Positions 1 through 64,000 of a stretch of DNA of 64,000 nt are shown one piece after another. Every line of letters starts with the position of its first letter. Positions within the stretch are counted from its first letter, which is position 1. The notes below the pieces were generated by a model. That model saw only the letters and a list, made by a program, of their open reading frames with translations, was not told the origin of the DNA and did no database searches. Location of the stretch: assembly GCA_030429235.1 (NCBI GenBank), contig JAUIDB010000008.1, forward strand, positions 1 to 64,000, read 5' to 3'. The DNA comes from Thermoanaerobaculia bacterium. Lineage in GTDB: Bacteria; Acidobacteriota; Thermoanaerobaculia; Multivoradales; JAIOJS01. The position numbers and the translations under genes were made by a program.

Positions 1-948
1 CAGGAGGTCGTGGTCCTCGGCGCTGGCTCTCTGCAGGTCGTCGAAGACCAGGCAGAGAGGAGTTCCCTGGCTCAGCTGGTCGACCCGAGCCGCGAACGAA
101 TCCGTGTCGGCGGCCTCCTGCAGGGGCGCCACCGCCGGGCCGTCGAGGGCGTGTTCGAGCCCGTCGGACAACCCCTCTCGGAGAGGACGGTTGGATCGAC
201 TGGGGCTCGTCGTCAGTACCGTGAAACCCTGCCGACCTCCGATCACGCGCGCCGCCAGCCGACTCTTGCCGCTGCCCAGAGGACCCGTGACCCGACAGCG
301 CCCCGTGGCCAGCGCCTCGCCCAGGGCTCGCTCCAGGCGGCGGCGGGGGATCCACTCGATCGAACGCCCGAAGATCGTCGGGTTGCGGCCGCGGGGCAGG
401 CTGGGCGCCTGGCCGCGGGAGGCTCGTTGCAGTGGTACCTCCGGCAGGGCTGCCGTCGACCAGTTGTCGGCCGGCTCCAGAGACCAGTTTCCCTCGAGGG
501 AGTGGACGGCTCGGCTGGTGACGTAGAGGCCGGGAGGAAAGGTCAAGAGAGGCCGTTCTTGCATCGCCCGGGTCAGTGGGTCGCGCGAGTCCAACACGAG
601 TTGCTCGCCCTGTCGTTCGACCATGCAGGGTGCGACCAGGAGGACGAGGTCGCGACTCAACGGGAGTTCCGGATCCTCTACGGCGGCGAGAAGCTGCAGC
701 CCGAACTCGAGCGCCGAATCGAGGGTATCGGCGGTCCGGGCGCTGGCGAGTATGGCCAAGAGCCCTGGTGCCACGGCGCGGACGCCCGGGAGTCGGTCTT
801 CCAACTGCGCCGCCAGTGGCGGCCACTCCTTGCGAACGATCTCCTTCCCTGACAGATACAGGAACGCGGCAGGGAGGCGCCAACCGAGGGGCCAACCGGG
901 GGTGGCCGGATGGGAAGCGCTGACTGGGGGGTGATCAGGGGTCGTCAT
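1..948 (-). CDS. P-loop ATPase, partial (3' end outside window)
   Basis: An open reverse-strand frame of 316 codons runs from ATG at 948 off the left edge, so it has no stop in the window. The first 200 residues are unrecognised. At about residues 218-226 there is a Walker A motif, GPLGSGKSR, and near residue 305 a Walker B, LCLVFDDLQ. The spacing fits the start of an AAA_16/NACHT/STAND-type ATPase module as found in signalling ATPases and regulators. The Walker B position near the edge means most of the ATPase and any C-terminal effector are missing, so no function can be assigned. It is divergent from the next gene. Confidence 0.72.
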   Translation of the reverse strand, partial: MTTPDHPPVSASHPATPGWPLGWRLPAAFLYLSGKEIVRKEWPPLAAQLEDRLPGVRAVAPGLLAILASARTADTLDSALEFGLQLLAAVEDPELPLSRDLVLLVAPCMVERQGEQLVLDSRDPLTRAMQERPLLTFPPGLYVTSRAVHSLEGNWSLEPADNWSTAALPEVPLQRASRGQAPSLPRGRNPTIFGRSIEWIPRRRLERALGEALATGRCRVTGPLGSGKSRLAARVIGGRQGFTVLTTSPSRSNRPLREGLSDGLEHALDGPAVAPLQEAADTDSFAARVDQLSQGTPLCLVFDDLQRASAEDHDLL

Positions 949-967
949 CGCGGTTCGCTACCTCATG

Positions 968-973
968 ATCCTA
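968..973 (-). promoter_or_regulatory. -10 box candidate for the P-loop ATPase
   Basis: TAGGAT on the reverse strand lies 19 nt before the ATG at 948, with GAGG between them as a weak Shine-Dalgarno. No -35 match is visible. The same hexamer precedes the genes at 15495 and 62916. Confidence 0.35.
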
Positions 974-1015
974 CCCTAGGTGCCAGCCCCGAGTCGGAGC
1001 AGAGCGGTCTTGGTG

Positions 1016-1021
1016 TACAAT
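1016..1021 (+). promoter_or_regulatory. -10 box candidate, TACAAT
   Basis: TACAAT lies in the divergent region between the ATPase and the gene at 1146. It would give a leader of about 120 nt. No convincing -35 is seen. Confidence 0.3.
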
Positions 1022-1145
1022 CTTGCGACGCCTTGGTGCGCCCGATCGTGGATCCTCGCACCACCGCGTTCCCCCAGACCTAGCCACCGACTTGGTCGGT
1101 GTTTGCCCGCCCCACCGAACCGTACCGCAGAGACAGGAGCCCGCC

Positions 1146-1694
1146 ATGAGTGGTCGTCACCTGATGAACCGACTCTTCTACTTCACGATCGAAGACGAGA
1201 GCATGCTCGCCGAGTCCTTCGGCAAACTCGAACGTGATTTCTTCGCCGTCGCCTACAAAGTAGATGGCACGGACGATGTCTTCGTGACCACGCAGGCCAC
1301 CAAGGAGGCCTTCGATCGTCACGATGTGTCGTACACGGTCCTCGCCGAGGAGGAGACCTCCAAGGTCGCGGTCCTACACAGCGCCTTGTCGCAGGAGGAG
1401 TTGGGCGACTACGACGACTCGCTGAAGGCGTTGGCGCTGGCTCGACGGGCGGTGGCGCTCGCCTGCGTCGGGCGCAACGGCGACAAGGACCTGGGCTTCG
1501 ACCTGAGCGACGGCGTCGGCAAGTACACCTACTTCACCGCTCCCGCCGGCCACACCTACATCTGGCGGCTGTTCAGCGACCGCACCGAGGCCGCCGACTT
1601 CCTCGACAAACTCACAGCGAGTCACAAGGAAGCTCTGGACTGGGCCGAAGCGATTCCACTGGAATCGGCGGACGAGCTCCGAACCTTTGGCTGA
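1146..1694 (+). CDS. hypothetical protein
   Basis: This is a 182-residue soluble protein that I do not recognise. I chose ATG 1146 because GACAGGAG sits about 6 nt upstream; the frame stays open upstream, but only with weak starts. The sequence is rich in acidic residues, with no signal peptide, membrane helix or cysteine-based metal site (one Cys near residue 110). The composition looks like an ordinary folded alpha/beta protein. It stands alone between a divergent ATPase and exonuclease VII, so context gives no role. Confidence 0.7.
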   Translation: MSGRHLMNRLFYFTIEDESMLAESFGKLERDFFAVAYKVDGTDDVFVTTQATKEAFDRHDVSYTVLAEEETSKVAVLHSALSQEELGDYDDSLKALALARRAVALACVGRNGDKDLGFDLSDGVGKYTYFTAPAGHTYIWRLFSDRTEAADFLDKLTASHKEALDWAEAIPLESADELRTFG

Positions 1695-1740
1695 ACCGAC
1701 CACGACCCTTCACGGGGTCTTCCCCACGTTCTAGGTTCCT

Positions 1741-3144
1741 TTGAGCCAGTTCAATCTCTTCGCCGAGCCCACCTGGCGCGTTTCGCAGCTCGGGGAAGAG
1801 ATCAAGCTCTTCCTCAACGAGGCCTTCCCCAGGGTTTGGGTGGTGGGAGAGGTGCAGCGTCGCCGCTCCTCGCCGCGCGGTCACGTGTACTTCGAACTGG
1901 TCGAGAAGGGGCAGGGCGACCAGATCCTGGGACGCATCGATGCGGTCTTGTGGCGCAGTGCCGCCCAGCGAGTCGGCCGCGAGCTTGCCGAGGCGGGTCT
2001 CGAGCTGGCCGCCGGCGCCGAGATCCGTTGCCGCGGCCGCGTCGACTTCTGGCCCCCCAGTGGTCGGATCCAGTTCTCGGTCGACGCCATCGATCCGGTC
2101 TTCTCTCTGGGACAACTGGAGCGGCGCCGACGACAGACCCTCCAGGAACTGGCTCGGGCCGGGTTGCTCGAGCGCAACGGATCCTTGCCGCTGCCGGTCG
2201 TGCCGCTGCGGATCGGGCTCGTCACGTCGGAGGGAAGCGCGGCGTACCACGACTTCGTGAAGTCGCTCGAGGCTTCGCCCTATCGCTTCGAGGTTCGGCT
2301 GGAGCATGCGGCGGTGCAGGGTCCGACGGCGGAGCGAGAGGTTTCGTCGGCTCTGGAGCGGCTGGCGAGCTCGGCCGTCGAGGTCTCGGTCGTGGTGCGC
2401 GGTGGTGGATCCCGCAGTGACCTCGCCGCGTTCGACTCGCGGCGCATCGCCGAGGCGATCGCAACCCACCCGGTACCAGTCCTGTGTGGTCTGGGCCACG
2501 AGATCGACCGTTCGGTAGCCGATCAGGTCGCTCACACGGCGGTCAAGACACCCACCGGTGCGGCCGAGTTCCTGATTCGCCGGGCCGAGCTGGCGGACGA
2601 AGCGCTGCGCGACATCGAACGCCGTCTGGTGCGACGCGCGCACCAGGCCCTGACGGTCTCCCAGCGGCGGGTCGAACGCGGCGCGCATCGGTTGGTGGCG
2701 GCGGCCCAACGCTTGCGCCGGCGAGCGGATCGACTGGCCGAGGTCGGTCGTCTGCTCGGCCGACTGGCCAACCAACGGATCGTCGGGGAGCAACGGCGTT
2801 GGCGGGATCTAAGGGCACAGCTCGTCCGCGAGGCCCCACGCCGAACCCACCAGGCCCACGAACAGGGCGACCGGCTGCTTCGAGGCATCGCCAAGCACAC
2901 GCGCTGGCAACTACAGCAAGCCGATCGGGAAGTCGAGGCCGTAGCGCGTCTCTGTCGGCAGCTCGGTCCCGAGAGAACCCTGGCGCGCGGTTTCAGTATC
3001 ACCCGCACGGAGGCGGGAGCGGTCCTCTACGATGCGGGCGACGTGAGCCCAGGAGACCGGGTCGACACGCAGCTCGCTTCCGGTAGCTTGCAGAGCCGGG
3101 TTGAGTCCCGGGGCTCGAACACAGAGAATGGAGCGGCGGAGTAA
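1741..3144 (+). CDS. xseA: exodeoxyribonuclease VII large subunit
   Basis: This is the large catalytic subunit of exonuclease VII, which degrades single-stranded DNA to short oligonucleotides in mismatch repair and damage processing. The 467-residue product has the usual N-terminal OB fold (about 1-105, with WVVGEVQR), the central domain with VRGGGSRSDLAAFD and LCGLGHEIDRSVAD, and a long arginine-rich coiled coil (about 280-400). Its length is normal. The start is TTG 1741, since no ATG or GTG precedes the conserved N-terminus. The small subunit follows 32 nt downstream. Confidence 0.96.
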   Translation: MSQFNLFAEPTWRVSQLGEEIKLFLNEAFPRVWVVGEVQRRRSSPRGHVYFELVEKGQGDQILGRIDAVLWRSAAQRVGRELAEAGLELAAGAEIRCRGRVDFWPPSGRIQFSVDAIDPVFSLGQLERRRRQTLQELARAGLLERNGSLPLPVVPLRIGLVTSEGSAAYHDFVKSLEASPYRFEVRLEHAAVQGPTAEREVSSALERLASSAVEVSVVVRGGGSRSDLAAFDSRRIAEAIATHPVPVLCGLGHEIDRSVADQVAHTAVKTPTGAAEFLIRRAELADEALRDIERRLVRRAHQALTVSQRRVERGAHRLVAAAQRLRRRADRLAEVGRLLGRLANQRIVGEQRRWRDLRAQLVREAPRRTHQAHEQGDRLLRGIAKHTRWQLQQADREVEAVARLCRQLGPERTLARGFSITRTEAGAVLYDAGDVSPGDRVDTQLASGSLQSRVESRGSNTENGAAE

Positions 3145-3176
3145 GAAACGAGCCGACCAGGCCGAGAGGAAGTGAC

Positions 3177-3407
3177 ATGAGTGCACCGGACACCCCCGTC
3201 GAGACCAGCGATCCGATGAGCTTCAGCGAAGCGATGGAGGCGCTGGAGGAGATCCTGCGCCGCATCGAAGGCGAAGATACCGATATCGATGCCCTGGCGG
3301 ACGAGCTGCAGCGAGCGGCTCAGCTCCTCGAACTCTGTCGGACCAAGATTCGCAAGGCCGAGGTCGAAGTGACGCAGATCGTCCAGCAGCTCGAGTCCGA
3401 CGAGTGA
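3177..3407 (+). CDS. xseB: exodeoxyribonuclease VII small subunit
   Basis: This 76-residue protein has the helical-hairpin pattern of XseB: FSEAMEALEEILRRIEG, then LADELQRAAQLLELC. XseB binds the coiled coil of XseA in multiple copies and is needed for nuclease activity. GAGAGGAAG precedes the ATG by about 5 nt. It forms an operon with xseA, and its stop overlaps the next start. Confidence 0.94.
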   Translation: MSAPDTPVETSDPMSFSEAMEALEEILRRIEGEDTDIDALADELQRAAQLLELCRTKIRKAEVEVTQIVQQLESDE

Positions 3408-3589
3408 TCCTCGGCACCCTGATCTACTGCCTCTTCGCCAGTCTGGCGACGGTGGGGATGTACCTCGCCGTGCGCCGTCAGCGCGACGCGACCTGGGCCC
3501 TGGGTAGCGCCGCGTGCGCCTTGCTCTTCTTCGTCGGGCTCTACATCGCTTTGGACGTCTGGGTTCTGGCCGAACTTCGGAGCTGGTGA
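3404..3589 (+). CDS. small two-helix membrane protein
   Basis: This is a 61-residue protein with two predicted membrane helices (about 2-21 and 34-55). GTG 3404 overlaps the xseB stop as GTGA, typical of translational coupling, which supports it as a real gene of the exoVII operon. The basic stretch RRQRD lies between the helices. I do not recognise a family and infer no function; it could be a membrane anchor or simply a co-transcribed hypothetical protein. Confidence 0.6.
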   Translation: MILGTLIYCLFASLATVGMYLAVRRQRDATWALGSAACALLFFVGLYIALDVWVLAELRSW

Positions 3590-3777
3590 GTAGCCCTTCC
3601 GGGGCGAGTTGCAACCTGGCGGGAACCTGGCCAGGGCCGGTCGCGTAATCCTGGAGTAGATGGCGCGTAACGAAGACGACCGCCACCCCGTTCGAGCGCC
3701 ACCTCGACGGGCCCCATCAGTTTTGTATCGAGAGACCTACGACGCCGAGCCGTCGCACGATTCGAGGGAGATCACCA

Positions 3778-4929
3778 ATGAACACCACCGACCAATCCCA
3801 AAGTTGGAGCTCGCTGACCAAGACGGCACTCCTGGTTCTTTTTCTGGCGGTTTCGATGAGCGGATGGATCGGATGCGGGGATCGGGCCAACGGCTCGGCC
3901 GAGGATCTCGAGGGTGACGAGACTGCCCAGGAGGAGGAGAAGGCGATTCCGGTCGAGGTGACCGAGCTGACCCGCGGGCCGATCGAAGCGGTTCTCCATT
4001 TCTCGGCGGACCTGGAGGCCGAGGAAGCGGTTCCAGTATTCGCTCGCGCCGCCAACCACGTCGTACGTCTTCTGGTCGAAGAGGGAGACCGCGTGGAGAA
4101 GGGCCAATTGATGGTGGTCCTCGAATCGGACGAACAGCGCAACGCGGTGCAGCGGATCGAGAGTCAGCTCGACAAGGCGCGGCGCGACTTCGAGCGTCAG
4201 CAGAACCTCTACGACCAGGCACTGGTCAGCGAGCAGGTTTTCATCGAATCGCGCTACGAACTCGAACAGCTGCAGCTGAATCTCGACGACGCCCGGCGGC
4301 AGCTCTCGTACACCCAGGTTCGGGCCCCCATCGCGGGCACGGTGACCCAGCGGATGGTCAAGGTCGGTGATCAGGTCAACCTGAACCAGCACCTCTTCGA
4401 TCTAGTCGACTTCGACTCGTTGGTGGTGCGGCTCTTCGTGCCCGAGAGCGACCTGTCCCGGGTCGCCGTCGGACAACAGGTCCGCCTCACGAGCCAGGCT
4501 CTGCCCGATCGAGTCTTCCTGGGTCAGGTGGCGCGGGTGGCCCCGATCGTCGACCCGCAGACCGGCACCGTCAAGGTGACGGCCGACGTGCCGGCCGAAA
4601 GCGGGCTGTTGCCGGGGCTGTTCCTCGAAGCCGATCTGGTGACGGCCGTGCGGACCGATGCTCTGCTCGTACCCAAGCGATCTCTGGTTCTCGACGAAGA
4701 CCAGGCCTTCGTCTTCCGCCTCGGTGACGACCAGACCGTCGAGAAGATCCTCGCCCGTCCGGTCCTCGAGGACAGCTCCTGGATCGAGGTCCGCGAGGGT
4801 CTCGAGGTCGGGGATCGCATCGTCATCGCCGGTCAGGCTGGTCTCAAGAACGGAGACCGGGTGCGTCTGGTAGGGGACCAGGTCGAGTCTGCCGCCGGAG
4901 ACGAGAGTGAGGGTGCGGCCGGTGTCTGA
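3778..4929 (+). CDS. RND efflux periplasmic adaptor (HlyD/MFP family), lipoprotein-like
   Basis: This 383-residue membrane-fusion protein would bridge the inner-membrane RND pump and an outer-membrane channel. Its N-terminus has a membrane helix ending SGWIGC, an approximate lipobox with Cys about 35, so it is probably lipid-anchored in the inner membrane. Next come a biotinyl-lipoyl half (EEGDRVEKGQLMVVLES), an alpha-hairpin (about 115-177), the second lipoyl half (RAPIAGTVTQRMVKVGDQV) and beta-barrel/membrane-proximal domains. GAGGGAGA lies 8 nt before the ATG. The following RND gene overlaps its 3' end, indicating one operon. The substrate is unknown. Confidence 0.92.
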   Translation: MNTTDQSQSWSSLTKTALLVLFLAVSMSGWIGCGDRANGSAEDLEGDETAQEEEKAIPVEVTELTRGPIEAVLHFSADLEAEEAVPVFARAANHVVRLLVEEGDRVEKGQLMVVLESDEQRNAVQRIESQLDKARRDFERQQNLYDQALVSEQVFIESRYELEQLQLNLDDARRQLSYTQVRAPIAGTVTQRMVKVGDQVNLNQHLFDLVDFDSLVVRLFVPESDLSRVAVGQQVRLTSQALPDRVFLGQVARVAPIVDPQTGTVKVTADVPAESGLLPGLFLEADLVTAVRTDALLVPKRSLVLDEDQAFVFRLGDDQTVEKILARPVLEDSSWIEVREGLEVGDRIVIAGQAGLKNGDRVRLVGDQVESAAGDESEGAAGV

Positions 4930-7900
4930 GGAACCACGCGATCACGAGTCTGAAGCGCTAGCAGAGTCTGAAGCGCCAGCAGAGGCCGCCTCGGCCGCCG
5001 AGCCGTCGGACCGCGAGGACGACCAGAAGCAGGGAGAACCCACCGTGGCGGAGACGGTACCGCACGCCGCCGACGGGACCGCGAGTCGTTCGAGTTTTGC
5101 GACCTCGCGCCCCGTGGCGGTGGCCGTGGTGTTCCTGGCGGCCGTCGTCTTCGGCTGGTTGTCGTACTTCCGCCTGCCGGTCACGCTGATGCCAGAGATG
5201 TCCTATCCGACGCTCACCGTCCGCACGGAATACCCGGGCGCGGCGCCGGAAGAGGTCGAGAACGAGATCAGCCGTCCGGTCGAGGAGGCTCTCGGAGTGA
5301 TCGGCGGCCTGCAGCGGGTCTCCTCCGTGAGTCGAGCGGGAGTGAGCGACGTGATTCTCGAGTTCGGTTGGGATTTGAAGATGAGCGACGCCGTCCAGGA
5401 CACGCTGGAGAAGCTCGACCAGGTTTTGCTGCCCGAGGATGCCGAACGGCCCTTGGTACTGCGGTTCGACCCCTCGCTCGATCCGGTGATGGAGCTGTCG
5501 CTGACCGGCGTGGGCGAGCGGTTCGAAGGGGAAGAGGGCCTGCGGCGCCTGCGGCGCATCGCCGAACTCCAGATCAAGCGGCAGATCGAGCCGATCAAGG
5601 GCGTGGCGGCGGTGCAGGTGCGGGGTGGGTTGGAGGAGGAGATCCATGTCCTGCTCGACCAACGGGAACTCGAGCGCACCGGGCTGTCGATCGATCAGGT
5701 GATCCGACGCCTGGCGCAGGAGAACATCAACCTGGCCGGAGGTACCCTCAAGGAGGGGACCACCGAGTACATGGTGCGAACCCTCAACGAGTACCAGACG
5801 ATCGCGCAGATCGCCGACACCGTGGTGTTACGTCAACACGGACGCGAGGTGCGTCTCTCCGACCTGGGGCGGGTGGAGCGCGGCCACCGGGACCGCCAGA
5901 TGGTGACCCACGGCGATGGCGTCGAGAGCGTGCAACTCGATATCTTCAAGGAGGCCGATGCCAACATGGTGGCGTTGGCGCAGCGCGTTCGGGGTCAACT
6001 CGGCGACTGGCGCGACGGGAGAAGCGAGCAGGAGCGGAAAGCCGAGGCCCCGGAGGGCGCCCAATCCGCGGACCGCCGAGGTGCCGACAAGGGCCAGGGC
6101 GAAGAGAAGCTGGCCCTGGCGGGAGAACTGTACCGGAACGAGAGCGTTCGGTTGGGGCTCGTGGCCGATCGCTCGCTCTTCATCGCCTCCAGCATTCGTG
6201 AGCTCCGCTCGACCGCCGTGCTGGGCGGGGTGCTGGCGGTCTGCATCCTCTTCCTCTTCCTCGGGAGTGCGCGGACTACGGCGATCATCGCGATCTCGAT
6301 CCCGACGTCGTTGTTGGTCACCTTCGCCCCTCTCAACATCTTTGGGGTCTCCCTCAACATCATGTCCCTCGGCGGTCTGGCTCTGGGGATCGGCATGCTG
6401 GTCGATTCTTCGATCGTCGTCCTGGAGTCGATCTTCCGCTGTCGCGAAGAGGGCGATAGTCTGGTCGACTCGGTCGTCCGCGGCACCGGGGAGGTTCGGG
6501 GAGCCGTCGTCGCTTCGACGTTGACCTCGATCGCGGTGTTCTTCCCGATGGTCTTCGTCGAGGGCGTCGCCGGCCAGGCCTTCGGAGACCTGGGGCTGGC
6601 GGTGATCGTCTCCCTGATCGCCTCCTTGATCGTCGCTCTCTATCTGATCCCGATGCTGGCGGCGCGTCGCGGCATCGCCCTGGCGGGAGAGTCGCAGCCA
6701 GTCGAGTGGCTACGCTTCTCGAGCTTCGAGTCGTTGGCCAGAGACTGGCGGGCGACGCGTGGGATCTGGCGTCTGCCGGTCGGCCTCTACCTGGTGGCTC
6801 GGACGCTGATCGCCCTGCTCCTCGAGGTCGCGGGCAAGCTGTTGAGCGCCGCGGCGCTCCTGCTGCTCCTGCTGGTCGGAGCCTCGGTGCGATTCCTCTT
6901 CCGCCCGCTGGGTCGCTTCCTCCAGAAGGGGCCGCTGGCGGCGACGGATCGGGCCTTGCGAGGGGTCCAGAGCAGCTACTCCCGACTGCTTGGCGCCGCG
7001 TTGGCGCGGCCGCTTCAGGTCGTCGCCCTGGTGCTGGTCTGTCTCGTCCTGACCGGCTGGACCTTCCTGCAACTCGAGACCGAGTTGCTGCCCGAGGTAC
7101 ATCAGGGAGAGGTGACCTTCGAACTAGCCCTCCCTCCGGGGACGCCGCTCGAACGGACGCTGGAGGCGTTGGCTCCGGTCGAGGAAGCGATCGTGGCCGA
7201 GGTGGATCAGATCGAGTCGTTGTTGGTCAGTTTCGGCTACGACCCGGCGCAGTCGGCGCGCTCCGACGAGGGCGAACACACGGCGCAGTTCAAGGTGATC
7301 CTCGAGACCTCGGACCCGCGGCAGGAGGCGGCGGTGCTGTCTGAGATCCGCCGTCGGCTGGCGGCAGTTCCCGATCTCGATCAGCGAGTCGAACGGCCGG
7401 TCCTGTTCAGCTTCAAGACTCCGATCGAGGTCGAGGTGCACGGTGAGAGCCTGGCCGCTCTCAAGGACTACGCGGAGCGGGTCCGTAGCACGATGGCGGC
7501 CATGCCGGAGTTGACCGACGTGCAGACGACCTTGAAGTCGGGGGCGCCCGAGGTCGAGATCGTGTACGACCGCGAACGGCTGGCTCGGTACGGACTCAAC
7601 CTGGGGCTGGTCGCGGAGGCGGTCCGGAGCATGGTACGCGGAGACGAAGCGACGCTCTTCAACCTCGAGAACCGCCGCATCCCGATCACGGTGCGGCTGG
7701 CCGAAGAGGACCGCCGCACGGTGGAAGATATTCGCAACCTGACCGTCAACCCGGGCGGCACTGCACCCATCCCGTTGTCGGCAGTAGCGACGGTAGGCCT
7801 GGGAGAAGGGCCGTCGGAGGTCCGTCGCATCGATGGCCGCCGAGTGGCCCTGGTGCGCGCGAATCTGGGCGAAGGTTCGTTGGGCGCCGCGGTGGAGAGG

Positions 7901-8595
7901 ATCCAGCGGGACCTAGCGCAGCAGATCGAATGGCCTGACGACATGACCTTCCTGGTCGCCGGGCAACAGGAAGAATGGGAGCGCTCTTCCGGCAGTCTCG
8001 GGCTGGCCCTGGCGCTCTCGGTGTTCCTGGTCTACGTGATCATGGCGGCGCAGTTCGAGTCGCTGCTCTATCCGTTCATCATCCTCTTTACCATCCCACT
8101 AGCTTTCCTCGGAACCGGTTGGGCGCTGCTGGCTACGGGGACCAGTCTCTCGATCGTCGTCTTCCTCGGCATGATCATGCTGGCCGGGATCGTGGTGAAC
8201 AACGCGATCGTGCTGGTCGACTACGCGAACCTCCTGAAGGAGCGCGGCATGGAGCGCTGGGAAGCCGTGCGCACCGCCGGTGAGGTGCGGCTGCGGCCCA
8301 TCCTGATGACGACGGCCACGACCGTACTCGGTTTGACCCCGATGGCGTTGGGCGCGGCCGAAGGGGCGGAACTCCGAACTCCAATGGCGCTGGCGGTGAT
8401 TAGCGGCCTGATCGTCTCGACCCTCCTGACCCTGATCGTGATTCCGACGCTGTACGGGCTTCTAGACAGCTTCAAGGAGCGCCTGTTGGGGGGCGAGACC
8501 CAACTTGCGGCGCCACCGGTCGCTCGGCTCGACGAGGAGACACGTCCCGGCCTGGCGGTCGATGATGGCCTGCCCGAACCGGAGGGGGCGGCATC

Positions 8596-8599
<4 letters not shown>
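4922..8599 (+). CDS. RND efflux permease (HAE1-like), enlarged
   Basis: This is an inner-membrane proton-driven RND transporter. I chose GTG 4922 because GTGAGGG lies 8 nt upstream and it overlaps the adaptor stop; GTG 4907 is the alternative. The protein is 1225 residues, about 180 more than usual. The extra parts are an acidic N-terminal tail of about 60, a charged insert (about 366-396) and an extra segment with an additional hydrophobic stretch between TM6 and TM7 (about 587-680). The TM4 relay motif reads MLVDSSIVVLES with a single Asp, and TM10 reads VVNNAIVLVDY with no Lys, as in the VDN/VNN type of RND pump. It is followed immediately by a second RND gene. Confidence 0.92.
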
Positions 8600-11745
<3,146 letters not shown>

Positions 11746-11754
11746 GTCACCTGG

Positions 11755-11760
11755 TAGCCT
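11755..11760 (+). promoter_or_regulatory. -10 box, leaderless type
   Basis: TAGCCT ends 6 nt before the ATG at 11767 and no Shine-Dalgarno is present, so the transcript would start at or next to the start codon. Confidence 0.4.
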
Positions 11761-11766
11761 CCGAAG

Positions 11767-12603
11767 ATGGTGATTCCATCTTCCGGGTTTGATCCCCCAC
11801 TCCACGAGGTCGCGCTCCTCGGGTTGCCGACCGACGAGGCCTCGAGCTTTGCCCGAGGCGCGGCCCAGGGGCCGCAAGGTACTCGGCAGGCGCTCTACTC
11901 CGAGTCGTCGAATCTATGGTCTGAAGGGGGGCTCGACCTCGGGGGCATGCGGGACGTCCGCTGGCACGATCTCGGCGATCTAGAACTGTCGGGAGGAGCG
12001 GCGTCGCGACGCGAGATCGAGGCCGCAGTGGCGCAACAGCTGGGGCAGGGCCGCCGAGTCCTTTCGCTGGGAGGGGACCACGCGGTCAGCTACCCCGTGC
12101 TGCGGGCCTACGGGCAGCACTACTCAGACCTCACCGTCGTCCAGATCGACGCACACCCCGATCTCTACGACGAGTTCGAGGGGGACCGGTACTCCCACGC
12201 CTGTCCCTTCGCGCGGACGATGGAGACGGGGTGGATCACTCGCCTGGTCCAGGTCGGAATTCGCACGGCTACGGCGCACCAACGGGAGCAGAAGGAACGG
12301 TTTGGTGTCGAGTGGGTCGAACGTTGCCATTGGGGCGACCCCGGCCGGGTGTCCTGGACGGGGCCGGTCTACCTGTCGATCGACCTCGACGGCTTCGATC
12401 CCGGGTGTGCGCCCGGGGTTTCGCATCTCGAGGCGGGTGGCCTCTCGCCCCGTGAGGGCCTCGACTGGATCTGGCGGATCCCGCGGCTCGTCGGCGCCGA
12501 TGTGGTCGAGCTGAATCCCTCCCGCGACCGCCAGGGAGTCACGGCAGCGCTGGCCGCCAAGCTGGTCAAGGAACTGCTCGCCCGTCTGATGGAAACTCCG
12601 TAA
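11767..12603 (+). CDS. arginase/agmatinase-family metallohydrolase
   Basis: This 278-residue ureohydrolase-fold enzyme has all binuclear manganese ligands: GGDHAVS (His105), DAHPDLYD (Asp128, His130, Asp132) and SIDLDGFDP (Asp206, Asp208). These enzymes release urea from guanidino compounds, for example agmatine to putrescine. The SH-x-x-PF segment near 143-148 reads SHACPF instead of the agmatinase-like SHGTPF, so the exact substrate (agmatine, arginine, guanidinobutyrate or another) is open. It is a single-gene unit. Confidence 0.88.
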   Translation: MVIPSSGFDPPLHEVALLGLPTDEASSFARGAAQGPQGTRQALYSESSNLWSEGGLDLGGMRDVRWHDLGDLELSGGAASRREIEAAVAQQLGQGRRVLSLGGDHAVSYPVLRAYGQHYSDLTVVQIDAHPDLYDEFEGDRYSHACPFARTMETGWITRLVQVGIRTATAHQREQKERFGVEWVERCHWGDPGRVSWTGPVYLSIDLDGFDPGCAPGVSHLEAGGLSPREGLDWIWRIPRLVGADVVELNPSRDRQGVTAALAAKLVKELLARLMETP

Positions 12604-12619
12604 GGGCGGCCGCGGAGGG

Positions 12620-13555
12620 CTAGAAGTCGCGATCGAGTTCGACCTGCGACAGCTCCTGTGCCAGTTGCCGGCGGAACAGGCCCGGAGCGAACCAGGTGTA
12701 GAGGCAGAGGCCGAGCCAGCCGAGCTGCACCAATTCGGCGGCCTCCTGGTGACCGAAGTCCTCGAGGGTGAGCGTCAACAGCCGGTACACGACGAACGCT
12801 CCCAAGAGGACCGCGATCGAACGGGGGCCGCCCAACTCGCCCATCCACGTGGCGAAACGCCACCAGAGTCCCAACAGGGGGCTCTCCCGGGCCTTGATCG
12901 AGGCGAGCAGGGACAACGCACCGCGGTGGTTGGGGTCATGACGTAGGACCCAGACGGCGTGCTCGCGGGCGCCCGACTGGTCGTCGGTGCGGAGGAGAGC
13001 CTGTCCCATGGCGACCAGTGCCTCCGGATGGGTCGGCTCGAGGGCGAGCGCCTGCTCGGCCAGTCGCCGCGCCTCTTCGTGGCGGCCAGAAGCCAGCGCC
13101 AGGTCGGACAGGTCGGTCAGGATCTCCGGGTCCTCGGGCGCCAGGCTGCGGGCGGTGGCGAGACGATCCTCGGCGGCCTGTCGCTGGCCCTGCAGCGCAT
13201 CGAGGAGCGCGAGTTGGCGGTGCGGTTCGGCGAGGTCCGGGCGGAGCCGCAAGGCTTCCTCGAAGAGCTCCCGCGCGTCTCCGAAGCGGCGTTGCGCGGT
13301 CCGCACCTGGCCGAGGACCAACGCCGAGGAGGCAGACTGCGGATCGCCCTGCAGCGCGAGCTGGGCTTCGTGCTCAGCGGCGTGCAGTCGATTCTGGTTG
13401 AGCAGGCAGAGGGCGAGCAGCCGGTGGGCGCCGGGATGCCCTGGATCCTCCCCCAGGATCTGCCGCAGTGCCTCGATGGCGCGACCCCAATTGCCGTGGG
13501 TCATCGCTTCCGAAGCGAGGAAGTAGAGGCGCTCGATCTGTGGTGGGTCGGGCAT
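12620..13555 (-). CDS. TPR-repeat membrane protein
   Basis: A 311-residue protein. Residues 5-235 are tandem tetratricopeptide repeats, with units such as HPGAHRLLALCLLNQNRLHAA and PTHPEALVAMGQALLRTDD. Near the C-terminus are two hydrophobic segments (about 249-270 and 280-298) that should anchor it in the membrane. ATG 13555 starts 2 nt after the preceding stop. It is the last gene of a three-gene reverse-strand unit with an AAA ATPase and a membrane protein, so it may scaffold that ATPase at the membrane. This is an inference from order only. Confidence 0.8.
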   Translation of the reverse strand: MPDPPQIERLYFLASEAMTHGNWGRAIEALRQILGEDPGHPGAHRLLALCLLNQNRLHAAEHEAQLALQGDPQSASSALVLGQVRTAQRRFGDARELFEEALRLRPDLAEPHRQLALLDALQGQRQAAEDRLATARSLAPEDPEILTDLSDLALASGRHEEARRLAEQALALEPTHPEALVAMGQALLRTDDQSGAREHAVWVLRHDPNHRGALSLLASIKARESPLLGLWWRFATWMGELGGPRSIAVLLGAFVVYRLLTLTLEDFGHQEAAELVQLGWLGLCLYTWFAPGLFRRQLAQELSQVELDRDF

Positions 13556-13557
13556 CG

Positions 13558-14028
13558 TCACTGCAACCAGAGAGCCCAGAAGTCGGGGAGGGATTCGAGC
13601 AGCTTGGGCCCCAGGAAGAACCCGGCGATCAGCACCGGAAGGCCGTTGCGGACCGAACCCCCGAAGTGGCGGAAGAGCTCGAAGGTCCGGGCCTGGAGGG
13701 TGTAGAGCCAGTAGGTCACTGCCAGTTTCCACACCAGGATGGGAAGCCAGGCGTAGGGAACAACGCGGGCGCTGATCAGTCCGAGCCCGTCGAGTTTGAA
13801 CAGCACCGCCAGGGCGACGAAGGAGCCGAGAAACCCGATCGCTACGGTGATGGCCTCCCGGCGCCGAGTCGGACTCCCGACCGCGAATGCGTTGACCAGG
13901 AACCAGGGCCAGGAGACGAACGCTCCCCCGAACATGATGGCGAAGAAGGGCCACAGCGGATCGACGGCCCAACGCACCAGTCCCTGCGGACTCGGTTCGT
14001 CGGCCAGGCGGTAGGTGGTCGTGGTCAT
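13558..14028 (-). CDS. multispanning membrane protein of the AAA-ATPase operon (unknown family)
   Basis: A 156-residue integral membrane protein with about four to five hydrophobic segments (near 20-42, 60-78, 85-105 and 128-150). ATG 14028 overlaps the ATPase stop as ATGA. The arrangement of short helices is like small Yip1-type membrane proteins, but I see no diagnostic motif. Its tight coupling to the AAA ATPase and TPR genes suggests one complex. Confidence 0.75.
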   Translation of the reverse strand: MTTTTYRLADEPSPQGLVRWAVDPLWPFFAIMFGGAFVSWPWFLVNAFAVGSPTRRREAITVAIGFLGSFVALAVLFKLDGLGLISARVVPYAWLPILVWKLAVTYWLYTLQARTFELFRHFGGSVRNGLPVLIAGFFLGPKLLESLPDFWALWLQ

Positions 14029-15374
14029 CGAGAGCGACCGTGGCGATCGAGAAACGCGAGTACCTCGTCGTACTGCCCGCCCTCGTTGGCGTACCGGGCG
14101 TAGTTGCGGGCCGTCGTCAGCCACTCCAGAGTGGTGGGTTTGACGGTACGCAGGGCCGCCGACAGGTCGTCGAGCTGGATGGGGACCTCCTCACCAGACT
14201 CGATCGAGGCTTCGATGGCACTCTCGGTCGCCGTTTCGACCAGGTTCTCGAGGTCGGCGCCCGAGAAGCCGCTCGAACCCTGGGCCAGGGGAGCGAGCGC
14301 CAGGCCCGGGGCGCAGGGGCGGTCGGCGAGGAGAATCTCCAGGATGCGCTGTCGGGCGAGCCGGTCGGGCGGCGGGACGAACAGGACACGGTCGAACCGG
14401 CCGGGCCGCCGGAAGGCGGGATCGATCGCCCAGGGGACGTTGGTGGCGCCGAGGACGAGGACTCCCTGGTTGTCGCGTTGGAAGCCGTCCAACTCGGAGA
14501 GGAACTGACTCACCAGTTTGGCCGCCGTACCCTCGCGGCGGTACTCTCGTTTGCCTCCGAGCGCTTCGATCTCGTCGAAAAAGAGGACCGAGGGCGGGTT
14601 CTGGCGAGCCTGCTCGAAGAGTTCGTGCAGCTTGCGCTCCGACTCGCCGATGTACATGTCGAGGACATCCGAGATCTGGACGTTGATGAAGTGGGCAGAG
14701 CACTCGCCCGCGGTGGCGCGAGCCAGCAGGGTCTTGCCGCAGCCCGGTGGTCCGTACATAAGGATCCCGCCGCCGACCCGTTTTTTGAATCGGGCGAACA
14801 GCTTCGGCTTCTGAAACGGCAGGATGATCCGTTTGTGGATCTGCTCCTTGATCTCGTCGAGGCCGCCGACCTGATCGAAGGTCACGGTTTCCTCGGCGGG
14901 TGCGAGCACGCGGGCGACCTCTTCGCGGGTGGTGTCGTCGTTCGACAGGACCCGCAGCCGGGGGCGCTGACCCTGACCTTCGACTTCGCTCACCCGGACC
15001 GCCAACTCGGCCGCGAGATCGGGATCTTCCAGGGCCGCGGAAGCAGCGATGGCGGCTTCGTAGTCGCGGCGGGCCTCGGCCCGTCGGTCGAGCGCCAGCA
15101 GCACGCGGGATCGTTGCAGTCGGGTCTGGGGTGCATCGTCGTCGAGGAAGTCCAGGGCGCGGTTCGGCCGATCGTGGGTGAGCAAGAGGCGGGCCGCGCT
15201 GCGGCGCTGCGCGGGGTCGCCGATCGACTCGGGATCGAGTTGGTCGAGCAGGTTCTGGCGGTCCGCCTCGGCGCCCCGGTCGCGCAGAGCTCCCAGGATC
15301 ACACCCAGGAGGTCCAGATTGTCCGGCGATTGTTGGTAGGCGCTGGTGAGCGCTTGCAGGGTGGTGTCGTCCAT
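14025..15374 (-). CDS. AAA+ ATPase (CDC48/FtsH-type module) with helical N-terminal domain
   Basis: A 449-residue ATPase. Residues 1-155 form a helical, TPR-like region. The AAA module follows: FDQVGGLDEIK (166-176), Walker A GPPGCGKT (208-215), Walker B VLFFDEIEAL (263-272), sensor GATN (309-312), arginine finger in RRPGRFDR (322-329) and SGFSGADLENLVE (368-380). This is the classical unfoldase/remodelling type, and there is no protease domain. I chose ATG 15374 because GAGAGG precedes it by about 6 nt; the frame stays open far upstream across the divergent rhomboid gene, which is an artefact. The C-terminal 40 residues probably form another short helical repeat. Confidence 0.9.
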   Translation of the reverse strand: MDDTTLQALTSAYQQSPDNLDLLGVILGALRDRGAEADRQNLLDQLDPESIGDPAQRRSAARLLLTHDRPNRALDFLDDDAPQTRLQRSRVLLALDRRAEARRDYEAAIAASAALEDPDLAAELAVRVSEVEGQGQRPRLRVLSNDDTTREEVARVLAPAEETVTFDQVGGLDEIKEQIHKRIILPFQKPKLFARFKKRVGGGILMYGPPGCGKTLLARATAGECSAHFINVQISDVLDMYIGESERKLHELFEQARQNPPSVLFFDEIEALGGKREYRREGTAAKLVSQFLSELDGFQRDNQGVLVLGATNVPWAIDPAFRRPGRFDRVLFVPPPDRLARQRILEILLADRPCAPGLALAPLAQGSSGFSGADLENLVETATESAIEASIESGEEVPIQLDDLSAALRTVKPTTLEWLTTARNYARYANEGGQYDEVLAFLDRHGRSR

Positions 15375-15414
15375 GGCGGCCTCTCGTTGCCCGGCCCGAC
15401 GCCGGATGGTGCGC

Positions 15415-15420
15415 ATTATA
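15415..15420 (-). promoter_or_regulatory. -10 box TATAAT of the AAA operon
   Basis: A consensus TATAAT on the reverse strand lies 40 nt before the ATG at 15374, leaving a leader of about 34 nt that contains the GAGAGG Shine-Dalgarno. No clear -35 is present. Confidence 0.5.
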
Positions 15421-15480
15421 GGGCTCCGACCCGCCGTGGCCGCGCGGTGGCTGGCGACCGTCGACCGCGGTGCTTCGCGG

Positions 15481-15486
15481 TAGGAT
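15481..15486 (+). promoter_or_regulatory. -10 box, leaderless type, for the rhomboid gene
   Basis: TAGGAT ends 8 nt before ATG 15495, without a Shine-Dalgarno. Confidence 0.38.
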
Positions 15487-15494
15487 CGAAGGCG

Positions 15495-16337
15495 ATGCGT
15501 CAGACCTCTGGATCCGTCGTTTGCCCCTCCTGCGGCCGTCTGGTCGGTGTCCAGGACGCCGAGTGCTACCACTGCGGCCGGCGCAACCCCGGGATGTGGG
15601 GTTTCACTCCGATTCTGCGGCGCCTGGGACAGGACATGGGGCTCTCGGCCGTGGTGTTGGGCGCCTGTACCATCCTCTACCTCCTGGCCCTGGCCCTCGA
15701 TCCTTACGGCATCGAGATGACGGGGATTCTCCGCTTCCTGAGTCCCAGTATCGAGAGCTCCTTCGTGCTCGGAGCCAGTGGTCCGGTTCCGGTCTTCGGC
15801 TACGGGCGCTGGTGGACCCTGGCCAGCGCCGGTTGGTTGCACGGTGGGGTGTTGCACATCGTGTTCAACATGATGTGGATCCGGCAGCTCGCCCCGGCAA
15901 CGGCGCACCTCTACGGGCCTGGCCGTACCACCCTGATCTACGTCGTCTCCGGGGTTGCCGGATTCGCGGCGAGTAGTTTTGCTCCCTTTCTCCCTGTGTT
16001 CATCAACAACATCATGGGAGTTGGCAGGATCACCTTGGGAGCCTCGGCGGCGCTGTTCGGACTGCTGGGGGCCCTGATCCACTACAGCCGGCGGACCGGA
16101 CAGTCACAGATGGGACAGCAGCTCTGGGGCTGGGTCATCGCCTTCCTGGTCTTCGGACTGGTCATCGACGGCGTCGACAACTGGGCGCACCTCGGTGGGT
16201 TCGCGGGCGGTTGGGGCCTGGCCTACCTGTTGGATCCGCTCAAGCCGGAGCGCATCGATCACCTCGTCGGGGGCGTGGTGGCCCTGCTCCTCTCGCTGGT
16301 GGCGGTGATCGTCTCGGTGTGGACGGGATTGCCCTAA
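15495..16337 (+). CDS. rhomboid intramembrane serine protease with N-terminal zinc ribbon
   Basis: A 280-residue protein. Cys10, Cys13, Cys24 and Cys27 (CPSC and CYHC) form an N-terminal zinc ribbon. The membrane domain has the rhomboid landmarks: His116, His121 and Asn125 in the loop GWLHGGVLHIVFN, the nucleophile Ser184 in GASAALFG and His232 in NWAHLGGFAGG. Rhomboids cut transmembrane substrates inside the inner membrane. The residue after the nucleophile is Ala, where Gly is most frequent (GASG), and it should still be active. The zinc ribbon may recruit a cytoplasmic partner. Confidence 0.93.
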   Translation: MRQTSGSVVCPSCGRLVGVQDAECYHCGRRNPGMWGFTPILRRLGQDMGLSAVVLGACTILYLLALALDPYGIEMTGILRFLSPSIESSFVLGASGPVPVFGYGRWWTLASAGWLHGGVLHIVFNMMWIRQLAPATAHLYGPGRTTLIYVVSGVAGFAASSFAPFLPVFINNIMGVGRITLGASAALFGLLGALIHYSRRTGQSQMGQQLWGWVIAFLVFGLVIDGVDNWAHLGGFAGGWGLAYLLDPLKPERIDHLVGGVVALLLSLVAVIVSVWTGLP

Positions 16338-16355
16338 CTCCCGAGGCCGGTCTGA

Positions 16356-16361
16356 TACCTT
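16356..16361 (+). promoter_or_regulatory. -10 box, leaderless type, for the JAMM operon
   Basis: TACCTT ends 7 nt before ATG 16369, with no Shine-Dalgarno. Confidence 0.35.
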
Positions 16362-16368
16362 GGCCGAC

Positions 16369-16818
16369 ATGCGAGAACCGACCGTCGAGCGATCCCCAGT
16401 CTGGAGTCGGCTGGTCCTGCCGGCTGCGCAGCTCTCACACCTTCAGGACCTGGCTCGGCGGGCGCATCCTCGAGAGTCCTGCGGCGTTCTCCTCGGGAGG
16501 ACCCGAAGCAGCCGCCGGGATGTCGGTGACGTCTCGAGGGTGGAGCCCCTACGCAATCGATCCACTCGACCGGAGAGGAGGTTCCAGATCGCGCCGTCCG
16601 ATCTGGCGACGATCCCCCCCTTGCTTCGTCGTCTGGACCTCCAGTGGCTCGGCTTCTTCCATTCGCACCCCGAGGGTGGGACGATCCCCAGTCGAGAGGA
16701 TCTGCGGGGTGGTTGGCGGGGGTACCTCCAGCTCATCGTAGGGGTCGATGGGACCTCTGCCGCCTGGGTCTACGACACCGGCGGTGCGCAACCGGTCGCC
16801 CTCGAGGTCGCACCATGA
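16369..16818 (+). CDS. JAMM/M67-family metalloprotease (Mec-like)
   Basis: A 149-residue JAB domain. Zinc and catalytic residues are Glu36 (RESCGVLLG), His98 and His100 (FFHSHPEG), Ser108 and Asp111. Bacterial members such as Mec cleave ubiquitin-like sulfur-carrier proteins after their C-terminal Gly-Gly, for example to release cysteine from CysO. Its stop overlaps the start of a MoeB-type E1 enzyme as ATGA, which supports a role in sulfur-carrier processing. TTG 16360 is an alternative start. Confidence 0.9.
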   Translation: MREPTVERSPVWSRLVLPAAQLSHLQDLARRAHPRESCGVLLGRTRSSRRDVGDVSRVEPLRNRSTRPERRFQIAPSDLATIPPLLRRLDLQWLGFFHSHPEGGTIPSREDLRGGWRGYLQLIVGVDGTSAAWVYDTGGAQPVALEVAP

Positions 16819-17927
16819 ACCTCAGTCAAGCGGAGTTGCGTCGCTACCAGCGCCACTTCAACCTGCCGCAGGTGGGGGTCGAGGGGCAGGAGAAGCTGAA
16901 GCAGTCGTCGGTGCTGCTGGTCGGCCTCGGCGGACTCGGTACGCCGCTGGCGCTCTACCTGGCTGCGGCCGGGGTCGGCAGGCTCGGTCTGGTGGAGTTC
17001 GACCAGGTGGAGGAATCGAACCTGCAGCGACAGGTGCTCTACGGGGTCTCGGATGTCGGACGGCCCAAGCTCGACGTCGCGCTGGAAAGACTTCGGGAAG
17101 TCAATCCGGAGGTCGAACTCGTACCCCACGCCGTGCGCTTCGGGGTAGACAACGCCGCCGAACTCGTGGCCGCCTACGACGTGGTGGCCGATGGTTCGGA
17201 CAACTTTGGAACGCGGTACCTGGTGAACGACGCCTGCGTGCTCGGCGGGACTCCCAACGTCTTCGGCTCGATTCTCCGCTTCGAGGGCCAGCTGTCGGTC
17301 TTTGCCACCGCGGACGGTCCCTGCTACCGGTGCCTCTTCCCCGAGCCTCCGCCACCGGGTCTGGTGCCGAACTGTGCCGACGGCGGAGTGCTGGGGATTC
17401 TCCCCGGCATCATCGGATCGCTGCAGGCCAACGAAGTGGTCAAGCTGCTGTTGGGCATCGGCACGTCGATGGCCGGGCGGTTCCTGACCTTCGATGCTCT
17501 GACCCTACGCTTTCGTGAACTTCGTCTGGCTCGAAGCGCCGAGTGCCCGGTGTGCTCCGAGAGTGCGTCGATCCATCGACTCGAGGAGTACGAGAGCGTG
17601 TGCGAAGTCCCGGCTCCCGAATTCGAGACCACGGTGGTCGAACTTTCGAGCGAGCTGGAGGCAGTGCAGCTGATCGACGTGCGGGAACCTCACGAATGGC
17701 AGATCGCGCGCCTTCCCGGGGCCCAGCTGATCCCGTTGCGCGAGCTGCCGGGGCGCGTCGACGAGCTGGCTCGCGATCGCAAAGTCGTCGTCTACTGCCA
17801 TCACGGTATACGATCGCGGCACGCCGTCGAGTACCTGAGGAATGAAGGGCTGTCGAACAGTTCGAGCCTGCGAGGCGGTATCGATGCCTGGAGCCGAGAG
17901 GTGGATGCCGATGTCCCCCGTTACTGA
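16815..17927 (+). CDS. moeZ: MoeB/ThiF-type adenylyltransferase with C-terminal rhodanese domain
   Basis: A 370-residue E1-like enzyme. The ATP site is LVGLGGLGTP (35-44), Asp129 lies in DGSDNF, the active-site-region Cys187 is in PNCADGG, and a zinc site uses Cys170/Cys173 and Cys244/Cys247. The C-terminal rhodanese (about 270-370) has the persulfide loop CHHGIRS with Cys328. Such MoeZ/MOCS3-like fusions adenylate the C-terminus of ThiS, MoaD or CysO carriers and convert it to thiocarboxylate. No carrier gene is in the window, so the pathway (cysteine, molybdopterin, thiamine or tRNA thiolation) cannot be fixed. Confidence 0.93.
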   Translation: MNLSQAELRRYQRHFNLPQVGVEGQEKLKQSSVLLVGLGGLGTPLALYLAAAGVGRLGLVEFDQVEESNLQRQVLYGVSDVGRPKLDVALERLREVNPEVELVPHAVRFGVDNAAELVAAYDVVADGSDNFGTRYLVNDACVLGGTPNVFGSILRFEGQLSVFATADGPCYRCLFPEPPPPGLVPNCADGGVLGILPGIIGSLQANEVVKLLLGIGTSMAGRFLTFDALTLRFRELRLARSAECPVCSESASIHRLEEYESVCEVPAPEFETTVVELSSELEAVQLIDVREPHEWQIARLPGAQLIPLRELPGRVDELARDRKVVVYCHHGIRSRHAVEYLRNEGLSNSSSLRGGIDAWSREVDADVPRY

Positions 17928-18747
17928 AGAACCCCTAGATCCGCTGGAACCAACCGCCCCCGAACCCGCGCTCTGCCTGGTTCCCCTGGGCACCAATGGG
18001 TTCTTCCCGTCGGGGGGGCGGCAGACGATGAGCTACCTGTTGGAAGGGGGCAACGTGCCGCTGCTGATCGACTTGGGTTCGGGCATCAGCCGGCTGATCG
18101 AGCCCGACTTGGCCGAGCGACTGGCTCCCCACGACGAGATCCACGTCCTGTTGACGCACTACCACCTCGACCACCTGATCGGGCTGAGCTACCTGCCGGC
18201 GATCTGTCGCGAGTACCGCGTCGTGATCCATGCTCCGGGACCCCCGCTGGTCGACGGCGACTCCACCGCCCTGGACCGACTGATCAGCCCGCCGCTGTTC
18301 CCGGTTCCGCTCGCCAACCTGGTGGCAGACCTCGAAGTGGTCTCCTATGCCGGCGATACGTTGGAGGTGGCCGGTCTGCACGTGCGAACCCGTCGCCAAC
18401 GCCACGCCGGTGGTTCGGTGGGACTGGTCTTCGAGCAGCAACTCGCCTTCCTCACCGACTGCGAGGCCGAGTCGGCGTCGGTGGAGTTCGCGCGCGGAGC
18501 CCGGGTGCTCGTGCACGAGGTGTGGACCACCGATGCGGAGGTCGCGGCGGGGGCCCCACGCCACGGCCACTCGACGCTGGAGGAGGTCGCGACCATCGCG
18601 CGTGGTAGCGGGATCGAGCGGCTCATCCCGGTCCATCACCGGCCGGGAAGACGGGAGGCCGAACTCGCGGTGTTCCACGAGCGGCTGGCTGAACTTGCCG
18701 AGGTCGAAGTCGTGCCGGCCCGTGAAGGTGTTCCCATTCTGATCTGA
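17911..18747 (+). CDS. metallo-beta-lactamase fold hydrolase
   Basis: A 278-residue MBL-fold enzyme with the dimetal motif THYHLDHL (His83, His85, Asp87, His88), a later Asp in FLTDCEAES and a distal VHHRPG. The overall pattern resembles RNase Z-like/PqsE-like hydrolases without a clear subfamily. I chose ATG 17911, 8-9 nt after GAGAGGTGG; ATG 17905 is also possible. It overlaps the 3' end of the E1 gene, so it belongs to the same operon. MBL proteins often accompany sulfur metabolism (persulfide dioxygenases, glyoxalases), which is a possible but unproven link. Confidence 0.85.
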   Translation: MSPVTEEPLDPLEPTAPEPALCLVPLGTNGFFPSGGRQTMSYLLEGGNVPLLIDLGSGISRLIEPDLAERLAPHDEIHVLLTHYHLDHLIGLSYLPAICREYRVVIHAPGPPLVDGDSTALDRLISPPLFPVPLANLVADLEVVSYAGDTLEVAGLHVRTRRQRHAGGSVGLVFEQQLAFLTDCEAESASVEFARGARVLVHEVWTTDAEVAAGAPRHGHSTLEEVATIARGSGIERLIPVHHRPGRREAELAVFHERLAELAEVEVVPAREGVPILI

Positions 18748-18823
18748 GATCCAGATTGCGGAACGCCGATTCGGGAACGTAGCGCACCAGGGTGGGATGG
18801 CTCTGCTACGGGTACCTGGCGCC

Positions 18824-20299
18824 TCAGCCGACCTCGCGTTCGTGGACCATCGGGTCGGTCAGCACCCGATAGTAGTGCCGGGATCCGTAGCGCCCCAGGT
18901 TGGTGACTCGCGAGGTGTAGAGGCAGGCGAAATCGTCGACCTGCGACCCGAACAGGCTCTGGCTGGCTCCCTGGCGGAAGACCGATCCCCAGGTCGGGTT
19001 GTAGGTCATCTCGTTGTTCGTTCCCAACTCCCGAGCGCGATGTCGGAGCGCCAGGTGGTCCCGCTCCAGGGTCTCGAGCGCCGGCCGGGCCGCGGCGATC
19101 GCCTGGTGCAGGTCGGACGGCAACTGTTCGCCGAGGGAGTCGGCGAGGAGCAGCACGTCGCGAAGATCGTCCATCTGGTGCCCCATCGAGTTGAGTTCGT
19201 TCTTGAGTTCCGACAGGCGTCGCAGCTGCGGGTGGATCTGCAGCTGATCGCTCAGCTCCTCTTCGAGCTCGTCGACGATGAGGGCCGTCCGCCAAGTCGA
19301 ACTCAGTTTGCTGGAGACGATGTCGCCGTAGATGTGGTCGCCGACGTAGAGAACTCCCTCTCCCGGGAGGTCGAGGAGTTCCATCAGCCCAGCCTGGGAG
19401 CCCTGGGCATAGATCTGGCCCCACTCCGGAACCGCGACCTCGGCCCCGGGTTCCCCGGTGGCGGAGAGCGTGACGAAGGGCCGCTTCTTGCGGAAGAAGT
19501 CCGGTTTCCCGGCGCGTACGATCACCAGGTCGAACAGTTCCGGCCAGCGTTCTGGTTCAGGGGTGTCGGCGAAGAGATACCGACACAGGTGGTTGGTATA
19601 GGTCCAGCCCGAGTTGGTGAGCAGGATCAGCCGTCGACCGCCGAGTCGGAGCCGCTCGAGGGTCAGGAGGAGGGCCGGATCTCGGGGTAGGTAACGGGCG
19701 ACGTCGGCGGCGATGGTCTCTTTGAGGGGGCCTTCGGCGTGCACTCCGTCGACGGCGTTGCGCACGTCGCGGAAGAGCTCCGGGTATTCGGGCAGTTCGA
19801 CCTCCCCCTTCAGCTTGAGGTGGACGAGTTCGGCGAACAGGTTGACTTCGGGGAGTTCGAACAGGGTGTCGACCCAGTAGAAGCGCTCACTTCCGAGGTC
19901 GAGTCGGTTCTGGCGGTAGAGCCGCTTCCGCTCCGGGCGATCGAGTTCCTGGCGCCCGAGGTAGGCGCGACCGACGTAGCGATGACGGTCCATCTTGAGG
20001 ACCGCGCCGGCGCGTCGGTCGATGATCAGTCCGCGGTGTGGAAAGTGCGGTCGGAATTCGGTGCGACGAGCGGCCGACGGGTAGTCGTGGTGTTCGAGAA
20101 GTCTCTCGAGGGCCAACTGGAAGATGAGCTCGCCGACCGGAAGGCGATAGTAGGGGGCCAGGGTCCAGTCGAGGTCGAAGCCGATACAGTGGATGTTCTC
20201 CATGCGGAGGGCCCGATTGACGAAGACGCGTCGCTGTGGAGGGGGCTCGCCGTCGTTCAGGGCCTGTCTCAGAAGTTCCTCGGTGCCGGGGGTATTCAT
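18824..20299 (-). CDS. HAD-superfamily 5'-nucleotidase (HAD-IG/cN-II-like)
   Basis: A 491-residue phosphatase with motif I FDLDWTLA (nucleophile Asp42, general acid Asp44), motif II ILLTNSGW, and a C-terminal GDHIYGDIVSSK motif III/IV. The size and this motif set match the HAD-IG family related to eukaryotic cytosolic IMP/GMP nucleotidase. A helical region follows motif IV (about 345-430), as in that family. It probably removes phosphate from purine nucleotides in the cytoplasm. It is monocistronic and converges on the MBL gene. Confidence 0.9.
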   Translation of the reverse strand: MNTPGTEELLRQALNDGEPPPQRRVFVNRALRMENIHCIGFDLDWTLAPYYRLPVGELIFQLALERLLEHHDYPSAARRTEFRPHFPHRGLIIDRRAGAVLKMDRHRYVGRAYLGRQELDRPERKRLYRQNRLDLGSERFYWVDTLFELPEVNLFAELVHLKLKGEVELPEYPELFRDVRNAVDGVHAEGPLKETIAADVARYLPRDPALLLTLERLRLGGRRLILLTNSGWTYTNHLCRYLFADTPEPERWPELFDLVIVRAGKPDFFRKKRPFVTLSATGEPGAEVAVPEWGQIYAQGSQAGLMELLDLPGEGVLYVGDHIYGDIVSSKLSSTWRTALIVDELEEELSDQLQIHPQLRRLSELKNELNSMGHQMDDLRDVLLLADSLGEQLPSDLHQAIAAARPALETLERDHLALRHRARELGTNNEMTYNPTWGSVFRQGASQSLFGSQVDDFACLYTSRVTNLGRYGSRHYYRVLTDPMVHEREVG

Positions 20300-20306
20300 G
20301 CGGCAA

Positions 20307-20312
20307 AGTGTA
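20307..20312 (-). promoter_or_regulatory. -10 box, leaderless type, for the nucleotidase
   Basis: TACACT on the reverse strand ends 7 nt before ATG 20299, with no Shine-Dalgarno. Confidence 0.4.
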
Positions 20313-20360
20313 GCCCGGTGGTCGGTGGTGTGGACACCAGAACTCGCGGTGGGCTGGTTT

Positions 20361-20387
20361 TTGCCGTCGACGATTCAGGTGTATGAT
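20361..20387 (+). promoter_or_regulatory. sigma70-type promoter of the pseudokinase-TonB gene
   Basis: TTGCCG (20361-20366) and TATGAT (20382-20387) are separated by 15 nt, giving a leader of about 60 nt to ATG 20456. GAAAGGGAA is the Shine-Dalgarno. Confidence 0.45.
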
Positions 20388-20455
20388 CGAGCCGTATATT
20401 CGAAGATCACCTCGAGGGTCTCGAGGTTCGAAACCGGGGACGAAAGGGAAACTCG

Positions 20456-22390
20456 ATGAACACGCGCGAGCAATTCGGTAATTACCTCCTTCTGAAGAAG
20501 CTGGGGGAGGATCCCCTCGGTGAGGCGTTCCGGGCCGGCAAGGTCGGCGGCCAGGGCATGGAGGAGGTCGTACTGCTCCGAGTCTTCAACGGCCAGGGCA
20601 TCGACGGTCCCGGCATGTGGAAGACCATCGACGGTCGGCAGGGTGTCCAGCAGGCGTTGACCAGTCCCAATATCGGCAACGGGGTCGACCTGGGAGCCAT
20701 CCGCAACATCCCGTACGTCGCGTACGACTACCTCTCGGGCAAGAATCTGGCCAACCTCCTGCAACAGGCCAGCAAGCGCAAGCACCCGATCCCTTCTGAC
20801 CATGCCCTGTTGATCACCGAACGCATCGCGCTCGGACTCGCGGTCGGTTTCGAGACTCGCTACGAGGCCGGTCGGATTCTCCACGGCTGTGTGGTTCCCA
20901 ACCTGGTCATCATCTCCAACGAGGGAGAGACGCGCCTCCTCGGATTCGAAGTGGCGCCCGGGCTGCGGCAAGCCATCGTGCAGAACCCCTCGCATCCGCT
21001 CGGACGCTACCTGGCTCCCGAGGCGCGCGCCGGCCAGCCGGTCGACAAGTCGGACGACGTCTTCTCCCTGGGAGTCATCCTGCTCGAACTGCTCTCTGGC
21101 AAGCCCGTGCCGGTAGGGGCCGACTACGGCGCCCTGATCAACTCTGCCACCATGCAGCCGGACGGAACCCCGGTGCCCGACGACCTCAAGAACCTGATGG
21201 CCCGGAGCCTCGGCTCTCGCGAGCAGCGGATCGGAGACGTGATCCAGTGGCACAAGGCGCTCTCGAAGATGATGTTCGACGGGCAGTACAACCCGACGAC
21301 GTTCAACCTCGCCTTCTACATGCACAACCTCTTCCGCGAGGAGATCGAGAAGGAGAGCAAGGAGATCGAGGTCGAGCGCACGATGGAGATCCCGGTGACG
21401 TCGATCCCCGCCGCGCCTCCGACGGCGGCGGCCGCCGCCGGAGCGGCGACGCCAGCGGCGGGAGGTGATCTGCGCGAGACCACCGGCGTCCGAGAGGATA
21501 CGAGTGTGATCATGGATCGCTACTCGGACGAGGATTCCAAGGGCGGTCCCAACAAAGCGGTCCTGGGAGCGATCGCCGCGGTGCTCATGGTGGCCATCGG
21601 GGCCGGGGCCTACTGGATGAGCCGAGGAGGCGAGGAGCCGGTGACCGAGCCCGAACCGGCCGCTGCCGTCGCCCCCGAGCCGGAGCCGGAACCGGAACCC
21701 GCCGGGCCGACGCCGGAAGAACTCGAGGCTCAGCAGCAGGCCGAAGCCGAACAGGCCGCGGCCGAGCAGGCTGCGCTGGAAGAGCGCATCGCCGCGATCG
21801 TCGATGCCAAGGACAAGGAGCGGGTGGCCGAACTCGAACGGCTGCGGGCCGACCTCGAGACGGCACGTCAACGCGAGGCCGAAGCCGAGAAGGAGCGCCA
21901 GCGACTCGCCGAGGCCGCAGCCGCCCAGGCGGCGGCGGAACAGGCCGCGGCCGAGCAGGCCGCCGCTGAACAGGCTGCCGCCGAGCAGGCTGCCGCCGAG
22001 CAGGCCGCCGCCGAGCAGGAGGCCGCCGCCGAGATTCAGCAGGTCGCCGAGGCCGAGCCTCCGCCCCCGGAGCCGAAGAAGCCCGAAGTCAAGACGGGCG
22101 ACCTCGTCACTCTGGGCCCGGGGGTTACCGTGCCCAAGTTCATCACCATGAGGCCGGTGACCTATCCGGCCATGGCTCGTCGGCTTCGCAAGGAGAGCAC
22201 GGTCGTCGTCAGCTGCCTGGTCGACGAAAACGGCAACGTCAGCGAGACCAAGCTGAAGGGCCGTGAGGTCGGATTCGGTATGGATAGCGAGGCGCTGGCC
22301 GCCGCCAAGACCGCCCGCTTCAATCCCGCCACCAAGAACGGCGTTCGCGTCAAGATCTGGTGGGATCTGCCGATCAAGTTCACGCTCTAG
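20456..22390 (+). CDS. transmembrane pseudokinase with periplasmic TonB C-terminal domain
   Basis: A 644-residue single-pass protein. Residues 8-275 keep the protein kinase fold (APE as LAPEA at 186-190; helix F SDDVFSLGVILLELLSG at 199-215). The catalytic residues are lost: beta3 Lys is Arg42, HRD is HGC (143-145) with Asp replaced by Cys, the Mg-binding Asn is Leu150, DFG is GFE (163-165) and the glycine loop is broken (GEDPLG). After an Ala/Pro linker come one membrane helix (about 366-388), a PEPEPEP stretch, a charged Ala/Glu/Gln coiled coil with six QAAAE repeats, and a TonB_C domain (about 555-644: YPAMARRLRKESTVVVSCLVDENGNV). The TonB N-terminal SxxxH helix signature is absent. It probably couples a cytoplasmic binding platform to the outer membrane. 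Confidence 0.88.
   Translation: MNTREQFGNYLLLKKLGEDPLGEAFRAGKVGGQGMEEVVLLRVFNGQGIDGPGMWKTIDGRQGVQQALTSPNIGNGVDLGAIRNIPYVAYDYLSGKNLANLLQQASKRKHPIPSDHALLITERIALGLAVGFETRYEAGRILHGCVVPNLVIISNEGETRLLGFEVAPGLRQAIVQNPSHPLGRYLAPEARAGQPVDKSDDVFSLGVILLELLSGKPVPVGADYGALINSATMQPDGTPVPDDLKNLMARSLGSREQRIGDVIQWHKALSKMMFDGQYNPTTFNLAFYMHNLFREEIEKESKEIEVERTMEIPVTSIPAAPPTAAAAAGAATPAAGGDLRETTGVREDTSVIMDRYSDEDSKGGPNKAVLGAIAAVLMVAIGAGAYWMSRGGEEPVTEPEPAAAVAPEPEPEPEPAGPTPEELEAQQQAEAEQAAAEQAALEERIAAIVDAKDKERVAELERLRADLETARQREAEAEKERQRLAEAAAAQAAAEQAAAEQAAAEQAAAEQAAAEQAAAEQEAAAEIQQVAEAEPPPPEPKKPEVKTGDLVTLGPGVTVPKFITMRPVTYPAMARRLRKESTVVVSCLVDENGNVSETKLKGREVGFGMDSEALAAAKTARFNPATKNGVRVKIWWDLPIKFTL
21926..22015 (+). repeat. 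15-bp in-frame repeat encoding QAAAE
   Basis: Six consecutive near-identical 15-nt units (cag/gcc/gcg/gcg/gaa variants) encode QAAAE six times in the periplasmic helix of the pseudokinase-TonB protein. Synonymous differences between units show the array is not brand new. Copy number may vary between strains, which would change the reach of the TonB domain. Confidence 0.85.
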
Positions 22391-22401
22391 TCGACCTGCT
22401 T

Positions 22402-22419
22402 TCCGGCTGTCGGGCCGGA
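22402..22419. terminator. short hairpin in convergent gap
   Basis: TCCGGC and GCCGGA form a 6-bp stem with a 6-nt loop between the converging pseudokinase gene and mltG. There is no T-tract, so termination is only a guess. The rest of 22391-22580 shows nothing recognisable. Confidence 0.25.
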
Positions 22420-22580
22420 GGCTTCAACCGGACGACGGCTCTGCTGTCGGCGTTCGAGGGGGCCCGGGGCGTCGGGGTGGCCAGGGAAGCGGGGTTCGCG
22501 CTGCCCTCAGGTATCGCCCGTTCGGCGCGGCGTACCAGAGTGCTGGTCCGAGACTGAAGGCGGAGACGCTGGGCGGTGGC

Positions 22581-23645
22581 CTAGTCGCCGCCCGGGCTCT
22601 TGGCGGCGCGCTCTTCGGCCCACTTCTTCCGCCAGTAGCGGCGCTGCCACTCTTCGACATTGCGGTTGTGCTCGCGCAGAGTGGCTGCGAAGACGTGGCT
22701 GCCGTCGTTGCGGCTCACGAAGTAGAGGTACGGAACGTCGGCCGGGGCAGCCGCGGCGCGCAGGCTCTGGAGCCCGGGCGAACAGATCGGTCCCGGCGGC
22801 AGCCCCGGATAGAGGTAGGTGTTGTAGGGCGAGTCGATCGCGAGATCACCCTTGCGGATGTTTCCGTCCCAGCGGCCGGCCAGTTTGAGGGCGAAGATGA
22901 CGGTGGGATCGGCGTAGAGCGCGATACCGCGCCGCAGACGATTGGTGTAGACCCCCGCGATGGTGGCTCGTTCGCCGTCGAGGCGGGCCTCCTTCTCGAC
23001 GATGCTGGCCAGAGTGACGACCTGGCGGACTGAACGACCGCTCCCCGGGGGAAGTAGCGGCCGCACCTCGGACTCGTAACGCCGCCGAAAGGTGCGAACC
23101 AGGGTCTCGACGACCGCCGCTTCGTCGGTGCCGTGGGGGAAGTGGTAGGTGTCGGGATGAAGGTAACCCTCGAGGGTCTCGGCCTCGGGATCCAGGTCGA
23201 GGATCGGAGCCGGGTCGCGCATGCGAGCCAGCAGGACCTCGCGGTTGCCGAACCCCTGGTCGGCTAGCTGTTCGGCCGCCTCTTCGAGGTCCAGGCCCTC
23301 GATCAACGTCGCGGATCGGAGGACGACATCGCCGGCGTTGAGCTTCTCGATCACCTCGAGGGGGCTGAGGGCGCGATCGAAGCGATAGCGTCCGGCCTGC
23401 AGGGAGGGACTATCGGTCAGTCGGAGGTGGAGCCGAGCGAGTCGGGCGTCGCGCAGGACACCCGCCTCCTGCAGTTGGTACAGGATGGCCAGCGTTCCCG
23501 TGCCGCTGGCGATCTCGACCTCCACCTCTTCGCTGAAGCCTTGGTACGGGGTGGTCAGTTCGTTCTGAAACCACTGCCAGCCCAGGGCCGCAGCCCCCAG
23601 AGCCAATAGGAGTAGCGCGAGGAGACAGCCGAAGAAGCGCTTCAT
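22581..23645 (-). CDS. mltG: endolytic murein transglycosylase MltG
   Basis: A 354-residue single-pass inner-membrane enzyme (helix 3-24) that cuts nascent glycan strands and so terminates peptidoglycan polymerisation. Diagnostic motifs are LEGYLHPDTYHF (158-169), ASIVEKEA with catalytic Glu217, and SPYNTYLYPGLPPGPI (272-287). A LysM-like region lies at about 40-105. Length is normal. ATG 23645 overlaps the ruvX stop as ATGA, the common ruvX-mltG arrangement. Confidence 0.96.
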   Translation of the reverse strand: MKRFFGCLLALLLLALGAAALGWQWFQNELTTPYQGFSEEVEVEIASGTGTLAILYQLQEAGVLRDARLARLHLRLTDSPSLQAGRYRFDRALSPLEVIEKLNAGDVVLRSATLIEGLDLEEAAEQLADQGFGNREVLLARMRDPAPILDLDPEAETLEGYLHPDTYHFPHGTDEAAVVETLVRTFRRRYESEVRPLLPPGSGRSVRQVVTLASIVEKEARLDGERATIAGVYTNRLRRGIALYADPTVIFALKLAGRWDGNIRKGDLAIDSPYNTYLYPGLPPGPICSPGLQSLRAAAAPADVPYLYFVSRNDGSHVFAATLREHNRNVEEWQRRYWRKKWAEERAAKSPGGD

Positions 23646-24133
23646 TCGGAGGCCTCCTGGCTCCGCGCCAGCGTCTCCTCGAGCAGGATCTGCGCGGCCA
23701 GCTGATCGACCCGTTCGGGGTGCTTGCGGGGGTCGATACCGGCGGATCGCAAGCGCTCTTCGGCCGCGTGGCTGGTGAGGGCCTCGTCGACGAGTCGGTA
23801 GGGAAGAGAACAGCGAGTGGCCAGGCGCTCGGCAAAACGGCGGGCGCGCTCCGCAGCCTCACCGATCGAGCCGTCCAGACGCCGCGGTTCGCCGATCACC
23901 AGCGTACGGACTCCCTCGCGGCGAGTGATCTTCACGAGCTCGGCGATGAGCTGTCGGTCGTTGCGGCGAGGGAGAGTACAGAGGGGCAAAGACAGGGTTC
24001 TTTCGGGGTTGGTGATCGCGACGCCAACCCGCTTTGTACCGTAGTCGATGGCGAGCCAGGGACCGCTGGTCTCTGTGCTACCATCCACGCTCGATTCTGA
24101 GGCGGACGCCGCGCCGCCGGGGTACCGTTCCAT
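23642..24133 (-). CDS. ruvX: Holliday-junction resolvase-like / pre-16S rRNA nuclease
   Basis: This is a YqgF/RuvX-family RNase H-fold protein of up to 163 residues. The core begins with WLAIDYGTKRVGVAI, whose Asp is the first metal ligand, then VIGEPRRLDGS and LVDEALTSHAAEERL with a Glu in the second motif, and RVDQLAAQILLEETL. In E. coli this protein completes 16S rRNA 5'-end maturation. ATG 24133 adds about 25 residues before the core and leaves only 19 nt to the divergent thiolase; GTG 24088 would give a more typical length. Confidence 0.92.
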   Translation of the reverse strand: MERYPGGAASASESSVDGSTETSGPWLAIDYGTKRVGVAITNPERTLSLPLCTLPRRNDRQLIAELVKITRREGVRTLVIGEPRRLDGSIGEAAERARRFAERLATRCSLPYRLVDEALTSHAAEERLRSAGIDPRKHPERVDQLAAQILLEETLARSQEASE

Positions 24134-24152
24134 AGCCACAACCGGAGCTATT

Positions 24153-25331
24153 ATGCAGGATATCGTCATTCTGAGTGCGGCCCGCACGCCGATCGGTTCG
24201 TTCCAGGGAGCCTTCGCATCGCTGCCGGCCCATACGCTCGGAGCGCGAGCTCTCAGCGGTGCCTTCGAGCGCGCCGGGGTCGAGCCCGGAGCGGTCGACC
24301 AGGTCTACATGGGGTGTGTGCTCCCCGCGGGTCAGGGCCAGGCTCCCGCGCGGCAGGCGACGTTGGCAGCGGGATGTCCGTCGAGCACGGGAGCGGTGAC
24401 GGTCAACAAGGTGTGTGGCTCTGGCATGCGAGCCATCATGACCGCTTCCAACGATCTACGCTGTGGTGACTACGAGTTGGTGGCGGCGGGGGGCATGGAG
24501 AGCATGACCCGCGCTCCCTACCTCGCCTCGGGAGTCCGCGACGGTTTGCGACTAGGCCACGGCAAGTTCATCGACGGCATGATCCACGATGGTCTCTGGG
24601 ACCCCTACAACGACCAGCACATGGGGAACTGCGCCGAGCTGTGCGTTCGAGAGTTCGGGTTCACGCGGGAGCAGCAGGACGACTTCGCCCGCGAGAGCTA
24701 TCGGCGCGCGCGGGCCGCAGCCGAGGACGGTCGGTTGGCCGAGGAGATCGTTCCGGTCGAGGTGCCGCAGCGCAAAGGAGACCCGCAGGTGGTCGATCGC
24801 GACGAAGAGCCCTTTCGGTCCGATCTCGACAAGATGGCGCGCCTGCGGCCGGCCTTCGACCGCGAAGGAACGGTGACCGCCGCCAACGCCAGCAAGATCA
24901 ACGACGGGGCAGCGGCGCTGGTACTGACCACCGCGGCCTACGCCGAGTCCCACGGTCTGACACCGATCGCACGGATCCTGGCCCATGCCACGGCGGCCCA
25001 GGATCCGGAGTGGTTCACTACGGCTCCGGTCCCGGCGATGCGGCGGGCCATCGATCGTGCCGGATTGACCCTCGACCAGATCGACCTGTTCGAAGTCAAC
25101 GAAGCGTTCGCGGCCGTCACCATGGCGGCGATGAAGGAACTCGAGTTGCCGGCCGCCAAGGTCAATGTTCGAGGTGGAGCCGTCGCGCTCGGGCATCCGA
25201 TCGGAGCCTCGGGAGCGCGCATCGTCGTGACCCTGCTGCATGCCCTGGCCTCGACCGGAGGCCGATACGGTTGTGCCGGGATCTGCCTGGGGGGCGGCGA
25301 GGCGACCGCCCTGGTCGTCGAGCGCCTGTAG
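24153..25331 (+). CDS. acetyl-CoA C-acetyltransferase (thiolase)
   Basis: A 392-residue degradative/biosynthetic thiolase. The nucleophile Cys88 lies in NKVCGSGM, the second set is [16 protein letters not shown] holds the active-site His, and CLGGGEA near residue 378 holds the second Cys. It joins two acetyl-CoA to acetoacetyl-CoA or splits beta-ketoacyl-CoA. GGAG precedes the ATG by about 5 nt. No beta-oxidation or PHB partners are adjacent. Confidence 0.95.
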
Positions 25332-25349
25332 CCGAAACGAGGAGCGCGC

Positions 25350-27941
25350 GTGAAGAGAGAGATCGCAGGACTCGTAGTGGCCGTCTGGCTGGTGGCGGGG
25401 CTCGGAAGCGCCGAGCGTGCACCGGCCGCGCCTCGACCTCAGGACGATCTGACCGGCAAGATCTCTTTCTCCCTCCCGATTCCGGTCGAAGACGGAGGCG
25501 GAGAGATCCGCGGCGCCGCCGACCAACTCGACTACAGTGAGGACGGGGGCAGCGCCCTGCTTTCGGGTGATGTCGTCATCGAGTACCAGAACCTCAAGAT
25601 CTCGGCCACCCAGGTCTCGGTGGACCTCGTGCAGCGCACGGTACGGGCTGACGGCGACGTCGTCGTCGACCAGGGGCCGAGTCGGATCACCGGTTCCTCG
25701 GCCGAGTTCGACCTCGACAGCAAGACCGGGTTGATCACCGACGCGGTGGCGGCGGCCGAGGGTGGGTACTTCTTCTCGGGCGACGTGGTGGAGAAAAAAT
25801 CCGATACCACCTACACGATCGTCGACGGGGTCTTTACCGCCTGCGAGGGGGACGTGCCACCGTGGAGCTTCCGGACCCGCAAGGCCGAGATCGAGCTCGA
25901 TGGCTACGCCCGCGTCCGCGGCGCCAGCATGCGGATCAAGTCGCTTCCGATCTTCTACACTCCCTACCTGGTGTGGCCCACGACGACCGACCGGACCTCC
26001 GGCCTGCTGGTGCCGAAGGTGGGGAACTCGAACGACCGCGGAACCTACCTCGGACTGGCCTACTACCACGTCTTCGGTCGGAGCTACGACTCGACCCTCT
26101 ATCTCGACCTGTGGAGCAAGGAGTACTACGGGCTCGGCGCCGAGTTCCGCTACCGCCCCACTCACGAGACGGAAGGCGTACTTCGGGCCTACTCGATCTG
26201 GGACCCGGAGATCGACGATCAGCGCTGGAAGGTGCTCTGGGACCACGAAACCAAGGATCTCCCGTGGGGCTTGCGAGGGGTGCTGCACTACGAGGACTAC
26301 TCCGACTTCCAGTTCTTTCGGGACTTCGAGCGGCAGCTCGACGACAAGTCCAAGAACTCGGTGTACGCGAGCGGATTCGTCAGCGGCAGCTGGGGCAACC
26401 ACTCCTTCAACCTGCTCTTCGATCAGCGGCGCAACTTCAAGAACGAACGTGAGGTCGAGCTGCGCCAGCTGCCCGAGTTGCAGTACCGGTTGCGCTCCCA
26501 GCAACTCGGCGGGTTGCCGTTCTACCTTTCGCTGGACACCAGCGCCCACTACCTGTCGGTCGACCGTAGCGTGACCTACAGCGGCGAGTACTCGCGTGTC
26601 CATCTCGAGCCGAGCCTCAAGGTCCCGCTGTCGAGCCTTCCCTGGCTCTCGGCCTCGGTGACGGTGGGGCAACGCTACACCTGGTACGGCGACAGCATCA
26701 CGACCATCAACGGCCCGACCGAGTTCACCGGCGACTCCCTGGACCGGTCGATTCCGTTCGCCAACGCCGAGATCATCGGGCCGTCGCTCTCTCGGGTGTT
26801 CGAAGGGGGCATGGGGTCCTTCGCCAAGGTGAAGCACATCATCGAACCGCGCTTCGACTACCGCTACGCCGACTCGTTCGACGACGCCGAGCTAGTCCCC
26901 TCGTTCGACGAAATCGACGCGGGGTTCGATGGGCACGAGGGACGGGTGGCGTTGATCAACCGGTTGCTCGGCAAACCTCGCAGCCAGGGGGACGCCGCGG
27001 GCGAGGTTGCGACCGACGAATCGCTCGCCTCTCCGAGTCTGCAGGCCGAACTGGACGCGGCCGACGCCCGGCTCATCTTCGACGACGTCGAGGGAATCTT
27101 CGAGATCGGTGGTGATGTCGTGGCGCCGGTGAGAATCGAGTCTCCGGTGGCGGAGTTCCCCGAGACGGCGCGCGAAGCCGGTGCCGAAGGGGTGGTGGTC
27201 GTGAAGGCGATCATCGACCAGGAAGGGTTCGTGCGGCAGCCGCAGGTCCTCCGTGGAGTCCACCCGGACCTCGACGCCGCGGTGGTCGACGTGATGAGCC
27301 GATGGCGTTTCGAGCCGGCGACCAGGAACGGCGAGCCGGTGGCCGTGTTCGACCGCCTGAGCATGGTCTTCAAGACTGATGTCGGCGAGAAGGCCGCGCG
27401 CGAGATCGCCTCGCTCGAGGTCAGTCGTCGCTACAGTTTCGACGATGCCCGACCGCTGGAGAGTGGCGAAGGGATGGAGTCGGCGTGGGGGCCCTGGCGG
27501 GCGACCCTTCGGGCCTATCCCGGGACACGGTTCGGTTTGCGGCTCGACACGGACTACAGCGACCTCTTCTCGCAGGTGACATCGATCCGCTTGACCAGCA
27601 ACTTCAACCTGGGCGGGGGCAATCGCATCGACCTCTCCTGGTCGCCACAGTACCGGGCGCGGGATGGCGAGACCTTGTCCGACCAGGCATCGCTCGGATT
27701 CCAGTGGGGAATGACCGATCGCCTGACGCTGCGCTCCGCGATCAACTACGACATCGAACGCGACCTGCTTCGCGACCAGCGGCACTTCCTCACCTATCGC
27801 GGAAGCTGCTACACCTTGCGCCTCGAATACCACCAGTCTGAGACCGCGTCGGAGACCCGACGCGACTACCTCTTCTCGGTCGATCTGAAGAACGTCGGCA
27901 CCTTCCTCGACATCACGGGCGGCCGTTCTTCTCGACCCTAA
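25350..27941 (+). CDS. lptD: LPS-assembly protein LptD with internal TonB C-terminal domain
   Basis: An 863-residue outer-membrane protein with a signal peptide (about 1-27). Residues 50-160 form the OstA/LptA-like beta-jellyroll that receives LPS; the barrel follows with family motifs IFYTPYLVWP, RTSGLLVP and IIEPRFDYRY. The only two cysteines, Cys165 and Cys820, correspond to the interdomain disulfide pair positions. Residues about 588-677 are a typical TonB_C domain (FPETAREAGAEGVVVVK, IDQEGFVRQPQVLRG, RWRFEPATRNGEPV) set between the strand ending INRLLGK and the strand EIASLEVSRRYSF. The reading frame is continuous. GAGGAG precedes GTG 25350. It follows the thiolase by 18 nt. Confidence 0.93.
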   Translation: MKREIAGLVVAVWLVAGLGSAERAPAAPRPQDDLTGKISFSLPIPVEDGGGEIRGAADQLDYSEDGGSALLSGDVVIEYQNLKISATQVSVDLVQRTVRADGDVVVDQGPSRITGSSAEFDLDSKTGLITDAVAAAEGGYFFSGDVVEKKSDTTYTIVDGVFTACEGDVPPWSFRTRKAEIELDGYARVRGASMRIKSLPIFYTPYLVWPTTTDRTSGLLVPKVGNSNDRGTYLGLAYYHVFGRSYDSTLYLDLWSKEYYGLGAEFRYRPTHETEGVLRAYSIWDPEIDDQRWKVLWDHETKDLPWGLRGVLHYEDYSDFQFFRDFERQLDDKSKNSVYASGFVSGSWGNHSFNLLFDQRRNFKNEREVELRQLPELQYRLRSQQLGGLPFYLSLDTSAHYLSVDRSVTYSGEYSRVHLEPSLKVPLSSLPWLSASVTVGQRYTWYGDSITTINGPTEFTGDSLDRSIPFANAEIIGPSLSRVFEGGMGSFAKVKHIIEPRFDYRYADSFDDAELVPSFDEIDAGFDGHEGRVALINRLLGKPRSQGDAAGEVATDESLASPSLQAELDAADARLIFDDVEGIFEIGGDVVAPVRIESPVAEFPETAREAGAEGVVVVKAIIDQEGFVRQPQVLRGVHPDLDAAVVDVMSRWRFEPATRNGEPVAVFDRLSMVFKTDVGEKAAREIASLEVSRRYSFDDARPLESGEGMESAWGPWRATLRAYPGTRFGLRLDTDYSDLFSQVTSIRLTSNFNLGGGNRIDLSWSPQYRARDGETLSDQASLGFQWGMTDRLTLRSAINYDIERDLLRDQRHFLTYRGSCYTLRLEYHQSETASETRRDYLFSVDLKNVGTFLDITGGRSSRP

Positions 27942-27986
27942 ACCCGTTCGGTTCCGACCGATCGAAGACATCACAAAGGACTCCAG

Positions 27987-29054
27987 ATGAAGGGTCTCGT
28001 ACTCTCAGGCGGTAAGGGCACTCGCCTTCGACCGATCACCTACACCTCGGCCAAACAGCTGGTACCGGTCGCGAACAAGCCGGTTCTGTACTACGGAATC
28101 GAGGCGATCGTCGCTGCCGGGATCACCGAGATCGGCATCATCGTGGGCGATACCCAGGAGGAGATCGAGGCCGCGGTCGGGGATGGCTCGGCCTTCGGGG
28201 CCGAGGTGACCTACATTCGGCAGGACGCTCCGCGAGGGCTGGCCCATGCGGTGATGGTGGCGCGGGACTTCCTCGCCGACGATCCCTTCGTGATGTACCT
28301 CGGTGACAACCTGATCGCCGGCGGCATCACCAGCCTGGTCGAGGAGTTCCAGGGCGACGATTCGAACGCCATGATTCTGCTGGCAGAGGTTCCCAATCCG
28401 CAGCAGTTCGGGGTGGCGGAACTCGACGAGCAGGGAATCGTCAAGCGACTCATCGAGAAGCCGGCGGAGCCCCCCAGCAACCTCGCCCTGGTCGGTGTCT
28501 ACATGTTCGACGCCAACATCCATGCCTCGGTCGACCGCATCGAGCCTTCGGCGCGCGGCGAACTGGAGATCACCGATGCGATCCAGGATCTGATCGATCG
28601 AGGGTTGGTGGTGCACCCGCATCGGGTTCGCGGCTGGTGGAAGGATACGGGCAAGCTCGAAGACATGCTCGAAGCCAACCACATCGTGCTGGAGAAGCTC
28701 GATGTCAAGCGGCAACGCAAGGTAGGGCAGAACAGCCGCATCGAGGGTCGAGTCGAGTTGGGAGAGGGAGTCGAACTGGTCGACACGCTGATCCGCGGTC
28801 CCGTGGTGATCGGAGCGGGCACGCGACTCGAACACGCGTTCGTCGGACCCTATACCTCGATCGGCGAGAACTGCGAACTCATCGATTGCGAGATCGAGAA
28901 TTCGATCGTGTTGGCCAACTCCTCGATTCGCGAAGTGCCGGGCCGCATCGATGGGTCGCTGCTCGGTCGCAACGTCCGCATCGGGCGCAGCCCCGAGAAG
29001 CCCAAGGCCTTCCGTTTCATGCTCGGTGACAACAGCGAAGTCGGAATCCCCTGA
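27987..29054 (+). CDS. rmlA: glucose-1-phosphate thymidylyltransferase, long form
   Basis: A 355-residue sugar nucleotidyltransferase. The N-terminus MKGLVLSGGKGTRLRPIT is the nucleotide-binding loop, followed by YLGDNL and GWWKDTGKLEDMLEAN. The last about 110 residues form a left-handed beta-helix of hexapeptide type, which defines the long RmlA-like group. It makes dTDP-glucose from dTTP and glucose-1-phosphate. AAGGA lies 8 nt before the ATG. It overlaps rmlD as TGATG. rmlB and rmlC are not in the window. Confidence 0.92.
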   Translation: MKGLVLSGGKGTRLRPITYTSAKQLVPVANKPVLYYGIEAIVAAGITEIGIIVGDTQEEIEAAVGDGSAFGAEVTYIRQDAPRGLAHAVMVARDFLADDPFVMYLGDNLIAGGITSLVEEFQGDDSNAMILLAEVPNPQQFGVAELDEQGIVKRLIEKPAEPPSNLALVGVYMFDANIHASVDRIEPSARGELEITDAIQDLIDRGLVVHPHRVRGWWKDTGKLEDMLEANHIVLEKLDVKRQRKVGQNSRIEGRVELGEGVELVDTLIRGPVVIGAGTRLEHAFVGPYTSIGENCELIDCEIENSIVLANSSIREVPGRIDGSLLGRNVRIGRSPEKPKAFRFMLGDNSEVGIP

Positions 29055-29917
29055 TGACGGGAGGGCAGCGGGCGCAACGCGTCCTGGTGTTTGGTGGAAC
29101 GGGTATGCTGGGCCGAGCCGTGGTTCGCGAGGTGCGGCGACGGGGGGGGACCGCGCTCGGTTTGTCCCACGGGCAGGGAGACATCACCGATGCAGCGAGG
29201 TCGGCGTACTGGGTCGAAACGTTCCGACCGACGGCGGTGGTCAACTGTGCGGCATTCACCCGAGTCGACGACTGCGAGAGCCAACCGGAGATCGCCCAGC
29301 GGGTCAATGGTGAAGGCGTTGCCAATCTGGTGGACGCCGTCCGATCGACCGGGACTCCCCTGGTGCACGTTTCGTCGGACTACGTGTTCGACGGCGCCTC
29401 GGAGCGGCCCTACCGCGAGGACGATCCGACGGGTCCGGTCTCGGTCTACGGCGCCAGCAAGCTGGCCGGCGAAGCGGCCGCTCTCGACTACGAAGAGTCA
29501 CTGGTGGTGCGCGCGAGTTGGTTGTTTGGTCCGGGTGGACCCAACTTCGTGACGACCATGCTGGGACTGATCGAGCGGGGGCTCGACACCCTGCGGGTCG
29601 TCGACGACCAGCGCGGCGCCCCGACGTATACTCCCTTCCTCGCGCGCGCTCTGGTCGACCTTTTGTCTCGAGGCACGCGTGGACCAATCCACTACCAGAA
29701 CCTAGAGCCTGCGACCTGGTACGACTTCAGTCGAGCCATCGTGGCGCAGGTTCGCCCCACGGTAACGGTTGTCCCGGTGACGACCGACGAGTTCCCTCGA
29801 CCTGCCAGGCGTCCGGCCTATTCGGTACTCGACCTCAGCCGCTGTCAGCAAGAGCTCGGCCGGCCGATCGAGCACTGGGAGTGGGGCCTTCACGAATACC
29901 TAACCCAAATACCCTAA
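29054..29917 (+). CDS. rmlD: dTDP-4-dehydrorhamnose reductase
   Basis: A 287-residue extended SDR with VLVFGGTGMLGRAVV, the substrate-loop motif NCAAFTRVDDCE, SSDYVFDG and the catalytic YGASK. These fit RmlD, which reduces dTDP-4-keto-L-rhamnose with NAD(P)H to dTDP-L-rhamnose. It is translationally coupled to rmlA. Confidence 0.9.
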   Translation: MTGGQRAQRVLVFGGTGMLGRAVVREVRRRGGTALGLSHGQGDITDAARSAYWVETFRPTAVVNCAAFTRVDDCESQPEIAQRVNGEGVANLVDAVRSTGTPLVHVSSDYVFDGASERPYREDDPTGPVSVYGASKLAGEAAALDYEESLVVRASWLFGPGGPNFVTTMLGLIERGLDTLRVVDDQRGAPTYTPFLARALVDLLSRGTRGPIHYQNLEPATWYDFSRAIVAQVRPTVTVVPVTTDEFPRPARRPAYSVLDLSRCQQELGRPIEHWEWGLHEYLTQIP

Positions 29918-29944
29918 GGACCCGGGCGGTCGGGCCCGAAGTCT

Positions 29945-29963
29945 GGCCAGATCGGATCTGGCC
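29945..29963 (+). promoter_or_regulatory. perfect hairpin before the gmd-like gene
   Basis: GGCCAGAT and ATCTGGCC form an 8-bp stem with a 3-nt CGG loop, just before the Shine-Dalgarno GAGGAGAG of the gene at 29978. No T-tract follows, so a 5'-leader or processing structure is more likely than a terminator. Confidence 0.45.
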
Positions 29964-29977
29964 CTGCGAGGAGAGAC

Positions 29978-30949
29978 ATGAGTAAGCGTGCTTTGATCAC
30001 CGGGATCACCGGATTCGCCGGCTCCCATCTGGCTGACTATCTACTGGCCGAGCACCCGGACGTCGAGGTGTACGGCATCTACCGCTGGCGCAGTCGCCGC
30101 GAGAACATCGGTGGCCTGGACGGCCGGGTCCAGATGATCGAGGCCGACCTCCGCGACTACCATTCGATGCAGCGAGCGCTCGAAGAGTCCCGACCCGACT
30201 TCGTGTTCCATCTCGCCGCCCAGAGCTTCGTACCTTCGAGCTGGAGCGCTCCCTCCGAGACCCTATCGACCAACATCGTCGGGCAGACCAACCTCTTCGA
30301 GGCGGTGCGGGCTCTCGACCTGGACCCGGTGATTCAGATCGCGTGCTCGAGTGAGGAGTACGGTCTCGTGCACCCGGACGAGGTGCCGATCAAGGAGAGC
30401 AATCCGCTCCGTCCTCTCTCTCCCTACGCCGTGTCTAAAGTGGCGCAGGATCTCCTGGGCTACCAGTACTTCCAGAGCTACGGGCTGAAGGTCATTCGTA
30501 CTCGGGGTTTCAACCACACGGGTCCCCGCCGCGGCGACGTTTTCGTCACGTCGAACTTCGCCAAGCAGATCGCCAGCATCGAAGCTGGCCTCGCCGAACC
30601 AGTGATCCGGGTCGGCAACCTCACCGCGATCCGAGACTTCACCGATGTTCGCGACATGGTGAGGGCCTACTGGCTGGCGGTGAATCACGCGCGTCCTGGA
30701 GAGGTATACAACATCGCCACTGGGGTCGGAATCACCATTCAGGAACTCCTCGACCGTCTGCTGGCCATGTCGACCGTGCAGGTGACCGTCGAGGAGGATC
30801 CGGCTCGGATGCGACCCTCTGACGTCGAGCGTCTGTTGGGTGATCCTTCGAGGTTCAAGGCAGATACCGGTTGGGAGCCGCAGGTACCGTTCGAGCAGAC
30901 GCTGCGCGACACGTTGGAGTACTGGCGCCAACACGTCGGTCGCGGATAG
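29978..30949 (+). CDS. GDP-mannose 4,6-dehydratase-family SDR
   Basis: A 323-residue NAD(P)-dependent dehydratase/epimerase. It has ITGITGFAGSHLAD, HLAAQSFVPSSW, the SSEEYG motif with Ser and acid, and YAVSK with catalytic Tyr and Lys. The pattern GFNHTGPRRGDVFVTSN and RMRPSDVERLLGDPSRF is that of the Gmd/Rmd group acting on GDP-sugars. It is followed 3 nt later by a related reductase, so the pair probably makes a GDP-6-deoxyhexose such as GDP-D-rhamnose. A dehydratase and a reductase cannot be separated with certainty from sequence alone. Confidence 0.82.
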   Translation: MSKRALITGITGFAGSHLADYLLAEHPDVEVYGIYRWRSRRENIGGLDGRVQMIEADLRDYHSMQRALEESRPDFVFHLAAQSFVPSSWSAPSETLSTNIVGQTNLFEAVRALDLDPVIQIACSSEEYGLVHPDEVPIKESNPLRPLSPYAVSKVAQDLLGYQYFQSYGLKVIRTRGFNHTGPRRGDVFVTSNFAKQIASIEAGLAEPVIRVGNLTAIRDFTDVRDMVRAYWLAVNHARPGEVYNIATGVGITIQELLDRLLAMSTVQVTVEEDPARMRPSDVERLLGDPSRFKADTGWEPQVPFEQTLRDTLEYWRQHVGRG

Positions 30950-30952
30950 TCG

Positions 30953-31867
30953 ATGCGGATCCTCGTCACGGGTGCCTCGGGATTCCTGGGCACCCATCTG
31001 GTCCCGGCCCTGGAGCGGGCTGGACATGACGTGGCCGGAACCTGGCTGGGCCCGCCCGGCGCCGGTTGCGGTTACGAGGTCGACCTCACCGATCCCGACA
31101 CCGTACGCGCGGCGGTGGGGGACTTCCGGCCGGAGTGCATCGTTCATCTGGCCGGAGCGAGCCACGTCGGGACCTCGTGGACTCAAATGGGGCTCTACCA
31201 CCGAGTCAACGTCGTAGGGACCCAAGCGGTACTCGACGCTGCCGATGGAATTCCCGTGGTGATGGCGTCCAGCGCCGAGGTCTACGGTCCGGTACCGCCG
31301 GCCGAACAGCCGATCACCGAGGATCGCGCTCCCGACCCTGCCAATCCCTACGCTCTCACCAAAGCGGCCGCCGAACTTCTGGTCCTGCGGGCCCGGGGTA
31401 TCGTGTTGCGGCTCTTCAACCTGATCGGCCCGGGCCAGGACGAGCGGTTCGCACTGCCGACCTTTGCCGCGCAGCTGCGAAGTATCGAGCGCGGGGAACG
31501 AGAGCCGGTGTTGAGCGTGGGGAATCTGGATGCCCGTCGGGACTTCGTGCACGTGTTCGACGGGGCGGAAGCTGTGGTGCGGGTGGTCGAAGGAGGCGAG
31601 GCGGGCAGCGTGTATCAGGTGGCGAGCGGCCGTGCCTGGCGAGTGGGCGAGGTTCTCGACCGGCTGATCAGCGCGTCGGGAATCGAGGCGCAGGTCGAGG
31701 TTGATCCCGAGCGGTTCCGCCCCAACGACATCCCGCTGTTGGTCGGTTCGGCGACCCGGCTCCAACGGTTGGGGTGGCGAGCGCAGCGGACCGTCGACGA
31801 AGCGGTCGCCGATCTCTGGAACAGTCTACGACCGGTGAGCGAGCTCGCCCCACAAGGAGGAGAATAG
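30953..31867 (+). CDS. GDP-6-deoxy-4-keto-hexose reductase-like SDR
   Basis: A 304-residue extended SDR with VTGASGFLGTHLVP, HLAGASHVGTSW, SSAEVYG and YALTK. The ending RFRPNDIPLLVGSATRLQRLGW is typical of Rmd-like partners of Gmd. It sits 3 nt behind the dehydratase-like gene. Together they would turn GDP-mannose into a GDP-6-deoxy sugar for surface glycans. Confidence 0.8.
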   Translation: MRILVTGASGFLGTHLVPALERAGHDVAGTWLGPPGAGCGYEVDLTDPDTVRAAVGDFRPECIVHLAGASHVGTSWTQMGLYHRVNVVGTQAVLDAADGIPVVMASSAEVYGPVPPAEQPITEDRAPDPANPYALTKAAAELLVLRARGIVLRLFNLIGPGQDERFALPTFAAQLRSIERGEREPVLSVGNLDARRDFVHVFDGAEAVVRVVEGGEAGSVYQVASGRAWRVGEVLDRLISASGIEAQVEVDPERFRPNDIPLLVGSATRLQRLGWRAQRTVDEAVADLWNSLRPVSELAPQGGE

Positions 31868-33229
31868 ATGGCTGGTGTCAGCGGGCGAGAGTTGCTGCGA
31901 AAAGTCGTTCACATGAGCTTCGGCGGAGTCGCTTTCGCCCTGCGGTTTCTGGGGCCCTGGTGGTCGATGGCCTGTGCCGCCACCGCCGTGCTGTTCAACG
32001 CCTTCCTCTTTCCGCTGATGGGCGGACGGTACCTCTGGCGAGACCGGGAGACGGAGCGAGGTTCCTCGCTGGGTATCGTCCTCTATCCGGTGGCCGTGCT
32101 CCTCTTGCTGGTGGCCTTCCACCGCCGACTCGAGGTGGTGGCCGCGATCTGGGGGATCCTGGCTTTTGGCGACGGGATGGCCTCTCTGGTCGGCATGTCG
32201 CTGGGAAAGCAGAAGCTGCCCTGGAACCCTGACAAGAGCTGGCTCGGCACCCTGGCGTTTTTTCTGTTCGGTGGGGTGATGGCCACGGTACTGTTTCAGT
32301 GGACGGCCCCCGGGGTCTATTCCCTGCCGTTCGCGGTCGCGGTGTGTGGCGTGACGGCGGCTTTCGCTGCACTCCTCGAGTCGATCCCCCAGGGCCTCGA
32401 CGACAATATCGGGGTACCGCTGCTCTCCGGACTTCTGCTCTTCTGTCTGGTCCTGACGCACGGGCAATGGGAGGGGTTCTTCGGCGCCCCCGGGTTCGAA
32501 ACCAGGGTGCTCGTGGCCGTGGTCGTCAACGTCCTCCTGGCCGGCACCGCGTTCGCGATCCGCGGGGTGGATCGCTCGGGGATGTTCGGCGGCTTCGTGA
32601 TCGGCTTTCTGGTGTGGCTCGGTCTGGGCGGGGCAGGGTTCTCGCTGCTCCTGGCCTTCTTCGTTCTGGGGACGGCTCTGACCAAACTGGGGTACCGACG
32701 GAAGGCCGAGAAGGGCCTGGCGCAGGAGAAGGGGGGGCGGCGCGGTGCCCGTCACGCGTTCGCCAACGGCGCCACCGCGGCCGGTTGCGCACTCTTCGCT
32801 GCGACAACTCCCCTTCCCGAGCTGTTTGCCCTCGGTTTTGCTGGAGCTCTAGCGACGGCGGTGGCCGACACCGCGGGCAGCGAGGTCGGCCAGCTCTGGG
32901 GGCGGAGAACGTTCCTGGTCACGACGCTCCGACCCGTACCCCGAGGCACGCAGGGGGCCGTCTCGCTGGAGGGAACCGTAGCCGGGATTCTGGCATCGAT
33001 GGTCGTCGCCGGGCTCGGGGTCGCCGGCGGTCTCTTCGGTCTGGGTGGGGCTTCGATCGTCGTCGTCGCCGCCTTCCTGGGGACCTTGCTCGAGAGTGTG
33101 GTGGGAGCGACCCTCGAGCGCCGCGGTCTCCTCGACAACGAAGGAGTCAACTTCCTCAACACTCTGATGGGGGCCCTGCTCGCGGTTGGCATCGCGGCGC
33201 TTGCCGCCTGGAGTGCGGCGGGGCCCTGA
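31868..33229 (+). CDS. fused polyprenol (phytol/dolichol-type) kinase and DUF92 protein
   Basis: A 453-residue multispanning membrane protein. The N-terminal half (1-205) has the CTP-dependent dolichol/phytol-kinase pattern: ELLRKVVHMSFGG, FGDGMASLVG, DKSWLGTLAFF and LLESIPQGLDDNIGVPL. The C-terminal half (about 215-453) is DUF92/TMEM19, with GMFGGFVIGFLVW, HAFANG, ADTAGSEVGQ and GTVAGI, ending NFLNTLMGALLA. In plants and cyanobacteria these halves are VTE5 (phytol kinase) and VTE6 (phytyl-phosphate kinase), which act in sequence. A strong AAGGAGGAG precedes the ATG by about 5 nt. A two-step isoprenoid alcohol salvage enzyme is inferred. Confidence 0.88.
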   Translation: MAGVSGRELLRKVVHMSFGGVAFALRFLGPWWSMACAATAVLFNAFLFPLMGGRYLWRDRETERGSSLGIVLYPVAVLLLLVAFHRRLEVVAAIWGILAFGDGMASLVGMSLGKQKLPWNPDKSWLGTLAFFLFGGVMATVLFQWTAPGVYSLPFAVAVCGVTAAFAALLESIPQGLDDNIGVPLLSGLLLFCLVLTHGQWEGFFGAPGFETRVLVAVVVNVLLAGTAFAIRGVDRSGMFGGFVIGFLVWLGLGGAGFSLLLAFFVLGTALTKLGYRRKAEKGLAQEKGGRRGARHAFANGATAAGCALFAATTPLPELFALGFAGALATAVADTAGSEVGQLWGRRTFLVTTLRPVPRGTQGAVSLEGTVAGILASMVVAGLGVAGGLFGLGGASIVVVAAFLGTLLESVVGATLERRGLLDNEGVNFLNTLMGALLAVGIAALAAWSAAGP

Positions 33230-33241
33230 GGGGGACGAGCG

Positions 33242-34018
33242 CTGCGCCTCGACATCGCCCTGGTGGAACAGGGTCTCTTCGACAGCCGAGAGAAGGCGCG
33301 CCGCGCCGTGATGGCGGGCCTGGTGCGGGTCGATGGCCAGAGGGTGGACAAGCCCGGAACCCGGGTCAAGGAGGGGGCGCGCTTGGAGTCGACGGCTCGA
33401 CCCCCTTACGTGTCTCGCGGAGGTTTCAAGCTCGCCAAGGCGCTCGACCACTTCGGTGTCGATCCTCGGGGCCGCATCTGTCTGGATGCCGGCGCTTCGA
33501 CCGGAGGTTTCACCGACTGCCTCCTGCAACGCGGGGCGGAGCGCGTCTACGCCATCGACGTGGGGTACAACCAACTCGACTACCGGTTGCGTCAGGATCC
33601 CCGGGTGGTGGTCATGGAGCGGGTCAACCTCCGCCATCTGGCCGCGGATGCCTTGCCCGAGCGCGTTTCCCTGGTCACCGTAGATCTATCGTTTATCTCG
33701 CTCCTCAAGGTGGTTCCGGCGCTCCTGCCGCATCTCGAACCGGACGGACTGCTGCTCCCGCTGATCAAGCCGCAGTTCGAGGTTGGCAAGGGACAGGTGG
33801 GCAAGGGGGGCATCGTCCGCGACGAGGCGCTGCGGCGAGAGGTGATCGCACAGCGTCTCGACGACCTTCGAGGCCTGGGGTTGGTGGAGCACGGTGTCGT
33901 CGACGTCCTCCCCGGTTCGGAAGGCAATCGGGAAGCGATGGCCTGTTTCGTTCAGCCGGCAAACTCGGCCCGGCGGGACCCTGGACTGGGCTTGGATCCC
34001 AGTGCAGAGCGGGAATAG
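33242..34018 (+). CDS. tlyA: TlyA-family rRNA 2'-O-methyltransferase, CTG start
   Basis: A 258-residue protein with an N-terminal S4 RNA-binding domain (RLDIALVEQGLFDSREKAR) and a FtsJ-like methyltransferase: CLDAGASTGGFTDCLL (SAM site), AIDVGYNQLDYRL, DLSFISL and LIKPQFEVGKGQVGKGGIV. TlyA methylates 16S and 23S rRNA. The first ATG/GTG/TTG in frame (GTG 33263) would remove part of the S4 helix. CTG 33242, 7 nt after GAGGGGG, restores the family N-terminus RLD directly after the initiator. It follows the kinase gene with 12 nt. Confidence 0.9.
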   Translation: MRLDIALVEQGLFDSREKARRAVMAGLVRVDGQRVDKPGTRVKEGARLESTARPPYVSRGGFKLAKALDHFGVDPRGRICLDAGASTGGFTDCLLQRGAERVYAIDVGYNQLDYRLRQDPRVVVMERVNLRHLAADALPERVSLVTVDLSFISLLKVVPALLPHLEPDGLLLPLIKPQFEVGKGQVGKGGIVRDEALRREVIAQRLDDLRGLGLVEHGVVDVLPGSEGNREAMACFVQPANSARRDPGLGLDPSAERE

Positions 34019-34037
34019 CGATCGAGCCACGCTCGGT

Positions 34038-34043
34038 TAGACT
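34038..34043 (+). promoter_or_regulatory. -10 box, leaderless type, for nadK
   Basis: TAGACT ends 6 nt before ATG 34050, with no Shine-Dalgarno. The same hexamer is used on the reverse strand at 45697-45702. Confidence 0.4.
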
Positions 34044-34049
34044 TCTCAG

Positions 34050-34955
34050 ATGGCCGAGGAACCGACGAGAGCGACTGCTCCGCAGTCGATAGCGCAACCC
34101 GAGGGCACCTTCCGTCGGGTAGGGGTCGTTGCCAAGACGGCGAGCCGCGAGGCGCTGAGAACTGCGGCTGAACTCGCAGAGTGGCTCGTACGAAGGGGGC
34201 TGGAGGTCAGTCTGGACGAGTCGACCCTGCGGGCCCGTGGCGATCTGACCGCCGCGCCCCTGCGCAGCGACAGCGACGTCGATCTGGTCGTGGTGCTGGG
34301 TGGCGACGGCACCCTGCTCTCGGTGGCGCGGTCCCTGGAACGCCCGGTGCCCATCCTCGGCGTCAACCTGGGCACGCTCGGGTTCTTGACCGAGGTGGGA
34401 CGTGGCGAGCTCTATCCGAGTCTGGTCCGGGTCCTCGCCGGCCGGTACCGTCTCGAACAGCGTTCTCTGCTGCGGGTGGCCCTGCATCGCGGTGGCGGTC
34501 AGACGCAGGAGTGGCACGTGCTCAATGACGCGGTCATCGCCAAGAGCGCTCTGGCCCGGATCATCTCTCTGACCCTGACGGTCGACGACCACCTGGTGGG
34601 GCACTTTCGGGCCGACGGTCTGATCATCTCGACCCCGACCGGGTCCACCGCCTACAACCTTTCGGCGGGTGGTCCCATCTTGACGCCGGACCTGCCGGTG
34701 GCGGTCGTGACTCCGATCTGCCCTCATACCCTGTCGCTGCGACCGCTGGTCGTTCCCGACACGAGTTCGATCGAGATCGTCCTCGAAACGGATCGCGAAG
34801 AGGTCTACCTGACATTGGACGGGCAGGAGGGATCCAGTGTCGGTTTCCGCAATCGGATTCAGATCGGGCGCAGTGACCTCTCGGTCCAGCTGGTCAAGAC
34901 GTCGGGTCGCTCCTTCTTCGACGGGCTGCGCAGCAAGCTTCGCTGGGGCGGATGA
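34050..34955 (+). CDS. nadK: NAD kinase
   Basis: A 301-residue ATP-NAD kinase with VVLGGDGTLLS (catalytic Asp), NLGTLGFLTE, LNDAVIAK, ADGLIISTPTGSTAYNLSAGGPI and LDGQ. It produces NADP in the cytoplasm. The family-specific residues are all present. It overlaps the TamB gene by 4 nt (ATGA), so it is probably the first gene of a nadK-tamB-bamA/tamA unit. Confidence 0.96.
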   Translation: MAEEPTRATAPQSIAQPEGTFRRVGVVAKTASREALRTAAELAEWLVRRGLEVSLDESTLRARGDLTAAPLRSDSDVDLVVVLGGDGTLLSVARSLERPVPILGVNLGTLGFLTEVGRGELYPSLVRVLAGRYRLEQRSLLRVALHRGGGQTQEWHVLNDAVIAKSALARIISLTLTVDDHLVGHFRADGLIISTPTGSTAYNLSAGGPILTPDLPVAVVTPICPHTLSLRPLVVPDTSSIEIVLETDREEVYLTLDGQEGSSVGFRNRIQIGRSDLSVQLVKTSGRSFFDGLRSKLRWGG

Positions 34956-37900
34956 CCGAACCACCCTCGGACGAGGTCCAGGTAGAGACTCGCCGGCGGC
35001 GTCCGGGTCGAATGCGGCGCTGGGTTCTGCGCCCCGTGGCCTGGTTGGTAGCGATCGTACTGGCCCTGGCCGCGATTCTCCTCTGGGTCCTGCACCTGCC
35101 TCGCTTCCAGCGCAGCGTGCTCGACCGCTACACCCCCCAGTTGGAGGAACTCCTGGGACGCGTGGTCGAGGTGGGCGACATCGAGGTGCGACTGCTGCCC
35201 TTGACCCTGGAGCTCCACGACGTGCGGTTGGCTGGGCCTCGAGTGGAGGACCCCGACGTGGCCACGATCCGCCGCCTTTACGCCGATATCGATCTGCCCA
35301 GTCTGTGGCGTCGCCACCTCCAGTTGGACCGGGTAGAGATCGAGGGGTTGGAGTTCTTCATCGAGCGGTTGGAGGAGGAGACCAATCTCCCTAGAGTCGA
35401 CCGAGGTGACCGAAAGACCGCTGACTCGAACTCCGAACGCCGATTCCAGGTCGCTCTGGGTACCCTCGAAGTGAGCGACTCGCACTTTCGGTACGAGCAG
35501 CTGGACCTGCCCTTGGGCGTTACGGCTCATGGCATCGAAGCCTCGCTGCTCGGAGGACGAGGGCTCGCGGCCTCGGGGGCCCTGGCCATCGATCAGGTTG
35601 CCCTGCGCCTGGCCGAGGGCGGTCTCACGGGCTCGATCGATGGTCGAGTGACCGTCGATCAGGCAGGGATTCGGTTGGATGCGACCCGTCTTCAGACCGA
35701 CGAGTCCTCCCTGGCCGTGCAGGGCTCTGTGGTCTGGCTGGGGGATCGGCGAGTGAATCTGGAGTTTCAGGGCACCACCTCGACCGACCTCGCCCGACAG
35801 CTCGGGTACCTCGACGACCAGGTCGAGGGCAGCGCCGCCGTCGAGGGGGGATTCGAGTGGCGCCCCGAGGCCTGGGGATTTCGGGCCGAACTGACCTCGG
35901 AGGAGATCGAACTTCTCGATCAGTGGCGATTGACCGACGCCAGGTTGCAGGTCGCTGGCGATCCGAACGGGGTCTGGGTCGATCTGCTCGAGGCTTCGAT
36001 CCTGGGTGGACGCAGTACCGGCCGCTACGAACTGGATCTCCAAAGCGGGAATCGTCCCAGTGCCCTCGATCTCACGCTGACCGGGATCGAACTGCCGAAG
36101 TTCCTCGGCGCGATGGACTGGTCGGTACCGGGGCTCGGCGGTGGCGTCGATGCCGAGATGAGCTATCGCTTTCTCGAAAGCGACTGGGAGCAGGGAACCG
36201 GCTGGGGGACATTGCAAGCTCGACCGAGCACCCGGGGCCGCAATGCGACCCTACAGTTTCGAGGGTCGATTCCCTTCACCATCGAAGCTGGGCTCCTGAA
36301 GAGCGAGGCGGCCCGCTTCCGGGCACCGGACCAGCAGATCTTGGCCACGACCTGGTACGACCTCGGCCGCCGTACGGGCCAGATCGAGGCCACGCTGCAG
36401 TCAGAGGATCTCGGACCGGTAGGCGCTTTGCTTCCGATCGGGGCGACGGAGACCACCGAACCCGTACTCTGGCTGCCGACCGTCGGTCGCGGGAGGATCG
36501 CGGCGCAGATCGACCTCGAGCCGAGTGGCGTGGAGCTCGCGGTCGACCTCGATCTCGCCGACGTCGCTGCTCCCGGCCTGCAAGCCGATCGATTGCTCGG
36601 GCATCTCGAGTTGCGAGACGAGCGGCTCGAGAATCTGCGACTGGAGTTCAGCCGGCCGGCGGCCGCAGGTCTGCTCACCGGCCAGATACCCCTCTCGACG
36701 CAGGAGGGGCTGGAGCTGGGTCTCGAGATCGCGGGATGGCCGGTCACCGAGTTCGCCCCGTGGATCCCGGCGGAGCTGCCGCTCGAGGGTCTGTTCTACG
36801 GTGACGTCGATCTGGCCGGGACCGAGAGCGCGATCGTGGGGTCCGTCTCCGGTCGGTTGGAGGGAGCCGCGACGACGGGACTCTCTCTAGGCACACTCTG
36901 GGCCGACCTTCGCTGGGACGGCGAGCGATTGGAGGTCGATCGCGCGCTCGTACCCGTGGGTGACGGACAACTCGAGGCAGCGGGCTCTTTGGTCTTCGAA
37001 GGAGGCTCACTCGACCTGACACTCGACGCCGAGTCGCTGGACCTGCGGGAGCTTCCGTTGGCGCCCGGGGTCCCGGCACTCGGCGGATTCTTGGACGGTG
37101 CCGGGCGCCTCGGTGGTTCGACCGCAGTCCCGGTCCTCGATCTCGATCTGCAGGTGGCCGAGCTGATGATCGCCGAAACCGCGTTGGGCAACGCCGCGGC
37201 CACCGCGAGTTGGGCCGAGGGGACGCTCGAGGTGGAGGCCGAGGCGGAGCGTTGGCTTGCTTTGGCCGGGGGGGGAAGACTCGATCTGGGTGGTTCGGAT
37301 CTCTCCTTCGATCTGAGGATCATGGATCTTGCCCGGCTCGGGAGCCTGGTCGCACCCGAAGGGCCGGAACTTAGCGGCTCGCTGCAGGCTGAGATCCAGG
37401 CCGGAGGCAAAGGGCCGTTCGCGGTAGAACAGGCGACGATCGAGGTGCCGGCCGCCGTACTGGGCGTGGACGGGCACACCCTTTCCTTGCTGGAGCCAGC
37501 CCGGTTCGAGTGGTCACCCGAGAGATTGGCGGTGCGGTCGCTCTACGTCGAGGAGCCGGGGCGGCCCGGCGAGGCCTTCGTGCACGGCACGATCGAATTG
37601 GCGGAATCCAGGCTCGATCTCCGCGTTCAAGCCAGCCTCGCGGCCGACTGGCTCGAACTGTTCGTCGAAGGCCTCGACATCGGCGGCGAGATCGACGTGT
37701 TGGGGGCGGTGCGGGGCAGTTTCGCCGAACCGGTCGTCCGAGCCCAGGCCGGCGTGGTCAATGGTCGACTGCGGTCGGAGGAGATCACCCAACCGGTGCA
37801 ACAGATCAACGGGGTGGTACTCCTCGACCCGGACTCGATCGTGATCGACGGCCTCGACGGCCGACTCGGATCGGGTGGGATTCGGGTGGGCGGGCGGTTG

Positions 37901-38890
37901 CTCTGGCCGACGGAAGAGCTGGCTCTCGGAGGCCGGGTCCAGGTCGCGCTGACGGCGGCCACCCTAAACTATCCGGATGGAATGGAACTGCGCGGTAGTG
38001 GAGAACTGGTCTGGAGTGGCGAGGCCTCCGGACAGACCATCCGGGGACTGGTCGAGTTGGATCGGGCCCGCTACCTACAGGATCTCGACATCGACCTGAT
38101 GAGCCTGGTCGAGGGTTTCTTCCGACGTCGGCCCGAAACCGTGGCGACGACGGACGAGACCCTGGAAGGGATCGCCTTGAACGTGGCGGTCCGCGCCCCG
38201 GCTGCCGTTCGGATCGACAACAACGTGGCCGACGTACGGGCTTCCGCCGACCTCAATCTCCGCGGGACCCTGGCTCGCCCCGTGGTTTTCGGCGAACTGA
38301 CGTCCGAGCCCGAGAGCACCCTGCTGTACTCCGGAAACGAATACACCCTCGAACGTGCGGTGGTGACCTTCGCCAATCCGTACCGCATGGAGCCTCTGTT
38401 CGACATCGAAGCGACGACGCGGATCGCTGCCTACGACGTCGCCGTCTCGCTCTTCGGAAGTCTGGAGCGGTTCGAGGTGACCCTGTCGTCGGATCCACCA
38501 CTGCCCGACGCCGAAGTCTTCGGTCTGTTGCTGGGCGGTCGCCCCATCGATCCCAACGCGCCGCGGGCGGAGGATTCCAAGATCACGGCGGAATCGCTGC
38601 TCTACGGTCAGGCGACCAGTGCTCTCGGAAGACGAGTGGGCGAACTGTTCGGCGTCGATTCGTTGCGCGTGGAGCCGTTGTCGACCTCAGGAAGGTCGTT
38701 GTCGAGTGCCCGCGTCACGGTGGGCAAGCGACTCTCGAGCCGTTGGTATGCCACCTACAGCTACGACCCGTCCTCCACCGCCAACCAACGGCTCCAACTC
38801 GAGTGGCAGGCCACTGACTCGCTTCTGGTCAGGTTGACCCAGGATGACGAGTCCTACGCCGTCGACCTCCTGTGGGAGAACTCGTTTTGA
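34952..38890 (+). CDS. tamB: TamB-like translocation/assembly protein (DUF490)
   Basis: A 1312-residue AsmA/TamB-family protein. One N-terminal helix (about 28-48) anchors it in the inner membrane. The rest is a long periplasmic beta-strand array, matching the lipid-bridging groove of this family. The C-terminal DUF490 region (about 960-1312) includes DIEATTRIAAYDVAVSLFGS, SDPPLPDAEVFGLLLGG and ends with a barrel-like RVTVGKRLSSRWYATYSYD. TamB works with an outer-membrane Omp85 partner in outer-membrane homeostasis and phospholipid transport. The partner gene overlaps its stop. Confidence 0.92.
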   Translation: MTEPPSDEVQVETRRRRPGRMRRWVLRPVAWLVAIVLALAAILLWVLHLPRFQRSVLDRYTPQLEELLGRVVEVGDIEVRLLPLTLELHDVRLAGPRVEDPDVATIRRLYADIDLPSLWRRHLQLDRVEIEGLEFFIERLEEETNLPRVDRGDRKTADSNSERRFQVALGTLEVSDSHFRYEQLDLPLGVTAHGIEASLLGGRGLAASGALAIDQVALRLAEGGLTGSIDGRVTVDQAGIRLDATRLQTDESSLAVQGSVVWLGDRRVNLEFQGTTSTDLARQLGYLDDQVEGSAAVEGGFEWRPEAWGFRAELTSEEIELLDQWRLTDARLQVAGDPNGVWVDLLEASILGGRSTGRYELDLQSGNRPSALDLTLTGIELPKFLGAMDWSVPGLGGGVDAEMSYRFLESDWEQGTGWGTLQARPSTRGRNATLQFRGSIPFTIEAGLLKSEAARFRAPDQQILATTWYDLGRRTGQIEATLQSEDLGPVGALLPIGATETTEPVLWLPTVGRGRIAAQIDLEPSGVELAVDLDLADVAAPGLQADRLLGHLELRDERLENLRLEFSRPAAAGLLTGQIPLSTQEGLELGLEIAGWPVTEFAPWIPAELPLEGLFYGDVDLAGTESAIVGSVSGRLEGAATTGLSLGTLWADLRWDGERLEVDRALVPVGDGQLEAAGSLVFEGGSLDLTLDAESLDLRELPLAPGVPALGGFLDGAGRLGGSTAVPVLDLDLQVAELMIAETALGNAAATASWAEGTLEVEAEAERWLALAGGGRLDLGGSDLSFDLRIMDLARLGSLVAPEGPELSGSLQAEIQAGGKGPFAVEQATIEVPAAVLGVDGHTLSLLEPARFEWSPERLAVRSLYVEEPGRPGEAFVHGTIELAESRLDLRVQASLAADWLELFVEGLDIGGEIDVLGAVRGSFAEPVVRAQAGVVNGRLRSEEITQPVQQINGVVLLDPDSIVIDGLDGRLGSGGIRVGGRLLWPTEELALGGRVQVALTAATLNYPDGMELRGSGELVWSGEASGQTIRGLVELDRARYLQDLDIDLMSLVEGFFRRRPETVATTDETLEGIALNVAVRAPAAVRIDNNVADVRASADLNLRGTLARPVVFGELTSEPESTLLYSGNEYTLERAVVTFANPYRMEPLFDIEATTRIAAYDVAVSLFGSLERFEVTLSSDPPLPDAEVFGLLLGGRPIDPNAPRAEDSKITAESLLYGQATSALGRRVGELFGVDSLRVEPLSTSGRSLSSARVTVGKRLSSRWYATYSYDPSSTANQRLQLEWQATDSLLVRLTQDDESYAVDLLWENSF

Positions 38891-41709
38891 GCTCACTGCG
38901 CGGCAGCATCCTGCTCGCGGCCGTCGTCGGGAGCGGTCTGGCTTCGTCGGCGCAGGGGATGGCGATCGAGGCCCAGCCGGTAGCCCGCGTCGAGTTGCGA
39001 ACCGACCTGGAACTCAGCGATCCCGAACGCGTGATGGCTCTGGTCACGATCCAGCCGGGAGCGCCGCTCGACACCCGAGCGGTGCGACAGACGTTGCGCA
39101 ATCTGCAGGCTTCGGGGCTCGCTTCCGAGGCCGAGGTCTGGCATCGAGTCGAAGGCGACTCGCTGGTGGTCAGCGTTGCGTTCTGGGGCGCCAAGCGGGT
39201 GGTCGAGGTCGGGTACGAGGGAGACTTGCGCCTACCGCGGGATGATCTCGAACGGGTCAATGCCCAGCGCGCTGGCCAGCAACTGGTCGAGGGGCGGGTA
39301 CTGCGCAGCGTCTTCGCGCTCCAGGATCTCTACGCTCGACGGGGGTTTGCGGCCGCCCGGGTCCGAGCGCGCGTGGACGAGGTGGCGGGACCCTATCGCT
39401 TGCGAGTGGTCTACGAAATCGAGCCCGGGCTGCGTCGCAAGGTCGGAGCTCTCACCGTCGAGGGGGCCGACGACGTGCCGCAGGCGAGTCGCACGGAGGC
39501 GCTCGCTCTCGAGATCGGCAATCCGTTTCGCACCGACGAGGCGATCGAGGCCGCCGAACGATTGACCCGTTGGCTCCGCAGTGAGGGGTACTCGAGCGCC
39601 GAGGCGAGGTTCGCGGGAGCGACGGCGATAGCCGGGTCGACACGCCAGGAAGTCGAGCTTCGCTTCACGGTCGAACTAGGGCCCCGCTACGTCATCGAGG
39701 TCGAGGGTTGGTCGCGGGAACGACTCCAGAAGGCGGGGGTGTTGCCGAGTTCGGGACTCGAGGGGCGCGATGCTTCGGTCCTCGGAATCTCTGAGAAGAA
39801 GATCGTCCGGTACCTGCAGGGCAAGGGTTTCTACCGAGCACGAGTGAACGCTCGCTTCGAGGCCCCAGCCGAAACTGCGACGCCGGCGGGGCGGCGAGAC
39901 GTGATCGGGGTGGCCATCGAGATCGACCCCGGGGTGCAGTACCGCCTCGTCGATCTCACCTTCGATGGCAACGACTCGTTTCCCGACAGTCGACTGGAGT
40001 CCCTGATGGCGACGACGGAGAAGTCCCGGCTCGTCCTCGGGACGGGGCGTCTCGTCGACGCCCAACTGGACGACGATCTCGAGCAGCTGCGGTCCTTCTA
40101 CGCTCTCTCGGGTTATCTGTGGGCCGAAGTCGGTCCGGCCGAGATCACCGAGACTCCCCCCGAGAAGGAGGGGCAGCCGATCGCCCTGAAGGTCGAGATT
40201 CCGATTCGCGAAGGGCAACAGGCGCGCGTGGTGGATCTGCGCTTCCAAGGGGTCGGGAGCGATCGACTCGCCGAGGTGCGATCGGACCTCCCGGTGGAGC
40301 CCGGGGGGGCGTTCCATCCTCAACGGCTCGACGAGGCTCTGGAGATGGTTCGAGCGCGGTACGAGGGGTGGGGCTATCGCGAGGCTCGGGTCACGGCCGC
40401 GAAGGATCCGAACGCCGATGGCTCCCTATACGATATCGACATCCTGGTCGAGGAGGGGTATCGAACCGCGATCGGTCGGGTCATGGTGCGGGGGAACCAA
40501 CGTCTATCCAACCGGACGATTCTCGGCGTTGCCGGGCTGACTCCGGGTGAGCCGGTGGCGCGGCACCGGCTGTTTGCGGCCCAGCAGGCCCTGTATCGAC
40601 TGGGTGTGTTCTCGCGAGTCGAGGTCGGTCTCGCTCCCATCGGCGACGACCCGGCGCGGCGGGACGTGATCATCCGTCTTACCGAGGGCGACGAACAGCG
40701 GGTGTCGTACGGACTCGGCTACGACTCCGAGGAGGGGATGCGGGGGCTCTTCGGGTACTCCCATCGCAATCTCCTGCGGAGTGCACTGCACTTCCAGCTC
40801 GATGTTCGAGCCTCGGAAGAGTCGCAGGACTTTCGTTTGCTGTTGAGTCGTCCCTTCTGGAAGCGTGGCGGTCAGGCCGGCAGCCAGAAGCTCTATCTCA
40901 CCTCGCTCGACGAGGAACGCCCCAGTTTCGACGTCGAACAGCGGGGGATGGAGCTCGAACTGGGCTGGCGGGTCCGTCGAGCGCGCTACAGCCTCTTCTT
41001 CGACTGGCGCAGCAGTGACCTCGCGTTGGCGCCGGAGGTCGTGCTCGCGGATGCCGATCTTCCGGATGGCAGCGAAGGTCGCAATCTGAGAGATATCGAC
41101 ATCCTGTCGTTGACACCTCGTTGGGTCTGGGATGGTCGCGACGATCCAATCGACCCCCGGCGGGGCACCCTACTCTCGTCTCAGATCGAGTGGGCGGTGC
41201 CGGTGGATGGCGTCGCCACGGAGGACTTCGTCAAGGTGTTCGGACAGTGGTCCCATCTCTTCCCGCTCGCTCGGGCTGGAACCCTGGCCGTCAGTCTGCG
41301 CGGTGGCGTGATCGAACCGCTGGGGACCCAGCCGGTGTCGATTGCAGAGCGCTTCTTCGCCGGTGGTTCGACGACCCATCGGGCGTACTCGAGAGACGGA
41401 CTGGGAATCCCCGGGGAGACGTTGGACAGTCTAGGGAACCCGATCGGTGGCAACGGCATGTTCCTGGCCAACGTCGATTGGCGGTTTCCGGTCTACGGTG
41501 ACTTTGGCGGCACCCTCTTCGCCGACTTCGGCAATGTGTGGGCCGAAGCCAGGGACCTGCGATTGGCTGAGAGCAAGCTTGGTCTGGGGATTGGGGCTCG
41601 GTTTGCCTCTCCGGTGGGGCCCGTGCGACTCGACATCGCGTGGAAACTCGATCGAGAGCCGACCGAATCGGCGACCGAGGTGTTCTTTGCCTTCGGCTAC
41701 GCTTTCTGA
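38887..41709 (+). CDS. Omp85-family outer membrane protein (BamA/TamA-like)
   Basis: A 940-residue outer-membrane protein. I chose TTG 38887, overlapping the tamB stop as TTGA with GGGAG 9 nt upstream; it begins the signal peptide directly. Several POTRA domains follow ([55 protein letters not shown]), then the 16-strand barrel with [18 protein letters not shown], containing the lid-lock RGY-like motif as HRAY, and a C-terminal FAFGYAF ending in Phe. Pairing with tamB suggests the TamA role, but its length is nearer BamA with extra POTRAs. Confidence 0.92.
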
Positions 41710-41817
41710 TCGATTCGGCAATTCGGGAGAACTCCAGTTCGGTGGATTCGGCGCCGATGGTTCGGACCAGCACCAGATCTCGTCGAGTTGAGCTGCACGG
41801 CGCCGAAGTGTAAGGTA

Positions 41818-41859
41818 GGAGCCCCACTGAGCCCCCCCCTGGGGCTCCGGAGATCCTCC
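41818..41859 (+). promoter_or_regulatory. leader with alternative hairpins before ribBA
   Basis: GGAGCCCC (41818-41825) and GAGCCCC (41829-41835) can each pair with GGGGCTCC (41841-41848). GGAG (41849-41852), the only Shine-Dalgarno-like sequence before ATG 41864, can pair with CTCC (41856-41859). TAAGGT at 41811-41816 is a possible -10. It does not resemble the FMN riboswitch. Confidence 0.4.
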
Positions 41860-41863
41860 CCCC

Positions 41864-43081
41864 ATGACAAGAGAAGAAGCACCTTTCGCCTCCATCGAGG
41901 AAGCGATGCAGCAGTTCCGGCAAGGCCGGTTCGTGATCATCGTGGACGACGAGGACCGCGAGAACGAAGGTGACCTGGTGATCGCCGCCGAGAAGGTGAC
42001 TCCCGAGGCGATCAACTTCATGGCACGGGAGGGCCGAGGACTGATCTGCCTGGCCATGACCGAGGAGCGTTGCGACGCGCTACGGCTGCCGCCGATGGTC
42101 GAGGACAACACGGCCCCGTTGGGGACGGCCTTCACCGTCTCGATCGAGGCTCGCGGGAAGGTTACGACGGGAATCTCCGCGGCGGACCGTGCGGCCACCG
42201 TGCTCACCGCCATCGATCCCGAAACGCGGCCGGACGACCTCCTGCGCCCCGGGCACATGTTCCCGCTGCGAGCCCGGACGGGTGGCGTCCTGCGGCGTAG
42301 CGGTCAGACCGAGGCTTCAGTCGATCTGGCGCGCCTCTGCGGTCTCAACGCCGCGGCAGCCATCTGCGAGATCATGAACGATGACGGGACCATGGCCAGG
42401 GTGCCCGACCTGGTGCAGTTTGCCGAGCGACACGACCTGCTGATGATCACCGTCGCCGACCTCGTGAGTTATCGGCTCAAGAACGAGAGCCTCGTGCAGC
42501 GGGTGGCGTCGCCGACCATTCCCACCCCCTACGGGGAGTTCGCCCTGCATGCCTACCACTCCGAGATCACCGGAGAGGAAGCTCTGGCCTGGGTGCACGG
42601 CGATCCCGACACCAGTCGGCCGGTACTGGTTCGGGTCCACAGTCAGTGCCTGACGGGAGACATTTTCGGTTCCGAACGATGTGACTGCGGCTTGCAGCTG
42701 CACATGGCCTTGGAGCGCATCCAGGAACAGGGAAGTGGCATTCTGCTCTACCTGCTCCAGGAAGGCCGCGGCATCGGGCTGATCAACAAGCTGCGCGCCT
42801 ACGAACTGCAGGAAACCGGCAAGGACACGGTCGAGGCCAACGAGCACCTCGGCTTTCGGGCCGACCAGCGAGAGTACGGCGTGGGAGCCCAGATCCTGCG
42901 AGATCTCGGAGTGCGCCAGATGCGCCTCATGACCAACAATCCCTCCAAGTACATCGCGCTGTCAGGGTACGGTCTCGAGATCACCGAGCGGGTCCCCCTC
43001 GAGATTCCACCGACCGAAACCAGCCGCGAGTACCTGCGGGCCAAGCGCGAAAAGCTCGGACACCTCCTGAGCCTGGTCTGA
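41864..43081 (+). CDS. ribBA: bifunctional DHBP synthase / GTP cyclohydrolase II
   Basis: A 405-residue riboflavin-synthesis enzyme. The RibB half (1-205) has [13 protein letters not shown] and TAGHT-like [14 protein letters not shown]. The RibA half has [19 protein letters not shown] with three zinc cysteines and [13 protein letters not shown], then LTNNPSKY. It supplies both branch substrates of riboflavin synthesis from GTP and ribulose-5-phosphate. It is a single gene between the tamB/Omp85 unit and the polysaccharide cluster. Confidence 0.95.
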
Positions 43082-43110
43082 CGGGACCGGCGAACTCGAG
43101 GCACGACGGG

Positions 43111-44304
43111 TTGACCGCGGAGCACTCGGCCCTTCGCGTCCTGTGGCTCGGGACCAAGAGTCCCTGGCCGGCTCGCGACGGAGGGCGGCTGGTGGTCCTG
43201 GAGAGCCTGGTCGCCCTCCGGGCCCTCGGTGTCGAGGTGACCCTGGTGGCTCCGGTCGAGGCCCGGTCCGCCACAGTCGAGGAGCAGCTCGCTACCTGGG
43301 CTCGGCCTCGACTCGTCGTTTCGAGACCCCGAGGGCTGCTCACGACGTTGGTCTCGTCCTGGCGCGATCGGTTGCCGCTACCGCTGGCCCGCCACCGCCA
43401 TGCAGTCGTGGCCCAGCGGGTCGAGGAGCTAGTGCAGCAGGAGGCTTTCGACCTCGTGCACGTCGAGCAGGTGCAGGCACTCGCCTCGCTGCCCTCCGAA
43501 GAGTGCCTTCGGTTGCCGGTGGTGGTTCGGGCCCAGAACGTCGAGAGCGATCTCTGGCGGGCGCGGCTCGCCCGCCGGTTGGGACAGCGGTGGGCGGCGA
43601 AGGCAGGCCGCCGCTTCGAGGCCTGGGAGGGAGCGCGCTTGGCCGGGGTCGCCGGCACCATTGCCTTGAGTGAGCAGGACCGAGAGCGATTGGGTCGACT
43701 CGCCGAAGGCCGGGGTCGATTCCACGTCCTTCCGGTTCCGTTTCCGTCGCAGTTGCCCGCCGGTGCTCCACTGCCTGGCGATCCGGCGGTCGTGCTGCTG
43801 GCCGGCGGATGGTGGCCCAACGGCGAAGGAGCGAGATGGTTCCTGGAACAGGGGTGGCCCGAGGTGGTGCAGGCCCGGCCCGAAGCGCGATTGCATCTGT
43901 TCGGGGTCGAAGCCGATGGCCTTCCGACTGGGGTGGTGGGTCATCAGTCACCGACCGAGAGCGTGGTGGCGATGGCGGAGGGAGCGCTCCTGCTGGTTCC
44001 GCTCCAGGTAGCCTCTGGGATCCGGATGAAGATCCTCGAAGGGTGGGCGCGTGGGCTGCCGGTGGTGGCCACACCCACTGCGGCCGCCGGTTTGGCAGCG
44101 TTTCCCGGACAGACGCACCTCGAAGCCGAGGATCCGGCCGGGCTGGCCCGTCAGGTCTTGCGGCTGGCGAACGACTACGGCCTCCGACGGCAACTCCAGA
44201 AAGCTGGTCGTCAGCATCTGGAGGAACACCACGATCCCACGCGCTGGGCCCGCGCGACGGTCGAGTTCTACCGCTCGTGTGTCGAGTCGACCGCCTCGGG
44301 CTGA
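43111..44304 (+). CDS. glycosyltransferase family 4 (GT-B fold)
   Basis: A 397-residue cytoplasmic or membrane-associated glycosyltransferase. The N-terminal Rossmann half begins with LRVLWLGTKSPWPARDGG. The C-terminal half has the donor-binding pattern VVLLAGGWWPNGEG, PLQVASGIRMKILEGWARGLPVVATPTAAAGL, where Glu of the EX7E region is in LEGWARG. It resembles PEP-CTERM/exopolysaccharide GT4 enzymes. Start TTG 43111 has GAGG about 9 nt upstream. It opens the polysaccharide cluster; its 3' end overlaps the convergent ligase gene by 37 nt. Confidence 0.86.
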   Translation: MTAEHSALRVLWLGTKSPWPARDGGRLVVLESLVALRALGVEVTLVAPVEARSATVEEQLATWARPRLVVSRPRGLLTTLVSSWRDRLPLPLARHRHAVVAQRVEELVQQEAFDLVHVEQVQALASLPSEECLRLPVVVRAQNVESDLWRARLARRLGQRWAAKAGRRFEAWEGARLAGVAGTIALSEQDRERLGRLAEGRGRFHVLPVPFPSQLPAGAPLPGDPAVVLLAGGWWPNGEGARWFLEQGWPEVVQARPEARLHLFGVEADGLPTGVVGHQSPTESVVAMAEGALLLVPLQVASGIRMKILEGWARGLPVVATPTAAAGLAAFPGQTHLEAEDPAGLARQVLRLANDYGLRRQLQKAGRQHLEEHHDPTRWARATVEFYRSCVESTASG

Positions 44305-45686
44305 CGGCGGCGCTGCACCTGATTCCGACGCTCGGCCTGGGGACGGGCGGCAGCGCAGCCGCAGAGCAGCACCAGGGTCGTGGCGTTGGCTGGCATGGCG
44401 AGACCGAAGTCGAGCCAAGAGTGGAGCGCGGCGTACGTCAGGGCGCCGATTGCGGCCACCAGAGCCGCACGGTCTTCGCTGCGTTGGGATTCGCCGAGGC
44501 GACGGATGAGGCCGATCGTGAACCAGGAGAGAAGGCTCGCGAAGAGGATCGCCACCGGCCACCCAGCACTGAGCAGAAGCTCGAGCCAGTCGTTGTGGGT
44601 GTGGGTCCAGCGGCCCGGGACCTCGGCGGGCTGGACCATGGGGAAGGTGTTGGCGAAGGCCCCTAGCCCCACTCCCACCCACGGGAAGGACTGGCTGAGA
44701 TCCCAGGTGGCGGCGTAGACCTCCAGTCGAATGTTCCAGGTGAGTTCGTAAGAGGACGTGGCCAGCCATCGTCCCAGCCCTGCCTGCAGTCCGATCAGGG
44801 ATACGGTGATCAAGCCGAGTGCTCCGAGCGCGATCCCCGCGGGGAGCCAGCGCCGCCTCCGCTGGCTCAGCGAGATCAGGGCCCCCTGTACCCCGGTCGC
44901 GAGCAGGGCGGCCACCAGTGCGGCCCGAGAACCGGTAAAGGCGAGACAGCAGAAGAGGGTCAGCCAGGTGAGCGCGGGTGGTGCCACCGATCCGATCTTG
45001 CGATCGAGGCCGTGGATCGTGCGTTGGTGGGAGAGGCTGCGAGCCAACCATGCGGTCGTCATGGCCAGCACCAGGGCGAGATAGAACGCCAGGTGGTCTG
45101 AGTTGACGAAGGTGCCCCGGAGTCGGGCTCCGGAGCCGGGAACCTCGACGCCCCAGATCTCGCTCGAACGCGCGGCCCATCGCCGAGCGCCGTACAGGGC
45201 CTGGAAGAGTCCCGCGCTCGCACACGTGAGCAGGAGCCAGCGTCGATAGCGACGACGTCGACCCACCGTCGCTGCCGCCAGGGCGAGGCCGGCCAGGGTC
45301 AGGAGCCAGAGACCGACCTGGAGACTCTGGTCCGGAGCCAGAGACAGATGAAGACGGGCGTCATCGGAGGTCTGACTAGCGAGCCGGGCCGCCACTTCCT
45401 GCCACTCCGCTGCGGGCTGACTCAAGGCGCGTACGACCGGTCCGGGCAGGGGAGCCGCCTGTACGATCCCCCAGAGCCCGACCACGGCGAGAGCCGTGGC
45501 CCCGGGCAGAACGGGGGCTAGCGAGCGGGCGGGGGGAGGGTCCAGGAGGGTCAGAACCAACGCCGTCAGGATCCCGATGGCCAGGATCAGCCGCGCTCCC
45601 GGTTCGACGCTGGCGAAGGGTAGCGGTGCCCAGGCAGCCACGAGGGCCAGGAGGACGGCGGCCAGGGTAGCTGGTTTTTGATTCAT
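44268..45686 (-). CDS. O-antigen polymerase/ligase-like protein (Wzy/WaaL superfamily), 1
   Basis: A 472-residue protein with about 12 membrane helices and one large periplasmic loop (about 305-365) containing VGVGLGAFANTFP and HTHNDWLELLLSAGW, the conserved His/Asn/Glu segment of O-antigen ligase/polymerase enzymes. It would polymerise or attach polyprenyl-linked glycan at the periplasmic face. A -10-like TAGACT lies 10 nt before ATG 45686. A second, different member lies at 57535. Confidence 0.88.
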   Translation of the reverse strand: MNQKPATLAAVLLALVAAWAPLPFASVEPGARLILAIGILTALVLTLLDPPPARSLAPVLPGATALAVVGLWGIVQAAPLPGPVVRALSQPAAEWQEVAARLASQTSDDARLHLSLAPDQSLQVGLWLLTLAGLALAAATVGRRRRYRRWLLLTCASAGLFQALYGARRWAARSSEIWGVEVPGSGARLRGTFVNSDHLAFYLALVLAMTTAWLARSLSHQRTIHGLDRKIGSVAPPALTWLTLFCCLAFTGSRAALVAALLATGVQGALISLSQRRRRWLPAGIALGALGLITVSLIGLQAGLGRWLATSSYELTWNIRLEVYAATWDLSQSFPWVGVGLGAFANTFPMVQPAEVPGRWTHTHNDWLELLLSAGWPVAILFASLLSWFTIGLIRRLGESQRSEDRAALVAAIGALTYAALHSWLDFGLAMPANATTLVLLCGCAAARPQAERRNQVQRRRQPEAVDSTHER

Positions 45687-45696
45687 CGGGGTCTGG

Positions 45697-45702
45697 AGTC
45701 TA
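45697..45702 (-). promoter_or_regulatory. -10 box, near-leaderless, for ligase-like gene 1
   Basis: TAGACT on the reverse strand ends 10 nt before ATG 45686. It is back to back with the wza promoter. Confidence 0.35.
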
Positions 45703-45742
45703 CTCGACCGATTCCAGCCCGCATCTCTGGGCCCTCGAGGCG

Positions 45743-45748
45743 TATAAT
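45743..45748 (+). promoter_or_regulatory. consensus -10 box of the export operon
   Basis: TATAAT lies 9 nt before GTG 45758 and 12 nt before ATG 45761, so the transcript would have almost no leader. No good -35 is seen. Confidence 0.5.
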
Positions 45749-45760
45749 GGTGAGGTTGTG

Positions 45761-46627
45761 ATGGTTTCCCCGCGTCGTACCGCCCTGGCCCCGAGGTCCG
45801 TCTTGCTCTCGGTGGTGGTCGCCCTCTTCCTCGTGGCGACGGCCGACGGCGTCTGGGGACAATCCCTGGGCTATCGGGTGGGACCCAAAGACCTCATCGA
45901 CATCAAGGTCTTCGAGGCTCCCGAGTTTAATGTCAGTGCGCGCGTTTCGGAGGATGGCGCGATCAATCTGCCGGTGGTCGGAGACATTCTGGTCAACGGA
46001 CTGACCGACGGCGGCGTGACCCTGAGGATCCGCGAGGCGCTCGAAGAGTGTTGCATCCAGCGTGCGACCGTTTCGGTGCAGATTCTCGAGTTCAACGCCC
46101 GTCCCATCTCCGTGATCGGTGCCGTGAGTCGGCCCGGACCACTGAGCTTCTCCGGTCGGTGGACCCTGCTGGAAGCCCTGACCGCAGCCGGGGGGCTGGC
46201 ACCGAGCCACGGCGACGAGGTGCATATCCTGCGGCGTGCCGACAATGGCCTGACCGACCAGATCGAGATCTCACTGCAGGCCCTGTTGGGCGAGGCGGAC
46301 CCGCGGGTCAATCTACCGATCTTTGCCAATGACCTGATCAACGTTCCTCCGACGATCGAGGTCACGATCTTCTGCCTGGGAGAGGTCGAACGGCCCGGGG
46401 CCATGGTCTTCAAGAGCACGGAACGCATCACCCTCCTGACCGCGATCGCGCGCGCCGGAGGATTGACTGACCGCTCGTCTCGCAAGATCACCATCAAGCG
46501 GGAGGGGCGCGGTGGAGGCGTCGCGACCGAACTGACCGTCGACTACAAGGACGTGCTGTCGGGCAAGAGCGATGACATCACCCTCCGCGAAGGCGATGTC
46601 GTCGTGGTCAAGGAGTCCTTCTTTTGA
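45761..46627 (+). CDS. wza: polysaccharide export protein (Wza/OPX family)
   Basis: A 288-residue secreted protein with a signal peptide (about 1-33, ending VWGQ). No lipobox is visible. The polysaccharide export domain reads YRVGPKDLIDIKVFEAPEF and is followed by two SLBB domains (VIGAVSRPGPLSF and FCLGEVERPGAMVF). It would form the periplasmic/outer-membrane channel of exopolysaccharide secretion. GTG 45758 is an alternative start. The Wzc gene overlaps its stop. Confidence 0.92.
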   Translation: MVSPRRTALAPRSVLLSVVVALFLVATADGVWGQSLGYRVGPKDLIDIKVFEAPEFNVSARVSEDGAINLPVVGDILVNGLTDGGVTLRIREALEECCIQRATVSVQILEFNARPISVIGAVSRPGPLSFSGRWTLLEALTAAGGLAPSHGDEVHILRRADNGLTDQIEISLQALLGEADPRVNLPIFANDLINVPPTIEVTIFCLGEVERPGAMVFKSTERITLLTAIARAGGLTDRSSRKITIKREGRGGGVATELTVDYKDVLSGKSDDITLREGDVVVVKESFF

Positions 46628-48927
46628 GTTCCGGACGATCCAACGAACGCCTGGGGGCGGAGCGTGACCCCTTCTTCGATGGCGACTTCTTCGCCGACGA
46701 AGCGGCGAGCGAGTTCCATCTCGCCGACTATCTGGCGATCCTCCGTCGCCATTGGCGACTGGCTACGGTCCTGATTCTGGTCTGTCTGGTGGGCGGTTTG
46801 ATTCACTACCTGATCACCCCCAAGATGTACCAGGCGACGACGACGATCCAGATCGATCGACGGAGCCTCTCGATCGGGAATCAGGCCCAGACGCCCTGGC
46901 TCGAGAACTGGTGGAACCTCGAGTTCTACCCGACCCAGTACAAGCTGCTCGAGAGCCGCGGTCTGGCCGAACGGGTGGTCACCGACCTGCGCCTCTACGA
47001 GGATCCCGAGTTCAACCCGGGTTGGGCGGAGTGGGGAACCGTTGAAGAGGAACTCGAAGTGGCGACGCCGGAACTGGATGCGGCGGTGCTGGGGAACCTC
47101 GGCCAACGATTGCTGGGCGGACTCTCGGTGGCCCCGATCAAAGGCACCCAACTGGTGCAGATCTCCTACCGTTCTCCGGCTCCGGCGCTGGCCGCCCGTA
47201 TCGCCAACGGCGTGGCCGAGGCCTTCATCGACTGGGGTATCGAGACCCGGTCGGAATCGGCGGGTCGAGCCTCGACCTTCCTCGGCAAGCAGATCGAGTC
47301 GCTGAAGGAAGAGCTCCAAGACAAGGAGAACAAGCTGCAGGCCTACAGTCGCCGATCGGACATCGTGGCCGTAGATCCGAGTTCGAACCCAGTCTTGCAG
47401 CGGCTCGAAGCGCTGAACAGCGACTACATCGCGGCCGTCTCCAATCGGATCGACAAGGAGGCGCACTACAACGAAGTCCTGAACGCTCCCGAAGAGGGTG
47501 TTGCCGACACCCTGTCCGGCGGACTGGTCTCGACGTTGCGGCAGGAACTGCTGCAGCAAGAGCAGGAGTACGCCACCAAACTCAACGTCTACAAGCCAGA
47601 CATGCCGCTGATGGTCGAGCTGCGATCGAAGGTCGAGGAATTGCGGCAACACTTCGATTCCGTAGTCACCGAGATGGTGGATCAAGCCCGCAAGAGTGCA
47701 CGAGCCGAGTACCAAACCGCCAAGCGCCGAGAGCAAGCTCTCGCCGAAGAACTCGAGCGGGCCAAGGACGAGACGATCGAGATGGGCTCGGCCGCGGTCG
47801 AGTACAACAACCTGCAGATGGAGATCTCGACTCGCCGGCAGCTGCTGGACGAATTGCTGCGCCGGCAGTCCGAGACCGATGTCACGGCTCGACTGCAGGC
47901 GAGCCGCGAATCGAACGTACGCGTCGTCGATCGGGCTCTGGTGCCCGCCGGGGCCTTCCGTCCGTCGTTGAAGAAGGACCTGGGCATGGGAGGAGTCCTG
48001 GGCCTGTTTCTCGGTCTCGGCTGCGTCTTTCTGATCGAGTACCTCGACCGAACCCTCAAGAGTGCGGAGGAGGCAGAGCGACTCCTGAACCTCCCAGTCT
48101 TGGCCCTGGTGCCCGACGTCAGTGAACGCAGTGGCGGCTATGGCTATGGGTACGGCTACGGTGGCAAGAAGAGGAAAAAGACCTGGCGAGACAAACGACG
48201 GTCGTCCTCCAGTGGGATCCAGGAGATCGAACTCCTGCCGCACACCAAACCCCGGCACGCCGTTTCCGAGGCGTACCGAGCGTTGCGGACCGCGCTGCTG
48301 CTCTCCAGTGCCGAGGAACTGAAACTGATCGGTTTGACGTCGGCTCAGTCCGGTGAAGGCAAGACCGCGACCACCGCCAACCTGGCCGTGGTCATGGCGC
48401 AGTTGGGTCGCCGGGTGTTGTTGATCGATGCCGATCTCCGGAAACCCCGCCAGCACCGGGTCTTCCGGCTCTCGAATCGCTTCGGCTTGGTGAACTGTCT
48501 CACCGAGGGCAGTCCGTTGGAGGAGGCGATCCAATCCACTCCGATCCCGGGTCTGTCGTTGATGACCGCGGGCACCATTCCTCCCAACCCCTCCGAGCTC
48601 CTGGCCTCGGACCGAATGCACGAACTGCTCGACCGCGCTCGCGAGACCTTCGACTTCGTTCTGGTCGACACTCCGCCGATCCTCGCCGTGACCGACGCCT
48701 CGCTGGTCGGTTCCCGGGCCGACGGCATGGTGTTCTGTCTCAATGCTGGCAAGGTCCAGCGTGAAGAGGCTCGCAACGGCACCGACCGTCTGCAGATGTC
48801 CGGCAACAAGGTGCTCGGACTGGTACTGAACCGGTACGTTCCGATCAGTTCGGACGGCAAGCACTACTACTACTACCAGGCCTACGGTGAAGTGGACACC
48901 GAGGCGTCGAGCCACACCGCGGCCTGA
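46624..48927 (+). CDS. wzc: polysaccharide co-polymerase and tyrosine autokinase (Wzc family)
   Basis: A 767-residue inner-membrane protein. TTG 46624 overlaps the wza stop. The first Wzz helix is about 45-63, a periplasmic coiled-coil region follows, and a second helix lies at about 455-475. The cytoplasmic BY-kinase has Walker A SAQSGEGKTATT (about 573-584), Walker A' LLIDADLRKPR and Walker B FVLVDTPP. The C-terminus bears the phosphorylation cluster HYYYYQAY (about 745-752). A YGYGYGYGG then KKRKK linker joins helix and kinase. It controls chain length and export with Wza and the following phosphatase. Confidence 0.94.
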   Translation: MSSGRSNERLGAERDPFFDGDFFADEAASEFHLADYLAILRRHWRLATVLILVCLVGGLIHYLITPKMYQATTTIQIDRRSLSIGNQAQTPWLENWWNLEFYPTQYKLLESRGLAERVVTDLRLYEDPEFNPGWAEWGTVEEELEVATPELDAAVLGNLGQRLLGGLSVAPIKGTQLVQISYRSPAPALAARIANGVAEAFIDWGIETRSESAGRASTFLGKQIESLKEELQDKENKLQAYSRRSDIVAVDPSSNPVLQRLEALNSDYIAAVSNRIDKEAHYNEVLNAPEEGVADTLSGGLVSTLRQELLQQEQEYATKLNVYKPDMPLMVELRSKVEELRQHFDSVVTEMVDQARKSARAEYQTAKRREQALAEELERAKDETIEMGSAAVEYNNLQMEISTRRQLLDELLRRQSETDVTARLQASRESNVRVVDRALVPAGAFRPSLKKDLGMGGVLGLFLGLGCVFLIEYLDRTLKSAEEAERLLNLPVLALVPDVSERSGGYGYGYGYGGKKRKKTWRDKRRSSSSGIQEIELLPHTKPRHAVSEAYRALRTALLLSSAEELKLIGLTSAQSGEGKTATTANLAVVMAQLGRRVLLIDADLRKPRQHRVFRLSNRFGLVNCLTEGSPLEEAIQSTPIPGLSLMTAGTIPPNPSELLASDRMHELLDRARETFDFVLVDTPPILAVTDASLVGSRADGMVFCLNAGKVQREEARNGTDRLQMSGNKVLGLVLNRYVPISSDGKHYYYYQAYGEVDTEASSHTAA

Positions 48928-48950
48928 CCGAGGGCTGGGTTCGAGATGTC

Positions 48951-49688
48951 GTGATCGACATCCACTGCCATCTCCTGCCGGGGGTCGATGATGGCGTTGC
49001 CGACCTGGCGATGGCCCGCGCGGTCTGTGAACTCGCGGTAGCCGACGGCACTCGGGCCATCGTAGCGACTCCGCACCAACGCCATCCGGGGTGGTTCAAC
49101 GGCGACCGCTCGTTGCTCGAGCAACGGTTCGAGGAGTTACAGGCCGCGGTTGGAGATCTGCTGACGGTGAAGCTCGGCGCGGAGGTGCATGTCGATCCCG
49201 GCTTCCTGCAAGAGTTGGATCAGGCCTCCGACAGCCAGATCCTGTCGTTGGCTGGGAGTCGCTACCTGTTGGTCGAATTCCCGCGCTTCGAGCCGCGGCT
49301 GTCCCCAGAAGAGGTGCTGCACGAGATCGACCTGGCCGGCTACCGCCCGATCGTGGCCCATCCAGAGTTCATTCCGTACCTGGCCGACGATCTGCCCCGA
49401 CTCGAACGTCTGGTCGCCGATGGGGCCCTACTGCAGGTTACGGCGATGTGCGTGGCGGGGGAGGCCGGTCGCGCGGCATCTCGGTCCGTGTGGCAGATGC
49501 TCTCCGAAGGCTGGGTGCACTTCGTGGCCTCGGATGCTCACTCGCCGCAGTGGCGTCCTCCCGGACTGTCGGCGGCCTTTCGAGCCTTGAGCGCGGAGCT
49601 GGGTGAGCCGGTCGCTACGCTGCTCACGTCGACAAATCCAGCTTCTGTCCTCGACGACCGCGCCCTGAATTCACCACCGACGCTATAA
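48951..49688 (+). CDS. CpsB/CapC-type tyrosine phosphatase (PHP domain)
   Basis: A 245-residue PHP-fold metal-dependent protein-tyrosine phosphatase. The motifs are MIDIHCHLLPGVDDG at the N-terminus, VATPHQRHPG, the conserved Glu in KLGAEVHVD, IVAHPE and VASDAHS. It would remove phosphate from the Wzc tyrosine cluster, the normal counterpart in these operons. GTG 48951 gives the family N-terminus exactly. It lies 23 nt after wzc. Confidence 0.92.
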   Translation: MIDIHCHLLPGVDDGVADLAMARAVCELAVADGTRAIVATPHQRHPGWFNGDRSLLEQRFEELQAAVGDLLTVKLGAEVHVDPGFLQELDQASDSQILSLAGSRYLLVEFPRFEPRLSPEEVLHEIDLAGYRPIVAHPEFIPYLADDLPRLERLVADGALLQVTAMCVAGEAGRAASRSVWQMLSEGWVHFVASDAHSPQWRPPGLSAAFRALSAELGEPVATLLTSTNPASVLDDRALNSPPTL

Positions 49689-49772
49689 TTCGCCCCTTGA
49701 GTCGTGCGCTTCTCTCGATGTTCGGGAGCAAGTCGCCGACGCTGTCGTTGTTTGCCCGGAGACCCGCTTCGA

Positions 49773-51140
49773 ATGATCCGTTCGTTTACGACCTTCCTAC
49801 TTCTCGTTGCTACCGTACTGGGAAGTGCCGTGGCCGCCTCGGCGGCTGCCGATCCCTTCTACTCCAGCCGGTATCGGGAGGGAGTCGCGGCCGCAGAGCG
49901 TGGCAACCATACCGACGCCGTCCGGTCCTTGCGGATCGCCTGTTTCGGGCTGCTCGAGGAAGACCTTCTGGCCGAGTGTCTCGTTCGCCTCGGGTTGTCT
50001 CAGTCGGCGGCCGGCGATGCCGAGGGGTTCAACCATACGTTTCGGCGTCTCGTCGAGGCTGAGGAACTCCTCTCGGTCTTCAGCCGTGCCGAGCTGGACG
50101 AAGGGCTGGTGGCGGCGTACCGGGCGCGAGTGGAGCAGCTGGTGCCCGAAGCGATCTGGCTGGGGACCCTGGGCTGGACGAAGGAGTCGGCAGCCTCGAC
50201 GTTGGCGGTCGAGCCCTCGCCGCCGCCCAACTCAGCGGAGCCCACTGCGAGGCAGCGGCGGCGCGACCTGCAGCGGGGTCAGGAACTGAACCCGGGGGAC
50301 CCGAGTTGGTCGGTTGACCTGGCTCGGTTGGAGCAGCAGGAGGACCGGCCGAAGGCTGCGCTGTCGGCCGCTCAAACCGCTCTGGAACTGGCTCCGGCTG
50401 ACCCGGCCGCGAGCTGCGTGGCGGCCTGGGCGAATTCCCGTCTCGACAACTGTCGTGGTACGACCGCCTACCTCGCCAACTGCGATGTTCCAGGATCCTT
50501 GCTTCGTTTGGAGGGAGCTCGCTGCGCGATCGAGGTCGAGGCCTGGCAGGATGCCGAACGGTGGCTCGACGGACTGCAGGTCCCGGCCGGCTCCGAGGCG
50601 ACTGTCGGCGCACTGCGGGCCCAGGTCGAGGCCGGTATCGCGGCCTCGTCGGTGATCCCACAGCCGGAACCCTCCCCGACCACGGCGACTGGCCCCGCAT
50701 CGGGCGACGTGGCGGCTACCGAGTCCCCGGTACCGGCGGAGACTCCTCCGGTGTCGGAAGGCCCCGAGGCGTTGCCGATCGGAGACCAGCTCGAATCGAT
50801 TCGCCAGGAGCTCACCGCGGCGAGCCAGGTTTCGCAACTCAACGATCTATACGAAACCACGACACGGCTCCTGGAGGAGCACGGAGAAGATCGCGAGGCT
50901 CATTTTCTCGCGGCCGAGATCGCCTATCGCGCTTCGCGTTGGCAGGATGCGGTGCGCCACTTCGAGGCCGCTGGCGATCCAGGGGATGGAAACCCCCGCC
51001 TCCTCTTCTATCTGTCGATCTCGCAGTACGAGGCCGGAGATCGGGCCGCGGCGCAGCGGACTCTCGAACGGTGTATCGACCGCCTCTCACGATCGCCTTT
51101 CGTGGAGCGCTATCGCATCCGCATTCTAGGGGACGGCTGA
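49773..51140 (+). CDS. secreted TPR-containing protein
   Basis: A 455-residue protein with a signal peptide (MIRSFTTFLLLVATVLGSAVAASA). TPR-like helices occupy about 35-135 and 175-280, then a Pro/Ser/Thr-rich linker (about 285-335) and more TPR-like helices to the end. I chose ATG 49773 because it starts the signal peptide and GGAG lies upstream. TATAAT at 49684-49689 could be its -10, leaving a leader of about 75 nt. It probably serves as a periplasmic scaffold for the export machinery; no enzyme motif is visible. Confidence 0.8.
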   Translation: MIRSFTTFLLLVATVLGSAVAASAAADPFYSSRYREGVAAAERGNHTDAVRSLRIACFGLLEEDLLAECLVRLGLSQSAAGDAEGFNHTFRRLVEAEELLSVFSRAELDEGLVAAYRARVEQLVPEAIWLGTLGWTKESAASTLAVEPSPPPNSAEPTARQRRRDLQRGQELNPGDPSWSVDLARLEQQEDRPKAALSAAQTALELAPADPAASCVAAWANSRLDNCRGTTAYLANCDVPGSLLRLEGARCAIEVEAWQDAERWLDGLQVPAGSEATVGALRAQVEAGIAASSVIPQPEPSPTTATGPASGDVAATESPVPAETPPVSEGPEALPIGDQLESIRQELTAASQVSQLNDLYETTTRLLEEHGEDREAHFLAAEIAYRASRWQDAVRHFEAAGDPGDGNPRLLFYLSISQYEAGDRAAAQRTLERCIDRLSRSPFVERYRIRILGDG

Positions 51141-51171
51141 ACCCTGGTCGCCGCGATTCGAGGAGTGCCGA

Positions 51172-51201
51172 TTGACCCGAAGCGGGCGGCACCTCTATAC
51201 T
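51172..51201 (+). promoter_or_regulatory. sigma70 promoter, TTGACC-N18-TATACT
   Basis: TTGACC (51172-51177) and TATACT (51196-51201) make the best sigma70 promoter in the window. The start would be near 51208, just before the Shine-Dalgarno TTGAGGAGG. Confidence 0.68.
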
Positions 51202-51225
51202 GTTCGGGACTTTGAGGAGGCCTCA

Positions 51226-51882
51226 GTGAACAGACTAGTCGTCGGCTGCAGTTTGATAGCACTGGCGCTCGGCTCAGTTGCCGGCGCTCAGGTGTCGATC
51301 GTGACCCCCGAGCCGCTGGAGTGCATGCCGCCGAACGGCCACACCGTGGTCTTCTCGGATGTGGACCCGGTGCCCAACGAGACCGACGAGGTGCGGATCT
51401 ACTTCCGGCGTCAAGGTTTTGGTGACTTCTACTACGTGATCATGGAGGTCCCCGATGACGACGTGCCCACGCGGTACCGGGGCGTGGTTCCGGTGCCCGA
51501 GCCCGACAACGAGTACGCCGAGTACTATCTGGGCGTGGTGAACGAAGCCGGTACGTTGCTCTCCCGTTCCGAGACGTCTACGGTTCCCATCCTCGACGAC
51601 TGTGACGTAGAGACCGACGACAGCTACGAGTTCGTAGTCGGCGAGACGAGCGCCGCCCAGGAAGGGCGAAAGATCGCCTGGTGGCAGTGCGAGGATGTGA
51701 CCGCCCGAATCGACGTGTACGGAGAACAACGGGACGAGGGTGCCTGTGTACCGATCATCTACTGGTGGCAGCGGCCAGAGATCGTCGTTCCGGTCGCTCT
51801 GGGAACGGTTGGTTCGATCATCCTGATCGACGATATTCTCGAAGACGACCCACCGCCTCCGGTTTCTCCCTCGAGTCCATAG
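51226..51882 (+). CDS. secreted or membrane-anchored protein of unknown function
   Basis: A 218-residue protein. GTG 51226 follows a strong GAGGAGG by 5 nt; the upstream in-frame TTG 51172 is the -35 box, so it is not the start. It has a signal peptide (about 1-20), an Ig-like beta domain (about 22-120: DEVRIYFRRQGFGDFYYV), a Cys-containing segment (CDVET, WQCED, GACVP) and a C-terminal hydrophobic helix (about 184-202) followed by an acidic, proline-rich tail. I do not recognise the family. It lies inside the polysaccharide cluster with its own promoter. Confidence 0.75.
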   Translation: MNRLVVGCSLIALALGSVAGAQVSIVTPEPLECMPPNGHTVVFSDVDPVPNETDEVRIYFRRQGFGDFYYVIMEVPDDDVPTRYRGVVPVPEPDNEYAEYYLGVVNEAGTLLSRSETSTVPILDDCDVETDDSYEFVVGETSAAQEGRKIAWWQCEDVTARIDVYGEQRDEGACVPIIYWWQRPEIVVPVALGTVGSIILIDDILEDDPPPPVSPSSP

Positions 51883-51908
51883 CGGCTGCAGACTCCGCCT
51901 TGAAGTCC

Positions 51909-53225
51909 ATGAGCGAGCAGGAGCTTGCTGATGCGATCGAGGATCGCACGGCGAAGGTCGCGGTCGTCGGACTGGGCTACGTGGGCCTGCCGCTGGCATT
52001 GGTGTTCGCGGAGGCCGGGTACCCGGTTCTCGGCTTCGACGTCGACGACGCCAAGGTCGCCCGACTGGCGGTAGACGACTGCTACATTCGTCACCTCGAC
52101 GGAGAGCGGCTGGCTCGGGTACGGGCCAGCGGGAACTTCGAAGCCACGGCTGACTTCGCCCGCCTGGGCGAAGCCGACGCGGTACTGATCTGCGTTCCGA
52201 CGCCGCTCGATCGGCACCGACAGCCAGATCTCAGCTACGTCGAAGAAACGACCCGAGCCATTGCGGCGACCCTGAGGCAGGGGCAACTGGTCGTGCTCGA
52301 GTCGACGACCTATCCCGGTACCACCGAGGAGTTGGTGCGCGGGATTCTCGATCGAACCGGGCTGGTTTGCGGGCGAGACTACTACCTGGCCTATTCACCC
52401 GAGCGAGAGGACCCGGGGAATCCAGACTACGGGACTCGAGACATACCGAAGGTCGTGGGGGGCGTCGAACCGGCCTCCGGTCGCCTGGCGGAAGGGCTGT
52501 ATCGCCAGGTCGTCGGTCGGACGGTCCCGGTGTCGTCGGCCAGCACCGCTGAGGCGACGAAGCTGGTGGAGAACATCTTCCGTGCAGTGAACATCGCGCT
52601 AGTGAACGAACTCAAAGTGGTGTACGACCGGATGGGCATCGACGTCTGGGAGGTGCTCGACGCGGCGGCCACGAAACCCTTCGGGTTCATGAGATTCGAC
52701 CCGGGACCTGGTTGGGGTGGGCACTGCATCCCTCTCGATCCCTTCTACTTGACGTGGAAGGCGCGAGAGTATGGTGTCTCTTCCCGGTTCGTCGAACTGG
52801 CGGGAGAGGTCAACCTCGAGATGCAGCGGTACGTCGTGCGTCGAGTCCAGGAGGCTCTCAATGGCGTGGGCAAGGCGGTTCGGGGTAGCCGGGTCCTCGT
52901 CCTCGGACTGGCCTACAAGCCGGACATCGACGATCCCCGCGAGAGTCCGGCGTTTGCCTTTCTGGATTCGATGCTGCGGCTCGGGGCCACGGTCGACTAC
53001 CACGATCCTCACATCGAGGTGGCGCCGGCGATGCGCTCTTGGCCGGAGCTACCGCCCATGCGCTCGGTAGCCCTCACGGCGGAGAACCTCGAGGCGAGTG
53101 ATGTGGTCGTCTTGATCACGGCCCATCGGGCCGTCGACTACGGACTGGTCGAACGGCACGCTCCGTTGATCGTCGATACTCGAGGCGTGCTGCCAAAGAC
53201 GCGGTCCGGGCTGGTTCGAGCTTGA
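51909..53225 (+). CDS. UDP-N-acetylhexosamine 6-dehydrogenase (WbpA/TviB type)
   Basis: A 438-residue nucleotide-sugar dehydrogenase. The NAD-binding motif is VAVVGLGYVGLPLA, followed by CVPTPLD, STTYPGTTEE, YSPERED, KLVENIFRAVNIALVNE and the catalytic-Cys motif GWGGHCIPLDPFYLTWKA, which is typical of UDP-GlcNAc dehydrogenases rather than UDP-glucose dehydrogenase. The C-terminal domain has LGLAYKPDIDDPRESPA. It would oxidise UDP-HexNAc to the uronic acid. It overlaps the epimerase gene as TGATG. Confidence 0.9.
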   Translation: MSEQELADAIEDRTAKVAVVGLGYVGLPLALVFAEAGYPVLGFDVDDAKVARLAVDDCYIRHLDGERLARVRASGNFEATADFARLGEADAVLICVPTPLDRHRQPDLSYVEETTRAIAATLRQGQLVVLESTTYPGTTEELVRGILDRTGLVCGRDYYLAYSPEREDPGNPDYGTRDIPKVVGGVEPASGRLAEGLYRQVVGRTVPVSSASTAEATKLVENIFRAVNIALVNELKVVYDRMGIDVWEVLDAAATKPFGFMRFDPGPGWGGHCIPLDPFYLTWKAREYGVSSRFVELAGEVNLEMQRYVVRRVQEALNGVGKAVRGSRVLVLGLAYKPDIDDPRESPAFAFLDSMLRLGATVDYHDPHIEVAPAMRSWPELPPMRSVALTAENLEASDVVVLITAHRAVDYGLVERHAPLIVDTRGVLPKTRSGLVRA

Positions 53226-54190
53226 TGCCGTCGCAGGAAGCGACGTCGGCCGACCTGGTGGTCGTGACCGGTGGGGCCGGGTTCATCGGCTCCCATCTGA
53301 CCCGGGCCCTGCTCGCGACGGGCCGCTCGGTCCGAGTGCTCGACAACCTCTCCAACGGAAGACGGAGCAACCTGGATCCAGATCCCCGGTTGGAGGTGAT
53401 CGAGGGCGACATTCGTTCCTTGGTCACCTGTCAAGAGGTCTTTTCCGGGGCTCGGTGGGTCTTCCATCAGGCGGCGCTCGGGTCTGTCCCCCGGAGTCTG
53501 GAGTTCCCCTCGGCCAGCCTTGAGAACAACGTAGGGGGTACCGCCAATGTCTTCACCGCGGCCCGCGACGCGGGGGTGGAACGGGTCGTCTACGCTTCTT
53601 CGTCCAGCGTCTACGGGGACAGTGCAGTGCTCCCGAAGCGCGAGGGCCAGGAGGGCCGCGCACTGTCGCCGTACGCACTGTCGAAATGGATGAACGAAGA
53701 GTTGGCCGACGTCTACGGCCGCTGCTTCGGTTTGCCGTTGATCGGGCTTCGGTACTTCAATGTCTACGGTCCTCGCCAGGATCCGAACGGCCCCTATGCC
53801 GCCGTCATCCCGAAGTTCGTCTCGGCCTTCCTCCAGGGGACCTCGCCGACGATCCACGGTGACGGTGAGCAGAGCCGCGATTTCACCTTTGTCGCGGACG
53901 CGGTCGCGGCCAACCTGGCGGCAGCGACGGCTCCGGTCGAGGCCTGCGGGCGAGCGTACAACGTCGCTCGCGGAGTCCAGACCACCGTGAACCACCTGGT
54001 CGAGCGGATCCGCGAACTCCTCGACGTCGACCTCGAGCCGCTCTACGGGCCGCCCCGCGCAGGGGATGTCGCCCATTCCCTGGCCGATGTGCGTGCGGCC
54101 CGCGAGGCGTTGGGTTTTGTGGCCTCGACCGGTCTGGCCGACGGGTTGCGACGGTCGATCGAATACTACCGGGCCGAACTGTCAGCCTGA
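53225..54190 (+). CDS. UDP-HexNAc(A) 4-epimerase-like SDR (WbpP type)
   Basis: A 321-residue extended SDR with VVTGGAGFIGSHLTR, LDNLSNGRRSNL, HQAALGSVPRS, SSSSVYGDS and YALSK. HQAALGSVPRS and the NGPYAAVIPKF segment are typical of WbpP/WbgU 4-epimerases of UDP-GlcNAc(A). Coupled to the 6-dehydrogenase, it probably yields UDP-GalNAcA. ATG 53225 is in the stop overlap; TTG 53222 is possible. Confidence 0.88.
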   Translation: MPSQEATSADLVVVTGGAGFIGSHLTRALLATGRSVRVLDNLSNGRRSNLDPDPRLEVIEGDIRSLVTCQEVFSGARWVFHQAALGSVPRSLEFPSASLENNVGGTANVFTAARDAGVERVVYASSSSVYGDSAVLPKREGQEGRALSPYALSKWMNEELADVYGRCFGLPLIGLRYFNVYGPRQDPNGPYAAVIPKFVSAFLQGTSPTIHGDGEQSRDFTFVADAVAANLAAATAPVEACGRAYNVARGVQTTVNHLVERIRELLDVDLEPLYGPPRAGDVAHSLADVRAAREALGFVASTGLADGLRRSIEYYRAELSA

Positions 54191-55405
54191 GGGCGCGGCC
54201 GCTTGCGACGAGCGGATCGGACCCTCCGCCAGCACGCGCTCGATCTGGTGGCGGAGCTGCTGGAACACGACCTCTCGCCCGAACCGGCGCTGTAAGGAGC
54301 TGCGGGCGTTGTTTGTGATCTCGGTGCGTCGGGGAGCGTCGTCCAGGAGAGTGCCGATCGCACGGCACCAGTCGTCGGTGGATTCGGCCACCAGGAGGTC
54401 GTGGCCAGTTGTTCCGGCGACGCCGGCAGCGGCCCATTGGCTCGCGACCACCGGAACGCCGACCGACCAGGCGTCGAGGACCTTGAGCGGCATCCCGGCG
54501 CCTGCCCGCATGGGCGCGATCGCCACCGAGCAGGATGCCAGGAGTCGCTGCAGGTCGGCAGGGCGCGCCACCAGTTCGCCCCCTACCTCTCGGACGCGCC
54601 GAGTGAGGTCGGGGCCGGGCCGGTCTCCCGCTACCAGGAGTCGGAGGTCGGGACGCTCTCGACGGAGGTGCGGCCAGACCCGTTCGAGCCAGTGGATCAT
54701 CGCATCCCGGTTGACGAAGTAGCCGAGGTTCCCGGTGAAGGCGACAGTGGGAGGTCGCGGATCGATCGCTCCTACGGGTTGTTCTCGGCGGGGTGGGGCC
54801 ACGGGGACCACGTCGATCCGAGAGCCGATCGGGCCTAGATGCTGCCGGAGCGCGTGGGCATCGCGCTCGGAGACCACCAGCGTGCGCCGTGCCAGCGCGG
54901 CCAGCCGTGCCTCGGCGCGTCGTAGGAGTTTCGCTTCGGTGCTCCACAGTGGGCGCAGTGCGGAGTGGTCCAAGTCGGCGCGACGGGAGAAGCTGAGTGA
55001 GAGGGAGTCCACCAGATCCGAGATCCAGGGAGTCGAGCCGAGGTCCTTGCCGTGCAGGGCCAGCCGCACCAACAACAGGACCGCGGCGTCCTGCTCTGGC
55101 GCGAGGTGCCGCAGGCGCCGGGCGAGGTCGGGAAAGTGGTAGAGGCCGCACTGGGCGGGCAGCCCCCTGAGAACGGCGCTCAGACCACGGAGGGCTCTCC
55201 AGGGAGCGGCCGGTCGGGAGAACGTCTGGTGCCGGACGCCATCCCACACGGCCCAATCGGGAGGGGGATCGCTCTTTGGCGTCAGCACGGTGAGATCGAA
55301 GGTCTGCCGGAGTGCGTCCACCCATTGCCGGGTCCGGAGTTGGTCTCCTCGCCACGGTGGCCAGGGTGGGCGACCACTGACCACCAAGACCCGTGGTCTG
55401 CTCAA
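54182..55405 (-). CDS. glycosyltransferase family 4
   Basis: A 407-residue GT-B enzyme. TTG 55405 overlaps the preceding stop as TTGA and puts the family N-terminus RVLVVSGRPPWPPWRGDQ next to the start. The donor half contains TVAFTGNLGYFVNRDAM and IAPMRAGAGMPLKVLDAWSVGVPVVAS, where the EX7E-like segment reads KVLDAWSVGVP. It is related in layout to the glycosyltransferase at 43111. Its 3' end overlaps the convergent epimerase by 9 nt. Confidence 0.84.
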   Translation of the reverse strand: MSRPRVLVVSGRPPWPPWRGDQLRTRQWVDALRQTFDLTVLTPKSDPPPDWAVWDGVRHQTFSRPAAPWRALRGLSAVLRGLPAQCGLYHFPDLARRLRHLAPEQDAAVLLLVRLALHGKDLGSTPWISDLVDSLSLSFSRRADLDHSALRPLWSTEAKLLRRAEARLAALARRTLVVSERDAHALRQHLGPIGSRIDVVPVAPPRREQPVGAIDPRPPTVAFTGNLGYFVNRDAMIHWLERVWPHLRRERPDLRLLVAGDRPGPDLTRRVREVGGELVARPADLQRLLASCSVAIAPMRAGAGMPLKVLDAWSVGVPVVASQWAAAGVAGTTGHDLLVAESTDDWCRAIGTLLDDAPRRTEITNNARSSLQRRFGREVVFQQLRHQIERVLAEGPIRSSQAAAPSG

Positions 55406-57054
55406 GGGGCCGTGCTCTCGGTCTCGGGGACGGCAGCGAGGCGGACCCGGCCAGGCTGCACGGTAGCGCCTCGGAGCGGCTCCAGGGTCAGCCGATGGAC
55501 TCCGGGGGCCGGATCGACCGAAAGCTCCAGTTCCGAGTCGGGTTCCACCGACCAGCAGCCCAGAGATCGGCCATCCCATTGGATCTCGATCGGAGTGCCC
55601 GGGGGAGAGACCTGGTCGAAATCTACTCGTAACCTGGCCACCGGCGAGGAATCGGTGGGCTCGAACTTTGGGTGGAGGAACATCAAGTGGCCTCGCCAAC
55701 TCCAATTCGAACGCGGCCAGGGCCCGTTGGCCGGAGCCCGGTCGACGGCGTCGTCGATGGGGACTCCGAGCTGCTCGGCCACCCTCAGGAAGGCCTCGGA
55801 GCTACGGAACAACCGATGAACCTCGTCCAGGGTGTCGGCGGCCCGCGGGCCTTCTCCCCGCTCGGCGAGATGGCGAGCCTTGGCGACCATGTAGGGGGCC
55901 CATGCCTCGCTCCAGCTTTCGTCGGTGCGGCGCTCGATCGTCTCTGCCTGGGCCAGGTCGCCGGCTTCCAGGGCCGCCCAGGCCGCGAGCACGGGGGGCA
56001 GGTGGCGACCGTATCCAGCGAGTCGTCGGTAGGCCGCCGGCGTCAGCGTGGGGTGGTCGTAGAGCGAGAGCCCGAGCCCCCACTCGGCCCAGTTCTCCAG
56101 AGCCGGGACCGATGTGGGACCGACCGGGCCGGGGGGGAGGGCCAGAAGAGCCGTTTCGAAGAGGTCGAGATGCTCGCGGGAGGGCCTAGATCGTTGCAGT
56201 ACCTGAAGCATCTGACGTCGGGCTTTGACGGCGTCGCCGCCAGCACGACGGGCTCGGGCTTCGGTCAGGAGCTCCTCCAACTCGCTTCGTAGCCGCAAAT
56301 CCAGCTCGCTCCGCGCATCGCAGTAGGCGGTCCAACGGCCCTGGCGGCCGAGCTCGTCGGCGACCGTGGACCAGGCGAGCGTGGTGTCGGGGAGCGACCG
56401 GAAGAGCGTCTCGCGGTCGGTGAGTGCCATCCAGCCCGGCAGCACCAGGCGGAGGGAAATGGGATCCTGGAGGACCTGCTCGAAGAGTGTGGTGGCTGTC
56501 TCTCGCTCGGCGTCGGACAGCGCGTGCCAACGGGTGAGTAGGGCCACGGCTTCGAGGCGACGAGGTTCGATCTGGTGCGGTGCGAGGGTGCGAGCCTGGA
56601 GTAGTGGCGTCTCCCAAGCCTCGGTGTCGCGCGTCGGGTCACCTCCCTGGGCCAGCCGCTCGAGGAGAGCCACCCCCCCCAGGATGGTGGCTGCTTCCCA
56701 GGAGGTAGGGTTCCGGGCCAGCACTCCTTCGGCGAGGAGTCGAGCTGTCTCCAGGCGAGACTGGAGACGCCTCGCCTCGCCCAACGCTTCGTCGGGCGGT
56801 AGCGCGGCGAGGCGATCGAGGTCCAGTCCGTCAGCCAGCAGGGCCCGAGCCAAGTCGACGCGGGCTCGCATCGGGTCTTTGGCTCGCCGAGCAGCCTGCC
56901 AGCCCTCGGGGTTGCGAGCGGCGATCCCGCTCTCCTGCCACCAACTCCGAGTCTCCTCCAGAGTTTGCTGGCGTTCGAGCTGATGGGCGAGTTGGATCAG
57001 GGCCACGACCAACGCGAGGAGACCGAGGAGGAGCCGCAGGCGACGACTGAGCAT
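55402..57054 (-). CDS. membrane-anchored repeat protein of the polysaccharide cluster
   Basis: A 550-residue protein with an N-terminal helix (about 4-22) as signal anchor. About 40-430 are degenerate helical repeats of TPR kind, and the last about 100 residues form a beta-rich domain (ARLRVDFDQVSPPGTPIEIQWDG, PGVHRLTLEPL). I do not recognise a family. It is coupled to the glycosyltransferase downstream. A TACTAT box 7 nt before ATG 57054 suggests a leaderless transcript. It may be a periplasmic scaffold for glycan assembly. Confidence 0.75.
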   Translation of the reverse strand: MLSRRLRLLLGLLALVVALIQLAHQLERQQTLEETRSWWQESGIAARNPEGWQAARRAKDPMRARVDLARALLADGLDLDRLAALPPDEALGEARRLQSRLETARLLAEGVLARNPTSWEAATILGGVALLERLAQGGDPTRDTEAWETPLLQARTLAPHQIEPRRLEAVALLTRWHALSDAERETATTLFEQVLQDPISLRLVLPGWMALTDRETLFRSLPDTTLAWSTVADELGRQGRWTAYCDARSELDLRLRSELEELLTEARARRAGGDAVKARRQMLQVLQRSRPSREHLDLFETALLALPPGPVGPTSVPALENWAEWGLGLSLYDHPTLTPAAYRRLAGYGRHLPPVLAAWAALEAGDLAQAETIERRTDESWSEAWAPYMVAKARHLAERGEGPRAADTLDEVHRLFRSSEAFLRVAEQLGVPIDDAVDRAPANGPWPRSNWSWRGHLMFLHPKFEPTDSSPVARLRVDFDQVSPPGTPIEIQWDGRSLGCWSVEPDSELELSVDPAPGVHRLTLEPLRGATVQPGRVRLAAVPETESTAP

Positions 57055-57061
57055 GGTCGGT

Positions 57062-57067
57062 ATAGTA
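57062..57067 (-). promoter_or_regulatory. divergent -10 box region
   Basis: On the reverse strand TACTAT ends 7 nt before ATG 57054. The overlapping TATAGT on the forward strand (57061-57066) could serve the VanZ gene, so the two promoters would overlap. Confidence 0.38.
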
Positions 57068-57089
57068 GCGAACCGGCGACCTTCCTCCC

Positions 57090-57485
57090 ATGCGTTTTCG
57101 AGTACTCTCCACCCGCTCCATCCGATCGCTGGCGGTGGTCTGGAGCCTGGTAGTGTGGTTGCTTCTGCTGGTGCCCGGCGGCCAGGTGGAGCCCGGTTTC
57201 GGGATCGAGCTGCCCGAGTGGCTCGCACCTTGGGCCGACGAGATCATCCACGGAGTCCTCTTTCTGCCACTGGGTCTCCTGCTCCGCTTGGGAGCGGTGG
57301 CAGCTGGCCGGACTGGGCTCGTTGTGGGGGGCTTCGCATTGGTCACGGAAGCCAGCCAGCTCGTGGTGCCAGGCCGCTCGGCCGAGTTCAGTGACGTGGT
57401 GGGTGACCTGTTGGGAGCTGGGATCGGCTGGTGGCTGGTCCGCGAGCGGCAGCCGCGTTCCGATCGATCTCGAGAATCTGAGTGA
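57090..57485 (+). CDS. VanZ-family membrane protein
   Basis: A 131-residue protein with about four membrane helices and the VanZ pattern DEIIHGVLFLPLGLLL, then EASQLVVPGRSAEFSDVVGDLLGAGIG. VanZ proteins are linked to glycopeptide tolerance in Gram-positives, but here, as in many Gram-negative glycan clusters, the role is unknown. It lies just before the second ligase-like gene. Confidence 0.85.
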   Translation: MRFRVLSTRSIRSLAVVWSLVVWLLLLVPGGQVEPGFGIELPEWLAPWADEIIHGVLFLPLGLLLRLGAVAAGRTGLVVGGFALVTEASQLVVPGRSAEFSDVVGDLLGAGIGWWLVRERQPRSDRSRESE

Positions 57486-57534
57486 TCTCCGCCCTCGATC
57501 AGGCCGGGCAATCAGTGGTATCTTGAGCCTCGTT

Positions 57535-58893
57535 TTGGCAAAGAAGAAGAGTAAGCCTCGTAGCGTGGGACGCCGTTCCCAGAGCACCCTCGGCGGTCGT
57601 GACCGTGGCGACCGCGGTCGCTCCTTCTGGCTTCGAGGAAGCGAGCTGATCGCGGCCTTCTTGGTATTGACGATGCCCCTCGTCGTGCTGCGGCAGCACA
57701 TCGACGCCTTTGCGTTGCCCAAGTTGATGTACTCGGAACTTCTCGGGATCTTGTCGCTCTGTTCTCTGCTGGCTGCGTGGTTCGAAGGCAGCTGGAAGCC
57801 ACGGCTGCTGGACCGGAAGGACCTGCTCTGGGCGGTGCTGCCGCTGTCGGTCTGGGTTTCGGTGGGCTTGTTGACGGCCGAGCATCCGCTGCACTTTCAT
57901 ACGGCTTGGGTGGACTGGCTGATCGGGATCGCGTGTCTCGTCGGTTGGGCCGTGGCCTTTCCGCCGGCGACGCTGCAGCGCTTGTTCGAGTACGTACGCT
58001 GGCCGGGTCTGGTGTTGGCGGCGCTCGGAGTGCTGCAGTTCCACGGTCTCTACCAACCGTTCCAGTTCGACTCGGGGGCCGACACGGCCCGGCTGAAGGT
58101 AACGTCCCTGGCCGGCGCGGCCGGCGACCTGGGTGCCTTCCTGGCCATCGCTTGCCTGGTGTGGCAACTCCGATGGCTGCGCGCCCGGCGCTCGGGCGGG
58201 GCCTCCGCGACCCTCGCCGCGATCGCTGGTGCGACGCTGCTCTGTCTCTACGGTCTCGCCGTGACGCAGACCTTGACGGCCGCTGCTGCTCTCGCCTTGG
58301 GGTCGACAGTATTGTGGTTGCGGGAGGTGCCGAAGCGTCGTCGGGTCGCCGTGGTCCTGGGCAGCGTGGCCGGGTTGGTGCTTCTGGTCGCTCTGGTCGG
58401 TCCCCTCCGCGAGAGGGTGTGGGCGAAGGTCGAGCGAGCCGACGAGGCGGGTCTCAACTTCGTTCTGTCGGGGCGGCTCGATGCGTGGCGGGTGGCCAGC
58501 CGTATGCTGCTGGATCATCCGCTCGGCATCGGCCACGGCGCCTTCCGCGCCGACTACGTCCCGACGAAGTTGGCGTTGGCAGAAGAGGGAGAGGCGTTCT
58601 ACCGGGGACACCTCTATCCCACCTTCGCCCAGGCGCACAATGAGTTCCTTCAGGCCGCGGCAGAGTGGGGGTGGGTCGGCCTGGGGCTGCTGGGTTGGGC
58701 GCTCTATCTGCTGCTGCGTCGCCTCGGAGCCAACTCGGGCCGAAGCGACCTGAATTCCCTGGTGTGGAGCCAGCTGGCAGCGTACCTGGTGCTCTCGCTG
58801 ACGCACTTCCCTTGGCACATTGCCCTGACCGGCTATCCAGGGCTTCTGGTGCTCGGGATTGGGTACTCACTCGGGTCGGAGGAAGAGTCTTGA
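57535..58893 (+). CDS. O-antigen polymerase/ligase-like protein (Wzy/WaaL superfamily), 2
   Basis: A 452-residue multispanning protein with a basic N-terminus (AKKKSKPRS) and about 11 helices. The large periplasmic loop has GRLDAWRVASRMLLDHPLGIGHGAFR and FAQAHNEFLQAAAEWGW, the standard HNEFL motif. TTG 57535 is used because AKKK follows it; TTG 57523 is equally possible. Length differs from the paralog at 44268 and sequence similarity looks low. Its stop overlaps the next start as TTGA. Confidence 0.86.
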   Translation: MAKKKSKPRSVGRRSQSTLGGRDRGDRGRSFWLRGSELIAAFLVLTMPLVVLRQHIDAFALPKLMYSELLGILSLCSLLAAWFEGSWKPRLLDRKDLLWAVLPLSVWVSVGLLTAEHPLHFHTAWVDWLIGIACLVGWAVAFPPATLQRLFEYVRWPGLVLAALGVLQFHGLYQPFQFDSGADTARLKVTSLAGAAGDLGAFLAIACLVWQLRWLRARRSGGASATLAAIAGATLLCLYGLAVTQTLTAAAALALGSTVLWLREVPKRRRVAVVLGSVAGLVLLVALVGPLRERVWAKVERADEAGLNFVLSGRLDAWRVASRMLLDHPLGIGHGAFRADYVPTKLALAEEGEAFYRGHLYPTFAQAHNEFLQAAAEWGWVGLGLLGWALYLLLRRLGANSGRSDLNSLVWSQLAAYLVLSLTHFPWHIALTGYPGLLVLGIGYSLGSEEES

Positions 58894-59450
58894 GGAGGCT
58901 GGTAGCCGCGGGCTTGCTCGCCTTGGCGCTCGTCGCGCTGGTGGGCCAGTGGCGAAGGGCCGAACGTCGGCTCGAGTCCAGTCATCTCGTCTGGGCCGTC
59001 AAGCAGCGCGGACAGGCGGCATCCTCGGGGCAGGCACCGAGCGGAGTGCTCGCCGGCGCCATACCCATGATCCGGGAGGCGCAGGCCCTCGACCCGGTGA
59101 GCATCGAGGCGGCGGCAGCGGCGGCCGATCTCTACTTCCTGCTGGGCCGAGACGAGACGGCCCGGGAAGGGTACCTGGCGGCGATGCGCCTCGAGGCTCG
59201 GCCTGAGCTCTATCTGAATCTCGGCATCCTCGAACTACGGCGGGGAAACTTCGACCAGGCGAAGGTCTACCTCAGAGCAGCCCGCCGTCTGGACCGGCGG
59301 CTGGTCAAACCGGCCAACGCCGCTTGGAAGAAGTACGGGGGCAACGCTTCCCAGAGGAAAAGTCGTCAACCAGGCGGCACCGAGGAGCCGTCGCGATCAG
59401 ACGCCGCGCGAAGTGAGGACGGTCCGGACCGTACGGACCAGGATCGATAG
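58890..59450 (+). CDS. small membrane-anchored TPR protein
   Basis: A 186-residue protein with an N-terminal helix (about 4-21) and two to three TPR units (about 65-145: SIEAAAAAADLYFLLGRDETA, PELYLNLGILELRRGNFDQA). The tail is hydrophilic. TTG 58890 overlaps the ligase stop, with GGAGGAAGAG upstream. Such TPR partners often sit next to Wzy-type polymerases. Its 3' end overlaps the convergent transferase gene by 54 nt. Confidence 0.78.
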   Translation: MRRLVAAGLLALALVALVGQWRRAERRLESSHLVWAVKQRGQAASSGQAPSGVLAGAIPMIREAQALDPVSIEAAAAAADLYFLLGRDETAREGYLAAMRLEARPELYLNLGILELRRGNFDQAKVYLRAARRLDRRLVKPANAAWKKYGGNASQRKSRQPGGTEEPSRSDAARSEDGPDRTDQDR

Positions 59451-60791
59451 GTCCAACCACAGACTGACGTTGGCGCGGTAGGCCATGTCGTAGCGCAGCT
59501 TGTTGTCCGGACTCGAGTCGTATTCGCCGTTGACCTGGGCCAGACCGGTAAGTCCGGGCAACATGGAGAACCGTTCGGCGTAGCCCGGGACGTGCTCCAG
59601 GTAGCGCAGCACGAAGCCGGGTCGCTCGGGTCTGGGACCGACGAGGCTCATGCTCCCTCCGAGCACGTTGAACAGCTGAGGCAACTCGTCGAGTCGTGTT
59701 CGCCGCAGCCAGGCGCCCAGTGGGATCAGTCGCGGGTCCCCGGGCGTGGCGAGCACTTCTCCTCGCCCGGCCTCGGCGTCGGGAACCATGGTGCGAAACT
59801 TGTAAAGGGTGAAGGGCTGGCGGTGGCGCCCGATCCTGGTTTGGCGGTAGAGAGCAGGACCACGGGAAACCAGAGGGATCAGTAGAGAGCAGAGCAGCAT
59901 GGCCGGAGCCGTGGCGACGACGAGCAGGCCACCGATCACCAGGTCGAAGGCTCGTTTGGCGGGGCGCCGGAAGGAGAAACCATGGTCACCGATGACCTCG
60001 ATGAGGGGCACGTCACTGACCCAGCGGTAGCGCATGCGGCCCACTAGACTCTCGAACGGTCCCGGGAGGAGGAGGACGTTGAGGTGTGGTGATCGGACCT
60101 CGGTCAACTGATCGAGGACCCGGTTGGGCCAGTTGGTCGGGGAGGTCACGAGGATCAGGTCGTCGAAGAGATCCTGCTCGGCCAATCGAGAGAGCTGATC
60201 GATCGACCCCAGCCGCGGGGCCGTCACGAGAGGGTTCTCGGGAGACTCGTCGTCGAGGGAGATGTAGCCGACGACATCGAGCCCGTGCCAGTGGTGGGTC
60301 GAGATTTTGGACTCGAGTTCAGAGGCGGCGTTTCCGGCGTGGCCGACGAGGGCCACCCGGCGCCGAACCGGTCGGTAGAGACCCTGCTCGGAGAACCTCC
60401 AGAGTAACAGGGCCAGGAGGTCGAGGATCAGGAAGAGCAGGATGGTCGTGCGGGGGAACTGGCTCCCCTGGAGGAAGAAGTAGCCGATGAGGAGGAGCGA
60501 GTGAAGCATCGCGACGGCGGTGAGGTGGGTCGCCAGTTGCATCCGGGGTCGAGGTTCGGGGTTCTGATAGAAGCCGAAGAAGTAGAGCAGGAGCAGCTGC
60601 AGCACCACGACGAAGAGCACACCTTCGTGAGCCAACTCCAGTCGATCGCCGGGCAGGAGGAATCGGGTGAAGGGCATCGGGACGTGGATGCGTAGGAAGG
60701 CCGCTCCATACCAGGCGGCGACGGCAGCAGCAGCGTCTCCCAGGTAGCGCCGGAGGCGCCACAACGAAGTTCCCGTCGCGGTGCGATACAT
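59397..60791 (-). CDS. polyprenyl-phosphate hexose-1-phosphate transferase (WcaJ/WbaP type)
   Basis: A 464-residue polytopic phosphoglycosyltransferase that primes repeat-unit synthesis by moving sugar-1-phosphate to undecaprenyl phosphate. It has N-terminal helices (about 15-125), a Rossmann-like central domain (about 140-265), a reentrant helix and the catalytic domain with KRAFDLVIGGLLVV, YKFRTMVPDAE, RLDELPQLFNVLGGSMSLVGPRPE and LPGLTGLAQVNG. Length fits the long PNPT class. A TAGAAT box lies 7 nt before ATG 60791. Confidence 0.93.
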   Translation of the reverse strand: MYRTATGTSLWRLRRYLGDAAAAVAAWYGAAFLRIHVPMPFTRFLLPGDRLELAHEGVLFVVVLQLLLLYFFGFYQNPEPRPRMQLATHLTAVAMLHSLLLIGYFFLQGSQFPRTTILLFLILDLLALLLWRFSEQGLYRPVRRRVALVGHAGNAASELESKISTHHWHGLDVVGYISLDDESPENPLVTAPRLGSIDQLSRLAEQDLFDDLILVTSPTNWPNRVLDQLTEVRSPHLNVLLLPGPFESLVGRMRYRWVSDVPLIEVIGDHGFSFRRPAKRAFDLVIGGLLVVATAPAMLLCSLLIPLVSRGPALYRQTRIGRHRQPFTLYKFRTMVPDAEAGRGEVLATPGDPRLIPLGAWLRRTRLDELPQLFNVLGGSMSLVGPRPERPGFVLRYLEHVPGYAERFSMLPGLTGLAQVNGEYDSSPDNKLRYDMAYRANVSLWLDLSILVRTVRTVLTSRGV

Positions 60792-60798
60792 GGGGGCG

Positions 60799-60804
60799 AT
60801 TCTA
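60799..60804 (-). promoter_or_regulatory. -10 box, leaderless type, for the priming transferase
   Basis: TAGAAT on the reverse strand ends 7 nt before ATG 60791, with no Shine-Dalgarno. Confidence 0.42.
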
Positions 60805-60900
60805 GTTCAGCGGCCAGGTGGGTTCGGGAACTCCACCAGGGGCCTCCCTCGGGCGGTGGGACCGTTCCCGTGGCCGAGGGCGTTCGCCTGGCGAGTCTGT

Positions 60901-60906
60901 TATGGT
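60901..60906 (+). promoter_or_regulatory. -10 box candidate for metF
   Basis: TATGGT lies 42 nt before ATG 60949, leaving a short leader with GGAAGGAAG as Shine-Dalgarno. No SAM or SAH riboswitch core was recognised in 60792-60948. Confidence 0.35.
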
Positions 60907-60948
60907 CTCCCTTCGCCACGGAGAATCGGCGGAAGGAAGCCACACGCG

Positions 60949-61893
60949 ATGAAAGTAATCGAACACCTGGAGAGAGCCGATCGCCCCTTGATCAGCTTCG
61001 AACTGATTCCCCCGTTGCGTGGTGGCAACATCAAGGGACTCTTGGCGCTGATCGAAGACCTGGTGGCGTTCGAGCCACCATTCATCGACATCACATCCCA
61101 CGCCGCACAGGTGGTCTACGAGGAGACCGACCAGGGGATCGAACGGCGTGTGAAGCGCAAGCGTCCGGGCACCCTGGGGGTTTGCGCCCTGATCCAGAAC
61201 AAGTACGACATCGATGCCGTTCCGCACGTCCTGTGTACCGGATTCACGCGGGAGGAGACCGAAGACTTCCTGATCGAGCTCCGGTACCTCGGTATCGACA
61301 ACGTCCTGGCGATCCGAGGGGATGAGAGTACCTACGAGAAGCCCTTGACCCTGGGACGGAGTGCCAACCGGTACGCACGTGACCTGGTGGGACAGATCCG
61401 GGACATGAACCAAGGACGCTACATCGAGCGGGGCCTGCTCGACGCCGAGCCGTCGAACTTCTGCATCGGGGTCTCTGGTTATCCGGAGAAGCACTTCGAA
61501 GCGCCGAATCTCAAGACCGACATTCGACACGCCCGGGAGAAGGTGGAGGCCGGTGGCGAGTACATCGTGACCCAGATGTTCTTCGACAACCGGCACTACT
61601 TCCGCTACGTCGAGTTGTGCCGAGCCGAGGGGATCGAGGTTCCCATCATCCCAGGATTGAAGGTCCTCACGAACGCCGCCCAGTTGCGCTCGATCTCACG
61701 CACCTTCCATTGCGAGATTCCGGCCGACCTCTCCGAGGCGGTGGAGTCGGACCCCGAGCACGCGTTGGATATCGGCGTCGAGTGGACGCGTCGGCAGGTC
61801 GAGGAACTCCTCGACCATGGGGTGCCGAGCGTCCACTTCTACGTCATGCAAAGCGCCGAGGCGGTGGGACGCGTGTTGGCTGGTCTCACCTGA
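60949..61893 (+). CDS. metF: 5,10-methylenetetrahydrofolate reductase family protein
   Basis: A 314-residue TIM-barrel flavoprotein. Landmarks are SFELIPPLRGGN at the N-terminus, DITSHAAQ, NVLAIRGDES, the FAD-related IGVSGYPEKHFEAPN and QMFFDNRHYFRYV, then IIPGLKVL. It reduces methylene-THF to methyl-THF for methionine synthesis. I chose ATG 60949 because GGAAGGAAG lies 8 nt upstream; the upstream frame extension runs through the promoter. No other methionine genes are adjacent. Confidence 0.93.
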   Translation: MKVIEHLERADRPLISFELIPPLRGGNIKGLLALIEDLVAFEPPFIDITSHAAQVVYEETDQGIERRVKRKRPGTLGVCALIQNKYDIDAVPHVLCTGFTREETEDFLIELRYLGIDNVLAIRGDESTYEKPLTLGRSANRYARDLVGQIRDMNQGRYIERGLLDAEPSNFCIGVSGYPEKHFEAPNLKTDIRHAREKVEAGGEYIVTQMFFDNRHYFRYVELCRAEGIEVPIIPGLKVLTNAAQLRSISRTFHCEIPADLSEAVESDPEHALDIGVEWTRRQVEELLDHGVPSVHFYVMQSAEAVGRVLAGLT

Positions 61894-61914
61894 GAGCCGG
61901 GCTGTTCGAGCCGT

Positions 61915-62403
61915 TCAGTCGGCGCACACCTCGGCGCCGGTGCCCAGGATCTGGACTCGCTCGAACGGACCCTCTCCGACGCTACTGGCGTCGAACTCAC
62001 GATTCTGCTCGTCGGCAAGGTGCTGTTGGTACTTGATGTAGCCGTCGCGGTCGAGTTCCTGCACGTCGACGACTCCCTGGGCTACGGCGGAGTGGCCGAG
62101 GGTAGAGACCGGAAACTCGATCACGCCATCTTCTACCTTGATCTTGATCGCCTCTCCCGTAGCGTCGTCTGCGGCTACCAGCTCCATCCAGCAACCCATC
62201 ATGCGGCAAACGTCCTGGACCTTGCCTTCCACCCGTACCGTTTGTCCGGCGTAGTCGGCAGGCTGGGCGAGCAGATCGGCCACGGCCACCGAAGTCTCGA
62301 GGTCGACGCCTGCACCGTAGGTCGTCGGTGTGCACTCGCCGTCGGCCGCCAGTACCGTTGGTAGAGATAGGATAGCGAGGGTCAGGGTCAGTGTACGTAC
62401 CAC
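61915..62403 (-). CDS. periplasmic DUF4920-like protein
   Basis: A 162-residue secreted protein. GTG 62403 follows AGGAGAT and starts a signal peptide (about 1-19, ending VLA). The mature part has YGAGVDLETSVAVADLLAQP, then GKVQDVCRMMGCWMEL, which matches the DUF4920 core with its paired cysteines, and a terminal Cys in GAEVCAD. These small proteins have an OB-like fold and unknown function, with a possible metal or redox role through the cysteines. Confidence 0.82.
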   Translation of the reverse strand: MVRTLTLTLAILSLPTVLAADGECTPTTYGAGVDLETSVAVADLLAQPADYAGQTVRVEGKVQDVCRMMGCWMELVAADDATGEAIKIKVEDGVIEFPVSTLGHSAVAQGVVDVQELDRDGYIKYQQHLADEQNREFDASSVGEGPFERVQILGTGAEVCAD

Positions 62404-62491
62404 GTGAGATCTCCTAGGGTTGTTGTCGTGGACTACGACGAGCCGGGAGCCTATCAAATCGATCACCGCACAGGTATGACGAGGAACGGTG

Positions 62492-62899
62492 ATGAGCGAA
62501 ACGAGTGGCACGCCGCTAGTCCGAAAGCTGGGGATCAAGCCGGGGGCGACGGTCGCCGCCTACGGAGCCCCCGACGACCTGTCAGGGAAGCTCGAACCCT
62601 GGCCCGAGGGGGCCGTGCTCCTTCCTGAGTCCCGGCGTCGGCGGGTCGACGTGGTGCTCTGGTTCGTCGATCGACAGGATCAGCTCGAGCGGCGACTCGA
62701 CGTCATGGCTCGCCGGATCGGTACGGCGGGGAGTCTCTGGGTGGCGTGGCCGAAGCGGGCTTCCGGGGTGCCGACTGACCTGGATGGCAACGTCGTACGC
62801 GAGGCGATCCTCGACAGTGGGTTGGTGGACAACAAGATCTGTGCGGTCGATGGGACCTGGTCAGCTCTGCGGGGTGTGGTCCGACTTCGGGATCGATAG
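62492..62899 (+). CDS. DUF3052-like protein
   Basis: A 135-residue cytoplasmic protein. LVRKLGIKPGATVAAYGAP, LWVAWPKRASGVPTDLDG and the ending GLVDNKICAVDGTWSALRG match the DUF3052 pattern, whose function is unknown. ATG 62492 has GAGGAAC upstream. It is divergent from the DUF4920 gene. Confidence 0.85.
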   Translation: MSETSGTPLVRKLGIKPGATVAAYGAPDDLSGKLEPWPEGAVLLPESRRRRVDVVLWFVDRQDQLERRLDVMARRIGTAGSLWVAWPKRASGVPTDLDGNVVREAILDSGLVDNKICAVDGTWSALRGVVRLRDR

Positions 62900-62902
62900 C
62901 GA

Positions 62903-62908
62903 TAGGAT
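62903..62908 (+). promoter_or_regulatory. -10 box, leaderless type
   Basis: TAGGAT ends 7 nt before ATG 62916, immediately after the DUF3052 stop, with no Shine-Dalgarno. Confidence 0.4.
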
Positions 62909-62915
62909 CGGGACC

Positions 62916-63647
62916 ATGGCGAAAGTGATCTCACTGCTTCAGAAGCTCGGGCTGGTGCACGGCAAGGGAGACGGGGAGGCCGAGCAGGTGGTGGCCTCCG
63001 AACCTTCCCTCGAAGAGCCGACCGATCCAACTCCTCGCGGGGAGGCGACCGAGCGGGGTCCGGCCCCGCGGGTCGTCCGGCTGCCGTCGAGCCGTTTCGA
63101 CGAGTCGGTCGCCGATGAGCCAGACGCGGTGCCGATCGAGTTTCCGTTCGAGGAGATCTATCAACGCGCCGGCATCGAGAACCCCGAGCACGGCTTTACC
63201 GTCTACAAGTTGATGGAGATGATCGAGGCTGAAGGGATGCGCAGCCTGGAACCAGCCGAACGGTCCCGCGCCATCACCGCACTGCTGGCCCATCTTCCTG
63301 GCGGTGGGGTATCGATCGAGGAGATCGCTCGAGATGCGGCACAGCGAGACCGGGCGCTCGATGCCTTCGAGGAGTTTCTCGGACGGCGACTGGCCGATCA
63401 GATGATCGAGATCGAAACCGAGAACGAGACCCTGCAGGCCGAGATCGACCGGGTGACGCAGACTCACCGCCAGAAGATCGAGGCCAATGAAGCCCGCCTG
63501 GCCGCCGAACGGGAACGCTTCGAGACCTGGCGCGGGCAGAAGCGGCGCGAAGAAGAGAAACTCCACGCCGCAATCGAACCCTTCGTCGAACGTCACCCAG
63601 AAGGGCCACGAACGACGAGCAGCGCTCCTCCGGACGAGAGCGGCTGA
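62916..63647 (+). CDS. hypothetical coiled-coil protein
   Basis: A 243-residue soluble protein. Residues 1-60 are low-complexity and acidic/Pro-rich. A helical domain (about 68-150: FPFEEIYQRAGIENPEHGFTV then YKLMEMIEAEGMRSLEPAE) follows. A coiled coil (about 160-215) ends the fold. I do not recognise a family. It sits directly before the N-extended rpiB and may belong to that transcription region. Confidence 0.72.
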   Translation: MAKVISLLQKLGLVHGKGDGEAEQVVASEPSLEEPTDPTPRGEATERGPAPRVVRLPSSRFDESVADEPDAVPIEFPFEEIYQRAGIENPEHGFTVYKLMEMIEAEGMRSLEPAERSRAITALLAHLPGGGVSIEEIARDAAQRDRALDAFEEFLGRRLADQMIEIETENETLQAEIDRVTQTHRQKIEANEARLAAERERFETWRGQKRREEEKLHAAIEPFVERHPEGPRTTSSAPPDESG

Positions 63648-63719
63648 GGGGCTCGGTCGCCGGTCCCGAGCCGCGGAAGGCGCGTCCGTTCGGTGGCCGT
63701 CAGGGGTTCGCGAGTGTGA

Positions 63720-63725
63720 TAACTT
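63720..63725 (+). promoter_or_regulatory. -10 box, leaderless type, for rpiB
   Basis: TAACTT ends 9 nt before ATG 63735, with no Shine-Dalgarno. Confidence 0.33.
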
Positions 63726-63734
63726 CGCTGCCTC

Positions 63735-64000
63735 ATGAGTCCCCGAGATCCGCAGAGTTCGTCGCTCGAGACCGAGGTTCGAGAGCTCGTACGGCGCGCG
63801 GTCGACAACTTGTTGCCGTCCGGTTCGACCGCCTCGCCGGAGCCGTCTGGCTCCCACGCGGCCGAGCGATCCATCGCTCTGGGAGCCGACCATGGAGGCT
63901 ACCGGATGAAGGAGGCGCTGTCGGTCTGGTTGCGTGAGGCCGGCTGGCAGGTCGTGGATTGCGGGACCGACAGCGAGGAATCGGTGGACTACCCCGACTT
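63735..64000 (+). CDS. rpiB: ribose-5-phosphate isomerase B family protein with N-terminal extension, partial
   Basis: The first 88 codons of an RpiB/LacA-type isomerase, cut by the window end. The catalytic domain starts near residue 47 with ALGADHGGYRMKEAL (substrate-binding DHGG) and VDCGTDSEESVDYPDF. Ordinary RpiB begins right at that strand. The additional about 45 residues consist of an amphipathic helix, LETEVRELVRRAVDNLL, and a Ser/Pro/Gly-rich linker. This layout is that of encapsulation peptides of bacterial microcompartment cargo. Confidence 0.85.
   Translation, partial: MSPRDPQSSSLETEVRELVRRAVDNLLPSGSTASPEPSGSHAAERSIALGADHGGYRMKEALSVWLREAGWQVVDCGTDSEESVDYPD

Follow-up and report, generated by a model that had tools for sequence, protein, structure and literature searches.

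Bacterial pseudokinases have been little studied. A 2025 review recognizes seven families, and the portion of its text open to a word search mentions neither Acidobacteriota nor TonB (PMC12599244). The same portion describes the mycobacterial MviN pseudokinase as acting with PknB and FhaA in peptidoglycan control (PMC12599244), and in streptococci, according to the accessible passages of a second paper, the STK substrates DivIVA and EloR act on MltG (PMC10269899). By analogy, these two precedents make such control possible elsewhere; they are not evidence for it at the locus described here. ExbB/D-driven TonB and TolA, as portrayed in an excerpt of a third source, carry in their membrane helix an SHLS motif whose His is essential (PMC8928145). 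The protein reported here belongs to a new pseudokinase family: transmembrane pseudokinases are already known from bacteria, but its fusion to a TonB_C domain is unreported in the literature searched, and our search of open-access papers returned no description of such a fusion or family.

The window, a stretch of 64,000 nucleotides from a Thermoanaerobaculia genome, encodes this protein on the forward strand at 20456..22390 (644 aa, ATG start), as judged from the open reading frame, Pfam matches, and orthologues. All of its parts lie on the same strand. The kinase-fold domain (residues 1-278; 20456..21289), delimited by structure models and by Foldseek and VIA matches, is matched by Pfam Pkinase over residues 67-218 (E of 3.3e-9, above the cut-off). 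It is followed by a helix pair that defines the family (residues 279-309; 21290..21382; window letters NPTTFNLAFYMHNLFREEIEKESKEIEVERT), recognized by conservation and in the model; by a membrane helix that contains no His (residues 367-388; 21554..21619), which is the single strong hydrophobic segment of the protein; by a disordered Pro-Glu-rich segment (residues 389-419; 21620..21712); and by an unbroken periplasmic helix of about 100 residues that carries QAAAE repeats (residues 420-520; 21713..22015), these last three being features of the full-length model. The TonB_C domain closes the protein (residues 568-644; 22157..22387; E of 6.8e-16, 58.9 bits versus a cut-off of 24.6) and is modeled confidently. 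The TonB family model TIGR01352 is passed as well (53.2 bits versus 27.1), and the TolA model is not (18.2 bits versus 59.45). We infer that the N terminus is cytoplasmic and TonB_C periplasmic; at 1.5 angstroms per residue, the helix of the periplasmic arm would be about 150 angstroms long.

Structure prediction, which the initial annotation had proposed as a check, yields a confident kinase fold: modeled from 65 family members, residues 1-312 reach a mean pLDDT of 95.4 and a pTM of 0.93. The top Foldseek matches of the modeled domain in the PDB are all protein kinases, and comparison with solved structures in VIA gives Z scores of 26.0 for MAP2K6, the best match, and 24.6 for Mycobacterium tuberculosis PknI; the Foldseek and VIA matches are kinase folds only, with none of them singled out as a pseudokinase, an outcome that tells against no reading. 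The fold thus modeled and matched to solved kinases retains APE (residues 187-189) and the helix-F Asp (D201), as had been claimed. The full-length model (pLDDT of 85.9, pTM of 0.60) shows the pseudokinase, disorder, the helix at 367-388, disorder, the helix at 420-520, disorder, and TonB_C, with the relative placement of these parts left undefined. Hydrophobicity, Pfam, and this model together bear out the annotated order of one membrane helix, an extended segment, and TonB_C, and the fusion of a transmembrane pseudokinase to TonB_C is both real and conserved in that form: Pfam detects Pkinase in 61/65 and TonB_C in 58/65 of the aligned members, and several of the members without one or the other match stop at a contig edge. 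An apparent CsgG/LpoB fusion in one member (L142) was rejected, as an assembly gap of Ns lets the frame read on into the downstream gene; alignment A4, the Pfam count of the 65 members, and the full-length model all still include this read-through row.

The catalytic site is lost throughout. In alignments, R42 (20579..20581) occupies the position of the ATP-binding beta3 Lys; the degenerate catalytic loop, from H143-G144-C145 to L150 (20882..20905), has lost both the HRD Asp and the loop Asn; and G163-F164-E165 (20942..20950) replaces DFG. Aligned with solved kinases, H143-G144-C145-V-V147-P-N-L150 pairs with HRDIKPQN, so that G144-C145 falls on the R-D of HRD, V147 on the loop Lys, and L150 on the loop Asn; G163-F164-E165 pairs with DFG. 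The losses of the beta3 Lys, HRD Asp, loop Asn, and DFG were numbered correctly in the initial annotation. The Gly loop is likewise degenerate (G17 is variable and G22 invariant among 29 orthologues). Across the 65 aligned rows, position 145 is F in 42, L in 12, C in 4, M in 3, A in 3, and Y in 1, and Asp in 0/65; Asp occurs at position 163 in 4 rows, Lys at 42 in 4, and Asn at 150 in 3, so that isolated ancestral catalytic residues persist in scattered members but the HRD Asp persists in none. The polar columns of the kinase fold that are more than 80% conserved include D201 (the structural Asp of helix F), H143, R26, and E189 (of APE); in the same 65 rows, no conserved polar column coincides with the DFG, HRD-Asp, or loop-Asn positions, and no conserved acidic set able to hold Mg is left. 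R42 is kept in 35/65 rows and E165 in 31/65, both being well kept within the order. Judged from alignments and models, the kinase fold is predicted to be unable to work as a normal kinase.

The best-conserved stretch of the family is a helical motif directly after the kinase fold, PTTFNLAFFMHxLFR, in which F283 and L285 are invariant among the 65 rows and T282, N284, A286, H290, and E307 exceed 90%; the model of residues 1-312 places helices at 282-292 and 294-308. This most conserved part of the protein (residues 282-309) had been overlooked in the first reading. Because the scan pattern holds part of the FNLAF motif, its conservation in the scanned set is biased; nearly all orthologues found by the order-level search, in which no motif pattern was used, show the same motif.

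Conservation extends well beyond the genus. Compared with its same-genus orthologue, the kinase domain in the window has a dN of 0.101 and a dS of 1.265 (NG86; dN/dS of about 0.08), and purifying selection on it is strong. A search of the order gave a match in 59/59 genomes, its own included, a count into which ordinary kinases enter; most families of the order have orthologues, with identities of 36-79%, and one genus (g3) gives weak matches only. At the class level, 102/119 genomes match at an E of <=1e-30, with the active class B kinases described below included, and among the matches listed, 92/119 genomes match at an E of <=1.2e-73 in a frame of <800 aa, which identifies the pseudokinase; all 17 genomes without a match at an E of <=1e-30 belong to g3 (17/17). 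In 297 genomes across the phylum, the post-kinase region was matched in 94 at an E of <=1e-3 and in 86 at an E of <=1e-9, the weak matches among them including class B kinases. The family would be older than the class in which it was found.

Members for alignment came from a profile search of genome contigs with an orthologue profile (the best 80 of 123 loci) that used the patterns F[ND]LAF[FY][ML]H and DD[VI][YF]S[LV]G..., which miss members that have neither. Among the best 80, 74 loci bear the motif, under record titles of Thermoanaerobaculia, Holophagales/Holophagae, Vicinamibacteria, and unclassified Acidobacteriota, with two cultured strains, Sulfidibacter corallicola and Acanthopleuribacter pedis, among them; L122 carries the title Deltaproteobacteria and L119 "uncultured bacterium." Six loci were dropped from the family count, namely, the motif-less L159 and L166 (paralogues with a kinase fold but no HRD) and L184, L185, and L188 (active kinases), together with L186 (active type, with HCD). 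Left out before alignment A3 were 5/75 motif-bearing loci whose N terminus was missing or whose length was <240 aa, plus 6 near-duplicates. Further pseudokinase paralogues, with no TonB_C in the frame seen, occur as L046 (genome G006), L058 and L159 (G033), and L166; the FNLAF motif is missing from L058, L159, and L166. Among 200 genomes of Pseudomonadota, searched with no positive control, 0 had members, an empty result that carries no weight. In the phylum of a Planctomycetota record (weak matches in 38/149), the 7 loci examined were rejected as members: they are kinases with a short tail reading YGPT...L..Y...LF, and HRD is intact in 6/6 of those whose length takes in the catalytic loop.

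The closest active kinase to the pseudokinase is a paralogue that we call class B (26-37% identity), which has the same layout and an active-type site with AIK, HRD, and DFG intact in 8 rows; the layout is therefore independent of catalytic loss. Class B is present as one copy per genome in the genomes examined, and many genomes hold both proteins. In a kinase-domain tree (n=66), 29 pseudokinase rows fall on one side of a branch with support of 100/99, and class B is placed between these rows and a further 30 kinases from this genome. The initial annotation had held that homologs of the same architecture retaining Lys/Asp/Asp would point to a normal kinase degraded by error; such paralogues do exist, in the 8 class B rows, but since these branch separately and no orthologue is active, the window copy was not degraded by error. 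We infer that the pseudokinase derives from a class-B-like active kinase, its tail then becoming the most constrained part.

Wall-related genes recur beside the family. In the window, the gene is convergent with that of MltG, a YceG-like lytic transglycosylase (22581..23645, minus strand; Pfam and conserved neighbor), beyond which lie RuvX/YqgF (23642..24187, minus strand), a thiolase whose mechanically called start overlaps RuvX (24048..25331, plus strand), each assigned by Pfam and gene order, and LptD with an inserted TonB_C at its residues 602-667 (25350..27941, plus strand; Pfam and comparison). In relatives, LptD and the thiolase share one strand, and the opposite strand carries RuvX, MltG, and the pseudokinase side by side and co-directional. 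Relative to the same-genus locus L109 (JAIOJS010000028.1), the gene and its upstream region (20275-22605) are inverted in place and both neighbors are unturned; with the pseudokinase gene inverted relative to mltG, the two share no transcript here. Directly upstream on the same strand and within 1.5 kb, mltG is found in 43/69 loci and is absent from that position in the remaining 26/69, the 69 being those with at least 1300 bases upstream; a motif filter omitted 12 loci whose motif departs from the pattern (L203-L208, L210, L214-L218), none of which had 1300 bases upstream. Among 39 loci, the flank on the MltG side is retained more than the other flank in kinase-domain pairs that are 50-70% identical (64/79 versus 25/79), 35-50% identical (102/139 versus 53/139), and <35% identical (101/503 versus 6/503); gene order here comes from mechanical ORFs in GC-rich DNA, where shadow ORFs affect both sides alike.

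A different transglycosylase, SLT, follows the gene in the Acanthopleuribacter/Sulfidibacter clade (L170, L172, L174, L176, L178, and L182; 6/6 by Pfam). MurF-Alr and Ddl precede the pseudokinase gene in L174 and L176 (by Pfam) and in L178 (by sequence cluster), and FtsX with an FtsE-type ABC ATPase follows in L170. Elsewhere, LptC/LptA-like genes are neighbors at L169 and L171 and an ATP-synthase-B-like gene at L175, and at some loci beside an ATP-synthase-type gene or EF-G, no wall genes were seen; further loci have no informative neighbors. These peptidoglycan-enzyme neighbors (MltG; SLT, MurF-Alr, and Ddl) had gone unnoticed in the first reading. The two transglycosylase links probably represent only two independent events, and because RuvX-MltG-LptD form a stable block in their own right, simple synteny may account for some of the linkage. 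Genus g3, of the same order, has lost the pseudokinase in 17/17 genomes and retained mltG-ruvX, from which it follows that MltG does not need the pseudokinase; in g3 (G003, G011, and others), a small multihelix, membrane-like protein, presumably DUF420-like, stands next to MltG instead. The peptidoglycan link read from gene order is repeated but circumstantial. The TonB_C insertion of the neighboring LptD sits in the barrel part; no matching segment was found in the LptD frames of relatives (0/34 and 0/24, in overlapping sets), and the same-genus LptD shares it (70% identical over the full length, with no stop). The insertion is specific to the genus, and the protein that carries it is an essential one of the outer membrane.

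Since the inactive design recurs across Acidobacteriota, in many cases next to an enzyme that cuts the cell wall, the protein probably has a control function in the cell envelope, and its gene is unlikely to be a broken one. With moderate confidence, we propose that it is a conserved noncatalytic, trans-envelope signaling scaffold tied to peptidoglycan remodeling that acts without phosphotransfer and without ExbB/D. The pseudokinase would bind a cytoplasmic partner, for which the active class B kinase with its like layout is a candidate; the post-kinase helices would hand the bound or dimer state on to the membrane helix; and, by means of TonB_C, the periplasmic arm would place or regulate peptidoglycan-remodeling enzymes, MltG first, the scaffold needing neither phosphotransfer nor ExbB/D to act. 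This genome (4.85 Mb) has 62 Pkinase, 20 FHA, and 12 TonB_C matches; with kinases and FHA domains, which are partners of phospho-signaling, so abundant, the juxtamembrane linker may have a phospho-dependent partner. More speculatively, and with considerable doubt, the family might constitute a phylum-wide, envelope-spanning mechanical or allosteric relay, in which cytoplasmic binding would pass through the FNLAFFMH helix pair and the arm to TonB_C and set the place or activity of a transglycosylase, again independently of phosphotransfer and ExbB/D, with the active kinase-TonB_C paralogue as its catalytic counterpart.

Other readings account for parts of this evidence. The protein could mainly be an allosteric partner of class B, as a heterodimer or decoy, the MltG gene order being incidental; we consider this unlikely, although the shared layout down to TonB_C, the closeness in sequence, the intermediate place of class B in the tree, the many genomes holding both, and the absence of both from g3 (E of <=1e-30, 17/17) all speak for it. 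The two share no locus (contigs 21 and 75 in this genome), and g3 has few kinase matches overall (1-5 versus about 20), so that the co-loss may belong to a general loss. The initial annotation instead saw a transducer resembling TonB or TolA, driven by the pseudokinase in place of ExbB/D and reaching an outer-membrane receptor, an idea that TonB_C, an arm roughly spanning the periplasm, and the His-less membrane helix would suit but that we regard as improbable: the loci examined have no conserved TonB-dependent receptor or porin neighbor, LptD is near but divergently oriented and in a general block, a pseudokinase supplies no energy source, and TonB_C occurs in many fusions, 12 in this genome. 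Its suggested transmission to the outer membrane finds no partner and is unsupported, and its "new receptor class" has neither a ligand domain nor receptor evidence behind it.

That ExbB/D energization has been replaced receives only indirect backing, as the membrane helix does not have the His used by TonB and TolA and present in the genome's own canonical TonB (FHLIVG), which is encoded near two ExbD genes. Conversely, the protein might still use ExbB/D as TonB does, the pseudokinase being a regulatory addition. The genome does encode ExbD (3 matches, on contigs 37 and 75 only), but the pseudokinase gene, on contig 21, is not near these exbD genes, and a His occurs in the membrane helix of 1/75 family segments, which renders this reading highly improbable; the His control is imperfect, in that the genome's own TonB has the His yet misses the full S-H-L-S spacing, and the complete SHLS pattern was for that reason discarded as an uninformative test of ExbB coupling and only the His used. 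Some other pseudokinases have a nonkinase activity, such as AMP transfer. Such an activity of this domain would fit the good retention of R42 and E165 inside the order, but the wider family conserves neither of these residues, nor any set able to hold a metal, and we give it a very slight chance. Lastly, the inversion relative to the same-genus relative might raise the suspicion of an assembly artifact or of a gene decaying toward loss; the low dN/dS and the full-length orthologues with the same losses in many families rule out a pseudogene or sequencing error and reduce this probability to almost nil.

The scaffold that we favor would connect a kinase fold in the cytoplasm with a TonB_C domain in the periplasm in bacteria of the Gram-negative type, with a repeated genomic link to lytic transglycosylases, and would add a further family to the known pseudokinases. 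Its near-invariant post-kinase motif is a clear handle; together with the carrier strains named above, it makes control of wall growth by a pseudokinase testable outside Actinobacteria and Firmicutes.

Compared with known systems, the protein shares a C-terminal TonB_C and a long arm with TonB and TolA and differs from them in the kinase fold before the membrane helix, the absence of His from that helix, and its distance from the exbD genes. The pseudokinase domain of MviN (ActPs3, Actinobacteria), compared by description only, is, in the available text, likewise membrane bound, devoid of all three catalytic motifs, and linked to peptidoglycan, but it is part of a MurJ/MviN protein and signals via PknB and FhaA (PMC12599244), whereas the present protein has a single membrane helix, a long arm, and TonB_C and occurs in Acidobacteriota. 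GLW pseudokinases of Proteobacteria, as the same text presents them, also have a C-terminal membrane helix and hydrophobic active-site residues (PMC12599244); there, GLW replaces HRD, while here the motif is H-G-[F/L/C/M/A/Y], with W at the third position in 0/65. The PASTA Ser/Thr kinases (PknB/StkP/Stk1) provide the best solved-structure matches by sequence and share the succession of cytoplasmic kinase, membrane helix, and outside domain, from which the pseudokinase departs in its inactive site and its lack of PASTA repeats (NCBIfam PknB_PASTA_kin, 77.8 bits versus a cut-off of 450). Class B (contig 75, 53359-55335) likewise runs from a kinase through a membrane helix and an arm that is acidic/Pro-rich and helical to TonB_C; it is set apart by its intact AIK, HRD, and DFG, a long N-terminal extension, no more than a faint trace of the post-kinase motif, and, in this genome, a position (contig 75, 53359-59869; L055) near two ExbD genes and the canonical TonB gene.

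Follow-up and report, generated by a model that had tools for sequence, protein, structure and literature searches.

LptD is the essential and strongly constrained outer-membrane channel that places lipopolysaccharide (LPS) on the cell surface. Members of the family (PF04453, PF19838 and PF03968) combine a β-taco, a 26-strand barrel and an interdomain cysteine pair, and the LptD described here, encoded at positions 25350 to 27941 (+ strand) of the window (the whole 64,000-nucleotide stretch analyzed), shares all of these features and comes from a genome with LptA-like, LptB, LptF/G and LptE proteins. The difference lies in the turn T8, which is short in ordinary LptD and here holds a folded TonB C-terminal domain (CTD). 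An additional periplasmic domain at the translocon is also provided in Escherichia coli by the lipoprotein LptY (YedD), but that is a separate lipocalin-like protein that binds the β-taco, with no fusion at T8 (PMC12644819). A TonB-like domain on an outer-membrane barrel occurs likewise in the MxcH-type TonB-dependent receptor (NF038079, positions 1 to 94, from an NCBIfam match), although there the TonB-like stretch is N-terminal on a TonB-dependent receptor rather than within LptD. The standalone TonB CTDs of the same order (PF03544) resemble the domain in sequence (~50% identity), fold and extent to the final strand, whereas the LptD-borne domain sits internally in an outer-membrane barrel and differs at its edge strand and basic positions. 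Being inside LptD, it has neither an N-terminal membrane helix nor a Pro-rich linker and is therefore not a TonB protein.

The lptD gene encodes 863 amino acids without internal stops and is the sole full LptD detected in the genome. It was described at the outset as intact, and it is; Pfam matches its product to LptD (72.6 bits; cut-off, 22.4), LptD_2 (46.9 bits) and LptD_N (26.4 bits; cut-off, 20.4). Residues 38 to 210 (25461..25979, +) form the N-terminal periplasmic β-taco (LptD_N), as identified by Pfam and by the AlphaFold strands, and barrel strands β1 to β16 follow at residues 223 to 543 (26016..26978, +), assigned from AlphaFold strands and alignment to solved LptD. Strands β17 to β26 (residues 684 to 861; 27399..27932, +; AlphaFold) are 80% identical to those of a sister genome. 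Between the two sets of strands lies an insertion (residues 544 to 683; 26979..27398, +) that is absent from other order-level LptDs. It opens with an Ala/Glu/Asp-rich N-side linker (residues 544 to 578; 26979..27083, +; low pLDDT, 52% identity to the sister), followed by the TonB CTD (residues ~579 to 677; 27084..27380, +), which is recognized by Pfam TonB_C, AlphaFold and Foldseek. With the whole protein as query, TonB_C was matched at residues 602 to 667 (52.7 bits, E = 6e-14; cut-off, 24.6), and TIGR01352 scored 41.5 bits (cut-off, 27.1), so the preliminary description was right to assign residues 588 to 677 (27111-27380) to TonB_C. That the insertion separates adjacent strands likewise stands, on alignment and AlphaFold, whereas its extent had been drawn too short: alignment to relatives places it at ~544 to 683, where it begins directly after NRLLGK and takes the place of a turn of ~10 residues. 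The domain is thus held by an N-side linker of ~35 residues and a C-side tether of ~6. That this is an LptD carrying a TonB C-terminal domain within one frame we regard as practically certain.

The Lpt pathway is otherwise present in the genome, with LptE (51.8 bits), LptA-like, LptB-type and LptF-LptG proteins, and the gene for the LptB-type ABC protein adjoins that for the LptA-like protein. The LptA-like protein (L148; G000:C6:187953) exceeds 600 residues, far longer than ordinary LptA, and its gene adjoins both the lptB-type gene and rpoN. On the same contig, LptF and LptG are joined in a single frame as a fused LptFG permease (L151:1486-3855; G000:C6:201942-204284), with 790 amino acids from its likely start and two LptF_LptG domains (523 bits).

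The full-length AlphaFold model, built on a 58-row alignment, reached a mean pLDDT of 82, and the best 38 Foldseek matches of this model were LptD structures (E to 1e-34). In it, barrel strands 528 to 543 and 684 to 696 border the insert and residues 544 to 683 lie outside the barrel; the insert itself was covered by two alignment rows, the rows for the models being drawn from the window and related loci, and was modeled at pLDDT 40 to 67. When the TonB domain was modeled alone with four related rows, its helices and strands followed one another as in a TonB CTD (pLDDT 87). Foldseek matched this model to TonB CTDs in each of its first 16 hits, headed by TonB from the FoxA complex (6i97_D; E = 4.5e-6, TM = 0.79 by target). 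AlphaFold and alignment together rule out that residues 544 to 683 are ordinary barrel strands; the domain folds as a TonB CTD apart from the barrel, as the preliminary description supposed.

Sixteen strands precede the insert in the model and 10 follow it, giving a 26-strand barrel in addition to the β-taco. The first barrel strand (223 to 227) is short, so the strand numbering leans on a cysteine anchor. Cys165 in the β-taco (codon 25842..25844, +) and Cys820 (codon 27807..27809, +) are the only two cysteines of the protein, are cysteine in 78 of 78 relatives and are likely disulfide partners. In E. coli LptD, Cys724/725 lie in the periplasmic β24-β25 turn and join the β-taco (PMC12644819). 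Cys820 occupies the β24-β25 turn as in E. coli, which fixes the numbering and places the insert at the periplasmic β16-β17 turn (T8). Profile alignment to solved LptDs independently equates this turn with a short turn of YDDAAVE type in enterobacterial LptD. A periplasmic position of the turn, originally argued from its shortness, is thus supported by strand counting in the predicted structure, the invariant Cys165/Cys820 pair and the loop-length pattern described below; an extracellular loop is ruled out by strand parity and the same two observations.

Both genomes carrying the insertion are draft assemblies of many contigs, in which an assembly or sequencing error might fuse two genes. The insertion recurs, however, in frame and with identical junctions, in a second, independent metagenome-assembled genome of the same genus (G001 = L068, JAIOJS010000196.1, Thermoanaerobaculia), whose LptD is only 69% identical overall and 62% identical within the TonB domain. 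Judged by this sister record and the other named relatives, the host belongs to Thermoanaerobaculia, in a small lineage of uncultured Acidobacteriota. With identical junctions in two proteins that differ by 31%, an assembly join at the insert is ruled out, short of one error common to both assemblies, and the chance of an artefact of any kind is negligible.

Among 72 genomes of the order, 70 with a strong LptD match, the insertion was found in these two genus members only; in other relatives the LptD match ends at ~545 to 553 and restarts at ~680, with a short turn in between. A search with a profile of the insert and both flanking strand regions returned no fusion beyond the genus members in either the class (149 genomes) or an even sample of the phylum (396 genomes), two overlapping sets that both lie within Acidobacteriota; the phylum search scored no more than five candidates in each genome, and a very diverged fusion could thus escape. 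Two proteins whose matches spilled into the flanks (G004:C31 and G033:C257) proved to be ordinary proteins with TonB_C at their end. Pfam detected TonB_C in the genus pair alone among 58 LptDs. A single-protein search of the genome contigs gave no match, whereas an alignment-based search did, and the TonB rows had no match among viral contigs. Among the genomes searched, an LptD with a folded TonB domain at T8 is confined to the genus. Literature searches, which covered few subscription journals, returned no description of an LptD-TonB fusion, in keeping with the initial impression that this architecture had not been described.

The two LptD-borne domains form one clade in the tree (support, 98/99) and are ~0.46 to 0.52 identical to the order's standalone TonB family. 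By this evidence the domain was gained once, from a TonB of the lineage; the tree singled out no one member of the standalone family as the donor. TonB_C is mobile in this genome, occurring in TonB-like proteins, a TolA-like protein and further protein classes. It stands at the end of two Ser/Thr kinase-like proteins, two BlaR1/M56 proteases and one GGDEF protein; an internal position was seen in LptD alone. One of the kinase-like proteins is encoded in the window (20456-22390, +) and combines a membrane segment and a stretch of Ala/Gln/Glu repeats with TonB_C at its C-terminus; a paralogue lies at G000:C75:53359. The BlaR1/M56 proteases (L002 and L007; G000:C37:135808 and C69:77046) carry one TonB_C domain or a tandem of two at their end. 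The GGDEF diguanylate cyclase joins its C-terminal TonB_C in one frame (L009:376-1737; G000:C90:27445) and is possibly a periplasm-to-cytoplasm signaling protein.

T8 differs from the other periplasmic turns of LptD. Across 76 Acidobacteriota LptDs without a TonB domain, T8 spans 5 to 137 residues (standard deviation, 21), whereas the remaining 11 periplasmic turns measure 1 to 15 amino acids with length standard deviations of at most 1.2. Among the periplasmic turns of Acidobacteriota LptDs, T8 alone shows great variation in length, a pattern that is new here and that explains how a domain could be accepted at this site. Charged, low-complexity T8 insertions of 58 to 137 residues occur in three other Acidobacteriota LptDs (L132, L134 and L084). 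No known Pfam domain was found in the five long T8 turns searched (L084, L126, L132, L134 and L141); L141 gave a sub-threshold match at chance level.

Between the two genomes, dN/dS of the TonB domain is ~0.22 to 0.28 (dN, ~0.29 to 0.31; dS, ~1.1 to 1.3), an estimate from a single genome pair with dS near saturation. The corresponding ratios are 0.28 for LptD_N, 0.12 to 0.16 for the barrel and ~0.34 for the N-side linker. Being similar to LptD_N in these values, the domain is constrained and, by these ratios, appears to be under purifying selection that is weaker than in the barrel and stronger than in the linker. Of the 64 positions near-invariant in standalone TonBs, both LptD copies retain 31, a single copy retains 10 and neither retains 23. 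Most of the kept positions hold Gly, Pro, Ala, Trp, Phe or a hydrophobic residue of the kind that maintains a fold. Lost positions include the KGLPMG loop of standalone TonBs and the majority of conserved basic residues, and the last strand has changed from NLTVNF to RLSMVF and QLVSRF in the two LptD copies. The aromatic-Pro start motif (YP) reads FP in this genome and YT in the sister, YT being also usual in the TonB of the order. Losses common to both copies (R29G, Q31E, N48Q, V49P, K50Q, M57P, G58D, A63V and K68S in the numbering of alignment A4) probably predate the species split and were then kept; the shared derived changes include VRQPQ and PDLD. We read this as a fold that has been kept while its surface may have been re-purposed, with backbone strand pairing still possible.

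Our favored hypothesis, held with modest confidence, is that the T8 insertion constitutes a built-in periplasmic docking domain beneath the LPS translocon, although the docking itself is something we infer. In this proposal, T8 of a canonical LptD would have been lengthened once, in the genus ancestor, by a copy of a TonB C-terminal domain, which would fold independently, sit just under the barrel rim and act as a fixed periplasmic docking module for a translocon partner in the periplasm or outer membrane, probably contacting it through edge-strand pairing. An energizing role is not expected because the domain lacks its own membrane anchor for ExbB/ExbD, and the replacement of the TonB-box strand and of most basic residues makes a re-purposed docking module likelier than an energizer. 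A tentative extension, for which the odds are rather against, is that LptD in this genus works as a machine of two parts, in which the domain recruits a specific partner from the periplasm or outer membrane to the translocon, and that T8 is a general Acidobacteriota docking port with lineage-specific adaptors. An alternative hypothesis makes TonB, or TonB boxes, the pairing partner of the domain, which would thereby couple LPS export to nutrient uptake or compete with it. The last strand of TonB CTDs pairs with TonB boxes (PMC11658791, PMC6699858), and an edge strand is present at residues 91 to 104 of the domain model; however, the last strand retains just 7 of 18 near-invariant cells, and of 9 near-invariant basic residues 8 differ (6 if a K-to-R exchange is taken as kept). 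As far as sequence comparison goes, these changes speak against the usual docking to TonB-dependent receptors, and we consider such a link improbable. The acidity of the domain adds little here, since one TonB paralogue is acidic too and charge alone is a weak sign of changed function.

The main rival to a docking domain is a tolerated passenger in a permissive T8, folded only because misfolding would spoil an essential barrel. The low-complexity T8 insertions of other Acidobacteriota, 5 to 137 amino acids of turn with no Pfam domain, suggest that the site may simply be permissive, and both the confinement of the insertion to one genus and the replacement of most TonB-specific surface residues fit a passenger. 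Against this, constraint on the domain is much like that on LptD_N, and VRQPQ and PDLD have been retained by both copies, such that we think a passenger unlikely, if still a serious contender. It is far less probable that the insert aids LptD assembly or contacts LptE or BAM in the periplasm: it lies on the side where the barrel meets assembly factors and the genome encodes an ordinary LptE, yet relatives manage without it.

A folded domain grafted among turns of nearly fixed length shows where the translocon accepts additions, and T8 suggests itself as a natural fusion site on the periplasmic face of LptD. The envelope of this phylum has received little study, and the domain also points to a further partner in its LPS export. 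Were it to bind a part of the TonB system, it would tie LPS export directly and physically to TonB-type transport, a connection of which, to our knowledge, no other case is known.
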